DNA from: Dysidea avara
Lineage: Eukaryota; Porifera; Demospongiae; Dictyoceratida; Dysideidae
Direction of reading: 5' to 3'
Assembly: GCF_963678975.1 (NCBI RefSeq)
Contig: NC_089272.1
Coordinates: 23,262,200 to 23,326,199, forward strand
DNA length: 64,000 nt
Shown: one piece after another, positions 1 through 64,000 of the stretch
Position numbering within the stretch: position 1 is the first letter of the stretch
Layout: every line of letters starts with the position of its first letter
Notes under the pieces: model-generated
Told to the model about the DNA's origin: nothing
Seen by the model: only the letters and a program-made list of their open reading frames with translations
Databases searched by the model: none
Position numbers and translations under genes: made by a program

Positions 1-841
1 CACTATGGGCCCTACCAAAGAACATACCAGAAGTAGTATAATACTAAAGCTGTCATATAAGGGCACAGCATATACTGGATTATATGGCCCGGATGTTTAT
101 TCTTTCAAGTGGCCTTCAATCCTGTCTTCTACTAAACAAGACCAGCAACTAGACGAGACCAGTGTTTATATATGCGATCAGCTTCAATGATCAACTTCAT
201 CCCTCAGTATTGTACTCTCCTCTCAGCATATTCACAGATTCTAGCTTCTATATAAGAAACATTCTTCATCATTTATAACACTGCACAGGTTATAATTGCT
301 ACTAGCTAGGTGTTCATTTGAGACTTGGCTTTTATTTGATGGCCAAGGCCATTGACACCAATCGTTGGTGTCAAGAAATGCCATCTAAAGCTTTATGGTA
401 ATAACAATAGTGGAGAACTCTTGGTAATAACTTTTTAAATAGCCTTTACTCACCTGGAAAATGTCATTCTAGAGCTCAAGCTGAAAGTCCACTGAAATTG
501 TACTGTACCATTCCTTTTTGTGTTACAGCTTTGCATTCTTGTCCTTGTTGGTATGTTTAACACCATCACTGCACCAAGTTACAGCAAGCTTGAACACATT
601 GGATGATTCTGTATGCACAGCTTTCCTCCAGTTTGGTGATCTCCATCCAACTCCTTCATTACAGCATAGATCACCTGGCCTTTAATTTTTTACAATAAAT
701 TATTACAACCCAAAAATTATTTCTGGAACTCAAGGGTATCCCGTAGCCTTAATGGCACCATTTTGTTTGTGGGATCACTTTACTATTGTACTGTATAGTA
801 TTAATTGTTACAGCTTGAGTGTGTTTATCTATTTTCTCTAG
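1..841. other. No recognisable gene
   Basis: AT-rich sequence with only short ORFs that show no recognisable protein family. From about 700 it is similar to the stretch from about 2035; both lead into exon-like module A, so at least the last 140 bases are part of a dispersed repeat. Nothing else is supported. Confidence 0.5.
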
Positions 842-1189
842 TACTGACAAATTGAACAGTTAGCCACTGAAGGCCACCGCAGTCAATTAGCTCCAACTGC
901 TAAGGTAATTTAAAGGTCATTTGTATTTTACTTGCATTTTATTAATTTTATAGGTGGTGATTTCCATAGCAACAGTGTAGCCACCTGTATAATGTAAGTC
1001 AATTAGGTGTTGTAATATTAATATTACTTAATTGCAGTAGTTTCCTCTAGTAGCCTACTTATAATAGTATGCGTACTTTCTTCTAGGACAAACTGATTAC
1101 CATGGTTCACCATGGTTCATTAGATGCCACCACCACCACCAGTGCTACTGGCTACCATTAAGTGATCGGCATCACCACTGCCATCACTG
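842..1189 (+). other. Exon-like module A, copy 1 (three exon-like blocks)
   Basis: Three short blocks have splice-like borders: 842-904 (after TTTTCTCTAG, before GTAATTTA), 954-993 (before GTAAGTCA) and 1087-1189 (after TTCTTCTAG, before GTATGCC). The same three blocks recur at 2185-2462 and 8747-9099 on the same strand. The third block can be read as DKLITMVH before a stop, and the copy near 9025 reads NKLITIDD in the same frame, so it may descend from a coding exon. In this copy no frame stays open through all three blocks. It is either part of a spliced non-coding transcript or a repeat carrying splice sites. The function is unknown. Confidence 0.5.
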
Positions 1190-1582
1190 GTATGCCAATG
1201 GGTAAAATGTAAGTTGAAGTACACACGTGCACGCATGCATACATGCAAAAGCAAAGCAAAGTCTATGCCAGTTATACAAAACATGGCTATTGCAACCCAG
1301 TGGGATGCCTGTGCACCACTCTGGCACCTGAGCTTTGTGCAGGCAAGTCCTCCTGAGGTAGGCATAGAAACCCACAGGAAAACTGTCCAGATTTCATGGA
1401 GAGAGATTGCTGAACCTGAAGTTCCACAACAACTCCAACTCCACTAAATGAGTCAAGGATATTTTGATCCCTAGTAACAGTAAACACCATTTACCCATTG
1501 TTGACATTACAACTGGGTAAGCTGCTTCCCTTTCACGTGTAAACAATTGATAAATAATTTTTGTGCATAAATTACGTAAGAG

Positions 1583-2014
1583 TATTAAATTTTGTGTATA
1601 TAATTTTCGTGGTTTAATCTTGACGAGCCAGTTTATTTTCTCGAATATCCGCAGGGAGCAAAATTCGTGCTTTAAGGTTGCATTTAAGGTTTACAACTTA
1701 ACAGGTTTGGCTAGCTACTCCATTTACGCTGGCGAACTTATCTGGGACTAAGCAAACCATTTTGTGGAGTTGACTTACCACAAAAGAATCTTGCCTGGAA
1801 TCAGAGGAAGCGGGTTTTAGATACTTGAACGAGACCATCAGTATCTAGCTATTCATGTGGTGAACAGGTGCACGTGTTGTTGTCAACATATTTATGGTAG
1901 CACATAAGGAAAGTGGATTGGTGGCAATGGTTAATAGGTCTGCTCGAGCTGAGACTTGAGTTTCAAAATGGATTAATTTTCGTGCAAACCACGAAATCCA
2001 CAAAAATTTATACA
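1583..2014. mobile_element. Candidate MITE with imperfect terminal inverted repeats
   Basis: The left edge contains ATTAAATTTTGTGTAT and then TTCGTGGTTT. The right edge contains AAACCACGAA and then ATCCACAAAAATTTAT, which is the inverted counterpart. The roughly 430-bp interval codes for nothing recognisable. The ends are imperfect and I could not define a target-site duplication, so the boundaries are approximate. Confidence 0.4.
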
Positions 2015-2184
2015 CTACAAAATTTCTATGCTTACGGTATTACAACTCAAAAATTATTTCTGAAACTCAAGGGTATTGGTATACCATATCCTCAATGGCA
2101 CCATTTTGTTTGTGGGATCACTTTACTATTGTACTGTATAGTATTAATTGTTACAGCTTGAGTGTATTTATCTATTTTCTCTAG

Positions 2185-2462
2185 TTCTGACAAATTGAAC
2201 AGTTAGCCACTGAAGGCCACCACAGTCAACTTTCTAGGTTAATAAAAGGTGGTTCCATATTGACAGTGTAGCCACTAGTATGATGTAAGTCAATTAGGTG
2301 TTGTAATATTAATATTACTTGCAGTAGTTTCCAAGTAGCCCACTTAGAACAGTATAACTGTGTACTGATGTTTGTTTCTTCTAGGACAAGTTGATTACCA
2401 TGGTTCATATGCCACATACTGCCACTACCAGTATATGATCAGCACCACCACTGCCACTGCCA
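2185..2462 (+). other. Exon-like module A, copy 2
   Basis: Close copy of 842-1189. From about 2038 the leader matches the leader of copy 1, including the TTTTCTCTAG acceptor-like site. The intron between blocks 1 and 2 is mostly lost here. Block 2 ends before GTAAGTCA at about 2284. Block 3 is 2385-2462 (after TTTCTTCTAG, before GTAAGC) and reads DKLITMVHMPHTATTSI and then a stop. Same strand as the other copies. Confidence 0.5.
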
Positions 2463-2469
2463 GTAAGCC

Positions 2470-3440
2470 AGTTATTATGGTAGTGCATTTGTAATGTAAA
2501 TTCATTTTTGTCACTCGTCACAATGGCAAAGAATGATGTACTCTTATAGCCAGTTGATCAGGTTTTGAGTGCCTATTGGACACTGCTTAGTTACCAATAG
2601 TGGACTTTTGAATAACTCTTACCCTTCCAACCCACCCATGTATTATATGTCATTTTAAATTTCATTTTGGGTACAAAAAAGTTGTGTGTAGTTTGTTTAT
2701 TAAGGCTTTATAACACAAGTGCTGATACTTGAGTCTGTAGGAGACATGGTCCTACAGCCTGATTTAAAATGTTATATTCAGTAGGTTTGAAAAGTTGCTA
2801 AAAAGTGTTAGGTCTCCTACATCCACTCCCAAACAGGTTGGGCTGATAGTACAGAGTCAATATTATAAATTTTGTAAAATGAAAAACCTTGTGATTTTCT
2901 TTTGTCCTCCAACCTGCTTTGCATGCTGATTTGCCAAACTTAAATCTCATCATTTACAGTATTAGGGATTGTAATGGTTAAACAGTATCAATACTGTGCC
3001 AACAGCTGATACAGAACTACCACTGTTGAGAACTTATGCTGTGTGCTGCAATTCTAGCATACATGATCCAGCCTGTAGCATGGAATATAACTAGTTAAAC
3101 ACAGTTAATGGTTTAGCAGCTTGTGCAAGTTCACGTGCTTTTGAGAAGGCCATAAAACCAGTCCAATAGGCTGAATGAAAAGTTTAAACAGAACATGAAG
3201 CCCTTCATGTTTAATATTCTTGTGTGACTGCATTATAGACACAAGTAAACCGGCTCACCATACATTGCTCACGTAATGCTACCATGTTTTCCACTGCACT
3301 ATACAGCAAAAGCTGTAGGCTCTCTGTGCACTTCTGGAACATAGCAATACTCTACACTAAATTCATAGGGTCCTGTGGAAACATTTTAAATGCATTTCTT
3401 CTCAGTGATAATTGCTTTGATAAAACTTTTTTCAGTTAAA
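2470..3440. other. Intergenic or intronic stretch, nothing seen
   Basis: AT-rich, no ORF with recognisable similarity, no clear repeat structure. I see nothing here that supports a feature. Confidence 0.5.
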
Positions 3441-3443
3441 GAA

Positions 3444-3954
3444 AGTACCGTATGGAGAGAAACTTTGCGCCATTAAAATTTGGCGAATTTGGCGATTGAC
3501 CATGAATTCGCCAAATTTTCCCCATCCAAATATTTTGGTGGCGAAGAAAATAGCAAACCAAGCCTCGAACTAATCAATTTTCTACTCAACCAAGGGATAG
3601 TGGGCCAGGCATTACGCTAGAGCCAAGCCTGCCTCGACTACCTCACTAGGTAGCTAGTTACTGTACACGTGGTATCCTCAAACTTCAACTCGAAACAGGC
3701 ATGACAAGTATAGCGAGTCCTACCATGTTAAGTACGATATTCACTATTCCAGAGGGTGTAGATCTACTGTCTATATAGTATTACCTTTTAGTTGGTAGCT
3801 GATTCCAGGCGCTGAATCGCCTGAGAGGTGTGGCACTCCAGTTCTCACTTTAGGCACATCAATTAGTGATCTAATTAATTCAATACGGCATGCGCTTTGC
3901 TAACAATTCGCCAAATTTTATTTTGCCAACAGTGATATTCCTCCGTACGGTACT
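3444..3954. mobile_element. MITE with terminal inverted repeat AGTACCGTAYGGAG
   Basis: The left end reads AAGTACCGTATGGAGAGAAA and the right end CTCCGTACGGTACT, giving an inverted terminal match of about 14 bp with one mismatch. Just inside both ends lie AATTTGGCGAATT-like motifs and their complement ATTCGCCAAATTTT. The core is about 510 bp, contains no transposase, and is somewhat less AT-rich than its surroundings. This is the architecture of a non-autonomous DNA transposon. The superfamily is not determined. Confidence 0.7.
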
Positions 3955-4044
3955 AGAATTTCAATAAAATTTCATCATGAATGGTAGCAGAGAATCACTA
4001 CCATTAGGGTTAACTTTTTAAATGAATTTTTAATTCTGTTACAG

Positions 4045-4186
4045 ATCACAACTACTGATACAGTATAGTGGTGAGTTAGCCTCGGCTACTACTGTTCAAC
4101 CTACCACCAGAGAGTGCCGCCACTATACCATGTGATAGATTATTGAAAGGGGCTGCCACCAATATAATGTTCATCTACTACACAAG
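4045..4186 (+). other. Exon-like module B, copy 1 (degenerate)
   Basis: Begins after the acceptor-like TTTTAATTCTGTTACAG and ends before the donor-like GTATTG, after CTACTACACAAG. The frame that is open in copies 2 and 3 is broken here by TAG and TGA near the start, so this copy is not coding as it stands. It shares its start (CTGATACAGTAT) and its 3' end with the copies at 4673 and 20964. Confidence 0.5.
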
Positions 4187-4672
4187 GTATTGTATAAGCC
4201 TGCCATTACATGAGCTATATATATTTGTCTGACAATGTGGAAGCAACATTACTGTAAAGGTGCTTGTTGTGTCGTGGCAACGATGGCAGTCCATTTTCTA
4301 GTAAAGTATAAAGAACCAATACCTGGCCTTAGCACTCCAGTCAAGATAACTCACCAGTATAGGTGGTGAAGGACATGCACTTAGTCTTAATCTAGCAAGG
4401 AACTTGTGCTTAGTGATATCTGATTAAGTAGCACATGGTCAACCACCACGTTTCTTAGCAATTAGTACTAAGAGACTTGTGTTGGAGTCTCTTTGTGATA
4501 TAGAAACTTCTATTTTATAATATCTTACTTGTGTGCAATTCCTGCAAGATGTTCCAGTCTTGCAATAGTTTTTCTTAGCATTTTTACATGTGCTGGTTTA
4601 AGTTTAATGGTTGAATGTGTATGCTGCTGAATTCTATATCAGTACTGTGTACCAACTTTTATTCTGTTACAG

Positions 4673-4821
4673 GTCACATCTGCTGATACAGTATATTGCC
4701 AGCCAAGGGAACCAACCTTGACCACTACTACACAAAAGATTGGAGGGCCAGGCCAGAGAGTGCAGCCACTATACCAATTAACAGATTGGAATTGCATAAC
4801 CTGCAATATCTACTACACAAG
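4673..4821 (+). other. Exon-like module B, copy 2 (open frame throughout)
   Basis: A 149-bp block between TTTTATTCTGTTACAG and GTATAC. One frame is open across the whole block and starts VTSADTVYCQPREPTLTTTT. The copy at 20964-21098 is open in the matching frame and starts ISSTDTV. Keeping the frame open in two diverged copies is mild evidence for a coding exon. I do not recognise a protein family. No start codon or flanking coding exon was identified. Confidence 0.45.
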
Positions 4822-4849
4822 GTATACCCGTAGCATAAGCCTGTCTTCA

Positions 4850-6170
4850 CATGAACTATATGTTTTGTCTGACAATGTGTATCCTAAATAGACAAATATA
4901 TGCCAAAGGGCAGAATATTTATAATGCCACTACCTTCACATCTAATTCGCACCCTAGATACATGTGTTTATTGTTTCATTATGTATATACTTGGAAAGAT
5001 TACGGATCAAAGAATAGTCCATAAGTTGTGTATCTGCAGGTATATAGACAACCTCTCTTGTTTTGATATTCCTTGTTTCACTATATTTAAAAAAAAAAAT
5101 TCTTTGATCCCTATTCCAACTAAAAGGTTTTACTTCTTCCTGTTTGATTACTTTTTATAACTGACTAATGAACTTGTGCATGCCACATCAAAAGAAAGAA
5201 TGGCACCAAGCATCCTATAATTGTGCATCTAAACACATTCCTCACTGAAAAGTGTAGTGGCTATGTTCTGCCCATCAGACAGCAATACAAATAATGAACA
5301 GTACGAGAAGTGTCTCTGCAATCATTACAGAAAATATGGGTGATATGCTTAATAGCTACCACCACAGCCACAGCAAAACTGTATAACACTACTGTGAATT
5401 GACATCTTGCATTGTCAGCAAAAGAACTGAAATACAAAGGAGGACTAAGGTAAGTCCATAATACATGTTCATGTTTAGAAGAACGCACTTCTCAGGACAA
5501 AACAACATTAAACAGTGAAAAATTCAAGCCTATAGCCTCATGCATTGTCGAGTTATGCTTGGCTGAAGTTAAACAGTAAGAATAGAGACCTTTAAAATTA
5601 CTTGTCGGAAGGTTGCTCTGAAGGCATTTTTTGGGCTTGATTATGCTTGACCAATAATACTGCCAAGCTGTATTGAAGGAAAACTGAGGCTATTTTTTCA
5701 GGTGAATTTGAAAGACAAGAAAGCCCAAGACTGCATGATCATACAGCACTACCATACTGTATGATGATGACATTTTAAAGATTTCATCATTTGATTCAAT
5801 AGGAGTGGTGGACAGGGATGGGAGGAAGTGTGAGAGATTATCTACTAAATGAAAGAGAAAGCTTAGGGAAAAAATAGGCCAAATTGTGGGATATTTAGGT
5901 CTCAAAGTTAGCTAAATGAAAGGAAATTCATAGTTTTATTCAACACCACGGAGCTGTCCAACTACATGCAAACAGCCATCTCCAGGTTGGCCAGAGGCCC
6001 CAGACCACTTGTGCAGCAAAAATAGATTGTTCAAGTCTGCTAACAGTAAAAGTTGATAAGCATCATTGACTCTTTACCATTTGCACAGCCCTGTCTGTCT
6101 CTCCATTTGATCAGGGAAGTTTGGGCTATTTGTTACGTGATGTGCAGGAACCCATGCACATGGTTAACCA
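4850..6170. other. No recognisable gene
   Basis: Low-complexity and AT-rich sequence. Short ORFs on both strands show no family features. From about 4880 to 4930 the sequence following module B copy 2 (ACAAATATATGCC, GGGCAGAA) is also found after copy 3 near 21150, so the repeat unit extends beyond the exon-like block. Confidence 0.45.
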
Positions 6171-6171
6171 T

Positions 6172-7040
6172 TTGGGGTAGTGCTATAAAAGCCGAAATGG
6201 AATGGAACAGAATGAAACCAACTGGGGCACGCACTAATTAAGTAGAAAAAATGTTTGGAATGGATTTTGCACCGTTTCTAACTGCCACATAGTGTGCTAG
6301 AGTTTGTTTCCTTCTACTTATAGGCATGCTAGAAATCGTGCTCTTGGCGTTTCTATTTAATGTTCACCACATGGCATTGTTGTAGAATTACTTCCTTAAT
6401 TATCATTCTAAAAGGTAGACTACTGTACGTAGTACTTTTATGTTATAGTTGTGTCCAAGTCTTTAGTAACAGTGAGGATGGTTTTCTGAAGTCTGCCAGC
6501 ATTGGCAATTATTTATGAGAGTGTTAATCACAGTGTATGTTAGTGGCTGTGAATCATATGCTTACAGTGCTTAAATAATACAACAGGTTAAATGATAGTT
6601 TTTCAGTGTAGGTGATTGCAAAATGCATTGTTGCAGTGGGCATTAAATAGAAACTTCAAGCAAGCAATTTCTAGCATGCCTACACAAGCAGATGAAACTA
6701 ACTTCAGCTCACTTTGTGATAGTAAGAAATGGTGTACAATCTGCAAAAATGGTTTATTACAGTGGAACCTCAGTTATCCGGACCCCACTTACCCTTAACC
6801 AAACTATGGAACTGACTGCTCTGTTAGAGTAGTGACTGTTCTATTAGGGTAGTTGATAATACTGAGTATTTTAAAATGCCCTTTATGCTATTTTAAGGTT
6901 ATTTATACACAGTTTCAGAGATATATGGACTTTTCAGACTTATGGACCACCCCTGTTCCAAGGGGTTCAGATAACTGAGGTTCCACTGTAACTTGATGCA
7001 TGCCCCCACTCCATTCCGTTCTGGCTTTTAGCACTTCCCA
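6172..7040. mobile_element. Candidate non-autonomous DNA transposon with inverted ends
   Basis: The left edge (GTAGTGCTATAAAAGCCGAA then ATGGAATGGAACAG) matches the inverted right edge (CTCCATTCCGTTCTGGC then TTTTAGCACTTCCC) over roughly 30 bp with mismatches. No transposase is visible in the 870-bp interior. A smaller pogo-like MITE (6760-6988) lies inside, close to the right end. I could not define a target-site duplication. Confidence 0.45.
6760..6988. mobile_element. pogo/Tigger-like MITE, TA target-site duplication
   Basis: Begins CAGTGGAACCTCAGTTATC and ends with the exact inverse GATAACTGAGGTTCCACTG. Both sides are flanked by TA (6758-6759 and 6989-6990). A 19-bp terminal repeat starting CAGTGGAACCTC with TA duplications is characteristic of pogo-type Tc1/mariner elements. 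At 229 bp with no ORF it is non-autonomous. The motif GACTGCTCTGTTAGAGTA occurs inside near 6812. Confidence 0.85.
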
Positions 7041-7239
7041 ACAGTTTGGATTCGAATGAATCATAATGCATCCTAATGATTGACACTGTCATGCCTGACA
7101 AAATAGATTTGGTATGTTGGATCGCTGTTGATAATAATGTGTTAATATATATAGATCTAGCACTGTCAATATGTCTTGAATAGTTAAATCAATATAAGTA
7201 AATTGAACCTTTACAATATCAGTTGCCACTTTCTGTCAT

Positions 7240-7960
7240 GCTAGGGATGGGAATGGTAAACAGTGCTCAAGTTCTAGCTATGTATGATACAAAATTTGTA
7301 TTAGCAGATGCATCTTAATTGGGGGCTACTGTATCTTGCTTCTTGGGTGCAGCCAGATGGAAGTTACCAACTAGTGGGATATGTTTCAAGAGCTCTCTCT
7401 AACTCAGAAGAATCTGAAGAGACGTTTTGGCTGATACCTGGGCATGTGATCATTATAACACTTACCTCACCTGCAATAAGTTTTGATTTTAAATCTTTAC
7501 CTAGTTTTCTGGAAGCTTCAAAATCTACTGCCACAAAAAAATGCTTCAGGATGAACTCCAGCTTCTTTACCAAGCATTGTTGATGCTAATCTTACAGAGT
7601 ATTCCAGTAAAAATGCCTAAACAGATTAAACCAGCTCAACAACAAGCTCACAACTGATGAAGACAGTTGGCCAGATAAACTTTTAGTTAGTGATGGCTTA
7701 AGTTGCTAGTAAACTGTTGGCTCAATTGCCTTTTTTCAGATGTATAGATGAATCAGAATAGTCAGTCCAGCATCCTTATACAGTTGGATGTCCTTAATCA
7801 ATTACACAGTGCCCACTATTTTATGGGATACAGAAGTATTGTCAGAGAGCTCAGGAGTCAGTATAGTTTCATCAATTGGCAGACAATACAGTGCACAACT
7901 GTGCCAAATGTTGTAAAAACAGATACCAACCTCTAGAGGAACTGAGCATGTAATTGCTAC
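7240..7960 (+). pseudogene. Decayed Ty3/gypsy retrotransposon fragment (RNase H to integrase zinc-binding region)
   Basis: Around 7290-7320 the plus strand reads KFVLADAS, then a stop, then LGA. After a frameshift it reads QPDGSYQLVGYVSRALSNSE, which is the tethered RNase H region of Ty3/gypsy polyproteins. At about 7768-7900 LNQLHSAH followed by a CTTVPNVVK-like segment resembles the zinc-binding start of integrase. The RNase H stretch then drifts into non-homologous sequence. Several stops and frame changes make this a dead fragment. No LTRs were recognised. Confidence 0.7.
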
Positions 7961-8269
7961 TTTAGCTGTCTGTTAAATAAGACTCAAATCTCCTAAATTG
8001 CTTTTAATGGTATCAGCAGAATTAGGGAAGAACTTGCCAAAGTGATTAGCCATTCCTAGGATAAATTTGTTAAAAAGTGGTGATTGTATTCAATAGCGTA
8101 TTTTGTTATTGAGGCTATGCAACCCAAGTGAGTTTCAGTCAAGCATTACAGCCATTCGTAATGACTGTATTCCATGGTACAGCGCAAGTCATAGCACTCC
8201 AGTAGCGCTCCAATAGTTGGCATATATACCACAGTTAAACACATTATCTTGACCTGTTTATACCAGTGA

Positions 8270-8505
8270 TGCAGCACTAGTATTGTGGTTATTGTAGCAC
8301 TAGTATTGTGGTTATTGTAGTACTAGTATTGTGGTTATTGTAGCACTAGTATTGTGGTTATTGTAGTACTAGTATTGTGGTTATTGTAGCACTGGTATTG
8401 TGGTTATTGTAGCACTAGTATTGTGGTTATTGTAGCACTAGTATTGTGGTTATTGTAGCACTAGTATTGTGGTTATTGTAGCACTAGTATTGTGGTTATT
8501 GTAGC
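8270..8505. repeat. 23-bp minisatellite, about 10 copies
   Basis: Tandem copies of TAGCACTAGTATTGTGGTTA + TTG. The units are almost identical; a few carry TAGTAC instead of TAGCAC or CACTGG instead of CACTAG. The near identity suggests recent expansion. Confidence 0.95.
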
Positions 8506-8746
8506 AGACTTTGTGAAGTTTGTGGTGGCAAAAATTAGTAGTGTTGTTTTTAATGTAAATACTCATTTTAGCGCTGAACACTTCAATAATTAACATTTTG
8601 TGGCTGGCACCTGTTAAATATAAAGTGCTTTGACACATTATACGACTCTTCCATAATGACACTTTTTGATGTACAATGTTTAGTGACAACCATTATTATT
8701 ATTGTATAATACTAACTGTTATAATTTATTTTTATCTATTTTCTAG

Positions 8747-9099
8747 AACTGTCAAATGTTTGGAATTTCCCTAAGAGCCGCCATAATAATTCATTAGCTC
8801 TAACTACTTAGGTAATTTAAACTACACCTACATTTTGTATTTTATCAACTTTCTAGGTTAATTATGAACATGAAACAATGGCCAAACAGCATAGCCACTT
8901 CAACAATGTAAGTCAGTTACTGTACGTAGGTGTTGTAATATGAATACTACTTACTGCAGTTTCCAAGTGAACTACGTAGAATAGTAACAGTGTATACTGT
9001 TGTTTGTTTCTTTTTTTCATGTAGAACAAACTGATTACCATTGATGATATAAATATCAGCCTACTGCCACCATTACGCGATCAGTTCCAAATTGTTAAG
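8747..9099 (+). other. Exon-like module A, copy 3
   Basis: Blocks at 8747-8811 (after TTTTCTAG, before GTAATTTA), 8857-8907 (after ACTTTCTAG, before GTAAGTCA) and 9025-9099 (after TTTTTCATGTAG, before GTAAAATA). This is the most diverged copy of module A, yet the splice borders are conserved. The third block is open throughout, starting NKLITIDDINISLLPPLRDQ. The second block is open as VNYEHETMAKQHSHFNN, but the first has no frame that joins them cleanly. Confidence 0.5.
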
Positions 9100-9104
9100 G
9101 TAAA

Positions 9105-10030
9105 ATATACAGGGTACATGTTTGATACTCTATCTTCATTTCTCATTAATGCATTCCTGAGCTCAGTTAGGAGCGCTACTGTATATGACATTTGTATACT
9201 ATACCTGTAGTGATCAAAAGTGCCATACTGTGGTACATATACCATGCTTTGTGGTTACACTTGCCATATTACAGTGCAATTTCACACATTTCACGAAACC
9301 CTTACCTAAATAATGAGCAGGTCTCTAATACTTAAATCTCCGACCCTAATGGCACTCCCTTCCACCCACACGTCTCTATGGAAAACAAGTTAGAAGAAAA
9401 GCATAAAAAGGGAACAAGAAAAAATTTACCTACAGAAAAGACACCTAAAAGAACCTGCAGAAGCCCATGGAATGTTAGTGAACTGGTAGATGCCCCTCTG
9501 CAACAGCAAGATCTATTGCCGGGGCACGCCAACGTGCTTAGAGCGTGATCGAGAACCACGGATGCACATGATGGAGGGGCGAAGCAAGGAGAACCCCAAA
9601 CTGGAATGGAGCCAGCCCATCACCACTGAATTGGGGAACTCCACTTCTCACTAAGTAATTGAGCCAACGCTTATAGGTGGTTCACCTAAATCACCTGAGC
9701 TGCTAAAAGAATTTTCAGTGTGTCTCCTTCGTGAATGACTCATGGGTGTGGCACCACTAAAAACTCTGAAATGTCTGATCCATCAATGATTTCTTTGTAT
9801 ACAGTTAATCTACAGTCATTTCATCTACTGGGTATAGAATATACCAGTTATAACACAATTACTCAGGATATGGCTAAAATATATGCACAACTTTCTCAAC
9901 CTCTGAAATATACGTACTCTTCTTTGATCACACATATGCATATTTATAGAACTTTGCGTGGGCAAGATCAAAGGAAAAAGTGTACTTTAAATTTCATAAA
10001 GTACACTCTCAGCTGGCCAACTGCTTCATC
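9105..10030. other. Unassigned stretch
   Basis: 9310-9620 is richer in G+C than the surroundings and has no continuous ORF of recognisable origin. 9735-10030 carries a plus-strand ORF with no family similarity; its 3' part runs into the palindrome at 10033 and so is partly made of repeat. I see no supportable gene. Confidence 0.4.
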
Positions 10031-10032
10031 GA

Positions 10033-10119
10033 CCACAAAGAGTGCTTTATTGCACCACAAAGAGTGCTTTATTCATTCAATAAAGCACTCTTTGCGGTGC
10101 AATAAAGCACTCTTTGTGG
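10033..10119. repeat. Near-perfect palindrome built from AATAAAGCACTCTTTG
   Basis: Two inverted copies of a composite arm, each containing the CAAAGAGTGCTTTATT word twice, flank a CATTC loop. The same word in the CAATAAAGCACTCTTTG orientation occurs again at about 10120-10140, followed by a shortened AATAAAGCAC. The sequence could form a long hairpin on either strand. Further small hairpins (GTAGGCTAATAGCCTAC, near 10170) follow. Confidence 0.8.
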
Positions 10120-10621
10120 GCAATAAAGCACTCTTTGCAGGCAATAAAGCACAGTTGCCCTCGTGCCTTAGTGTAGGCTAATAGCCTACGGGGCTTGCGC
10201 CAGTACAACTAATCACCCAGCCGGTGAAGGCTGATAGCCTCGCCGTGCTGAGTAATCAATCACCCCAGCCAATACGAGTTCCACCACTGGATTGCTTTTA
10301 TAGACATACCTAAATGCTTTGATGATGGGTGGGAGAAGATAACATTGCTGTTACGTTTGTTAATGTAAACGGACAAGTCCTGGAGATATCACGGAAATAC
10401 TTCACCATGTGACTCACAATAGAATCGATTGTGGGTTGCAAGCAAAACCTGCCAAAAGACGCAATGAATGTCTACAATTCCAAACTATGGTGAAATACGC
10501 GTGAGTTACTTTGTTAAACTAGTTTTTGTGCATTCAGGCTGCTAATAGTTCATGCAACGCTTGTTAATTACGAGTCCTAGTGTATGGTGAAGCTACACGA
10601 CTAGAAAGTTCCATAAATCAT

Positions 10622-10718
10622 TTAAAGCATAGCCTTGCTCGTGCTATATGAAAAATAAAGTACTCGGCCGCGCTCCTCATACTTCATTTTTCATATAGCA
10701 CTCGCGGCTATGCTTTAA
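10622..10718. repeat. Inverted repeat (hairpin) with about 37-bp arms
   Basis: TTAAAGCATAGCC and TGCTATATGAAAAATAAAGT on the left are matched by ACTTCATTTTTCATATAGCA and GGCTATGCTTTAA on the right, around a GC-rich loop (CTCGGCCGCGCTCC). It may be a tiny MITE or the end of a larger element. Confidence 0.75.
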
Positions 10719-11006
10719 CATATACATATAGTAAATAATAACCTTCTCTTTGCTTCGGAGTTAGTTGTTGAACTTTGTATTAGAATACACGTCTGGTGTA
10801 CTGGAACATTTGCGTGTTATCTAATCCAAACAGCTGCATATTTTGACTATAATTCTTGTGTAGCTAGTTATTGTTGTGATGGGTACAAAAAGTACTGTAT
10901 AGTGTAATGTTCTTTGAAGTCATGTATAATGTACATTATTTGTGTTACAGTTAGCATACTACATGCTAAAAAATAGCAAATGTAATTGTATTTGTTCTCT
11001 TTACAG

Positions 11007-11212
11007 CCATTACTGATATTCTCCTCAATCACCTGGGAAGGCTTCAATGTACTATGATTAGTTTTCCACAGCCACCAAGAAGAACATGTACTTTAATGCC
11101 ACCAAGGTGATTAAAAGAGACCGTATACTCTAATGTGAATTTTACATTGTTTTGTCTAGGTACTATCATACTATGGCAAATCCCACATTGACAGCGAAGC
11201 CACTTTTGCAAT
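11007..11212 (+). other. Exon-like module C (two blocks)
   Basis: Block 1 is 11007-11106 (after TTCTCTTTACAG, before GTGATT) and has an open frame starting ITDILLNHLGRLQCTMISFP. Block 2 is 11160-11212 (after TTTTGTCTAG, before GTAAGTAA). Block 2 resembles block 2 of module A: a GTGTAGCCAC/GCGAAGCCAC core followed by AATGTAAGT. Same strand as modules A and B. It may belong to the same spliced unit. No protein family is recognised. Confidence 0.45.
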
Positions 11213-11726
11213 GTAAGTAAATGCTTGTAGTATAAACATTGTGATTAAAAATGGTTAAGCTAAAAGTATGGCTCCATTAATTTTGATGTTAAGTGTTCTG
11301 TATGTGGAGTTGTTGATGTATACTAGTTAGGATACCATATAAAACATAACGTAATTTGTTTAGCACATATCCTTTTACATCTGTACAAATAGTCTACATA
11401 TCTGACCATAAATCAGTTTGCTCAGACATAGTAACTTAGCTATCAAAAGAGGGATGTAGCCTAAAGAATACAGTTTATCTGTTCAGCTTATGGCTTGTAC
11501 TGCTAATCATAACTACCACCTGGTTGCTAGGTGACACTACATTCTAATAACCCAAGGGGGTGGCCATGAATGTTCTAGGCCTACTCCCATTCAATTGCAA
11601 CAGTTGTTAGCTCACAACAACAGCCACCAATGGTGTGTACAATTGATACAAACATTGATGACATTGATTTAATTAGTACATTCTGACTCTTGATTGAAAT
11701 GTCCTACCTTGTCCTACCATGACCAG

Positions 11727-13196
11727 TCAAGCCTGCACATGATAGGACATTATGGTGGGTCTACTGCTGAACGATATTTGTTTCTGCATAATGCAAGTAG
11801 TTGTCACAAAGTAATGACCTTCGCCAAAGGTTTGTGCCACATACATCAATGTACCAGCTGAAACTTCTCTTTTGATCTTCCCACTATCATTGGATGGTGT
11901 GGTTTCAATGACACTTCCCTGTATACAAGCTTCACTAATGTTGTGATTGTATGTCAATACTTTCTGTCCACTTGCTGAAGCAATTGTATGAGGTTGACAT
12001 GAGCCAGTGTCTGGTTCATTTTAGAGCTTGCTAATGTGGATGACCCAGTACCAATGTCCTTCCAGTTATTTAATAAGTTCCTTTTATTGTCTATTTTTTG
12101 TACAACGTATCTGTCCTTCAACAAACAACTCTGCCACCATTGTATAATGACCTTGACCTTGTCAAATGCAACAGCTGATATAGTATGGCCATCACTATGT
12201 CTCACTGGTCCTAGGGTCTCAAACTCCTTATAGTCACAATGTACGTTTGTTTCTCACCATAGTCAATCATCCAGTCGTGACTTTTGTGTGTCTGCTTTCA
12301 ATCTCATTGTAGCAACAAAAATCTTATTACCTCCCTACATCTTTTTATTCTTTGGATCTCTTGGCACATAAATGTCCTTTGGTAGGCGTATGCTTTTGTT
12401 TTGGGCAGTCTTGAGCAAAATGTCCACCACACTGCGCAGATTAGTTATTTGTATTAATATGCTGTACCAATAGCTACTGTAGAACTAATTATCCAAACCA
12501 TCATTACCTTTGTCTGCTAAATGTATCTCTGAATCATCATCATCTTCTCTTTAGGATCTGCTTTGTGGACAAGAAGGTCGTTTGTATTTTGTAGCTGTTG
12601 ATCCACTTTAAAAGTTTAATTCATTTCTGGGCCAGTGACAAGTTGTCATCAGTCACTATTTGTGTCTAGTATTTTTACTTATATTCAATCATGGCAAAGA
12701 CAAACAATTAAATAGTGTTCTGATAGTAACCTCTTTCCTATACAATGTGAAATATGCTCACTATGCAACCTGTGGTCTTGTACTCAAAAAAACCTTTTCT
12801 TCTAGTGTGTAGTATGGTAATGAATTTATCATAGTACTGGTAGATTTCTTGTGCTTTGCATGTGCTGATCAAGAATTGCATGTCTTGTCTGAGTGTCTAC
12901 TTACAGTAGCATCTTTTGTCATTAGTGTAGAAGCTATGTACTATAGTGCCTGCAAGGTAATCTTTGGAGGACACTATTTGACTAAAATTTTCATCTAAAC
13001 TGACTGGTATAGCTGCTTTTAGTGACTGGAATGTAATTTGCTTTCTACCTGCAGATTGGAAGAGCTTGGTATTGTTAATCCTGCAAGTTACTTTGTTGGT
13101 GTTACATCTCTCCTTTATTTTACAGCAGTCCATACTTACCCAGTCAAAGTGTTGTGTTTGCAGATCAAAGCAAAACAAAACATTGTATACATCCAT
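11727..13196 (-). pseudogene. Decayed reverse-strand coding sequence of unknown family
   Basis: Read on the minus strand, 12420-11957 is mostly one frame: a segment with KDIYVPRDPKNKKM, a TAG, KIFVATMRLKADTQKSRLDD, two TGA codons, then a long stretch with HSDGHTISAVAFDKVKV and IIQWWQSCLLKDRYVV. A stop and frame change follow before SEACIQGSVIETTP and SAGTLMYVAQTFGEGHYFVT (11957-11727). Another open stretch at 13196-12897 (FQSLKAAIPVSLDENFSQIV) may be an upstream part. Base composition and residue use look coding. I do not recognise the family. At least three nonsense codons and one frameshift make it inactive. It could be a host gene copy or a transposon protein. Confidence 0.5.
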
Positions 13197-13629
13197 CCAT
13201 CATCAATCTGTTGTAGATGCTCTTTTACCTTCGTTATTGCCATCCTCGCATCATGCCATAATGTTAGCCACTGAAATGGGTTCTTCCAGTTGGCTAACTA
13301 CACTCCCTCTTTCTGAACATGGTTTTATTTTACACAAAGGGCCCTTTTGTAATGCTTTCTGTCTCCGATATGGCTAGCAACCACCATTACTACCTTCAAG
13401 CTGTGTGTGTAGCAAACAATTCTCAGTTGAGCATGCCTTTGAATGTCCTTGTGGAGGTTTACCTATAATACATCATAATGAACTAAGAGATATTTACTTG
13501 CTGGAGTTGCCAAGAGCAGATCGTAAGGATAAAAGAAGCAGAGTATTTCAACCATCTGTCACTTGAGTTGATTTTAATATGAGCTGGGCCATATGTCCTA
13601 AAATGATTACATGATGCCATGGATACAAT

Positions 13630-13895
13630 ACTAGATGAATTAAAAATTGGAAATTTTAAAATGGGGATCGCAGAAAAAAGCCACAAAACAAGAAGGGATC
13701 GCTGGGATGGTAATGTAAACCACAAATCCCTATTTTGACTCTCTGTCATAAATCTTTAGTTACATGCTCTGTCATTTTGAAGTGAGTAGAGATTTATGGT
13801 TTACATTACCACCCCAGCGATCCCTTCTTGTTTTGTGGCTTTTTTCTGCGATTCCTATTCCCATTTTAAAATTTCCAATTTTTAATTCATCTAGT
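13630..13895. mobile_element. Foldback element with about 95-bp inverted arms
   Basis: The left edge ACTAGATGAATTAAAAATTG and the right edge CAATTTTTAATTCATCTAGT are exact inverses. The arms continue through GGAAATTTTAAAATGGG, GCCACAAAACAAGAAGGGATC and GGTAATGTAAACC to within about 70 bp of each other with few mismatches. There is no coding content. This is a foldback-type non-autonomous DNA element. Confidence 0.85.
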
Positions 13896-13899
13896 TTGT

Positions 13900-15680
13900 G
13901 TACTTTTTTACTAATCCAGTAATAGCAAGAGTAAATAATGGAAGAGTTTTTTTTACTCTTGGTAATAGATTATGAGATTTCTTTTATTGATAATAAAGAC
14001 TGTTGTGAATAGTGCAATTTTGCATTCTGCATAGTAACGCTGTCAACATTTCAGTACACACATGAAACTGATCAAATTGCAATGTGCATACAGACTGAGA
14101 GTCTCCTAATATGAGCTACAATTTACATTACTGGTGCCTTTAATAGCTGTCAAATTCAGTGCAAGGATTGTAGTTATACACTTGACTGCATTATTAGAGT
14201 ATTTAAGTGACTGCTCTATTAGAGTATTTAATCCGCCCACGTACAATAATCACGGAGCAAAAAACCACCTTGCAACAAAGTCATTAGCCCAGATTAAGAT
14301 TCGTGGCCTATACTGAGTTTAATAAAGACAGATTCTATTAGCTACAAGCAGCGCACACCAAAAAACCTAACTTTGAGTGCAATCTTGTATGGCTTCTCGA
14401 GCGTAATGGCGTTTTGGCAAGCAGAAACTGTTTCCATCTGAAAACGAAATCAAAAATAGGTCATGGACACGCACAATGATCCATTCAGCAAGCCTTGCTA
14501 CTTTTTATCTCAGGATTCTCCTTGTAAACTTTGCTATGCCTGTGAAAGAATAATAATAATATTATTTATGAATAATAAGAATAATATTTATGAATAATAA
14601 GAATAATAATAATATGAACAAACTGGCATATTTCAGTCTGAAATACACATACTGTTTGCTTTTCACTTGGTACTTAGTACTGTACCTATACTCATTGCAA
14701 AGAACCACCAGAGGGTTGTTTTGAGTTGAAGGATGCTTTTCAAGGTGGTTTTTAGGTGTGCGTTCTATTAGGATTTTTGCAAAAAACATGGGCGATCCCT
14801 ATTATGAACCTATGAACAAACAGCTGCATGTACAGTAGCTGATCACTGTGAAAGATGGCAATGCCTTCAATAGAATAAAAATCCAATACCAGAATATAAT
14901 GGATATGCCAACAAGAACAAGTATAATTCCAGTGTGTGGTAGCAGACTGTAACAACGTATAGACACAACACTATAGTTTAAGGTATGTGAGACAGCAGCA
15001 ACAACAACCACACACAGCAGTTATCTGCCTAAGGGCACATTTTGTGTATGTTGTGTTTATTATCTTGCATGGGATGTAATTAGCTATGGCTGTGTTTATA
15101 CAGAAGTGTATGTCATTGATCTCACTCAATCCCGGCACTGAAACGTATCAAGTTGAGAGCTATATATATGCAAAAGACTTCGGGGAATGCCCCTGGAAGG
15201 CTTACTGCTTGGAAGGCTTACTGCTTGGCCTGTGGGAGTTCTGTGCTCCCTGTTGGGAGCCCTTGTAGTACACTTTGCTGGATTATGAACTGTGACTTCT
15301 GTGAGTTGCACGACTGAGCTGGGCACTGGGTCCTCCTGCCGCTGCACTTTGCAAAAGTGCCTCTGGATAAAAATGATGGATATCTTCTCCATCATCCTCC
15401 CATCTCCTCTTCCTAGAAGGCTCTGCTCCTGACATCTTATCAATGACTTCTCTGACTCGATCCTTTTAGAAGTCTTATCTAAGAATGCTGGACCAAAGAG
15501 CCAGCACGCGTGGGGCGATTATTGGAAGAAAGCTGCATTCTGGTTATACGTACTATGTATGAAATAGAAACTTTTGTATAGCTGCGAAGTGCTGCATTGT
15601 GTGTGCATAATGAGGAAATACCAATGTTAAATGAACAAATCTCACAAAATATAATTTTTGAAATTTTGAATTTTCTACAG
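13900..15680. other. Unassigned stretch with small repeats
   Basis: GACTGCTCTATTAGAGTA or a close variant occurs near 14180 and 14211. AAAAACCACCTTG near 14260 is inverted as CAAGGTGGTTTTT near 14741, which could mark another small element. 14550-14620 is an AATAATAAG-type low-complexity tract. A minus-strand ORF at 15443-15126 is unusually polar but matches nothing I know. No gene is supported. Confidence 0.4.
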
Positions 15681-15682
15681 CA

Positions 15683-15904
<222 letters not shown>

Positions 15905-16244
15905 ATACCTTAACTTGATATTGACTAAGGCAAAGGGTTTGGGTTTTTAAATTTTTAAAAATTTTTTTTAGTGTTTGATGGACAGGCGCTTTTGGCATAC
16001 CACAGTACATACATCACATGCAACATGGACTTACCTTTGTCCTCCTTTGTGCTTGCTGACAACTGAAGATGTCAATTTGTGGTAACAATATGGCTTCCCT
16101 ACTTTTGTAAATGGGAACTGTTCATTTTTCAGGGTGACTGGATCAATTGCACAGACCAGAGGAGGGTGGAAGCAATACAAGCGCTATCAAAATTTATAAC
16201 AGTTAATTGGACATTTTGCATAGTTTTGCTAAGATCAGTTCAAG

Positions 16245-17131
16245 ATGGCGGAATCCACTACTGGTAGCGATTATGAAGTGGAGGAGTCTGATGGCGATGT
16301 GTGGACATTTATAACAGTTCTAAGCAAGGGTATTACATTTGAATATGTTGTGCCAAGCTTCCCTGTAATTCGCGCAAAACTAATGGAGGTGAAGCTACAA
16401 TGGGTGAACTGTGGAGGAGACCTAGAAGTATTTGATGGTTTTACTAGCGATTGTGCAGTATTAGACCACACTCTACCTGCTACCCTTATAATTGAGGTGT
16501 ATTACATTTCATGTTATAATTATATGGACATAACTGTTTATCTTTTAGGCCAGTGAATTCTCTTGATCTGCTGTAGATGTTTCTTAGTATAACTTGTTTG
16601 GAGGTGACAAGGTTTTTTGTCTTGTGGAACTGGATTTGGGTGGGAGACTCAAGTACAACACCATCTGTCGATGGTTCAACATATAGTTTAGAATCACCAC
16701 TTGATGACAGCAGCTCAAAAGATGATGCAATTCCTGCAATTACTCATACAGTTATTTTTAAGTGTGTTGGGGTCACTAAGGAAAAGAGGTACCAGGATAC
16801 ATTGAAATATGCAAGGAAGAAACTAGACGATGGTATCAAACTGCCAGTCAAGTTTTAACCTGAACCAGACAATAAACATGACTCCAAGGCAATTGCTTTC
16901 ATGTGTCAAGATAATTCGGGCTGGCAACGAATCGGTTATGTTGTCAGTGAGATAACAGATGAGGTACACCGTGCAATTAATGATGGAAAGATACTAGATG
17001 TATCATTTGACTATATCAAGTACCATATCTACTTCAGTTCTCCTGGCTGGTATACTGGTATTCATATCACTCTAAATGGTGACTGGTCACTTAGTGTACA
17101 AAGGAGCCGTGCTACAACTTATTCAGTTTAA
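16245..17131 (+). pseudogene. HIRAN-like domain protein, broken by a nonsense codon
   Basis: A good start (CAAGATGGCGG) at 16245 opens a first exon MAESTTGSDYEVEESDGD... that runs to a GAG|GTGTAT donor near 16494. An open frame resumes by 16577 with a Ser/Asp-rich linker (LESPLDDSSSKDD). It then has KCVGVTKEKRYQDTL, KLPVKF, a TAA at 16856-16858, and in the same frame PEPDNKHDSKAIAF, WQRIGYVVSEITDEVHRAI and SPGWYTGIHITLNGDWS. The EPDNKHDSKAIAF...RIGYV pattern is that of HIRAN domains, which bind DNA ends in helicase/nuclease proteins. No helicase or nuclease part is present, so the role is unknown. A G-to-T change (GAA to TAA) would explain the stop. It is convergent with the minus-strand gene at 17174. 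Confidence 0.6.
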
Positions 17132-17173
17132 TTTACAATTTTATCAGTATCATTCAAGTTCAATTCTGATGTG

Positions 17174-20015
17174 TCATAGCATATGATGTTCATGAGTGCA
17201 TGGGTTGTGTGTAACAAGAGGAGGAGGGAGATTTATTGGGATATTGTGGAACTGTGCTCGAATGGAAGAGTCACCACGAACAGAAAAAGTTATTCTGTTA
17301 TTTTCCCCAAGTATTTCAAATCGAGGCAACTTCTTCAATTTTGCCTTCACTGGTTGGACACTAAATTCTGGCATCAAGTCTTCATAATAGCAGCTGTGTT
17401 TGGACGTATGATAGTAATAGTGGAGTTCTGGGTCCATTCTCTTTAAAAACTCCTCGGTTACTTTTCACCAACCATAAAACACCTAAAATGCAATATTATT
17501 GTGAATAGTAACCCAACCTGTGACATACCTCTTTCAATGTAAAGTCCTTCCCTACACAATCATGCAACAGACTAAAGAAACATTCAACATCGTCTGTGGT
17601 ACTTGCTCGAGGATGTTCAGTAGGCAAGCCATGTTCAGAATTAAACTGCTTTCTCCACTCTCTGGACTCAATGTTAGCCACAACAGCTACAAGTGTCTCC
17701 CTACTGAATCCTCTGACTCCACTGACACTCCTTAGATATACAATGTGATACAGGTAGTTCTATTGGACTGTATTTGTAGATGAATTGCTTATCGGTTAAC
17801 TTCTAACAAACTAAAATCTCTTAAGCCATCTTCTTTATGCCATGGCATAAGATCATCCAGGATATAGTTTAGTAATCCAGCATTTAACTCACTTCCCTGA
17901 TCATTGGTTAGTCCTCTCTCATCACAAGCTCGCCTCCAATTTCGTACATGCTTGAAGTATTCTGCTTCATGATGATACCCCTTATTCTCCATCCATAATA
18001 CAAGACCTGGGCTAAACAACCGTTCAGCGTCCTCCACACTTTGTTTGCGGATTCCAGACAGTGCAGGATATGTAAGTGACTGGATGGATCTCGGGTACAT
18101 GTAAATGCTTTTTGAAAGATATGCCTTGTGCATTGAAAACTTCTATTTGTTATTTATATTCCATTTGTGCCAGAATGGAGCGAAGCTTCTCAGCTCTTTT
18201 CTCATGCTTTCCTGAATACAGGATTTACAACATACAAAATACACTTAAGCACTGCACCTTCAATCCAACTGTGAATAGTATAGCCAGGAGGAACTGTTCT
18301 CAGCCACAGTCTTTCAATACCATCATCAACAGTGGTTCCTTGAGCATGCCAACTGTCAATTTCACCAAGTAATTCAGCACTGATGGCAGGATTGCACAGC
18401 TCAGCAGATATGTTCCTTCTTTGCTGCCTGCATTGATATTATATTTTATACAAATATTTTCTTTTATATTGTTATGCATAACACTCTTTTAACCAACTGT
18501 CTACCTTGTATATTGAATACACATACGTAGTTGTTTAATGAATGATTAATAGAGACTTACAAACAACAGTAACCATCTTGACCATTTTTTGGAAACCCAT
18601 GCGTGAGAATTTTGCTCTTGAATCAGCACGAATTTGGAAAACTGAGAGTGGCCGTGTATTCCCTTTTGTTCGAAGTGAGTTACACTCTCCGTCTGTTGTG
18701 AATCCTAGAAGTATATACAAATACAAAAATTTTCTGCATGTAAGATTTAAGTACATACCTGCAACATTCATTTTTCGTTTGACCATTTCAGTAATGATTT
18801 TATTGGCAAGTTCACGAATGTTAGCATCACTCACTCCTACATACGGGATACACCGTACAGGGAGAGCATAGGGCTTTCTCCTGCAGTCTTCAGTACTGAT
18901 AATGAAGGCTAGGATGTGTGTGGCTGGAGTGTGCTGATGTCATCTGACACCCTTAATGAAGCTAACTAATTTGTGGTGGAATGAGCACAACTGGGATGGT
19001 ATGTTATCTTCAGCACATTCTTCTACTTTGTTTATCAAAGAGGTGGTGTCCCTATGCAACTGCCTTCCATTTTCATTTAACTCAGTTAATTCCTTGACCT
19101 TCCATGACAGAATAATCAGATCTTTCTCTTTTTGCACATGAGACTGAAGTTTCTCTGAGTATGCATTGTTGAACTTGATTATCTCTACAAGGGATAACAC
19201 ATAGTAACAAATGGTAGTGAAACTACAACCACATACGAGACTGCAGGAATTTTAAATCCTTGTTTATTGTGTCCAAGACATTGGCAAGTTCCTGTACCAC
19301 ATTGTCTCCATGTAAACCAATATTCTCTGCAGTCTCCAGTCACTTTCTGTAGTCCTTGTATGTTTCTAATAGCAAGCCATCAGCCAGATCCACATCACCA
19401 CTCCACTCAAGCCTAGAAGATTCTTTTAACCCTTTATTTGTGTCGCAACCATCAGCCTTTAGCCACCACCAAGCATTTGGGTTATGCTGAACTGCTTCGT
19501 CTAGAACATTCAACTATGAAAAAGGGAAAAAATTATGAAGTTTTCACAACATATAGCCACATGAGCATACAGTTTAGGCATATACCTGTATCTGAGGATC
19601 TAGTGTTGTTCTACATGTAGTTATAATAGACCTCCTCTCAGAAATTGCTGGTACATTGACTAGAGCCTATAAATGTACCATATCACATAGTAGCAATATC
19701 ATTGTTGAAACACTGCCATACTTCCATGGTCCTTTGCTTGCATGGTACAGAAGTAGTTGCTCCTTTGAAGAACTTCCTTTTTCTCTAGTTGCACACCATA
19801 TAGGTCCACGATGTAGTTTGATTCATTTTTCACCGAAGTTACAATACATGGTCTGTAACCATTGACAGTAATCAGTTGGACAAGTGACCTAATGGTACAG
19901 TTGATATTAACCAATTTATGCCAATTTTACCTGCTGTAAGTTGTCAAAGTCAAAAAACTGAGCTGCGTATTCCACCAGACCCATAGGCATGCGTGTAATG
20001 GGAAACCTTGAGTCT
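17174..20015 (-). pseudogene. Multi-exon gene of an uncharacterised invertebrate family, broken
   Basis: Exons in transcription order are approximately: 20015-19925 (FPITRMPMGLVEYAAQFFDF); 19520-19240 (NPNAWWWLKADGCDTNKGLK, LEWSGDVDLADG); 19195-18775 (KPYALPVRCIPYVGVSDANI); 18707-18558 (FTTDGECNSLRTKGNTRPLS); 18420-18235 (TTVDDGIERLWLRTVPPGYT); 18215-17790 (FSPGLVLWMENKGYHHEAEY, NYILDDLMPWHKE); 17735-17530 (GVRGFSRETLVAVVANIESR, STTDDVECFFSLLHD); 17450-17174 (MDPELHYYYHTSKHSCYYED). Borders follow GT/AG. The motifs look like a multicopy family of uncharacterised cnidarian and sponge proteins, recalled from memory rather than searched. In-frame TGA codons lie at 19342-19340 and 18942-18940, and the frame changes near 18100. 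The function is unknown; multicopy status may mean mobility. Confidence 0.6.
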
Positions 20016-20019
20016 TTAT

Positions 20020-20960
20020 TATACTTGTGGTTAGTTAGTACCATTATAATGTGTGTTCTTGGATGTAAGACACAGCATCATTTTAATTGTTCCTACCTAC
20101 ACAGGTTTATGACTCATGCCACCATATGTCGGAACAATCAAGTGATCTACTGGAATCATACAATGTAAGTTTTATAACATCCAGGTAATTGCATGAATCT
20201 TTCTTATGTGTATTTTCTTGCACTACAATACGATAGTACTGTATATTAGGAATCATAGAAGTTTGGACATTCTCACTAACCATAAACCAGCCTTACAATA
20301 CCTTCATACTGTCTTGGTGGTATAGCCAAGCCCAAAAGTTCTTTCAATGCAACCAAAAATGCATCCAATAAGTTACTACGAATACTACTCTTTTTATTAG
20401 GTAAAAATTTCTGCTTGCGTACTTACTAATTCCTTCAGACAACTTCATTTCTCAGCAAGTAATCATAAGGCACACATTTAGATGTTACGGCAAGACAATG
20501 GCTATTTGTTCTTTTGAGGCAGCATGTGAGGGGCTATCACCAGTCATAATGCATATATATTAAGTCTAGATCCAGTTTTCTTGACTGTGTGACTTTAAGG
20601 GTTACTCTTTTAAATGAATCTATAAAGAAGGCATTAAAAACCTTAGAATACTTAACTACGTAAGTTTTAAAATAATTTGCTACCTGCAGTTATCTATCTT
20701 GTGTGCAATTTTCTGCAAGATTTTTGCTAGGCTTATAACTATCAACAGGTTGTAACATACTAACCCTGACTGGTATTTCATTGCTTAAAACATGTCAGTA
20801 CACGCATTCTATATCTTATTGACCTACATTCAGCATTTTAATTCCCTCCATGATGCCTTTTTAGAAGCATTTTGTTAAAATGGGCATGTTGGTTTAAGGG
20901 TTGAATGCTAAATTCTACATCAATGTATAAAGAAGATGTGTGCCAACTTTTATTCTATTA
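20020..20960. other. Nothing recognised
   Basis: AT-rich with no convincing ORF. It could contain the 5' exons and promoter of the minus-strand gene ending at 17174, but I could not place them. From about 20580 to 20960 the sequence resembles the leader preceding module B copies 1 and 2 (for example GGTTACTCTTTTAAATGAAT and the acceptor region). Confidence 0.4.
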
Positions 20961-20963
20961 CAG

Positions 20964-21098
20964 ATCTCATCTACTGATACTGTATCTCACTATAAAGTGC
21001 CAGCTAAGGATTACCCTAGCCACTACTGTAGAAGAAATTTCCTGTCACAAGAGAGTGCAGCCACTACAGATTGGAAGGGCCACCATCTACTACACAAG
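20964..21098 (+). other. Exon-like module B, copy 3 (open frame throughout)
   Basis: A 135-bp block between the acceptor-like TTTTATTCTATTACAG and the donor-like GTATTG. It is open in one frame across its length: ISSTDTVSHYKVPAKDYPSH, then CRRNFLSQESAATTDWKGHH. The length is a multiple of three. The start and the 3' end (CTACTACACAAG) match the copies at 4045 and 4673, 16 kb away on the same strand. No protein family is recognised. Confidence 0.45.
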
Positions 21099-21278
21099 GT
21101 ATTGTATAAGCTGCCATCACGTGAGCTATATATTTGTCTCCTAAATGAGTTAGACAAATATATACCTCACACTTAAAGGGCAGAAGATACATATATAATG
21201 CCACACCACCTTCACATCTATATACAGAAATAAGCCACATATATACATGTATAAAGTAACATGATAATAAATATCAAT

Positions 21279-21570
21279 TCCAAAAGGATAATGCCACCTA
21301 TGGCCATCCAACATGTATAGTGTATAATGTCCTCTGACTGAAAAGATAATGCCACCCACGGCCATCCAACATGTATAGTGTATAATGTCCTCTGACTGAA
21401 AAGATAATGCCACCCACGGCCATCCAACATGTATAGTGTATAATGTCCTCTGACTGAAAAGATAATGCCACCCACGGCCATCCTACATGTATAGTGTATA
21501 ATATCCTCTGACTGAAAAGATAATGCCACCCATGGCCATCCAACATGTACTGTGTATAAATATCCTCTGA
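21279..21570. repeat. 58-bp tandem repeat, five copies
   Basis: The unit contains AAGATAATGCCACCCACGG, CCATCCAACATGTATAGTG and TATAATGTCCTCTGACTG. Copies differ by a few substitutions, with the outer ones most diverged. Long minus-strand ORFs across the array are a by-product of the repeat and not genes. Confidence 0.9.
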
Positions 21571-21599
21571 CCAACGGTATAAGTATGTTACATAATATG

Positions 21600-23590
21600 T
21601 ATATATTTCATAAGTGTACAGCACATACACACACAAAAACAAACAAGTCTAACATCTTACTCTGCAACTGGATGAAGGGCCCAGTAGCAGAGGACAGTCT
21701 TTGCATTATATCTCCAAAGGATCGAATATGGAGAGTTGTTGGATCAATATTGTATTTCATAAGTTATAATGAACTTGCCGTATAGTATATAAAATGTAAA
21801 TTAGCTGTTAAATATATCAAAAGGGACAATATAGATCATCATTGTAACCTCAAGCAAATATGTCCTGTGTGATCCTCTACTTCATGTAGTCGCCACCCAA
21901 CCAATATAATAATGTACAAACTGCAGTGTACGTACCATTCAATATGGCTCCCACCTTTATCATGCCACTAACCAAAGTTTATTAAACTAACATTAATCAT
22001 AAACTATAAAAAAACTGTCATATCATTAGCTCCCACCTGGGACAACTAATGAATGATTATGGACCATGTATATTGCTAGCAGCAAGTAATACTTGTCTGC
22101 ATAATTATTTCACAACTATATAAATTTCTTATTATAGGTAGACTATCACTGTGACAACTGCATTTATTCCTTATGAATGTAATAATTGTGGTATAAAATA
22201 GATGATATACCCATATAAACAAAATGTTCATTACACCGATCATGAAGTACCCAGGTTTGCAGATAACCTTTGGGCTTAGCCCACCAAACACAAACCTTGT
22301 CACCACCAACCAACTACCTTGTGTGTTGCCACCATCCCTGTTTTTCCACCACCTTCAGTTGTCCGTTACCCCAACCCAGATCCCATAACTAACAGAGCAA
22401 AACATTTCATTATGTGGATTACACCAAATATGAGCTCAAGTCTACATTTTCACATCAAAGCAGTATACACTGCATGGATCCAACATTGACACACATTTAA
22501 AGTTGTGGCACTTATTTTAATTCTGTCATGTAAGATCATCATCACACCATAGTATAGTGATATAGCCGATCAAGTGTTGGGAAGTTTATAGTTTTAAGTA
22601 CAGATCAGTACCAAACATTACCCTTAGTGTACTGTGTCCCAATCTTAAATCCTCACTTGGTAAAAGACATAGAATAGATGCAGGACTATAATGGAGTGAT
22701 TTACGAGAAAAAAAACAATCTCACTTACTAGATTAACACTGGAGAGAAAGTGGATATAGACATGGTCAAAGATCTTTGGCCTATTATCATTTATTTAACA
22801 ACCTTAACTTGCTACACTACAATTGGCAATTTGATGGTAACAACTATAATAGTATTTGGCTCCCACCTGCATGGGTCAAAAGTGATCATTGACCACAGGC
22901 CAAGTATTCATGTCCTGTATACCACTACTACCAGCAAGTGAAACTCTGCTCTGCAAGCTGGCATGCAATTATTGTACAAATTCCTTACATAAATAAATCA
23001 CTGCAGAACCTTCTGCGGTGTATACACATAGCTGTGTACTAAACCAAAAGGGGTTATTGAAAATTTACTTAACAATAGTTTGCTTTCAACTCCCACCAGC
23101 CAAAGCATGTTTTATTACAAGTAATATAAGTAGTTATTACAACCTATTGTTAATAGTATTAATCATGTAGTGTTTCAGATGGTAGCATCACAACCTTGAG
23201 TGGTACTGTTGAGTAACAACAGGTTCTTACAAGATTATTCTCCATATATTTGCTGTGACTTTACCTTAATGTACTTAATACATGTACACATCTGTAGCTG
23301 TGTACATACCTCTAGGTCAGCAATGATATGCTTAGGTAAACATTATATGCTGCAATTAATAATGGTTATGTTCCTTATAAGGAGCAGTAAAAAATGTTAT
23401 ATATCCTTGGTATTAAACAATCAAATGATAGCAGTTACTTTTACTGCACAAACTGTATATATTGTATTATGGTCTCACCATACAATCAAATCAGCTTGTC
23501 GAAATCTTTAAAAAAAAAGAAATACAAAGACCTGTCATACTTACATCCCACAGTATACATCATCATTATTGACAATACAAAAAATGTATT
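21600..23590. other. No gene recognised
   Basis: AT-rich sequence. The word GCTCCCACCT or a close variant appears near 21947, 22030 and 22860, and its inverse AGGTGGGAGCC near 31122. This hints at a shared low-copy repeat but no boundaries can be set. No coding stretch is supported. Confidence 0.4.
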
Positions 23591-23639
23591 AAAGATTTGT
23601 GACAATAATGTTACATCAACAATATGTGGATATCCATCA

Positions 23640-24330
23640 TTACAACATAAATTATACTTGCAACAAAGCAGTTGGTCCAGATGGAATTCCTCCTAGATTA
23701 TTGAATGAAACAGTGTACGAAATAATGTTACTGCTTACCTTCATCGATCTTTCAGTCTTTACACCAAGGCAAATTCCATTGAGATTGAAAAGCAGCACAT
23801 CATGGCATTCTACAAATAAAATAAATAGAGCAGATCCTTGTGGGAACACATCATTTGTATTTCTTTATTTATACTCACTAGTCCAACCGCAACATCCAGA
23901 ACACAAATTAACATGCTTTTCACACGGATCCAAAACAATTGATAGTTTCCCATTGAAAATTATGTACTGGATACCACTTTACTTTTATACTGGATAAAAA
24001 TTTGACAAACTGTTTAGTCAGTTCTACTTGAAGGCAAAACACCGTTACTAGCACTACTTCTACTCCTCATCTGTGTAAATGATATACCATGTCAATGACA
24101 TGTGGAAGTGGGCAAATGAAGCTTTATCCGTCTAAATGTATCCATTTACCTATAAAAGAAAAAAAAAAGACCTACATAAACATTATCAATCCATGGTCAG
24201 CGGATACAGCAAAATACATCTGATTGATGAGGACTTGTCTTGGAAGGAACACAATATTTGTAGCAAAGCCATTCCTACATTCATTGGAAAATGTGAAGAT
24301 GGTTTATCCTCATACCTATTCTCTGTGAAC
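23640..24330 (+). pseudogene. Non-LTR retrotransposon reverse transcriptase remnant 1
   Basis: NKAVGPDGIPPRLLNETVYE at about 23660-23720 is the conserved KAxGPDxIPxxLLK block at the start of LINE-type reverse transcriptases. Near 24050-24100 a frame-shifted ICVNDIP matches the (L)FxxxINDLP block, and near 24180-24270 HLIDEDLSWKEHN resembles the DLSWxxHI block. The order is correct for one decayed element. Stops and frame changes are frequent, and the catalytic YADD block is not seen. Confidence 0.65.
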
Positions 24331-24734
24331 TAATTTGCATATATAATTATTTGTGTACTTATACTCTTTTAATCAGTTCTACACAGTAAATTACTATACA
24401 ACTCAATTCATAAGGCACTCACAGTAGTCATACTCTGGATCTTGTGGTTTCAGTCATACCAGAAATGTTTGATTACAAGGCTAAAATGCAGAGGTGCCTT
24501 TGACAGACTAAGGAATCATCACTTCCAACAGAAATTCTATAACTGTTGAGACAAACTGGGTAGACTTTGAACACTATTATACAGGGAAGAAAAAAAGAGA
24601 TCATGTTGGTGTCATCTGATAATAGTAAACCTCTAACTGACAACTTTGACAAAGCAGTTGTCAATATCCAATTAGTTGCTTTCATCATTCACAAATGAAA
24701 ATGTAAATTCTCATTAAATGACTTAAATACACTA

Positions 24735-25330
24735 GACCTAGCAAGTCTCCTGGTCTAGATGGTATTCCACCAGTCATGTTAAGACACTGCATGTGCTGCA
24801 GAAATTACACTGCTGTTAATCTTTGCTCAACCCATGTCAACAAGAGCTGTTCTGACTTGCTAACTTTACAACAAATAAGTCAGTAATTGGATAGATTGCT
24901 ACAGCCTTTCTTCTAGGAAAACTGGTGGTGTAGGAAAACAGGTGGTGTAACCTTAGCAGTATGGAGCACATTATTCACCACTCAGATATGAAGCATCTTC
25001 AATTTTAAAGCAATATCTGCATGGAATTATGCAGGTCAAGAGTCTGACTGTCACCTATCATCCTACAGCATCCTGAACCAAATAATTAAATGTTGCTGAC
25101 ACAGAAAGTATAGAGTGTTGTATTTGACACAGAAAGTATAGAGTGTTGTATTTTAAAAAAAAACATGTTCTACATGGCTGTCAGCATCAGCGTAATCTGG
25201 AGTCCCCCAAAGCACATCACTCTCCCACTTAGTGTACATTAAAATGATTTCCATTTACAAACAGGCAACAGCATATTTTGTAGCCTTGCAAGACCAACAC
25301 TAGACCATGCAAGTTCCACATACAAATATA
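24735..25330 (+). pseudogene. Non-LTR retrotransposon reverse transcriptase remnant 2
   Basis: SKSPGLDGIPPVML at about 24738-24780 is a second, diverged copy of the KSPGLDGIP block. SGVPQSTSLSHLVYI near 25200-25240 matches the SGVPQGTVLGPLLF block, and RPTLDHASSTYK near 25290-25325 resembles the VRPxLEYASTVW block. A 32-bp tandem duplication (GACACAGAAAGTATAGAGTG) at about 25098-25150 interrupts it. Dead fragment. Confidence 0.6.
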
Positions 25331-25339
25331 TGTAACTTT

Positions 25340-26570
25340 TTCCAGAATGGTTCAAGTTTGATCTCTAAGCTACATTTCTTGAAGATGCAGGTGTCAATGT
25401 TATGTCATTATGGATACAAGAATGACTGTATGTATTGAGTTCTCATATCTCAACTATTGTACAGCTTGGTAGTTGTTTTGTGGCAACTGTAAACATAATA
25501 TTGTGAACTATATTGTGAATCAGATTACACAATGAAAGGTCTGACTAAGCTGAGTCAATTTTACTATCTCATTAGCTCACTACCAAGCTATCTGATTGAC
25601 TGTTTGAGTTATACCACAGTTTAAAGTTGATCAAGCGGCTAATTATAACAACAGCATACGTTGATCATGTTTTGTGGGTTTTGTGTGTGTATCAAGAGTG
25701 TTCCTGTGAATTTCCATGACATGTCAAGTCTGTAGTTTTGTGCATGGTTATTCTAAAGAATAGTTCATGTGTGTTTCATCATTGTATGTTATCACCTCCA
25801 GCCATATATAACCATGAGCACCTAGCAATATTTTTCTTTATCTAACCAGTAGTCTGTGAAAAGTTCTCAGAAAACTAATTCATAGCCACTTGCACACATA
25901 CACAGATGCACATATGCAGTGCACCTTTACCCAGCATTTATATTATGGCACAACACACAGATACAGTGCAACACTGTTCACACTGATACAGTTTCCTTGG
26001 CTTTATCTATACCTGTGCATCTTTGCTTGCAAACCTGAATATGCAATTATACACATGCACACACATATGCATACGCAACACACTTAAATCTTTCATCATG
26101 ACTACAGGACTTCTTCTGTAAATACTTTCAGGGTGACCATACAATGAATTATTTAATGGCACTGACTGCTTTGGAAAATTAGTCTCTTAATACTTAATAA
26201 CTTTACCACGGTGTTATTCATTCAAAACCTAGGAATGGTTTTCCAGTCTCTGTGATTTTTCATTTTAATTATACTGCAGAAAAGACAAATGTTTGTCCCT
26301 GCTATGTTAACCATTTAGGATATGCTTAGTTATGAGCAATAGCTCATACAATGAATATGGCAAGAGTTTGCTTAGTGCAACTATGAGATGCTGCCAAAGG
26401 ACGTAATTCTACCCAATTGGCAAGCTAAATGCACATATGCATTCACTATACAAACACAACACTTATCGTACACAGGATACACTGATCAAATGATAACTCC
26501 AGGGAGTAAGGTTGGTACTTTTCCCAAATGCATACACAAATGTTACATTCTTGGAAAGCACTACAATGGT
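25340..26570. other. No gene recognised
   Basis: AT-rich, no recognisable coding stretch. Around 25890-26080 there is CA-rich imperfect low-complexity sequence (ACACATGCACACACATATGC type). Confidence 0.4.
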
Positions 26571-26577
26571 CAAGCCA

Positions 26578-26652
26578 GATATGTATGCATGTATGCATGC
26601 ATGCATGCACACACACACACACGCACATACACACACACACGCACACACTTGA
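26578..26652. repeat. ATGC- and CA-rich microsatellite
   Basis: Short runs of GCATGCATGCATGCA are followed by ACACACACACACACGCACAT and related CA repeats. Both strands give spurious Cys/Val-rich or His/Thr-rich ORFs. Confidence 0.85.
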
Positions 26653-26807
26653 ACTGGAACTGAATTTGAAGCCAGACATCCTGGGATGATGCTGTCCAAC
26701 AGAGGATGTGTCCTCTTTGTCAACGACGAAGACAGGTGGTAGTACATCTGTGCCTTATAATGTCTTGCTTCCTTTGAAACAATCAATGGCAGGTGGTACA
26801 TATAAAT

Positions 26808-27178
26808 GGTTTATTCAAAGGTAGAGCCATCACATGCTGATCAAGTCCTTCATTGCAAAAAATGCTCCATCTGGTATGATGTCGGGCTACTTTATACCAA
26901 GTTGACTCATCTACTCAACACTTCTTCATATCCTGACAGACCTGTCCCACCAATGGTGCTTAATTGACATCATGAGCAGGGTGCTTCTGAGGGTTTGTTC
27001 AAAGGTGGAGCCATCACATGCTGATCAAGTCCTTCATTGCAATAAATTCTCCATCTGGTATGATGTCGGGCTACTTTATATCAAGATGACTCATCTACTC
27101 AATACTTCTTCATATCCTGACAGACCTTGTCTCACCAACGGAGCTTAATTGACATCATGAGCAGGGTGCTTCTGAGGG
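26808..27178. repeat. Tandem duplication of about 187 bp
   Basis: 26808-26990 and 26995-27178 are nearly identical: TTCAAAGGTAGAGCCATCAC / TTCAAAGGTGGAGCCATCAC through CATGAGCAGGGTGCTTCTGA. They form the 3' tail of the reverse-strand retrotransposon remnant, so the tail of this copy has been duplicated. Confidence 0.9.
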
Positions 27179-27756
27179 AGCCAACCAAACAATAGCTTCT
27201 TGGGTTGCCTTATGTCAGGCATTTGGACAACATGTCCTAACCATCTCGATATATACGATGTTAACACTTCACCAATAGACTCAATCATTCCAAATCTGCC
27301 AGCTAGCTCAGCAATAGTGAGGTACTCCTTTAGGTCTACTAATACCCAAAATGCAACGTATACATCTCCAGTGAAACCTACCCAACTCACTAACCAACTC
27401 TAGGGTGGAGCCCATGTTTCAGCACCATAAAATAACACTTCCAATACAACATATCTTTACACTATTCTCTTAGTCTCCAGTGTGAAATCTGATGCAGTAA
27501 ACAAGACTGCCGAATGCTCTGGAAGCTTGTGCAATCCTACAACTAACCTCACCAGCTACTCCACCACATGTTTCAACCAATGATGCCAAGTGCTTAAACT
27601 GATTAATCACTTCAACTACATACCATCCAATACTAATGGAACCAAGTCATATTCAGTGAGACCAATCCCAGCAACTAGCAGCTTTGTCTTAGTAATCTCA
27701 CCAGCTACTTTGTGTATCCTAGCAGCCATGACCAGATCCTCTCTACAAGAACACAC

Positions 27757-27793
<37 letters not shown>

Positions 27794-27815
27794 CTAAGGA
27801 CAAGTTGGTGCACAA
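26810..27815 (-). pseudogene. Non-LTR retrotransposon remnant 3 (C-terminal part of the RT polyprotein)
   Basis: On the minus strand from 27813: AARIHKVAGEITKTKLLVAG, IGLTEYDLVPLVLDG, then a shifted frame with GGVAGEVSCRIAQASRAFGS, TIAELAGRFGMIESIGEVL, and RWLGHVVQMPDIRQPKKLLF. The last block is the RWLGHVxRMP(D/E)xR motif at the end of many LINE polyproteins. The reading order is correct, but frameshifts and stops are present. A CA repeat sits at the upstream end and the tail is duplicated in tandem. Confidence 0.75.
27757..27791. repeat. (CA)n microsatellite inside the retrotransposon remnant
   Basis: About 17 CA units following CACCAGCACACA. It separates the recognisable retrotransposon frame from upstream sequence. 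Confidence 0.95.
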
Positions 27816-28164
27816 AAGCAAAATTGGCAAGGTTGCATGACCTTTCCCAAGTGCATAAAGAAACAGAACAAGATGTTTATTCCAACAATTGGCAAGATCA
27901 TTATACCTTGTCTAAATTCACGCATGTACGTACTGTACAACATATCAATTAAATGGAAACTACAAAAGATTATTCTTACATTCTAAGCAAATGGCAAGGT
28001 TGCTCTTCCTTGCTCAGGTCCGTGAGGAACAATACATAATTATGCTAATATAACTTGGAAACCACATGTACAAAATATGTATGACATGCATCAATTAAAT
28101 GGAAATGTGTACTATTGTCTCCAAGCAATTAGCAAGATTAAGGTACATACTCAAGTGCATATAC

Positions 28165-28612
28165 ACGTACACACATGCAAACACAAGACAAACTGGCTGT
28201 GCAAAGAGATTACCACACAATTAAGATATGGACATATGCACATACACACATGCAAACACAAGACAAACTGGCTGTTGAAAGAGATTACCACACAATTTAA
28301 GATATGGACATATACACGTACACACATGCAAACACAAGACAAACTGGCTGTACAAAGAGATTACCACACAATTAAGATATGGACATATACACGTACACAC
28401 ATGCAAACACAAGACAAACTGGCTGTTGAAAGAGATTACCACACGATTAAGATATGGACATATACACGTACACACATGCAAACACAAGACAAACTGGCTG
28501 TGCAAAGAGATTACCACACAATTAAGATATGGACATATGCACATACACACATGCAAACACAAGACAAACTGGCTGTTGAAAGAGATTACCACACAATTAA
28601 GATATGGTTTTG
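28165..28612. repeat. 75-bp tandem repeat, six copies
   Basis: The unit contains ACACATGCAAACACAAGACA, AACTGGCTGT(G/T)(C/G)AAAGAG and ATTACCACACAATTAAGATA. Because 75 is a multiple of 3, frames on both strands stay open through the array (for example TCKHKTNWLCKEITTQLRYG on plus). This explains a 198-aa apparent ORF. Alternating variants (TGCAAAGAG, TTGAAAGAG, and one TACAAAGAG) point to expansion by dimers. Confidence 0.95.
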
Positions 28613-28679
28613 CCAAATGTGTCAGCTTTTATACATCAAGGCACAATCTATTGATGTATTGCTATACATGTAAATTATT

Positions 28680-29492
28680 TGCTCCATGGTTACTTGGAAA
28701 AAAAAAAAAGAAAAGAAAGAAAGAAAAAAAAAAAAAAAAAAAAAAAAAGGTGATGCATTATGTGGTGTTGTACATAAGAGCTTATTTTATTAGAGTTATC
28801 TTGTACAGAGCTACAGACTTGGTTTGTGGTGGAGGTTTATAGTAAATGCTTTTTGTTGCATTTCACGATTTCTCACTCGATATGTTGACGATTTGCTTAT
28901 AGTAATCAGAGGATGGTTACAAGTATACAATGTCAATGTTAACAATAAAGGCATAATGACTGGACATACCTGCCAAAATGTAACAGATATCCAGCTTTTC
29001 CATCCATGGTTACTTGGAAAAAAAAAAAAAAGAAAAAAAAATGGTGAAGAGCTTATTTTATTAGAGTTATTTTGTACAGAGCTACAGACTTGGTTTGTGG
29101 TGGAGTCACGATTTCTCACTCGATATGTTCACGATTTGCTTATAGTAATCAGAGGATGGTTACAAGTGTACAATGTCAATGTTAACAATAAAGGCATAAT
29201 GATTGGACATACCTGCTAAAATGTAACAGATATCCAGCTTTTCCATCCATGGTTACTTGGAAAAAAAAAAAAAAGAAAAAAAGAAAAAAATGGTGAAGAG
29301 CTTATTTTATTAGAGTTATCTTGTACAGAGCTACAGACTTGGTTTGTGGTGGAGTCATGATTTCTCACTCGATATGTTCACGATTTGCTTATAGTAATCA
29401 GAGGATGGTTACAAGTGTACAATGTCAATGTTAACAATAAAGGCATAATGACTGGACATACCTGCTAAAATGTAACAGATATCCAGCTTGTC
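28680..29492 (+). repeat. Tandem triplication of a roughly 245-bp unit with a poly-A tract and an RT-like motif
   Basis: Three units each start near CATCCATGGTTACTTGG and an A-rich tract, and end at ATATCCAGCTT. Each includes SRFLTRYV(D/H)DLLIVIRGW in the plus frame. The YVDD in unit 1 and the sequence VEFLGLKCQYRVENKTNYL near 29640-29690 look like part of a reverse transcriptase catalytic region, possibly of Penelope type. In units 2 and 3 the motif reads YVHD. The first unit is longer because of an A/G-rich expansion. Tandem copies joined at poly-A resemble concatenated retrotransposon 3' ends. Confidence 0.65.
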
Positions 29493-29984
29493 CATCTTTA
29501 GATTAATTGAAACCTGAAGATATTCAAGATTTGTCCATCTTTAGATTAACCTGAAGATGTCATGTTTTTACATCTTTATATAATCAGAAGATTTTGGAGT
29601 AAAACCTAACAAGAAATTCTGATTATACCTGCTGGAAATGTTGAGTTTCTTGGATTGAAATGTCAATACAGAGTAGAGAACAAAACAAATTATTTGATGC
29701 AAATCAAAGGTAAGGATTTTGTGTTAGTAGTAGATGTGAATTCATCTGTTGCTATTTTGATATAGATTATTTCAGAACTAACAGGCACAAGCTAAGTGAA
29801 ACAGAATGTGTCAGTCATCATACATCAATGACAAGTAGTTTCAACCCACTTGTAGGTGCGTAATAATATAAACCATGTATACATTCCATGTTGTGTGATG
29901 AATATTCACTGTTAACTGTAATACACAATTTTTGTTACAGGTGGACTTGTATTACAACAAACATTTGGAAGTTGAGCAACTAGG

Positions 29985-30890
29985 ATGAAGGATCACACAG
30001 ACATGATTCATTGCCAGCAATACCTGCTGAATTTCTCAAAGGTGTTTGATACAGTTTCTCACCAATACCTATATTACAAGTTGCATCATTATGGCATTAG
30101 AGGCAACCTTCTAGAATGGTTAAAGCAGTTTCTTTCAGAGAGACATCAATGGGTAATAGTAAACGTTGACCCTGTTGACGTAACATCTGGGATCCAACAG
30201 GACACTGTGCTGGCCCCTTACGATTCATAAATGACTTACCTAATAATATCATCTCATCGGTCAGACTATATATATGCTGATGATGTCATTCTTTACAGAC
30301 CCATTCAGAAGAAGACTGTCACTTCTCCTGCAGGACCCACACACACTAGAAAAGTGTGCAACCAAGTCATTTAACATAATCCTATCCGTTTTCCAATACA
30401 TTTTACACAATTAAGTTATAGTGAAATAGAACACACAAAATACTCGGACATAGTTATTGATTCCAAACTATCATGGTCACAACATATTTGAGAAGTTACC
30501 AATAAAGCTAACAAAGTTTTCTACAATGCAACCTCTAGGATTGTCCAGTATCTGTCAAGGCCAACTGCTATATATATAGTCTCCAATTTTGGAGTATGCT
30601 TGGGCACCACACATGCAAAAGGATATATCTAGCACTGAGTCAGTATACAGAGATGTGTTGTAAGGTTTCATTATTCCTACCACTCAAGTGTTACAGAAAT
30701 ACTAAACTGGCCAACTCTACTATGCTGATGAGACCAACTAAAACTATTACTATGTTAATAATTCAGAATCGTATTGACATACCTGACACCAGTTACATCA
30801 ACTTATCACCTGCAGGGTCACGCATTGAAGTTTCAGCAGCCAACCACTCTTCCAATGCAGTTTGGTTTATTCACATCACTTAAGGGAATA
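29985..30890 (+). pseudogene. Non-LTR retrotransposon reverse transcriptase remnant 4 (most complete)
   Basis: Plus-strand blocks in order: LLNFSKVFDTVSHQYLYYKL (the DFSKAFDTVxH block), HHYGIRGNLLEWLKQFLSER, TSGIQQDTVLAP (SGVPQGTVLGP block), then in shifted frames YADDVILY (catalytic YADD, near 30276), HTKYSDIVIDSKLSWSQHI (the YLGI...LSWxxHI block), and IDIPDTSYINLSPAGSR near 30770-30820. At least three frameshifts and a damaged SGVPQGT block make it inactive. The style is that of Jockey/CR1-like LINEs. Confidence 0.8.
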
Positions 30891-31002
30891 GTGAGCATTT
30901 TTAAATTAGACAACTATGTAGCTATAGGTAATGAATTATTGTTATAATTAAACAAAAGTGAAAAATAATATCAGCTGTCAACCTAGAAGATATGTATCAG
31001 CT

Positions 31003-31319
31003 GTTAACTGAATTTTTGAATGATTTAACACCTTAAGATATGACGTGAGAATTTCATGAGGTGGGAAATTCAATCAAACAAAACAAAATAAAATACTTGG
31101 TCTGTGGCTATCAAATATAAGGTGGGAGCCATATTCCTTTCTACTGCTGGTATTTTATGCAGAATTATGTGGGAGCAAGGCAGTAATTTTGAAATTAAAG
31201 TACGTTTACTGAATTTTCAAATGATTTAACACCTCAAGATATGAGGTGAGAATTTCATAAGGTGGGAAATCCAATCAAATACTTAGTCAGTGGCTATCAA
31301 ACAAGGTGGGAACCATATT
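31003..31319. repeat. Two diverged copies of a roughly 120-bp unit
   Basis: 31003-31133 and 31207-31319 share ATGATTTAACACCT(T/C)AAGAT, GTGAGAATTTCAT, AGGTGGGAAAT(T/C)CAATCAAA and GTGGCTATCAAA, then AAGGTGGGA(G/A)CCATATT. The spacer between them is unrelated. Confidence 0.8.
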
Positions 31320-31539
31320 TGTATTGTGAAAACTTTAAAGGGCATAAACGCAACTCAATTTAAGAGTAATTTTTTTCAATTCTAAAGAATTCAATGGTGA
31401 AGTGACTATAAATCATTCATCTCCTCCTGGTAAACAAATAGTTGATGGCTGCTAAACAACAGGTGAAGGCAAGCCTGCAGCTATGTATTATTCATAAACA
31501 CAAACTAAACTGGATCAATGGATTAGCTATTTGGTGGCT

Positions 31540-31960
31540 AAACTGGTGGCAGGTGGTGACAAGCAAAACTTACAATATTTAAGTAGTGGCTACAGTTTTT
31601 TTATAGTTGTGGTGATCTCTTCCAAACTGGTCATACAAGTATCAAATTGATAGCTATTATACACAAGTGGTAGCAGCTAGCTATTATTCAACAGGTGGTG
31701 ACAAGCAAAAACTTAGAAAAACCATTATACAGTTAATAATTGTGGTGGCACAAGCAAGAGATACTGGTATTAGCAATCCTTGCAAACAGGTGGCTATTGT
31801 TCAGTTGTGGCATACACTAAGAATTGGCTACAGCTTATATATTATGCAAATTTATATGTATGTGGTGGAAAGGCTGAACCTAACAACATTCCAATGTTAA
31901 TGGTAGTGGAAACCCTACTTCCTAACAAGCAGGTGGCTATACAATTTCAAACTATTTTAT
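31540..31960 (+). repeat. Degenerate edge of the 121-bp satellite
   Basis: Diverged monomers at the left border: GTGGTGGCACAAGCAAGAG near 31741, CAAACAGGTGGCTATTGTTC near 31785, AATGGTAGTGGAAACCCTA near 31899 and CTAACAAGCAGGTGGCTATA near 31922. Identity to the main array falls off leftwards over about 400 bp, as expected where unequal exchange no longer homogenises copies. Confidence 0.75.
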
Positions 31961-33099
31961 AAAGGTTACAATTTTAACAATGGTGGCACAAGCAACAGCT
32001 ACCAATTCATTCCAATGCTAATGGTAGTGGCAATCCTAATTCCTAACAAGCAGGTGGCTATACAATTTCAAACTATTTTATAAAGGTTACAATTTTAACA
32101 ATGGTGGCACAAGCAACAGCTACCAATTCATTCCAACGTTAATGGTAGTGGCAATCCTAATTCCTAACAAGCAGGTGGCTATACAATTTCAAACTATTAA
32201 CAATGATGGCACAAGCAACAGCTACCAATTCATTCCAATGCTAATGGTAGTGGCAATCCTAATTCCTAACAAGCAGGTGGCTATACAATTTCAAACTATT
32301 TTATAAAGGTTACAATTTTAACAATGATGGCACAAGCAACAGCTACCAATTCATTCCAATGCTAATGGTAGTGGCAATCCTAATTCCTAACAGGCAGGTG
32401 GCTATACAATTTCAAACTATTTTATAAAGGTTACATTTTAACAATGGTGGCACAAGCAACAGCTACCGATTCATTCCAATGTTAATGGTAGTGGCAATCC
32501 TAATTCCTAACAAGCAGGTGGCTATACAATTTCAAACCATTTTATAAAGGCTTACAATTTTAGCAGTGGTGGCACAAGCAACAGCTACCGATTCATTCCA
32601 ATGTTAATAGTAGAGGCAATCCTAATTCCTAACAAGCAGGTGGCTATACAATTTTATAAAGGCTTGCAATTTTAACAATGGTGGCACAAGCAAGAACTAC
32701 CGATTCATTCCAATGTTAATGGTAGTGACAATCCTAATTCCTAACAGGCAGGTGGCTGCACAATTTCGAACTGTTTTATTAAGGCTTACAATTTTAACAA
32801 TGGTGGCACAAGCAAGAGCTACCGATTCATTCCAATGTTAATGGTAGTTGCAATCCTAATTCCTAACAAGCAGGTGGCTATACAATTTCAAACTATTTTA
32901 TAAAGGTTACAATTTTAACAATGGTGGCACAAGCAACAGCTACCAATTCATTCAAATGCTAATGGTAGTGGCAATCCTAATTCCTAACAAGCAGGTGGCT
33001 ATACAATTTCAAACTATTTTATAAAGGTTACAATTTTAACCAATTCATTCCAATGCTAATGGTAGTGGCAATCCTAATTCCTAACAAGCAGGTGGCTAT

Positions 33100-36000
33100 A
33101 CAATTTCAAACTATTTTATAAAGGTTACAATTTTAACAATGGTGGCACAAGCAACAGCTACCAATTCATTCAAATGCTAATGGTAGTGGCAATCCTAATT
33201 CCTAACAAGCAGGTGGCTATACAATTTCAAACTATTTTATAAAGGTTACAATTTTAACAATGGTGGCACAAGCAACAGCTACCAATTCATTCCAATGCTA
33301 ATGGTAGTGGCAATCCTAATTCCTAACAAGCAGGCGGCTATACAATTTCAAACTATTTTATAAAGGTTACAATTTTAACAATGGTGGCACAAGCAACAGC
33401 TACCAATTCATTCCAATGTTAATGGTAGTGGCAATCCTAATTCCTAACAAGCAGGTGGCTGTACAATTTCAAACTATTTTATAAAGGTTACAATTTTAAC
33501 AATGGTGGCACAAGCAACAGCTACCAATTCATTCCAATGTTAATGGTAGTGGCAATCCTAATTCCTAACAAGCAGGTGGCTGTACAATTTCAAACTATTT
33601 TATAAAGGTTACAATTTTAACAATGGTGGCACAAGCAACAGCTACCAATTCATTCAAATGCTAATGGTAGTGACAATCCTAATTCCTAACAAGCAGGTGG
33701 CTATGCTACCAATTCATTCCAATGTTAATGGTAGTGGCAATCCTAATTCCTAACAAGCAGGTGGCTATACAATTTCAAACTATTTTATAAAGGTTACAAT
33801 TTTAACAATGGTGGCACAAGCAACAGCTACCAATTCATTCCAATGCTAATGGTAGTGGCAATCCTAATTCCTAACAAGCAGATAGCTATACAATTTCAAA
33901 CTATTTTATAAAGGTTACAATTTTAACAATGGTGGCACAAGCAACAGCTACCAATTCATTCCAATGCTAATGGTAGTGGCAATCCTAATTCCTAACAAGC
34001 AGGTGACTATACAATTTCAAAATATTTTATAAAGTTACAATTTTAACAATGGTGGCACAAGCAACAGCTACCAATTCATTCCAATGCTAATGGTAGTGGC
34101 AATCCTAATTCCTAACAGGCAGGTGGCTATACAATTTCAAACTATTTTATAAAGGTTACAATTTTAACAATGGTGGCACAAGCAACAGCTACCAATTCAT
34201 TCCAATGCTAATGGTAGTGGCAATCCTAATTCCTAACAAGCAGATAGCTATACAATTTCAAACTATTTTATAAAGGTTACAATTTTAACAATGGTGGCAC
34301 AAGCAACAGCTACCAATTCATTCCAATGCTAATGGTAGTGGCAATCCTAATTCCTAACAAGCAGGTGGCTATACAATTTCAAAATATTTTATAAAGTTAC
34401 AATTTTAACAATGGTGGCACAAGCAACAGCTACCAATTCATTCCAATGCTAATGGTAGTGGCAATCCTAATTCCTAACAGGCAGGTGGCTATACAATTTC
34501 AAACTATTTTATAAAGGTTACAATTTTAACAATGGTGGCACAAGCAACAGCTACCAATTCATTTCAATGCTAATGGTAGTGGCAATCCTAATTCCTAACA
34601 AGCAGATAGCTATACAATTTCAAACTATTTTATAAAGGTTACAATTTTAACAATGGTGGCACAAGCAACAGCTACCAATTCATTCCAATGCTAATGGTAG
34701 TGGCAATCCTAATTCCTAACAAGCAGGTGGCTATACAATTTCAAAATATTTTATAAAGTTACAATTTTAACAATGGTGGCACAAGCAACAGCTACCAATT
34801 CATTCCAATGCTAATGGTAGTGGCAATCCTAATTCCTAACAGGCAGGTGGCTATACAATTTCAAACTATTTTATAAAGGTTACAATTTTAACAATGGTGG
34901 CACAAGCAACAGCTACCAATTCATTCCAATGTTAATAGTAGAGGCAATCCTAATTCCTAACAAGCAGGTGGCTATACAATTTCAAACCGTTTTATAAAGG
35001 CTTACAATTTTAACAATGGTGGCACAAGCAAGAGCTGCCGATTCGTTCCAATGTTAATGGTAGTGACAATCCAAATTCCTAACAAGCAGGTGGCTATACA
35101 ATTTCAAACCGTTTTATAAAGGCCTACACTACAATTTTAGCAGTGGTGGCACAAGCAAGAGCTACCGATTCATTCCAATGTTAATGGTAGTGGCAATCCT
35201 AATTCCTAATAAGCAGGTGGCTATACAATTTCAAACCATTTTATAAAGGCTTACAATTTTAGCAGTGGTGGCACAAGCAACAGCTACCGATTCATTCCAA
35301 TGTTAATAGTAGAGGCAATCCTAATTCCTAACAAGCAGGTGGCTATACAATTTTATAAAGGCTTGCAATTTTAACAATGGTGGCACAAGCAAGAACTACC
35401 GATTCATTCCAATGTTAATGGTAGTGACAATCCTAATTCCTAACAGGCAGGTGGCTGCACAATTTTGAACTGTTTTATTAAGGCTTACAATTTTAACAAT
35501 GGTGGCACAAGCAAGAGCTACCGATTCATTCAAATGTTAATGGTAGTTGCAATCCTAATTCCTAACAAGCAGGTGGATATACAATTTCAAACTATTTTAT
35601 AAAGGTTACAATTTTAACAATGGTGGCACAAGCAACAGCTACAAATTCATTCCAATGCTAATGGTAGAGACAATCCTAATTCCTAACAAGCAGGTGGCTA
35701 TATAATTTTATAAAGGCTTACAGTTTTAACATTGGTGGCACAAGCAAGAGCTGCCGATTCGTTCCAATGTTAATGGTAGTGGCAATCCTAATTCCTAACA
35801 AGCAGGTGGCTATACAATTTCAAACCGTTTTATAAAGGCTTACAATTTTAGCAGTGGTGGCACAAGCAAGAGCTGCCGATTCGTTCCAATGTTAATAGTA
35901 GTGACAATCCAAATTCCTAACAAGCAGGTGGCTATACAATTTCAAACCGTTTTATAAAGGCCTACACTACAATTTTAGCAGTGGTGGCTTAAGCAAGAGC

Positions 36001-36884
36001 TGCCGATTCATTCCAACGTTAATGGTAGTGGCAATCCTAATTCCTAACAAGCAGGTGGCTATACAATTTCAAACCGTTTTATAAAGGCTTACAATTTTAG
36101 CAGTGGTGGCACAAGCAACAGCTACCGATTCATTCTAATGTTAATGGTAATTGCAATCCTAATTCCTAACAAGCAGGTAGCTATACAATTTTATAAAGGC
36201 TTGCAATTTTAACAATGGTGGCACAAGCAAGAACTACCGATTCATTCCAATGTTAATGGTAGTGACAATCCTAATTCCTAACAAGCAGGTGGCTATACAA
36301 TTTTATAAAGGCTTGAAATTTTAACAATGGTGGCACAAGCAAGAACTACCGATTCATTCCAATGTTAATGGTAGTGACAATCCTAATTCCTAACAGGCAG
36401 GTGGCTGCACAATTTCGAACTGTTTTATTAAGGCTTATAATTTTAACAATGGTGGCACAAGCAAGAGCTACCGATTCATTCTAATGTTAATGGTAATTGC
36501 AATCCTAATTCCTAACAAGCAGGTGGCTATACAATTTTATAAAGGCTTGCAATTGTAACAATGGTGGCACAAGCAAGAACTACCGATTCATTCCAATGTT
36601 AATGGTAGTGACAATCCTAATTCCTAACAGGCAGGTGGCTGCACAATTTCTAACTGTTTTATTAAGGCTTACAATTTTAACAATGGTGGCACAAGCAACA
36701 GCTACCAATTCATTCAAATGCTAATGGTAGTGGCAATCCTAATTCCTAACAGGCAGGTGGCTATACAATTTCAAACTATTTTATAAAAGTTACAATTTAA
36801 CAATGGTGGCACAAGCAACGGCTACAAATTCATTCCAACATTAATGGTAGAGACAATCCTAATTCCTAACAAGCAGGTGGCTAT
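33100..36884 (+). repeat. Higher-order repeat copy 1 (3,785 bp)
   Basis: Every rare monomer variant I checked here recurs exactly 3,785 bp downstream: GCAGGTGACTAT at 33999 and 37784, and TTATAAAAGTTACAATTTAA at 36781 and 40566. Within it a trimer period of 362 bp is visible from the variant AAGCAGATAGCTAT (GATAGC at about 33881, 34243 and 34605). Confidence 0.93.
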
Positions 36885-39800
36885 ATAATTTCAAACTATT
36901 TTATAAAGGTTACAATTTTAACAATGGTGGCACAAGCAACAGCTACCAATTCATTCAAATGCTAATGGTAGTGGCAATCCTAATTCCTAACAAGCAGGTG
37001 GCTATACAATTTCAAACTATTTTATAAAGGTTACAATTTTAACAATGGTGGCACAAGCAACAGCTACCAATTCATTCCAATGCTAATGGTAGTGGCAATC
37101 CTAATTCCTAACAAGCAGGCGGCTATACAATTTCAAACTATTTTATAAAGGTTACAATTTTAACAATGGTGGCACAAGCAACAGCTACCAATTCATTCCA
37201 ATGTTAATGGTAGTGGCAATCCTAATTCCTAACAAGCAGGTGGCTGTACAATTTCAAACTATTTTATAAAGGTTACAATTTTAACAATGGTGGCACAAGC
37301 AACAGCTACCAATTCATTCCAATGTTAATGGTAGTGGCAATCCTAATTCCTAACAAGCAGGTGGCTGTACAATTTCAAACTATTTTATAAAGGTTACAAT
37401 TTTAACAATGGTGGCACAAGCAACAGCTACCAATTCATTCAAATGCTAATGGTAGTGACAATCCTAATTCCTAACAAGCAGGTGGCTATGCTACCAATTC
37501 ATTCCAATGTTAATGGTAGTGGCAATCCTAATTCCTAACAAGCAGGTGGCTATACAATTTCAAACTATTTTATAAAGGTTACAATTTTAACAATGGTGGC
37601 ACAAGCAACAGCTACCAATTCATTCCAATGCTAATGGTAGTGGCAATCCTAATTCCTAACAAGCAGATAGCTATACAATTTCAAACTATTTTATAAAGGT
37701 TACAATTTTAACAATGGTGGCACAAGCAACAGCTACCAATTCATTCCAATGCTAATGGTAGTGGCAATCCTAATTCCTAACAAGCAGGTGACTATACAAT
37801 TTCAAAATATTTTATAAAGTTACAATTTTAACAATGGTGGCACAAGCAACAGCTACCAATTCATTCCAATGCTAATGGTAGTGGCAATCCTAATTCCTAA
37901 CAGGCAGGTGGCTATACAATTTCAAACTATTTTATAAAGGTTACAATTTTAACAATGGTGGCACAAGCAACAGCTACCAATTCATTCCAATGCTAATGGT
38001 AGTGGCAATCCTAATTCCTAACAAGCAGATAGCTATACAATTTCAAACTATTTTATAAAGGTTACAATTTTAACAATGGTGGCACAAGCAACAGCTACCA
38101 ATTCATTCCAATGCTAATGGTAGTGGCAATCCTAATTCCTAACAAGCAGGTGGCTATACAATTTCAAAATATTTTATAAAGTTACAATTTTAACAATGGT
38201 GGCACAAGCAACAGCTACCAATTCATTCCAATGCTAATGGTAGTGGTAATCCTAATTCCTAACAGGCAGGTGGCTATACAATTTCAAACTATTTTATAAA
38301 GGTTACAATTTTAACAATGGTGGCACAAGCAACAGCTACCAATTCATTTCAATGCTAATGGTAGTGGCAATCCTAATTCCTAACAAGCAGATAGCTATAC
38401 AATTTCAAACTATTTTATAAAGGTTACAATTTTAACAATGGTGGCACAAGCAACAGCTACCAATTCATTCCAATGCTAATGGTAGTGGCAATCCTAATTC
38501 CTAACAAGCAGGTGGCTATACAATTTCAAAATATTTTATAAAGTTACAATTTTAACAATGGTGGCACAAGCAACAGCTACCAATTCATTCCAATGCTAAT
38601 GGTAGTGGCAATCCTAATTCCTAACAGGCAGGTGGCTATACAATTTCAAACTATTTTATAAAGGTTACAATTTTAACAATGGTGGCACAAGCAACAGCTA
38701 CCAATTCATTCCAATGTTAATAGTAGAGGCAATCCTAATTCCTAACAAGCAGGTGGCTATACAATTTCAAACCGTTTTATAAAGGCTTACAATTTTAACA
38801 ATGGTGGCACAAGCAAGAGCTGCCGATTCGTTCCAATGTTAATGGTAGTGACAATCCAAATTCCTAACAAGCAGGTGGCTATACAATTTCAAACCGTTTT
38901 ATAAAGGCCTACACTACAATTTTAGCAGTGGTGGCACAAGCAAGAGCTACCGATTCATTCCTATGTTAATGGTAGTGGCAATCCTAATTCCTAATAAGCA
39001 GGTGGCTATACAATTTCAAACCATTTTATAAAGGCTTACAATTTTAGCAGTGGTGGCACAAGCAACAGCTACCGATTCATTCCAATGTTAATAGTAGAGG
39101 CAATCCTAATTCCTAACAAGCAGGTGGCTATACAATTTTATAAAGGCTTGCAATTTTAACAATGGTGGCACAAGCAAGAACTACCGATTCATTCCAATGT
39201 TAATGGTAGTGACAATCCTAATTCCTAACAGGCAGGTGGCTGCACAATTTTGAACTGTTTTATTAAGGCTTACAATTTTAACAATGGTGGCACAAGCAAG
39301 AGCTACCGATTCATTCAAATGTTAATGGTAGTTGCAATCCTAATTCCTAACAAGCAGGTGGATATACAATTTCAAACTATTTTATAAAGGTTACAATTTT
39401 AACAATGGTGGCACAAGCAACAGCTACAAATTCATTCCAATGCTAATGGTAGAGACAATCCTAATTCCTAACAAGCAGGTGGCTATATAATTTTATAAAG
39501 GCTTACAGTTTTAACATTGGTGGCACAAGCAAGAGCTGCCGATTCGTTCCAATGTTAATGGTAGTGGCAATCCTAATTCCTAACAAGCAGGTGGCTATAC
39601 AATTTCAAACCGTTTTATAAAGGCTTACAATTTTAGCAGTGGTGGCACAAGCAAGAGCTGCCGATTCGTTCCAATGTTAATAGTAGTGACAATCCAAATT
39701 CCTAACAAGCAGGTGGCTATACAATTTCAAACCGTTTTATAAAGGCCTACACTACAATTTTAGCAGTGGTGGCTTAAGCAAGAGCTGCCGATTCATTCCA

Positions 39801-40669
39801 ACGTTAATGGTAGTGGCAATCCTAATTCCTAACAAGCAGGTGGCTATACAATTTCAAACCGTTTTATAAAGGCTTACAATTTTAGCAGTGGTGGCACAAG
39901 CAACAGCTACCGATTCATTCTAATGTTAATGGTAATTGCAATCCTAATTCCTAACAAGCAGGTAGCTATACAATTTTATAAAGGCTTGCAATTTTAACAA
40001 TGGTGGCACAAGCAAGAACTACCGATTCATTCCAATGTTAATGGTAGTGACAATCCTAATTCCTAACAAGCAGGTGGCTATACAATTTTATAAAGGCTTG
40101 AAATTTTAACAATGGTGGCACAAGCAAGAACTACCGATTCATTCCAATGTTAATGGTAGTGACAATCCTAATTCCTAACAGGCAGGTGGCTGCACAATTT
40201 CGAACTGTTTTATTAAGGCTTATAATTTTAACAATGGTGGCACAAGCAAGAGCTACCGATTCATTCTAATGTTAATGGTAATTGCAATCCTAATTCCTAA
40301 CAAGCAGGTGGCTATACAATTTTATAAAGGCTTGCAATTGTAACAATGGTGGCACAAGCAAGAACTACCGATTCATTCCAATGTTAATGGTAGTGACAAT
40401 CCTAATTCCTAACAGGCAGGTGGCTGCACAATTTCTAACTGTTTTATTAAGGCTTACAATTTTAACAATGGTGGCACAAGCAACAGCTACCAATTCATTC
40501 AAATGCTAATGGTAGTGGCAATCCTAATTCCTAACAGGCAGGTGGCTATACAATTTCAAACTATTTTATAAAAGTTACAATTTAACAATGGTGGCACAAG
40601 CAACGGCTACAAATTCATTCCAACATTAATGGTAGAGACAATCCTAATTCCTAACAAGCAGGTGGCTAT
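36885..40669 (+). repeat. Higher-order repeat copy 2 (3,785 bp)
   Basis: Direct tandem copy of 33100-36884. By eye I found only isolated substitutions, such as GTGGTAAT near 38247 for GTGGCAAT and CATTCCTATG near 38962 for CATTCCAATG. The junctions are at GGCTATATAATTT (about 36880 and 40665), where the two copies exit into different sequence. Such low divergence means a very recent duplication, or duplicated haplotypes in the assembly. Confidence 0.9.
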
Positions 40670-43418
40670 ATAATTTTATAAAGGCTTACAGTTTTAACAT
40701 TGGTGGAACAAGCAAGAGCTGCCGATTCGTTCCAATGTTAATGGTAGTGGCAATCCTAATTCCTAACAAGCAGGTGGCTATACAATTTCAAACCGTTTTA
40801 TAAAGGCCTACAATTTTAGCAGTGGTGGCACAAGCAAGAGCTGCCGATTCATTCCAATGTTAATGGTAGCGACAATCCTAATTCCTAACAAGCAGGTGGC
40901 TATACAGTTTCAAACTGTTTTATAATGGCTTACAATTTTAGCAGTGGTGGCACAAGCAAGAGCTGCCGATTCGTTCCAATGTTAATAGTAGTGACAATCC
41001 AAATTCCTAACAAGCAGGTGGCTATACAATTTCAAACCATTTTATAAAGGCCTACACTACAATTTTAGCAGTGGTGGCACAAGCAAGAGCTGCCGATTCA
41101 TTCCAATGTTAATAGTAGAGGCAATCCTAATTCCTAACAAGCAGGTGGCTATACAATTTTATAAAGGCTTGCAATTTTAACAATGGTGGCACAAGCAAGA
41201 ACTACCGATTCATTCCAATGTTAATGGTAGTGACAATCCTAATTCCTAACAAGCAGGTTGCTATACAATTTCAAACCGTTTTATAAAGGCTTACAATTTT
41301 AGCAGTGGTGGCACAAGCAACAGCTACCGATTCATTCCAATGTTAATAGTAGAGGCAATCCTAATTCCTAACAAGCAGGTGGCTATACAATTTTATAAAG
41401 GCTTGCAATTTTAACAATGGTGGCACAAGCAAGAACTACCGATTCATTCCAATGTTAATGGTAGTGACAATCCTAATTCCTAACAGGCAGGTGGCTGCAC
41501 AATTTCGAACTGTTTTATTAAGGCTTACAATTTTAACAATGGTGGCACAAGCAAGAGCTACCGATTCATTCTAATGTTAATGGTAATTGCAATCCTAATT
41601 CCTAACAAGCAGGTGGCTATACAATTTTATAAAGGCTTGCAATTTTAACAATGGTGGCACAAGCAAGAACCACCAATTCATTCCAATGTTAATGGTAGCG
41701 GCAATCCTAAATCCTAACAGGCAGGTGGCTGTACAATTTTATAAAGGCTTGCAATTTTAACAATGGTGGCACAAGCAAGAACCACCAATTCATTCCAATG
41801 TTAATGGTAGCGGCAATCCTAATTCCTAACAGGCAGGTGGCTGTACAATTTTATAAAGGCTTGCAATTTTAACAATGGTGGCACAAGCAAGAACTACTGA
41901 TTCATTCCAATGTTAATGGTAGTGACAATCCTAATTCCTAACAGGCAGGTGGCTGCACAATTTCGAACTGTTTTATTAAGGCTTACAATTTTAACAATGG
42001 TGGCACAAGCAAGAGCTACTGATTCATTCCAATGTTAATGGTAGTGGCAATCCTAATTCCTAACAAGCAGGTGGCTATACAATTTTATAAAGGCTTGCAA
42101 TTTTAACAATGGTGGCACAAGCAAGAACCACCGATTCATTCCAATGTTAATGGTAGTGGCAATCCTAATTCCTAACAAGCAGGTGGCTGTACAATTTTAT
42201 AAAGGCTTACAATTTTAACAATGTGGCACAAGCAAGAACTACCGATTCATTCCAATGTTAATGGAAGTGACAATCCTAATTCCTAACAAGCAGGTGGCTG
42301 TACAATTTTATAATGGCTTACAATTTAACAATGGTGGCACAAGCAAGAGCTACTGATTCATTCCAATGTTAATGGTAGAGGCAATCCTAATTCCTAACAA
42401 GCAGGTGGCTATACAATTTTATAAAGGCTTGCAATTTTAACAATGGTGGCACAAGCAAGAACCACCGATTCATTCCAATGTTAATGGTAGCGGCAATCCT
42501 AATTCCTAACAAGCAGGTGGCTATACAATTTCAAACTATTTTATAAAGACTTACAATTTTAACAATAGTGGCATAAGTAAGAGCTGCCGATTCATTCCAA
42601 TGTTAATGGTAGCGAGAATCCTAATTCCTAACAAGTAGGTGGCTATATAATTTTATAAAGGGTACAATTTTAACAGTGGTGGCACAAGCAAGGCTACCAA
42701 TTCATTCCAACATTAATGGTAGAGACAATCCTAATTCCTAACAAGCAGGTGGCTATATAATTTTATAAAAGCTTACAGTTTTAACATTGGTGGCACAAGC
42801 AAGAGCTGCCGATTCGTTCCATTGTTAATGGTAGTGGCAATCTTAATTCCTAACAAGCAAGTGGCTATACAATTTCAAACTATTTTATAAAGGCCTACAA
42901 TTTTAGCAGTGGTGGCACAAGCAACAACTACCGATTCATTCCAATGTTAATGGTAGCGACAATCCTAATTCCTAACAGGCAGGTGGTTGCACAATTTTGA
43001 ACTGTTTTATTAAGGCTTACAACTTTAACAATCGTGGCACACGCAAGAGCTGCCGATTCACTCCAATGTTAATGGTAGTGGAAACCTTAATTCCTAACAA
43101 GCAGGTGTCTATACATTTTCAACCTGTTTTATAAAGGCTTGCAATTTTAACAATGGTGGCACAAGCAAGAACCACCGATTTATTCCAATGTTAATGGTAG
43201 CGGCAATCCTAATTCCTAACAAGCAGGTGGCTATATAATTTTATAAAGGCTTGCAATTTTAACAATGGTGGCACAAGCAAGAGTTACCTATTCATTGCAG
43301 TGTTAATGGTAGCGGCAATCCTAATTCCTAACAAGCAGGTGGCTATACATTTTCAAACTGTTTTATAAAGTGCATGTAGTTGTATTAGTGTTGCTAACCA
43401 CACTATACTGTACTATAG

Positions 43419-45802
<2,384 letters not shown>

Positions 45803-46256
45803 TAGTTCAGTGCCAAAGTAAAAGATTTTCCCACTTAACTAATGATTGTGACCTGCTGAGCAAAAACCGGCCGTTTTCGACATTCCTCGAATTCCATTTT
45901 ATTGCATCTCTGTAATCTATAGTAACAAAAGAGTGGACAGCCAAAGTTTCAGCCTTTTATTATGAACGCTCTTAGAGTTATAGCGCTTGACAGTTGAAAC
46001 AGTGATAAACTCGATTAATTTTGTCGACAACAATACGTAAAATTAATGTAGTTTGCTCACCTCCCAACATACTTGACACTGATTATTAGATACACCACTG
46101 TCAATTGATGTGGTGTGTTTGGTAATTGTACAAGGACTCTGTCTGCTGTGGGAACCTAATCAGTTTTAAGGCTGGGATATAACTCTGGAGAAGATGTTCT
46201 GTGTACATATCAATTGGCTTGGAGGGGGTAATTTTAAATGGCTAAGGGTGAATACA

Positions 46257-46855
46257 CTAACTGATGGCATAGGTAATCTTGCCTAAACATATTTGTGTCC
46301 CTTTCCTAAACTGGTCTCCTTTTGACTGTTTAAGTGTGATCTGTACAAGTGTTGGAGAAGCTCTATTGTCTAAAGCTACATCTGATAAAAGCAAATCGGT
46401 TAAAGGGTCAAAGTAGTCCGGTGACGATGTGGTAAATTCACTGACTCTAAGAAGTCCAAAATAGGTAAGGCAGCAGGTGGCCAAGATCATCACATCTCTG
46501 TAGTTGCTGGTGTGTTTTGAAAACACTACATGAAGATGCACCATAATTGGAAAAGTAATAAGCAGCCGTTCCCTTGGTTCACGGGTAATTGCACATGATT
46601 TACGTATGCCTTTCAAAATGTAGTGTGATCTTGGTGTTGTTGGGGCAATGATTCTCTATTTGTGTAGTGCAACTGTACCTCACAGCAGAGAGGTACACTT
46701 GTATAGTAGCATAAGAAAGCCTGTAAGCTAGCATCAGAGCAAAAGGTGATGTACTTGCGGAGGCCAGCTGTGTAGGCTTTCTTTGTTGCTGCTGATATTC
46801 CTAAGTTGAAGTAGGTTTGTGCTGCTGCACTCAGTTGGAATAGTGTGACTGACAA
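46257..46855 (-). pseudogene. Tyrosine recombinase of the DIRS element, truncated
   Basis: From 46855: a core-binding (SAM-like) N-terminus, AAAQTYFNLGISAATKKAYT then AGLRKYITFCSDASL. A frame change near 46720-46615 follows, then GIRKSCAITREPRERLLITF, CCLTYFGLLRVSEFTTS and LVQITLKQSKGDQFRKGTQI. LLRVSEF carries the first catalytic arginine of the family, and the KQSKxDxFRxG block is typical of DIRS/Ngaro recombinases. The reading stops at 46257, and I find no HxxR box or nucleophilic tyrosine in the following 400 bp. The enzyme cannot be active as it stands. Confidence 0.75.
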
Positions 46856-47001
46856 GAGCTCTGTGGGTATAAGAAATCAGTAAAAAAAATTTTTTTGGTG
46901 TAAACATGGCAGCCATGATAACAGTATTAACAGTAGTACATGAATACATTAATGGTGTTAACAGCATATACAATTACAATCAAAATGATTGCCTATAAAT
47001 G

Positions 47002-47324
47002 AATCTAATCCAAAACAGCCAAGCTGTAAAAAAAGTGTGCGGCCCTCAGAAAGGCTATGGTGAAAAAAGATGTGAAATCCAAGGTGGCGGCCAAGAAATG
47101 GCTGTGATGGTAGGTTAATGGTAAAAATTTTAATAACGACAATTCAGGTGAATTTTTGTGCCGCTTCACAAAATTTACCTAAATTGTCATTATTAAAATT
47201 TTTACCATTAACCTACCATCACAGCCATTTCTTGGCCGCCACCTTGGATTTCACATCTTTTTTCACCATAGCCTTTCTGAGGGCCGCACACTTTTTTTAC
47301 AGCTTGGCTGTTTTGGATTAGATT
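47002..47324. mobile_element. Foldback element with about 145-bp arms, inserted in the DIRS element
   Basis: AATCTAATCCAAAACAGCCA at the left is matched exactly by TGGCTGTTTTGGATTAGATT at the right. The arms continue (CCTCAGAAAGGCTATGGTG, AAGAAATGGCTGTGATGG, AATGGTAAAAATTTTAATAA) to a loop of a few tens of bases. No coding content. Confidence 0.9.
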
Positions 47325-47485
47325 TCATTTCTTTTTGTATTTGTATACCCCAAAGCCGGCCTATGGCCAGCTTTGGGACTATTTTAACCTATGTTTTTTT
47401 TTCTTTACCACAGGAAGAAGAAAAGATAAAGTAGATGTACTTTAAATATTTTATCAGTAAATGTACAAATTATATATATAATACA

Positions 47486-47728
47486 TATGTCACCGGATTT
47501 GCGAAAAGGGGTCTTCCACACACTTCCAATTTGCCACCTTTGACAATTGATAACTTCAGAGTGGAAAGAGCTATTGCCTTGAAATTTGGGCATTGGTGAG
47601 CACCACTATAGCTGAATACATCGTGAAAGTTTCAGGTTAATATGTTACTTGAACACTGAGTTATGGTCTCCAACGTTTACGGAATTGGATGTGTGTGGAA
47701 GACCCCTTTTCATAAACCCGGTCACATA
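47486..47728. mobile_element. MITE with about 38-bp inverted ends
   Basis: The left end TATGTCACCGGATTTGCGAA + AAGGGGTCTTCCACACA matches the inverse of the right end TGTGTGGAAGACCCCTTTTC + ATAAACCCGGTCACATA. The 243-bp element has no transposase. The flanking AT-rich sequence does not let me fix a target-site duplication. Confidence 0.8.
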
Positions 47729-47744
47729 TATTGATTACAGAAAT

Positions 47745-49990
47745 CTCCATGGTGGTTTCTTTGTAACTGAACACTCTACAAGGTGAATTCTTCTAATTGC
47801 TCTCTCTACAGGGTGAATAGTTTGTAGCTGAACGATCTACAAGGTAACTTCTTCTAGCTGATCTCTCTACAGGATGATGTGTTTGTAGCTGAATTTTGTA
47901 TAGGTGATTTGTTTGCAGCTGAGCTCTTTACAGAATGGTTTCTTTGTAGCTGAACTCTCTAAAAGGTAACTTCTTCTAACTGATCTTTCTACAGGATGAT
48001 TTCTTTGCAGCTGAACTCTCTACATGGTGGTTTCTTTGTAGCTGAACTCTCTACAAGGTAATTTCTTCTAGCTGACCTCTCTACAGGGAGATTTGTTTGT
48101 AGCTGAACTCTCTACAAGGTAATTTCTTCTAGCTGATCTCTCTACAGGGTGATTTGTTTGTAGCTGAATTCTGTACAGGTGATTTGTTTGCAGCTGAGCT
48201 CTTTACAAAATGGTTTCTTTGTAGCTGAACTTTCTCCAAGGTAACTTCTTCTAACTGAGCTTTCTACAGGGTGATTTGTTTGTAGCTGAACTATCTACAA
48301 GGTAATTTCTTCTAGCTGATCTCTCTACAGGGTGATTTGTTTGTAGCTGAAATCCCTACAAGGTAACTTCTTCTAGCTGATCTTTCTACAGGGTGATTTG
48401 TTTGTAGCTGAGTTCTCTACAGGGTGTTTGTTTGCAGCTGAATTCTCTACAAGGTGACTTCTTCTAGCTGATCTCTCTACAGGATGATTTGTTTGTAGCT
48501 GAACTCTCTACAGGTGATTTGTTTATAGCTGAACTCTCTACAAGGCGATACTTCTAGGTGATCTCTCTACAGGATTCCTTGTTTCTAACTGAACTCTCAA
48601 CAGGGTGATCTGTTCATAGCTGAACTTTCTACTGGGTGATTTGTTTGCAGCTGAACTCTCTAAATGGTGGTTCTTTGTAGCTGAACTCTCTACAAGGTAA
48701 TTTCTTCTAGCTGAACTCTCTACAGGGTGACTTGTTTCTAGCTGATCTCTCTACAGGGTGATCTGTTCATAGCTGAACTTTCTACAGGATGATTTGTTTG
48801 CAGCTGAACTCTCTACATGGTAGTTTCTTTGTAGCTGAACTCTCTGCAATGTGACTTCTTCTAGCTGAACTCTCTACAAGGTGACTTGTTCCTAGCTGAT
48901 CTCTCTACAGGGTGACTTGTTTCTAGCTGAACTCTCTACAGGTGATTTGTTTGTAGCTGAACTCTCTACATGGTGGTTTCGTTGTAGCTGAACTCTCTAC
49001 AAGGTAACTTCTTCTAGCTGATCTTTCTACAGGGTGATTTGTTTGTAGCTGAATTCTCTACAGGGTGATTTATTTGCAGTTGAACTCTCTACAAGGTGAC
49101 TTCTTCTAGCCGAAATCTCTGCAGAGTGATTGATTTTTTTTGCAGCTGATCTTTCTACAGGGTGATTTGTTTGTAGCTGAATTCTCTACAGGGTGATTTA
49201 TTTGCAGTTGAACTCTCTACAAGGTGACTTCTTCTAGCCGAAATCTCTGCAGAGTGATTGATTTTTTTTGTAGCTGAACTCTCTACAGGGTGATCTGTTC
49301 GTAGCTGAAGAAGGTAACTTCTTCTAGCTAATCTTTCTACAGGGTGATTTGTTTGTAGCTGAGTTCTCTACAGGGTGATTTGTTTGCAGCTGAACTCTCT
49401 ACATGGTAGTTTCTTTGTAGCTGAACTCTCTACAATGTGACTTCTTCTAGCTGAACTCTCTACAAGGTGACTTGTATCTAGCTGATCTCTCTACAGGGTG
49501 ACTTGTTTCTAGCTGAACTCTCTACAGGTGATTTGTTTGCAGCTGAACACTCTACATGGTTTATTTCTTTGTAACTGAACTCCCTGCAAGGTGACTTCTT
49601 CTAGCTGATCTCTCTACAGGGAGATTTGCTTGTAGCTTAACTCTCTACAGGTGATTTGTTTGCAGCTGAATTCTGTATAGGTGATTTGTTTGCAGCTGAG
49701 CTCTTTACAGAATGGTTTCCTTGTAGCTGAACTCTCTACAAGGTAACTTCTTCTAGCTGATGTATCTACAGGGTCACTAGTTTGTAGCTGAATTCTCTAC
49801 ATGGTGGTTTCTTTGAACTATCTACAAGGTGACATCTTCTAGCTGATCTTTCAACAGGGTGATTTGTTTGTAACTGAACTCTCTACAAGAAAACTTCTTC
49901 TAACTGATGTCTGAACAGGGTGAATTGTTTGTAGCTGAACTCTCTACAGGGTAATTTGTTTGTAGCTGATCTCTAGAGATACAGGTTACT
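47745..49990. repeat. 31-bp minisatellite, about 70 copies
   Basis: The unit is about 31 bp: GATTTGTTTGTAGCTGAACT + CTCTACAGGGT. Alternate units read ACTTCTTCTAGCTGATCTCT, giving a loose 62-bp dimer. A longer block with a T8 insertion (GAGTGATTGATTTTTTTT) is duplicated at about 49051-49150 and 49160-49270. It lies between the RT and recombinase regions of the DIRS element. No frame is open. Confidence 0.93.
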
Positions 49991-50029
49991 TATTTCTAAC
50001 TGATCTCTTGAATTCTGTTCAGGGTGACT

Positions 50030-50890
50030 GCTCTATTAGGATGACTGCTATTAGAGTATCTCGATCTCGCACTTGCTACACCAAGTTGGATTTCGTGTTA
50101 TAACTCCGTGGCTTTAAGTCTGATTCTTCTACACCATTGAAGAGCCTTTCTAAGATGATAACTCCATCTGTACAGCGATTTTCAAAGCATTACCCCAAGC
50201 AGTTTATCTGGTAGGCGTGGCAAGCAGTCGTTTTTTATTAGCTAATCTCGATTGCATAATTGTTACACACTGTTGATTTTTTCGCTGTATCTTCCTGGTT
50301 TTTAGCTCGATTTCTTTCAAACCACAAAAGGTTTGAGGTTCAATAGTTAACCTATTCACCCACCGATTTTCAGCTTCTTCCCATACGCGGTTTACCCTGT
50401 AGGCGTGACAACATATTGGTATTATTTTTCGTGCATAATCGCTCATAACTCTTTGCCTGTTTATGGTATTCCAGCCAAAGTTGGTACCGAGATGCGCCTT
50501 TATACCCCCCTTCTGTGTGCCAAATGTCAAGGCAATCGGATAACGCGTTCGTGTTTTATAGCAGTTTTTGTAAGTGTGCGAAAAGAGGAAGAAAAATAAG
50601 AAGAAAAAAAAACGAAGAAACTAAGCCAATTTGTGAAGTCGCATATCTCAGGAATGCCTGAAGCGATTTCGCTCAAATTTGGAATGTGGAGTACTGATGT
50701 TGGAGGGAATGTACATAGCAAAATTCGTCTTGTTTCATCAAGGCAGCACAGAGCTACGGAGGTGCAAAAATTGCGTTTTCTTTCTTCCTGTCAATATACT
50801 CACGGGGTTGCGCGCCGGCTTCTTGGGCCGCACGACACACTACCGTGTGTCTTGATGATAAAGTCTTATGAAAAAGTTGAAGGAAGTGGG
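50030..50890. repeat. Composite dispersed repeat of unknown type
   Basis: Two diverged sub-units begin near GGTAGGCGTGGCAAGCAG (50211) and GTAGGCGTGACAACATAT (50400). Each is followed by a GCATAAT..GTTACAC / CATAACTC segment. A 50633-50880 block ends in GC-rich sequence (GTTGCGCGCCGGCTTCTTGG) and the palindrome GACACACTACCGTGTGTC (50834-50851). GACTGCTCTATTAGGATGAC occurs near 50026. ORFs here match nothing I recognise. It may be the end of an inserted transposon. Confidence 0.45.
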
Positions 50891-50897
50891 GGGAGAT

Positions 50898-52451
50898 TCA
50901 GTCAAGCCTGCAAGGAAAGATTAACTGGAAGGCTGTGTGGGGTATCACTGTAGGTTGATATGACAAGGTGGGAGTAACTTGGAAGGCCTGATCTAACCGA
51001 CCACGAGAAAGGTGATCAGCAGTCACATTGATCACCCCGGTAGGTGAGTAGCAGTAATGTAAATGTCGAAGTGAACAACGAAAAATGATAGGCAGCGGAG
51101 CAGATGCATTACAAACTTATCCTTACTTGAGCCTTTATTAATGGCAATGACTAAATTAGCGTTGTCACAATGGAAGTTAATGTGGTGTTTGGACAGATAT
51201 GGCCCCCATACAATGCAAGTGAAAATGATTGGCACAAGCTCCTTTGCCATTATCCCTATTTTGTACCATTCTGGGGGCCATTGCCACTGCAACCATTGGA
51301 GGTCCAACACCGCTGCACAACCCCATGCTCCTGAGGCATCTGTTTGGGCACAGAAATCCGGATATGAGACAGTTGGGTGTCTAAGAATACCGAGACCGTT
51401 CCATGATTGGAGAAATGTATGCCACCACAACAAATCGGACCTGAATGATGTGTTTAGCCTAGTGATGAAGTGCATCTCGTGGAGCTTAGCTGCCGTTGAA
51501 TACATTCTTGAGACAAATGCTCTGCCGGGACGCACAACTTTTGTGGCATGTTGGAGAGTGCCTACTAGTGATAAAATCTGCCTCTTTCTAGCTTTCTTCC
51601 TGAGGAGCCATGTCGTCAACAGTTGCTGTATTCTAGTGAGTTTATCTTTTGGTAGCATAATTTCCATTCTTTCAGTGTCTAATATGATTCCCAGGAATGA
51701 CAAGGATGTTGAAGGACCTTCTAGTTTATCGGGTGCTAAGGGGACGTCAAGATAAGAAACACCTGCATTTTCCATGATCCAGGCTAAAAGGTTAGTGAGA
51801 ACATTGAATAATTTTGGTGTTGAATGAAGACCAAAGGGGATACAATGATCAATATATATACTGCCTCTCTATCTCACCCCTAGTAAATGTCAGTCTGCTG
51901 GGTGTTCAGGTAGTAGGCGAAAGGCACTCTTGATATCAATTTTTGCCAACATTGTATTTTTTCTGACTTAAGTATGTTTAATATGGCATCATCTATGGTT
52001 ACATAGGTCAGGCTGCACAGCTGTGAAGGTATGCCATCATTCACACTACTACCTGCTGGGTAGGGCAGGTCTGTAATGAGCCGCCACTTATCCTGCTGAT
52101 GGTTCTTCAGGATGACCCAGAATCTTTTTATGTGAACACCCGGACATATTGACAGTGGGTATGGGCCCAACATCCTGCCTAGTAATAGTTCATTATGAAG
52201 ATAGTCATCCACAACTGTAGGATGATTTGAAGGTTCCTTTGTGCTGATTGTGTACCACTCCCATTAGAACCCACTCTAAAGCCAAGGGAGATACTCTGCA
52301 GGAAATACTGGACTAGGTTTTGATGTGGGTGATGCCTTAAGTGATACAGCCAAGCAGTTGAGATGAGTGGAGTGTGAATGTAGCTAGCTTCTACAGGATT
52401 TGATTGAAAAGTGGGACAGGAGTAAGGTGATTCTGCCATTGCTGTAGCCAC
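50898..52451 (-). pseudogene. DIRS-type reverse transcriptase-RNase H, inactivated
   Basis: Minus strand from 52451: NLVQYFLQSISLGFRVG, DDYLHNELLLGRMLGPYPLS, PGVHIKRFWVILKNHQQDKW, RLITDLPYPAGSSVNDGIPS, then with frame changes IDIKSAFRLLPEHPAD and FGLHSTPKLFNVLTNLLAW. In the 51775-51032 frame: ENAGVSYLDVPLAPDKLEGP, FLGIILDTERMEIMLPKDKL, QILSLVGTLQHATKVVRPGR, then RNase H with QTDASGAWGCAA and HCDNANLVIAINKGSSKDKF. The catalytic YLDD block is cut at YLD and about 30 residues are missing before VPLAPDKLEG. A one-base frame change after THLPG (about 51034) leads into VINVTADHLSRG and a stop at 50898. Confidence 0.85.
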
Positions 52452-52465
52452 TGAGGGTATGGTTC

Positions 52466-53285
52466 CAGTATGCGAAATAACTTTTCAAACATGTCCTGAC
52501 ATACTGTCCGGACATTGTGAAAGTTGAGTGGACATCAAGCAATTTGACCGTACTTTTTAACTTTTGTTGTTTCTCCTTTCCTGTGTTTTTACCAAGTTAC
52601 AGTAGATATGTTTGCTTCTGGGGCCACCCATGTTGATTACTACTCAACCACTCACACTGATACTACAGTATTTTAAAGGGTAACTACTGGTCACATAAAA
52701 GAGCTTCTATGGAATCAATTCTATTACAAGGAAAGGAGTCATAAGGACTTCTGTCAAGGTCTTCTACATAGCTATAAGTGGTTAAATTTTGCTTATGCTA
52801 CCATTGTTTAGAATACATTTGTACTGGCTTTACCCTAATACAGTGTATGAACATAAGAGATGCACTGATGTCTTGTCCATTCTAGCTTAGAATATAAACT
52901 TGTACAAGTGATGATGAAAACACAAGTAAAAGTACTACTGGAAATCAGTTTATAAATACATTTTACTACTGCAGTACAGGTCTGAGACAAGTAGGCTGGC
53001 ACAGCAGTTAACCTCAGAGTACATCTTGGGAATACCTTTGTGGTCACCACAGACAAATAACTTAATTACATGTCAATATCATCATGTCTGGCCTCCCTCC
53101 TAGCCCAATAAACTCTACTACACTTTGAAAGGACACTATTTCTGAACAAATTCAATTATGGCCTGCCTCCCTCCTAGCCCAATAAATTCTGCTACACTTT
53201 GAAAGGACACTATTTCCGAACAAATTCAATTATGGCCTGACAACTGATGTAATTGTCTGGTGTCCTGAGGTTATTTCGCACACTG
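52466..53285. mobile_element. Nested DNA transposon (non-autonomous) with 6-bp target duplication
   Basis: The terminal repeats CAGTATGCGAAATAAC (left) and GTTATTTCGCACACTG (right, inverse CAGTGTGCGAAATAAC) match with one difference. The flanks are TGGTTC at 52460-52465 and TGGTTC at 53286-53291. The 820-bp body has no transposase. It contains a tandem duplication of about 75 bp (CCTCCCTCCTAGCCCAATAA..., 53092-53241). It interrupts the DIRS element between gag and RT. Confidence 0.8.
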
Positions 53286-53701
53286 TGGTTCTGATTTTGT
53301 ATCCCTTCAATGGATTGGCTCTAGGACACCATTTGGAATTATAAATAATTATGTATATGAATTATTAAGGTAGATACCTCATAGCAATTACATGTTATTG
53401 AACAGCACAGCAAACAAAATTGATTGTATATTGTACAATATGAGTACACATACTAGTAGTTAAATGAAATAGTGGCACGCTAAAAGTTTTTTGACCGCAG
53501 TCTACATCATTGAAACAGTGGTCCAGGCCATTGGTTTGTAGTCGACTGCTGGGCAGGAGGGTTAGGACAGAACAAAGCCTTATGATGGATGTCCTTCACA
53601 GCCGAATTAAAGGAACAGTAATAACACACATGTTCATAACGATAGTTTGGGAAAGTGCATCCCTGAGCGTGTTGTTCATTCCATTGATGGCAAATGAATC
53701 G

Positions 53702-55086
53702 TCAGTAGCCTGGAGCTTGATGCGTTTGGTCACGTGAGCTGGAGGTTGAACTTGAGGCAAATTCACAGTCTATGGATTGGTGAAATAAACTAAAGCAATG
53801 TTTGCAGCGATTTACTTTGGCTTGGCCTGTAAAAGCTAGGCTCCAAAGTGTTGAATCTGTGTTAGACCACTTGCAGCTTGGTTGGGAGGCGGCGAGCTGT
53901 CGGAATCGTCGATCATATGCCAGCCAGCGATTATTCTGGTATTCATTGCTGGCTTCCAGCATTAGGATCTGGTAACCCATCAAGTCCAGAACATGCTTCT
54001 TAGAAACGAATGACACATAAATGGTGAATGCTTGTAGCCATTCGGATATGTTGGTAATTGATCTTTGTTTTGGCTTGGATCCTGCTGTCTCCTCAAAACC
54101 GAAGTGGCTTGGAACAAGGTCTCCTATCTCTATGAATTTGCCAGCTTCAATCTTTTCAACCAGGTTTGATGGGACTGGTGGTATAGTTGAACTTGCTATT
54201 AGAGGTGCAGACAGCTGGTTGGTAGGATGAGGGGCCTTCTTCCGTTTTGATGAAAGTACGTTGACATGCTCCTGATCTAGGAAGGTGCAGGAGAGAGGTA
54301 ACACCATTATAGTAGTAGAGTGCAGAAAGAATGGGGCTCAATGGTATGTCCATTTATATATATATATATATATTTGTTAATTATCTCTTGGCTAGACAGT
54401 TGGGCAAGGTAGTCTCGGTGTATGGCTTCATGGTTACCTAATTGTCTACCTAATGCCCACAACACTGCTACAAATATCCCTACCATAATTACCATCAACA
54501 TAAACACATTATACTTGTAAGTGTTCGAATCGCATAACGAAGCGAGATGTGACATACGGCGTAACCGCAAGAAGCTTACTTTGCATTACGCTAATTATCA
54601 CGCACAGTGCCACGTTGTCACGCCAGCTGACTTTGCATTATGCCAATTATCACGCACAGTGCCACGCCGTCACGCCTGATGCCACACGATTCGAACAGAT
54701 AGGCAAGCTACTCACCTAGGTGGGGATTATCTTGGCTCTTCTCCTGAGGGTCCTCACTTTCCGGTTACTAATGACTGCCTCAACAATTTTTGGAATATTG
54801 GCCTTGGTTAATGGATTGTCATCGAATTCTTCATCATCTTCACTGGTTGAGGAGTTGCTCTCTGGTTCACGGATAGTAGCCACACGCTGATGTTTCTGAC
54901 GTGGCGGATCGGCCGTTGTACTCTTCCTTTTAGTTGATTTAGTGGTTCCAGAAGATTCTTTTCCAGCCCCAGTAGGACGGTTCTTTCTTCTTTGGCCCAA
55001 TCTGGTAGTAGAGAGTTGCTCTTCAGCCGTCGTCGTGGTATTCGGATTAGGGATCTTTTTTCACTTCCTTTCTTCGTCCTAGGCAT
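53702..55086 (-). pseudogene. DIRS gag-like region, broken
   Basis: The N-terminal part (55086-54716) is basic, then Ser/Glu-rich: MPRTKKGSEKRSLIRIPRRR, ESNSSTSEDDEEFDDNPLTK. Two overlapping frames are used, so a frameshift lies near 55000. The C-terminal part (54307-53702) reads STIPPVPSNLVEKIEAGKFI, SITNISEWLQAFTIYVSFVS, NNRWLAYDRRFRQLAASQPS, STLWSLAFTGQAKVNRCKHC then FSLFHQSIDCEF. The CKHC...H...C pattern is a zinc-knuckle-like cluster and the block order matches gag-like ORFs of animal DIRS elements. The two parts are separated by an (AT)n tract (about 54354-54372) and an inserted MITE. Confidence 0.75.
54532..54697. mobile_element. Small MITE in the gag region, inverted ends TGTTCGAATCG
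   Basis: The 11-bp ends TGTTCGAATCG and CGATTCGAACA are exact inverses. The interior holds two tandem copies of a roughly 52-bp unit (ACTTTGCATTA(C/T)GC(T/C)AATTA, ATCACGCACAGTGCCACG). It has a higher GC content than the host element. No coding sequence. Confidence 0.65.
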
Positions 55087-55714
55087 GTCTCTCAGGGAAA
55101 TCGTGATCTCGCTTGAACGCTCCCACTACTCTTAAAACACCCAATGCACGTGTTGACTGTTGCACATGCGTGAACTCTGATTGATGCTCACCTGACACTC
55201 TAATTAATGCCCAATGCGCCTTTCATTGCTCCTCCATTAACTTGGTTTAATATGCTATGTAACCTCATTAAATTACAGGGGCTTAGATAATTGATCATAA
55301 CTCACAATTAAAACAAGCTATGAAGATGGGACTTAATTGTCTCAATCTGTGCACCATAAACTGGTAAATCAATCAAGTTATAGTGCTTTCCCTGTGCTCC
55401 TCCATGTTGACAAAGAAGAAGGCCATCCCAACTACAAAACGATGATGGTGAACGTCATTTTTGCTGCATTGTGCCCATAACTCACGTATCCTTTGCTTTG
55501 CAACAAGATTTTCTCCATATGCATAAACAGTCAAATCCAGTGATGTACAGGCTTTCTTAATTTGAGCCTAATTTCAGTGCGTATGAATGCTATTAAAAAG
55601 CGTGCGTAAATTTTCATGTAGCATGCATATTTTTACTCAGTGTATTTCAATAGAATTTCATGGCAAACTATAATTTTGCAAAAATGGCCGGTTTTCACTC
55701 AGCGGGACACATTA

Positions 55715-56470
55715 TTACATGGCACTCAAATAATTGAGCGTTTTAATATTAGCATAATTGTGGGCTTGCCATTGGGACTGCAGCAATCGCACTATAAAGA
55801 TCAGTGATGCTGAATAACTTTTGCTAAAGTAATGTCAAAAATACATTAAGACTGGATGAGTGATATATTATGCATGTCTAATGTTCTATTATATGGCTGT
55901 AGTTGTTGTATTAGGGTGACTGCTAATGTCAAGTGACCCTCTGGTGGAGGTATCTCACATGATAGATCATTGGAGCATAGTCAACGTTTTCTGTATTGTT
56001 ATAACTGAAGTTATAACTGAAGTAGCATAAACATTTTAATTAAATTTTGAGTGTAAGAAAACTGTCATATTAAAGATTAATGGTTTCCTAAGACAAGCAC
56101 AAGAAGAAAGGTAAAGGAGTAGTGCTAGGAGCAAATTTTGTCGGAACTCCAAAAGGCACATGCCATGGTTGATCATGACTTTGTTGCTGTAGCATAAACT
56201 GGTAGTTGTATGGTTGTGTGATGCATCATTTAGCCTGTAGCCATTTGACTATAGCCGTCCTTCTACGTCAGAGTACACTGAGACACATACAAATACACAA
56301 GTACAAAACTGAAAAACATACAAGACATGACAAATACAAAGCAATACAATTAAATAATAGACAAATGAACTATTATTAGTCATATAGTGAGTCTTCGTTA
56401 AAGTAACAAATTCTCCATGCTTGTGGGGCATTTCACTATGATCTTAACAATGATTCATGTGTCTGTTGTA
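55715..56470. other. Intron sequence, nothing seen
   Basis: AT-rich sequence between the right end of the DIRS element and the next BEACH exon. No recognisable ORF. Confidence 0.5.
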
Positions 56471-57293
56471 GGAAGAGCTGCTGTGGAAGCACAGAATCTA
56501 TTTATTATTTAACTTACCCTGGATGTATTAACTTGGAAACTCTTGATGATGCAAGTTTAAAGAAAGTATGAAAAGTACTGGTACCTGACTGTGATACAAG
56601 GGAAGTAAAGACTATATTGAAAAGAGTGTGGTATTCGCTTTTTTTTTTGAAGAAGAAGAACAGGTTTTGCAGTAGTCCTTACCTACACCATGAGTGGTAT
56701 TTGGTTTCGTTGATTGTACTGTATTTACATAGATTTGAGCTAAAGGGGTTATTTTTATGCATATAAAAATGATAAGGTATTATTATTCTAATAACTCACC
56801 ATGAGTTCTAACTATGTAATCACAACAGATGCGTTTTCAATCTACATATCTGTACAAGCAATGTAGCCAGTTTATTATAGATAGCATTTTCAAGATATTT
56901 TGGGTATGGGAGAGAGACTAATATAGCTTGAGGCAAAAAGTATATCTTGTACTTACATAGGGGTAGACTAGTGGCTACAAATCATATGGCCCAAATATGG
57001 ATTTTATAGAGTTTTAATGCTGCCTGAACAGACAGAAAAGCGTATGTGTGAGTTAGTTGGAAGCCTGTGCCCCCTTCCCCCATGGCGCCAAACTGTTTGT
57101 TGTACTGTGGCAATGTTAGAAAACTATAGCAGCACAGTAACTAAAACATGTTTTAACATCGGACATATTAGAATCCATAAATCAATGTATTTACTAGTGA
57201 AAGAGCAAGTATATAGTAGTGTATGAAAGACCCTATACATGTCACACCATTATCCCAACTCTACGCGAGTAACCCAAGTGTAGTTATTGTATA

Positions 57294-57395
57294 CAGTGAA
57301 ACCTGTCTAAAGCGGTCACCTTCGGGCCAGAAATATTTGGCCTTTATAGAGAGGTGGCTGCCTAACTCAGGTGACCATTAAGGGAGGTTCCACTG
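57294..57395. mobile_element. Short pogo-like MITE, TA target-site duplication
   Basis: Begins CAGTGAAACCTGTCTAA and ends GGGAGGTTCCACTG, flanked by TA on both sides. The 102-bp body is related in its ends to the element at 6760. No coding capacity. Confidence 0.75.
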
Positions 57396-57679
57396 TACTA
57401 TCAACAAAACTGTGGCCAAATACTGATAGTTATAAGTTACATATTTATGTACAAATTAAAAAATAATTACCCTAATAGCATCTTTGTCCTACATCTTTCG
57501 AGTCTAATGTTAGAAAAAGCCCCAGATAACTGTATTTCCAATGTTATTGTAATTGTAAACATGTACAGTGTGTACATATCAAAAACAAAATGCATTTCTG
57601 TGCATAGCAACGTACATAAATTTTACAGTGCGATAGGGTAGTTAAATTTGTAAAGTTTAAAGTTTAGTACATAAAATAA

Positions 57680-58272
57680 TTATTCTGCAAGTTTTTTTAG
57701 CATCCAAACTTTAGCTTCAGTGTTGGGAATGCTGAACTTCCACTGCACATAGGCCCATTGTCTGCTGTTCTTTTTCCATTTAGTATGTCCTGTTCTAGTC
57801 AGCATTTCATTAAACCAACGAAGAATATCTGTTGAATCAGCCATTCCTTTGTTGTTATCAAAGCACCAATGATCATGAAAGCTTGAAGCTATTAGCTTTT
57901 CTGTCTTGTTCAGTGGTCCTTGCAATCCTTCACAATGCTTTCTACCTGTCACATTTATATCCATTTGTAAGCAAAATTGACGATCAGTATATGGAGAATC
58001 GTAAAACTTCACAGAAACAGTGTCACTAAAAGTAACATGCTTAAGAACCTGTAGAGAAGCTTTAGTTCCACGGTGATCGTCACTTCTCAAGATGCCACAT
58101 GAGCTATGTTCTTTGCAAGCCATCTGCAACTTTCAACCAACTGATACCTTCCTTCCCAGTTTGAATTAGACATACTGCTGAGAGGAGTAATATATAGAAA
58201 ATTCTTTTCTCTCAGAAATCTCTCAGAATCTCTCAGGGCCATGTTAAACCTGTGCATGTAGCATTTACTCAA
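57680..58272 (-). CDS. Hypothetical reverse-strand ORF, unrecognised
   Basis: A 149-codon frame (58129-57680) includes LQVLKHVTFSDTVSVKFYDS, ASSFHDHWCFDNNKGMADST, DILRWFNEMLTRTGHTKWKK and VQWKFSIPNTEAKVWMLKKL. The composition is protein-like, with no low complexity. An overlapping upstream frame (58272-58087; ERFLREKNFLYITPLSSMSN, NWEGRYQLVESCRWLAKNIA) may be the same protein displaced by a frameshift. No family, membrane segment or signal peptide is recognised. It sits inside an intron of the BEACH gene on the opposite strand, just upstream of the exon at 58791. It could be part of a transposon. Confidence 0.35.
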
Positions 58273-59044
58273 TGAATGTAACTCTGAGAGATTTTATTGT
58301 GAGAGATTTTAAGATGTTTGTGCTGAAGGTGTTAAAATATCTCACAAAAAAATCTCTCAGCTATGCACAGAGGTGTGAAACTTTCACAGAAATCTCATAG
58401 CTACCCATAGTGTTTATTCAGTAAGCATAATTCTGAGAGATTTTATGTATGCCTTGTACAGGAAATATCAAGATTTTCTCACAAGAATCTGTCAGTTGTG
58501 CCCTAATATTTGGTTTAAAAAGGGAAAATACTTGAATCCAGCCCAGTCCAGCCCAGTGATTGTATGCAACCCTAAAGATGCGAAAATTTTCCACCTTAAA
58601 GTTTTGGATGGTGGCAACCCGCAAAAAAAAAAAAAAAAAATTGAAAATCCTGCTATACGGTACTTAATTAAGAATGGTCCAGTTTCCATTCCCATAAAAT
58701 AAACTTTAGTACACTTATTTTATCAAGACATGGACTACGTGTTAGCTCTGTAATTATTTAATGCATTGTGACTTTGTATGTGCTTTTTAGTTACTTGAGG
58801 AACAGATAAAGAGTTTTGGTCAAATGCCAAATCAACTGCTGAAAAATCCACACCCACTTAGAAATCCACCAGTAAAGGTACACTATGTTCTGTATGGAGC
58901 CAAAAATACTTCACGTAGCTGTAGCAAATGTATAATTGCGTTTCCATTCAGTAGATGCTTGTCAATAATGATGCATTCAACTTTGTGTTGTTTTTTTCTA
59001 ATAAATTCCAACAACATTTAATATTATGATTATTTCCTTTCCAG

Positions 59045-61455
59045 ATTATTTCACAGTGTCTTCCAGCTACTAGTTCTTTTGAGCAAGCTTGAAGTCAGTC
59101 CTGATGTAGCCATTATTATGTTACATCCTGAGGAGACGTATTCATATCCAAGAACTATTTTGTCTCTGTCAGCAAGTTACGTATACTGTGCAGCTAACTG
59201 GAATGTTACTGAAGGTACAATAATTGCTTAACCATTTCTTTGTGTTGTGTTTATTACTAATTTACAGTGAAGCGGCAGCCAACATGTTTGCTTGAAGTGA
59301 ATGTCATAAACAGTAAGTACTAGTGATGTTTCCTGTATGTTAATGTTATCTGTAGTTCACCAATTCAGTTGTTAAGTTTGTGTTTACTTTTCTCTTTTAG
59401 GCTTGAAGCAACGGGGAATTTTGTTTACTGAAGCTAGTGATACAAAGTTGTTTTGCACTGCTACACTAGACAACCAATTTTTGTTCACATGTGGTGCGTC
59501 TAAGAACAGCTTTCAGATTTATATCACCGAAACAGGTACTGTGATATTTGTACTGATAAGGTTTTGTACTTATTATTTATTTTAGTAAATACCTCTGTAT
59601 TTCAGAATACCTCTTTAATGTGATTCACTATGCACCTGTAATGTATGCAATACCTGATAGAGATTTTGGTGCAGTACATGGATTTTTTCCAATTCCCTTC
59701 CTTTGTATAAAGTTGTCCCACTTAAAGTGTCCCACATACAAGCTGTAAGGAATATGACGTGCTTTCTTCACTCAGTTATATTTGGTTTGTGTGTATTATA
59801 TTTTATGTATGAAGAAACTTTTGGGCACAGGCTTGAGCCATTTATGCTCTGTGAGGAATGCTCCAATATTTCGTCCCTTGTTATTAAGATAGTTGGTTGA
59901 TTGCTCTGTTTACTGTGTTGAAATGAACACATTTAAAAAGTATAGATCAGCTTGACTGTTGTATTACAGTATTTGCCCTATTATTATTAATGTATACTCT
60001 AAAGCTTACCGAGGTCTCAAAATCATACACTGTGTAAAATTTCTCTTTCCATGGATACTGTCTGTTATGGTCTTACACCGTTGTACACCTTATTGTACCC
60101 CTCGTATTGATGACTGCTCTATTAGAGTAATCTGGTGTATGTCTTTGGGGTATCAGTGAGTTAATTGATTACCATAATTAATGTGACAAAATTTTTGAAA
60201 ATCAATTTTTGTACACAACACTGAAGTTGACTTTCACCATCAATAGATAGTCACACCAATACCATAGCCATGCCGCTGATTTACTCGGACTGTTTTTCAC
60301 AACTGGATTTCTGGAGACATGTGCCAGCCACTTGCACCTTGGAATGCCACTGGCCAGATGGAACATGAGGCTAGAGTAACTGGCACCTTTGGACAGTTTC
60401 CCAGATGTTTACTGCATTCATTTCTTTTACTTTGAGTGGCACTGCATGGTGGTATTAAGGCTGGAGACTCCAAATGACCGGCTCGGCCACTTTCTGTTGA
60501 TATACCAGACCACCCCTACCACCATCCATGGTTGTGTGCTTATATTATAGATACTGCCATGAAAATAGCTACTCAAAATTATGGTTATATCAGTAGCTAG
60601 CTTACTATGGTCTAAAGTCTTATACACTATGGTTATAGTTGCATTCATGGTGAAATTTCAACTCATAGCTTTTGGCATACTGTATTGACATGTTTATAAT
60701 TGCTCTCTCACAATGTGTACATTGACAGTTTTCCACATTAGATTATATATTTTTGCAAACAGATCAACTAATTCAGAGTGTATTTGGACACCACAGTACA
60801 ATTTTATGTTTGGATTATAATCAAGACAGAGGGGTTATGTTCCTATAATGAAGATGGTCTGATTGCAAGTGGATCATGTGACTGCACTGTAATGTTGTGG
60901 AAATGGAGTGAACAAAAATTCCGAATTATTAGTTCAACGTCAGAGTCTATGAAAAGTAAATTATTGTGTGATTATTTGTGCATTGTCTGTTTATCTGTTT
61001 CTATTTAGTAAATTCATACAGATATTGACTATTGGTTTTGTACTGTTAGGAAAGTCTATAGTTTGGCAGTCCTCTTCAGTCCACGTTTATAACATTTCTT
61101 ATTTTGCTGCCTGCTAGCATGTTAACTCCACCTGTTTTGTAAAAGTGCCTAGAACTACAGTAACCTTTTCTCCACTTATAAACACATTTCAGTATACTTA
61201 TTCATTGTTCATCTGTCCAATGCTATGTACAGCAAAATTAAATCTTGTAGCATTCCTCAACACTGCATTTACTCCTCAAAAAGTATTAAGATGTAGCCTG
61301 CTGTGTGTATGTACATGAATTACATACTTTCCATTATATTAGATACTACTGAACCAATAGCAGTACTAACTGGTCATCATACACCAGTTGTATCTATTGC
61401 ACTGAACTGCAGTTTGGGAATAGTTGCAAGTGGAGCTCTGTGTAAATCATGAAAT
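59045..61455 (+). pseudogene. BEACH-WD40 gene, WD40 exons
   Basis: Exons: 59045-59214 (LEVSPDVAIIMLHPEETYSY, ILSLSASYVYCAANWNVTE); 59268-59312 (VKRQPTCLLEVNVINS); 59401-59535 (LKQRGILFTEASDTKLFCTA, DNQFLFTCGASKNSFQIYIT); 60763-60955 (DQLIQSVFGHHSTILCLDYN, then after a one-base shift EDGLIASGSCDCTVMLWKWS); 61343-61455 (DTTEPIAVLTGHHTPVVSIA, LNCSLGIVASGALC). These match the C-terminal WD40 propeller of neurobeachin-type proteins in order and spacing. Exon 59045 also enters in a frame that does not match its predecessor. A TGA follows in the last exon and the remaining propeller blades are not found; the gap and duplications begin here. Confidence 0.85.
59540..60760. other. Intron of the BEACH-WD40 gene
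   Basis: About 1.2 kb between WD40 exons. GACTGCTCTATTAGAGTA occurs at about 60112, part of a motif dispersed in the window. No transposon ends could be defined. Confidence 0.5.
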
Positions 61456-61571
61456 AAACTAAAACTCTAAACTACAATCTGTTAAAATAATTCTGGTAGA
61501 CTAGATCTACCAGAATTATTTTATTTCATGATTTACACAGAGCTCCACTTGCAACTATTCCCAAACTGCAG
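61407..61571. repeat. Palindrome 1 around a hairpin-forming spacer
   Basis: Arms 61407-61458 and 61520-61571 are exact inverses (52 bp); the gap begins immediately after the right arm. The 61-bp spacer includes AACTAAAACTCTAAACTACA and the self-complementary halves TAAAATAATTCTGGTAGA / TCTACCAGAATTATTTTA, separated by 5 bases. Confidence 0.92.
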
Positions 61572-61771
61572 NNNNNNNNNNNNNNNNNNNNNNNNNNNNN
61601 NNNNNNNNNNNNNNNNNNNNNNNNNNNNNNNNNNNNNNNNNNNNNNNNNNNNNNNNNNNNNNNNNNNNNNNNNNNNNNNNNNNNNNNNNNNNNNNNNNNN
61701 NNNNNNNNNNNNNNNNNNNNNNNNNNNNNNNNNNNNNNNNNNNNNNNNNNNNNNNNNNNNNNNNNNNNNNN
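61572..61771. other. Assembly gap, 200 N
   Basis: Exactly 200 undetermined bases, probably a placeholder of unknown true size. It lies between duplicated sequences, so assembly here is doubtful. Confidence 0.99.
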
Positions 61772-62692
61772 GCCTAGAACTACAGTAACCTTTTCTCCAC
61801 TTATAAACACATTTCAGTATACTTATTCATTGTTCATCTGTCCAATGCTATGTACAGCAAAATTAAATCTTGTAGCATTCCTCAACACTGCATTTACTCC
61901 TCAAAAAGTATTAAGATGTAGCCTGCTGTGTGTATGTACATGAATTACATACTTTCCATTATATTAGATACTACTGAACCAATAGCAGTACTAACTGGTC
62001 ATCATACACCAGTTGTATCTATTGCACTGAACTGCAGTTTGGGAATAGTTGCAAGTGGAGCTCTGTGTAATCATGAAATAAACTAAAACTCTAAACTACA
62101 ATCTGTCTAAACTAATTCTGGTAGACTAGATCTACCAGATTATTTTCATCTTCCATGCTATTACACAAGAGTAAATCTTGTACTATTCCCAAACTGCAGT
62201 TCAGTGCAATAGATACAACTGGTGTATGATGACCAGTTAGTACTGCTATTGGTTCAGTAGTATCTAATATAATGGAAAGTATGTAATTCATGTACATACA
62301 CACAGCAGGCTACATCTTAATACTTTTTGAGGAGTAAATGCAGTGTTGAGGAATGCTACAAGATTTAATTTTGCTGTACATAGCATTGGACAGATGAACA
62401 ATGAATAAGTATACTGAAATGTGTTTATAAGTGGAGAAAAGGTTACTGTAGTTCTAGGCACTTTTACAAAACAGGTGGAGTTAACATGCTAGCAGGCAGC
62501 AAAATAAGAAATGTTATAAACGTGGACTGAAGAGGACTGCCAAACTATAGACTTTCCTAACAGTACAAAACCAATAGTCAATATCTGTATGAATTTACTA
62601 AATAGAAACAGTACAAAACCAATAATCAATATCTGTATGAATTTACTAAATAGAAACAGATAAACAGACAATGCACAAATAATCACACAATA

Positions 62693-63039
62693 ATTATAAT
62701 CTCAGACAAGATCTTGCATTAAGGTATTGCCTCTGTGGCCTTCATTTAGGACCTGGTGTTTATTGAGCTCAGCGGATAAATACAGTATTTCTGCTGACAA
62801 CAGTACAAACACCAAACACTGCATTACAACATAAAATAATTCTGGTAGATCTAGTCTACCAGAATTATTTTAACAGATTGTAGTTTAGAGTTTTAGTTTA
62901 TGTTGTAATGCAGTGTTTGGTGTTTGTACTGTTGTCAGCAGAAATACTGTATTTATCCGCTGAGCTCAATAAACACCAGGTCCTAAATGAAGGCCACAGA
63001 GGCAATACCTTAATGCAAGATCTTGTCTGAGATTATAAT
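62693..63039. repeat. Palindrome 3 around the same spacer in opposite orientation
   Basis: Arms 62693-62833 and 62899-63039 are essentially exact inverses (141 bp). The spacer carries the same hairpin (TTCTGGTAGA..TCTACCAGAA) and CTAAACTACAATCTGT segment as palindrome 1, but reversed. Confidence 0.92.
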
Positions 63040-63244
63040 AGTAGGACAAGGCTTACTACAATTAATGAAACTCATGACTTTTCAAAGGGAAGTCAACAGC
63101 TAGATATATACTAAAGCTCATAAGGCTAAACATTTCTTCTCTTTAGTGGATAAGTGTATAATAAGTGGAAGCTAATTCATCCTACAGTCTTTTACAACAC
63201 AGTGATCAGACCCTTCAAGAACATACATTTGACAAACTTTGTTT

Positions 63245-64000
63245 TCCACAATGACATCTTTGAATTAGGGCTGGGACGATTATTGAAATTTACCTTTGAC
63301 TATTCGCTAATAAAATGTTCGAACATTCGAAGCTTCGGTATTAGCTTTCAAGTTACAGGTTATCTTGTATTTATGCACATCCTTCTTAGGTTTTATCTTT
63401 CTAAACCTATTTAATAAGTTTGTAAGAATTTGGAAAGTGCATAGCAGCAGTACTGAATGACGCGATCAATCGACTGCAAATGGGTGTGTCCACTATACTT
63501 CAATCATGCACAGGTAAACACCAAGTAATGGCTAACAGTACACCTTCCATGCATTATCTATCACATTACAAGGTGTTAAGGCTGCAACTATGGTAGTAAG
63601 CTGAACTTCGATTGTTTAAAAGTGGGCGTGTCACACGAAGATCGATCGCAAACAGACGAACATTGATCACGCAAGAGGAATAAGCAGCTGTCATGAAGAT
63701 GACGATGTTTATTTGTAATTCTTTAGTAGACTATGAGTGCATTATGAAGCTTCGATGATTGTTGTATTCACAGAAATATTACTTTAGTATCTCACGAGAT
63801 GCAGAATTTGTTTGTGTTCCACATGAAGCCGTATGAAAATTGCCAGATCTTATCTAGAGTTAATGTAGTTAAAAAGTGCACACAGCAATAAGCAAATGAT
63901 TGGCTGGATTCCTGGCACAGAGCTACTTTCTTTAAAAGACATAAAGCATGAATTTTCGAATTCAAGCTACCCTACCAGCCAAGACAAGAAAAGTCAACTC
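63245..64000. mobile_element. Possible end of a hAT-like element
   Basis: TTAGGGCTGGGACGATTATT near 63266-63285 resembles ends of hAT-type MITEs found in many animals, and is followed by TTCGAACATTCGAAGCTTC. No opposite end was found before the window stops. The rest to 64000 has no recognisable gene. Weak call. Confidence 0.3.

Follow-up and report, generated by a model that had tools for sequence, protein, structure and literature searches.

In the fold-back inverted duplications described by Hermetz et al. (2014, PMC3907307) and Al-Zain et al. (2023, PMC10622511), the reported cases have a single-copy (“disomic”) spacer with short inverted borders, while the inverted junctions reported from yeast (2024, PMC10766183) lie at repeats of 2–14 bp that in those data mostly span 40–80 bp in total. 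Inverted duplications are usually known only as end products. At the locus described here a single genome allows the presumed ancestor, an intermediate with the hairpin and the final inverted duplication to be aligned. The locus lies in the window, the 64,000-nt stretch of Dysidea avara DNA that was analysed. The assembly does contain the inverted repeats of this locus, which form two palindromes, not three. The segments follow one another in the order L-A-S-A′-B-S(inverted)-B′-R, where S is a hairpin spacer, and this order predicts a simple parent L-A-S-B′-R. The features, in window positions, are:

60959–61453, plus strand: segment A, left arm of the first palindrome, an inverted match to 62182–62695.
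61454–61524, plus strand: spacer S (71 nt), composed of ATAAA, an asymmetric stretch x, a perfect 18-bp hairpin (5-nt loop) and T.
61483–61523, no strand: hairpin H, whose second arm probably stems from an insertion of 17 nt, of which 16 nt form an exact reverse complement.
61525–61571, minus strand: start of A′ (the inverted copy of A), directly left of the gap, with junction microhomology TTTAT.
61572–61771, no strand: gap of exactly 200 N, taken as the scaffold join of two overlapping contig ends.
61772–62077, plus strand: end of A in a second, redundant assembly, equal to 61147–61453 except for one A missing near 62070.
62078–62181, no strand: S and the first A′ bases in a second, error-rich assembly (the “diverged middle pair”), from alignment to the other contig end.
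62182–62695, minus strand: A′, inverted copy of A, with 0 mismatches in 466 aligned nt, one additional 48-bp unit aside.
62559–62654, no strand: the 48-bp unit, in two tandem copies within A′ (one copy in A, two in paralog L009).
62693–62695, no strand: A′/B junction with 3-nt microhomology ATT.
62693–62830, minus strand: B, inverted copy of B′, which matches the reverse complement of 62902–63039 at 138 of 138 nt.
62831–62901, minus strand: the inverted S, on which the second palindrome is centred.
62902–63039, plus strand: B′, the original right flank of S, found directly after S in paralog L009.
63136–63139, no strand: deletion junction specific to the window, followed by family sequence that lies ~7–11 kb farther downstream in other copies.

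Around the two centres, the arms computed in the assembly are 61407–61462 with 61516–61571 (56 nt, 98%) and 62693–62839 with 62893–63039 (147 nt, 99%). The initial annotation of this DNA had given the arms as 52 and 141 bp; inverted arms are present at these places, but their extent was greatly underestimated, as 60995–61424 matches 62182–62611 in inverted orientation over 430 nt (100%) and 60959–61047 matches 62607–62695 over 89 nt (99%). It had also counted three successive palindromes. The inverted pairs are retained, whereas the count of three is not, because the stretches flanking the gap overlap: one junction, assembled twice, accounts for both “palindrome 1” and the diverged middle pair. 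Among 19 candidates scored across the genome, only the locus itself matches the A′/B joint over its full length. The right flank typical of the family persists to 63138, and an interstitial deletion of several kb begins ~100 bp past B′.

An assembly discontinuity at the feature, a criterion of our own and not one from the cited papers, is present as the 200-N gap between overlapping stretches. The pre-gap sequence (61147–61571) aligns with the post-gap sequence (61772–62199) at 95.6% over 431 alignment columns, and both contig ends agree with one single path, which suggests that two overlapping contigs at the first turn were left unmerged by the assembler. The first turn coincides with the gap and with two unmerged overlapping ends, and one version of it is error-rich. 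The divergence is limited to ~62070–62181, where it consists chiefly of single-base indels; the first 299 nt past the gap agree exactly with the other contig, and from 62182 onward the arm is mismatch-free again. This divergence looks like sequencing or base-calling error at a fold-back near a contig end rather than age. An older duplication as the source of the middle pair was rejected, the differences being confined to ~110 nt near the contig end, and with it falls the earlier argument that this divergence speaks against an artefact.

The ends of S (ATAAA/TTTAT) form a 5-bp inverted repeat, 71 bp overall, that is used by both turns. The 18-bp hairpin TAAAATAATTCTGGTAGA with its 5-nt loop lies at both palindrome centres in opposite orientation; the initial annotation had recognized both the common hairpin and the reversal of the spacer in its third palindrome, and 61454–61524 is indeed 100% reverse-complementary to 62831–62901. 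As single-stranded DNA, S folds at −16.0 kcal/mol (z −9.4). The 18-mer has five matches in the window (at most 3 mismatches) against 0.15 expected by shuffling, and 0 of 100 shuffles reach five. The hairpin pattern had no match in viral contigs or in prokaryote genome contigs, the 71-nt spacer none in plasmids and 60700–61571 none in phages. To our knowledge S is unlike the adapters commonly used in sequencing.

The window copy belongs to a small family of duplicated segments from a putative BEACH/WD40 gene. Segment A putatively comprises an intron and a WD40 exon from one copy of such a gene (LRBA/neurobeachin-like), with the exon peptide EPIAVLTGHHTPVVSIALNCSLGIVASGAL, to judge from weak matches to PDB sequences (best E 7.8e-9, to WD40 proteins; E 0.23 to LRBA; E 0.68 to neurobeachin) and from inspection by eye. 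The gene content and the introns look animal-like.

S or its pre-hairpin form was found at eight other loci, giving nine family loci with the window. The right flank belongs to the same family at all eight and the left flank at seven, the copy at C4:23.67 Mb having only ~33 nt of A before S. The straight parental order A-S-B′ occurs on the same chromosome as the window copy at C1:23634719 (L009), with the same perfect hairpin, and at C1:23990736 (L010), where 99 nt are missing in B′ and two hairpin bases are changed. This order at two loci agrees with a hairpin-dependent template switch or strand exchange, so that the mechanism proposed earlier is largely upheld; its three successive palindromes are not retained. 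None of the seven spacer copies tested elsewhere is a palindrome centre, a check that the initial annotation had suggested and that refutes a spacer always found in palindromes, though not the event at the window locus. An allele or relative sharing the double palindrome was not found.

The comparison of copies also bears on how the hairpin arose. An insertion of 17 nt (16 nt exact reverse complement, 1 nt loop) is present at three of the nine family loci (the window, C1:23.63 and C1:23.99), and the second hairpin arm is missing at the other six (C10, C4 at two loci, C2, C13 and C11). Because six copies are without this arm, the hairpin was probably born by the insertion. Related copies without the arm and an insertion that is the reverse complement of adjoining sequence are the marks of a template switch mutation, which probably accounts for the birth of the hairpin in this family. 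The C1:23.99 copy has one hairpin-arm base in common with the C13 copy, which is without the hairpin, so the copies do not fall into a clean tree. A and A′ share, at two positions, bases found in none of six aligned paralogs, indicating that A′ was copied after the window lineage split off.

We favor, with some reserve, a real inverted-repeat fusion over a library or assembly fold-back artefact. Exactly the same pair of 5-mers serves both turns, each with TTTAT microhomology, and ATT is used at the third joint. Since the 704-bp parental segment contains 33 interrupted inverted repeats (at least 5 bp, 40–80 bp total), two independent turns at the same one would be unlikely unless the hairpin directs the turns. 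Stretch x, between ATAAA and the hairpin, occurs once and not twice per palindrome, so that neither palindrome is a plain blunt fold-back. The arms show 0 mismatches in 466 nt (A/A′) and 0 in 138 nt (B/B′), against the 1.1–2% by which the two C1 paralogs differ. Perfect arm identity is expected equally from a library artefact.

More tentatively, and at somewhat less than an even chance, we propose that a hairpin born by template switching became a rearrangement hotspot, that the strands split and each capped one chromosome half, and that both mirror products of a single event were kept side by side and rejoined; the pre-hairpin, hairpin and double-palindrome stages would all survive as paralogs in one genome. 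The favored fusion itself, as distinct from this bolder reading, would have run in three steps. In the first, as the comparison of copies suggests, a template switch in the ancestor of the three same-chromosome copies would have inserted 17 nt, 16 of them the exact reverse complement of adjacent sequence, converting TAAAATAATTCTGGTAGACTAG to the perfect 18-bp hairpin. In the second, strands would have been exchanged at the 5-bp inverted repeat ATAAA...TTTAT enclosing the hairpin; the resulting structure is seen in the assembly, and in vivo A-S-A′ would be the turn formed from the top strand of S, and B-S(inverted)-B′ the one formed from its bottom strand, which can be imagined either as a cruciform extruded and split at a slipped base or as switching between leading and lagging strands at a fork. 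In the third, the two hairpin-capped halves would have been copied and rejoined via the 3-nt microhomology ATT, giving L-A-S-A′-B-S(inverted)-B′-R. The number and order of steps from turn to rejoining were not observed. The initial annotation's view of recurrent events at one hairpin accords with this scheme, in that switching did recur at one site, the hairpin itself seeming to derive from an earlier template switch.

An alternative that keeps an appreciable though lesser likelihood is that the chromosome runs straight (L-A-S-B′-R), and that the contig ends left and right of S are chimeras, produced by snap-back synthesis at the strong hairpin in amplification or by fold-back long reads, which the scaffolder joined with 200 N. 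The gap right at the turn, the unmerged overlapping ends, the error-rich second assembly and the straight order of both C1 paralogs all fit this account; fold-back reads are reported typically at 1–4% and at times at 20–30% of genomic reads (PMC12870357, citing the SAVANA authors), and artificial palindromes are described after whole-genome amplification (PMC6218980). The same paralogs tell against it in another respect: with the hairpins at C1:23.63 Mb (perfect) and C1:23.99 Mb (near-perfect, two substitutions) assembled straight, artefact reads would have had to outnumber straight ones only at the window locus. This control is small, a perfect hairpin being present at only one other locus. 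The account must further accommodate three joints (two turns and A′/B) to the right of the gap, contig ends that share one path, and the 48-bp unit that sets A′ apart from A. This 48-bp difference also weighs on the fusion, which needs a later loss or two haplotypes to explain it. A plain duplex-read or missed-adapter fold-back was rejected for the turns as assembled, as the asymmetric x would then flank both sides, which is not seen. Were the structure an artefact, the hairpin would still mark a site where assembly folds back at contig ends.

An unlikely alternative is a double-strand break right of S, after which the end folds back at ATAAA/TTTAT and is filled in, and replication yields a dicentric that later breaks and is rejoined (fold-back with breakage-fusion-bridge). 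While a single-copy spacer with short inverted borders is the signature reported for fold-back inverted duplications in the cases described (PMC3907307, PMC10622511), the parent deduced here has S once, yet each palindrome contains a full S, one per strand, and one broken end accounts for one palindrome only, so that the other would call for a further, mirror-image event at these 5-mers. The reading of S as a mobile or programmed element that creates palindromes or inserts at them was rejected as having practically no probability: S or its pre-hairpin form does occur at eight other loci, but in the same flanking family context (at C4:23.67 Mb on the right side only), with no new target site and with none of the seven tested a palindrome centre.

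For the favored inverted-repeat fusion, models in which the strands are split (cruciform or fork) can be told from the fold-back of a single broken end by the mirrored use of S. The presence of the stages in one genome would permit a direct test of whether hairpins seeded by small template switches go on to seed larger inversions.

The locus resembles the long-read fold-back and whole-genome-amplification artefacts of PMC12870357 and PMC6218980 in that a sequence is followed by its own reverse complement and the assembly is tangled; unlike those artefacts, described there as near-symmetric read fold-backs, it uses a defined 5-bp repeat on both strands and has a third joint. With the fold-back inverted duplications as reported (PMC3907307, PMC10622511) it has in common inverted copies around a single-copy spacer, S being bounded by ATAAA/TTTAT at both turns, but the event is interstitial and smaller than 1.5 kb, and both sides of one spacer are inverted-duplicated and rejoined. 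In place of the adjoining terminal deletion or translocation, or the ring, that follows a dicentric, the chromosome continues with the family right flank. As in the origin-dependent inverted-repeat amplification (ODIRA) described in PMC10766183, the junctions lie at a short interrupted inverted repeat, whose 5 bp and 71 bp total are within the reported range; in contrast to the interstitial inverted triplication between two different repeats described there, one repeat serves both turns and the inverted pieces meet at the new A′/B joint. Finally, as in the template switch mutations creating perfect hairpins that are described by Monttinen and Loytynoja (2022, PMC8794818), the arm is a short reverse-complement insertion adjoining its source and is seen against copies without it. 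Unlike the cases given there, the hairpin is seen here among duplicated gene copies in one genome, and once formed it becomes the site of a larger rearrangement.

The window, part of a single contig (C1:23262200-23326199) in the 550.8 Mb, 108-contig genome searched, carries on its plus strand a BEACH/WD40-type gene copy, recognized from translated exon peptides and PDB sequence matches of a hand-joined exon peptide (best E 7.8e-9 for WD40 proteins, 0.23 for LRBA and 0.68 for neurobeachin). A tandem repeat of ~11.5 kb (31887-43370, unit ~121 bp) with an apparent higher-order duplication (separate rows 33705-37489 and 37490-43370) and a near-perfect, MITE-like palindrome (47002-47324, 155-bp arms, 13-nt centre) also lie in the window.

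The initial annotation had counted palindrome 1 and a diverged middle pair as separate palindromes on one spacer. The stretches flanking the window's sole gap (61147-61571 and 61772-62199) are 95.6% identical over 431 aligned columns, with the first 299 nt identical and the differences, chiefly single-base indels, confined to ~62070-62181. The two stretches overlap, and therefore represent a single turn assembled twice. The gap is exactly 200 N, the default gap size of a common Hi-C scaffolder. The clean first arm and poor second arm would be explained by the drop in nanopore accuracy described past the midpoint of inverted duplications (PMC7229812), although nanopore may not be the platform here. 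After merging the overlap, the order between the left (L) and right (R) flanks is L-A-S-A'-B-S(inverted)-B'-R:

Features of the double palindrome (window coordinates)
60959-61453: A, left-arm segment
61454-61524: S, hairpin spacer, read from the top strand
61572-61771: gap, 200 N
right end at 62695: A', inverted A
62693-62830: B, inverted B'
62831-62901: S(inverted), read from the bottom strand
62902-63039: B', original right flank of S

Across 466 aligned nt A and A' show no mismatches, nor do B and B' across 138 nt; A' contains one more copy of a 48-bp unit than A. The joints share 5 nt (S/A', TTTAT), 3 nt (A'/B, ATT) and 5 nt (S(inverted)/B', TTTAT). The bulk of B', together with the beginning of R, consists of a short dispersed repeat (62944-63100; 71-77% identity at 30 or more other places), SINE-like by distribution alone.

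An origin of both turns in one S predicts L-A-S-B'-R as the parental order. A search of the window's own genome with S (10 candidates scored, a lower bound) gave at least 15 matches. Ten of these start at query base 1 and fall at ten places, three within the window; another five, located at five of the ten, are self-matches of the hairpin. The order A-S-B' is found at C1:23634719 (L009) with a perfect hairpin, and at C1:23990736 (L010) with two hairpin bases changed and B' short by 99 nt. On C10, C4 (two loci), C2 and C13, CTAG runs directly into TATG without the second hairpin arm, and this site is flanked by the same family sequence, apart from C4:23.67 Mb, which has only ~33 nt of A. The C11 copy, found with A and B' as queries, also lacks the second arm. 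In total the hairpin is present at three of the nine family loci found. Inverted flanks around S were seen at none of the seven loci examined (C11 left out); the check suggested in the initial annotation, whether other spacer copies are also palindrome centres, thus gave a negative result among them. An 811-nt palindrome (L009:950-1759, 97.4%) lies at the left edge of L009's homology to the window. In the C10, C2, C13 and partly the C4 copies, a 1.25 kb exon-containing segment (59367-60620) lies inverted with respect to its flanks; L010 does not show this inversion, and at the right breakpoint of the segment the C11 copy is collinear with the window.

In the hairpin-bearing form 17 nt (ATCTACCAGAATTATTT) sit between CTAG and TATG, 16 of them an exact reverse complement and the first A in the loop; with the following TA they form an 18-bp reverse complement of the immediately preceding sequence. 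The pattern of presence, with C11, the most diverged copy (86-90% identity), among those lacking the arm, leads us to infer a gain rather than six losses. Where the C1 copies carry the insertion, C11 has 8 other nt (AGTTGGTG; L022, C11:9603727-9603964 region), which suggests that this site was altered repeatedly. One arm base is common to the C1:23.99 Mb copy and the hairpin-less C13 copy, so exchange between copies or recurrent mutation has to be taken into account. The predicted fold of the 71-nt S as single-stranded DNA has -16.0 kcal/mol (z -9.4; none of 200 shuffles folds as well), against -0.5 (z +1.6) for the arm-less form. Template switching is reported to create hairpins in one step (PMC8794818), and short foldback-templated inverted duplications to occur at breaks (PMC11724301).

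The stretch between ATAAA and the hairpin occurs once per palindrome. Folding at the hairpin itself, or at the end of a fragment, would leave it on both sides or neither; to give the form seen here, ATAAA must pair with TTTAT across S. We propose that the two strands of a single S separated, each capping one side. This would account for the top-strand S of the first palindrome and the bottom-strand S of the second, a reversal correctly noted in the initial annotation. The 704-bp parental segment contains 33 interrupted inverted repeats (at least 5 bp, 40-80 bp total), and both turns use the same one. It is 5 bp, and 71 bp overall; the repeats at inverted junctions described in yeast (PMC10766183) are 2-14 bp long and span mostly 40-80 bp.

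We consider the double palindrome probably, if far from certainly, a real event. That it is an artefact is a doubtful possibility to be taken seriously, given the gap, the overlapping ends left unmerged, fold-back reads of known frequency (as reported in PMC12870357 and PMC6218980) and the error-rich second copy of the turn, whose divergence had previously been put forward against an artefact. However, two paralogous hairpins, perfect at C1:23.63 Mb and near-perfect at C1:23.99 Mb, were assembled straight (a control of only two loci), both contig ends agree on a single path, the arms differ by a repeat unit, and the third joint (A'/B) lies away from the hairpin and gave no second full-length match on search of the genome. 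Fold-back of a broken end, as described in PMC3907307 and PMC10622511, accounts for the spacer signature but for just one of the two palindromes.

For a real duplication, the paralogs provide a scale of divergence. The window copy differs from the C1:23.99 Mb copy at 31 of 2806 columns (1.1%) and the A' arm from the C1:23.63 Mb copy at 10 of 514 (1.9%); at these rates ~7-12 arm-to-arm differences are expected over 604 positions, and none is observed. Gene conversion between the arms could be another source of this identity. At two positions A and A' agree on bases found in none of six aligned paralogs, indicating that A' was copied from its own lineage's A. The 48-bp unit, with two copies in A' and the C1:23.63 Mb copy and one in A and the other five aligned copies, suggests that A lost one copy later or that a second haplotype is involved.

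About 100 bp right of B', a window-specific joint (63136-63139, ~2 nt in common at ~63138 by eye) jumps to family sequence from further downstream in the same orientation. The joined sequence elsewhere lies downstream by ~7.3 kb (C10), 7.8 and 11.4 kb (two C4 loci) and 11.2 kb (C13), with a partial match, short of the joint, ~16 kb downstream of the C1:23.99 Mb copy; on C2 the matching sequence is in reverse orientation, placing C2 outside a simple downstream-deletion picture. The joint marks a window-specific deletion, which probably removed later exons of the gene copy. An open frame starting at ~4290 in L009 is, by eye, what we take to be the following WD40 exon, and no matches above 100 nt to L009, L010, L014 or L015 were seen in the stretch that runs from 63601 past the window's right end to 73500 (window coordinates). 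Judged from these comparisons, we regard the gene copy as probably truncated, and the effect of the rearrangement on the gene as probably small. A repeat at 63263-63500 has at least 31 matches spread over many contigs, at 90-95% identity (scoring covered 40 of 625 candidates).

Every ingredient is known already. We did not encounter a mirrored pair at one hairpin alongside preserved precursor stages in the open-licence literature searched, and we claim nothing beyond that literature.
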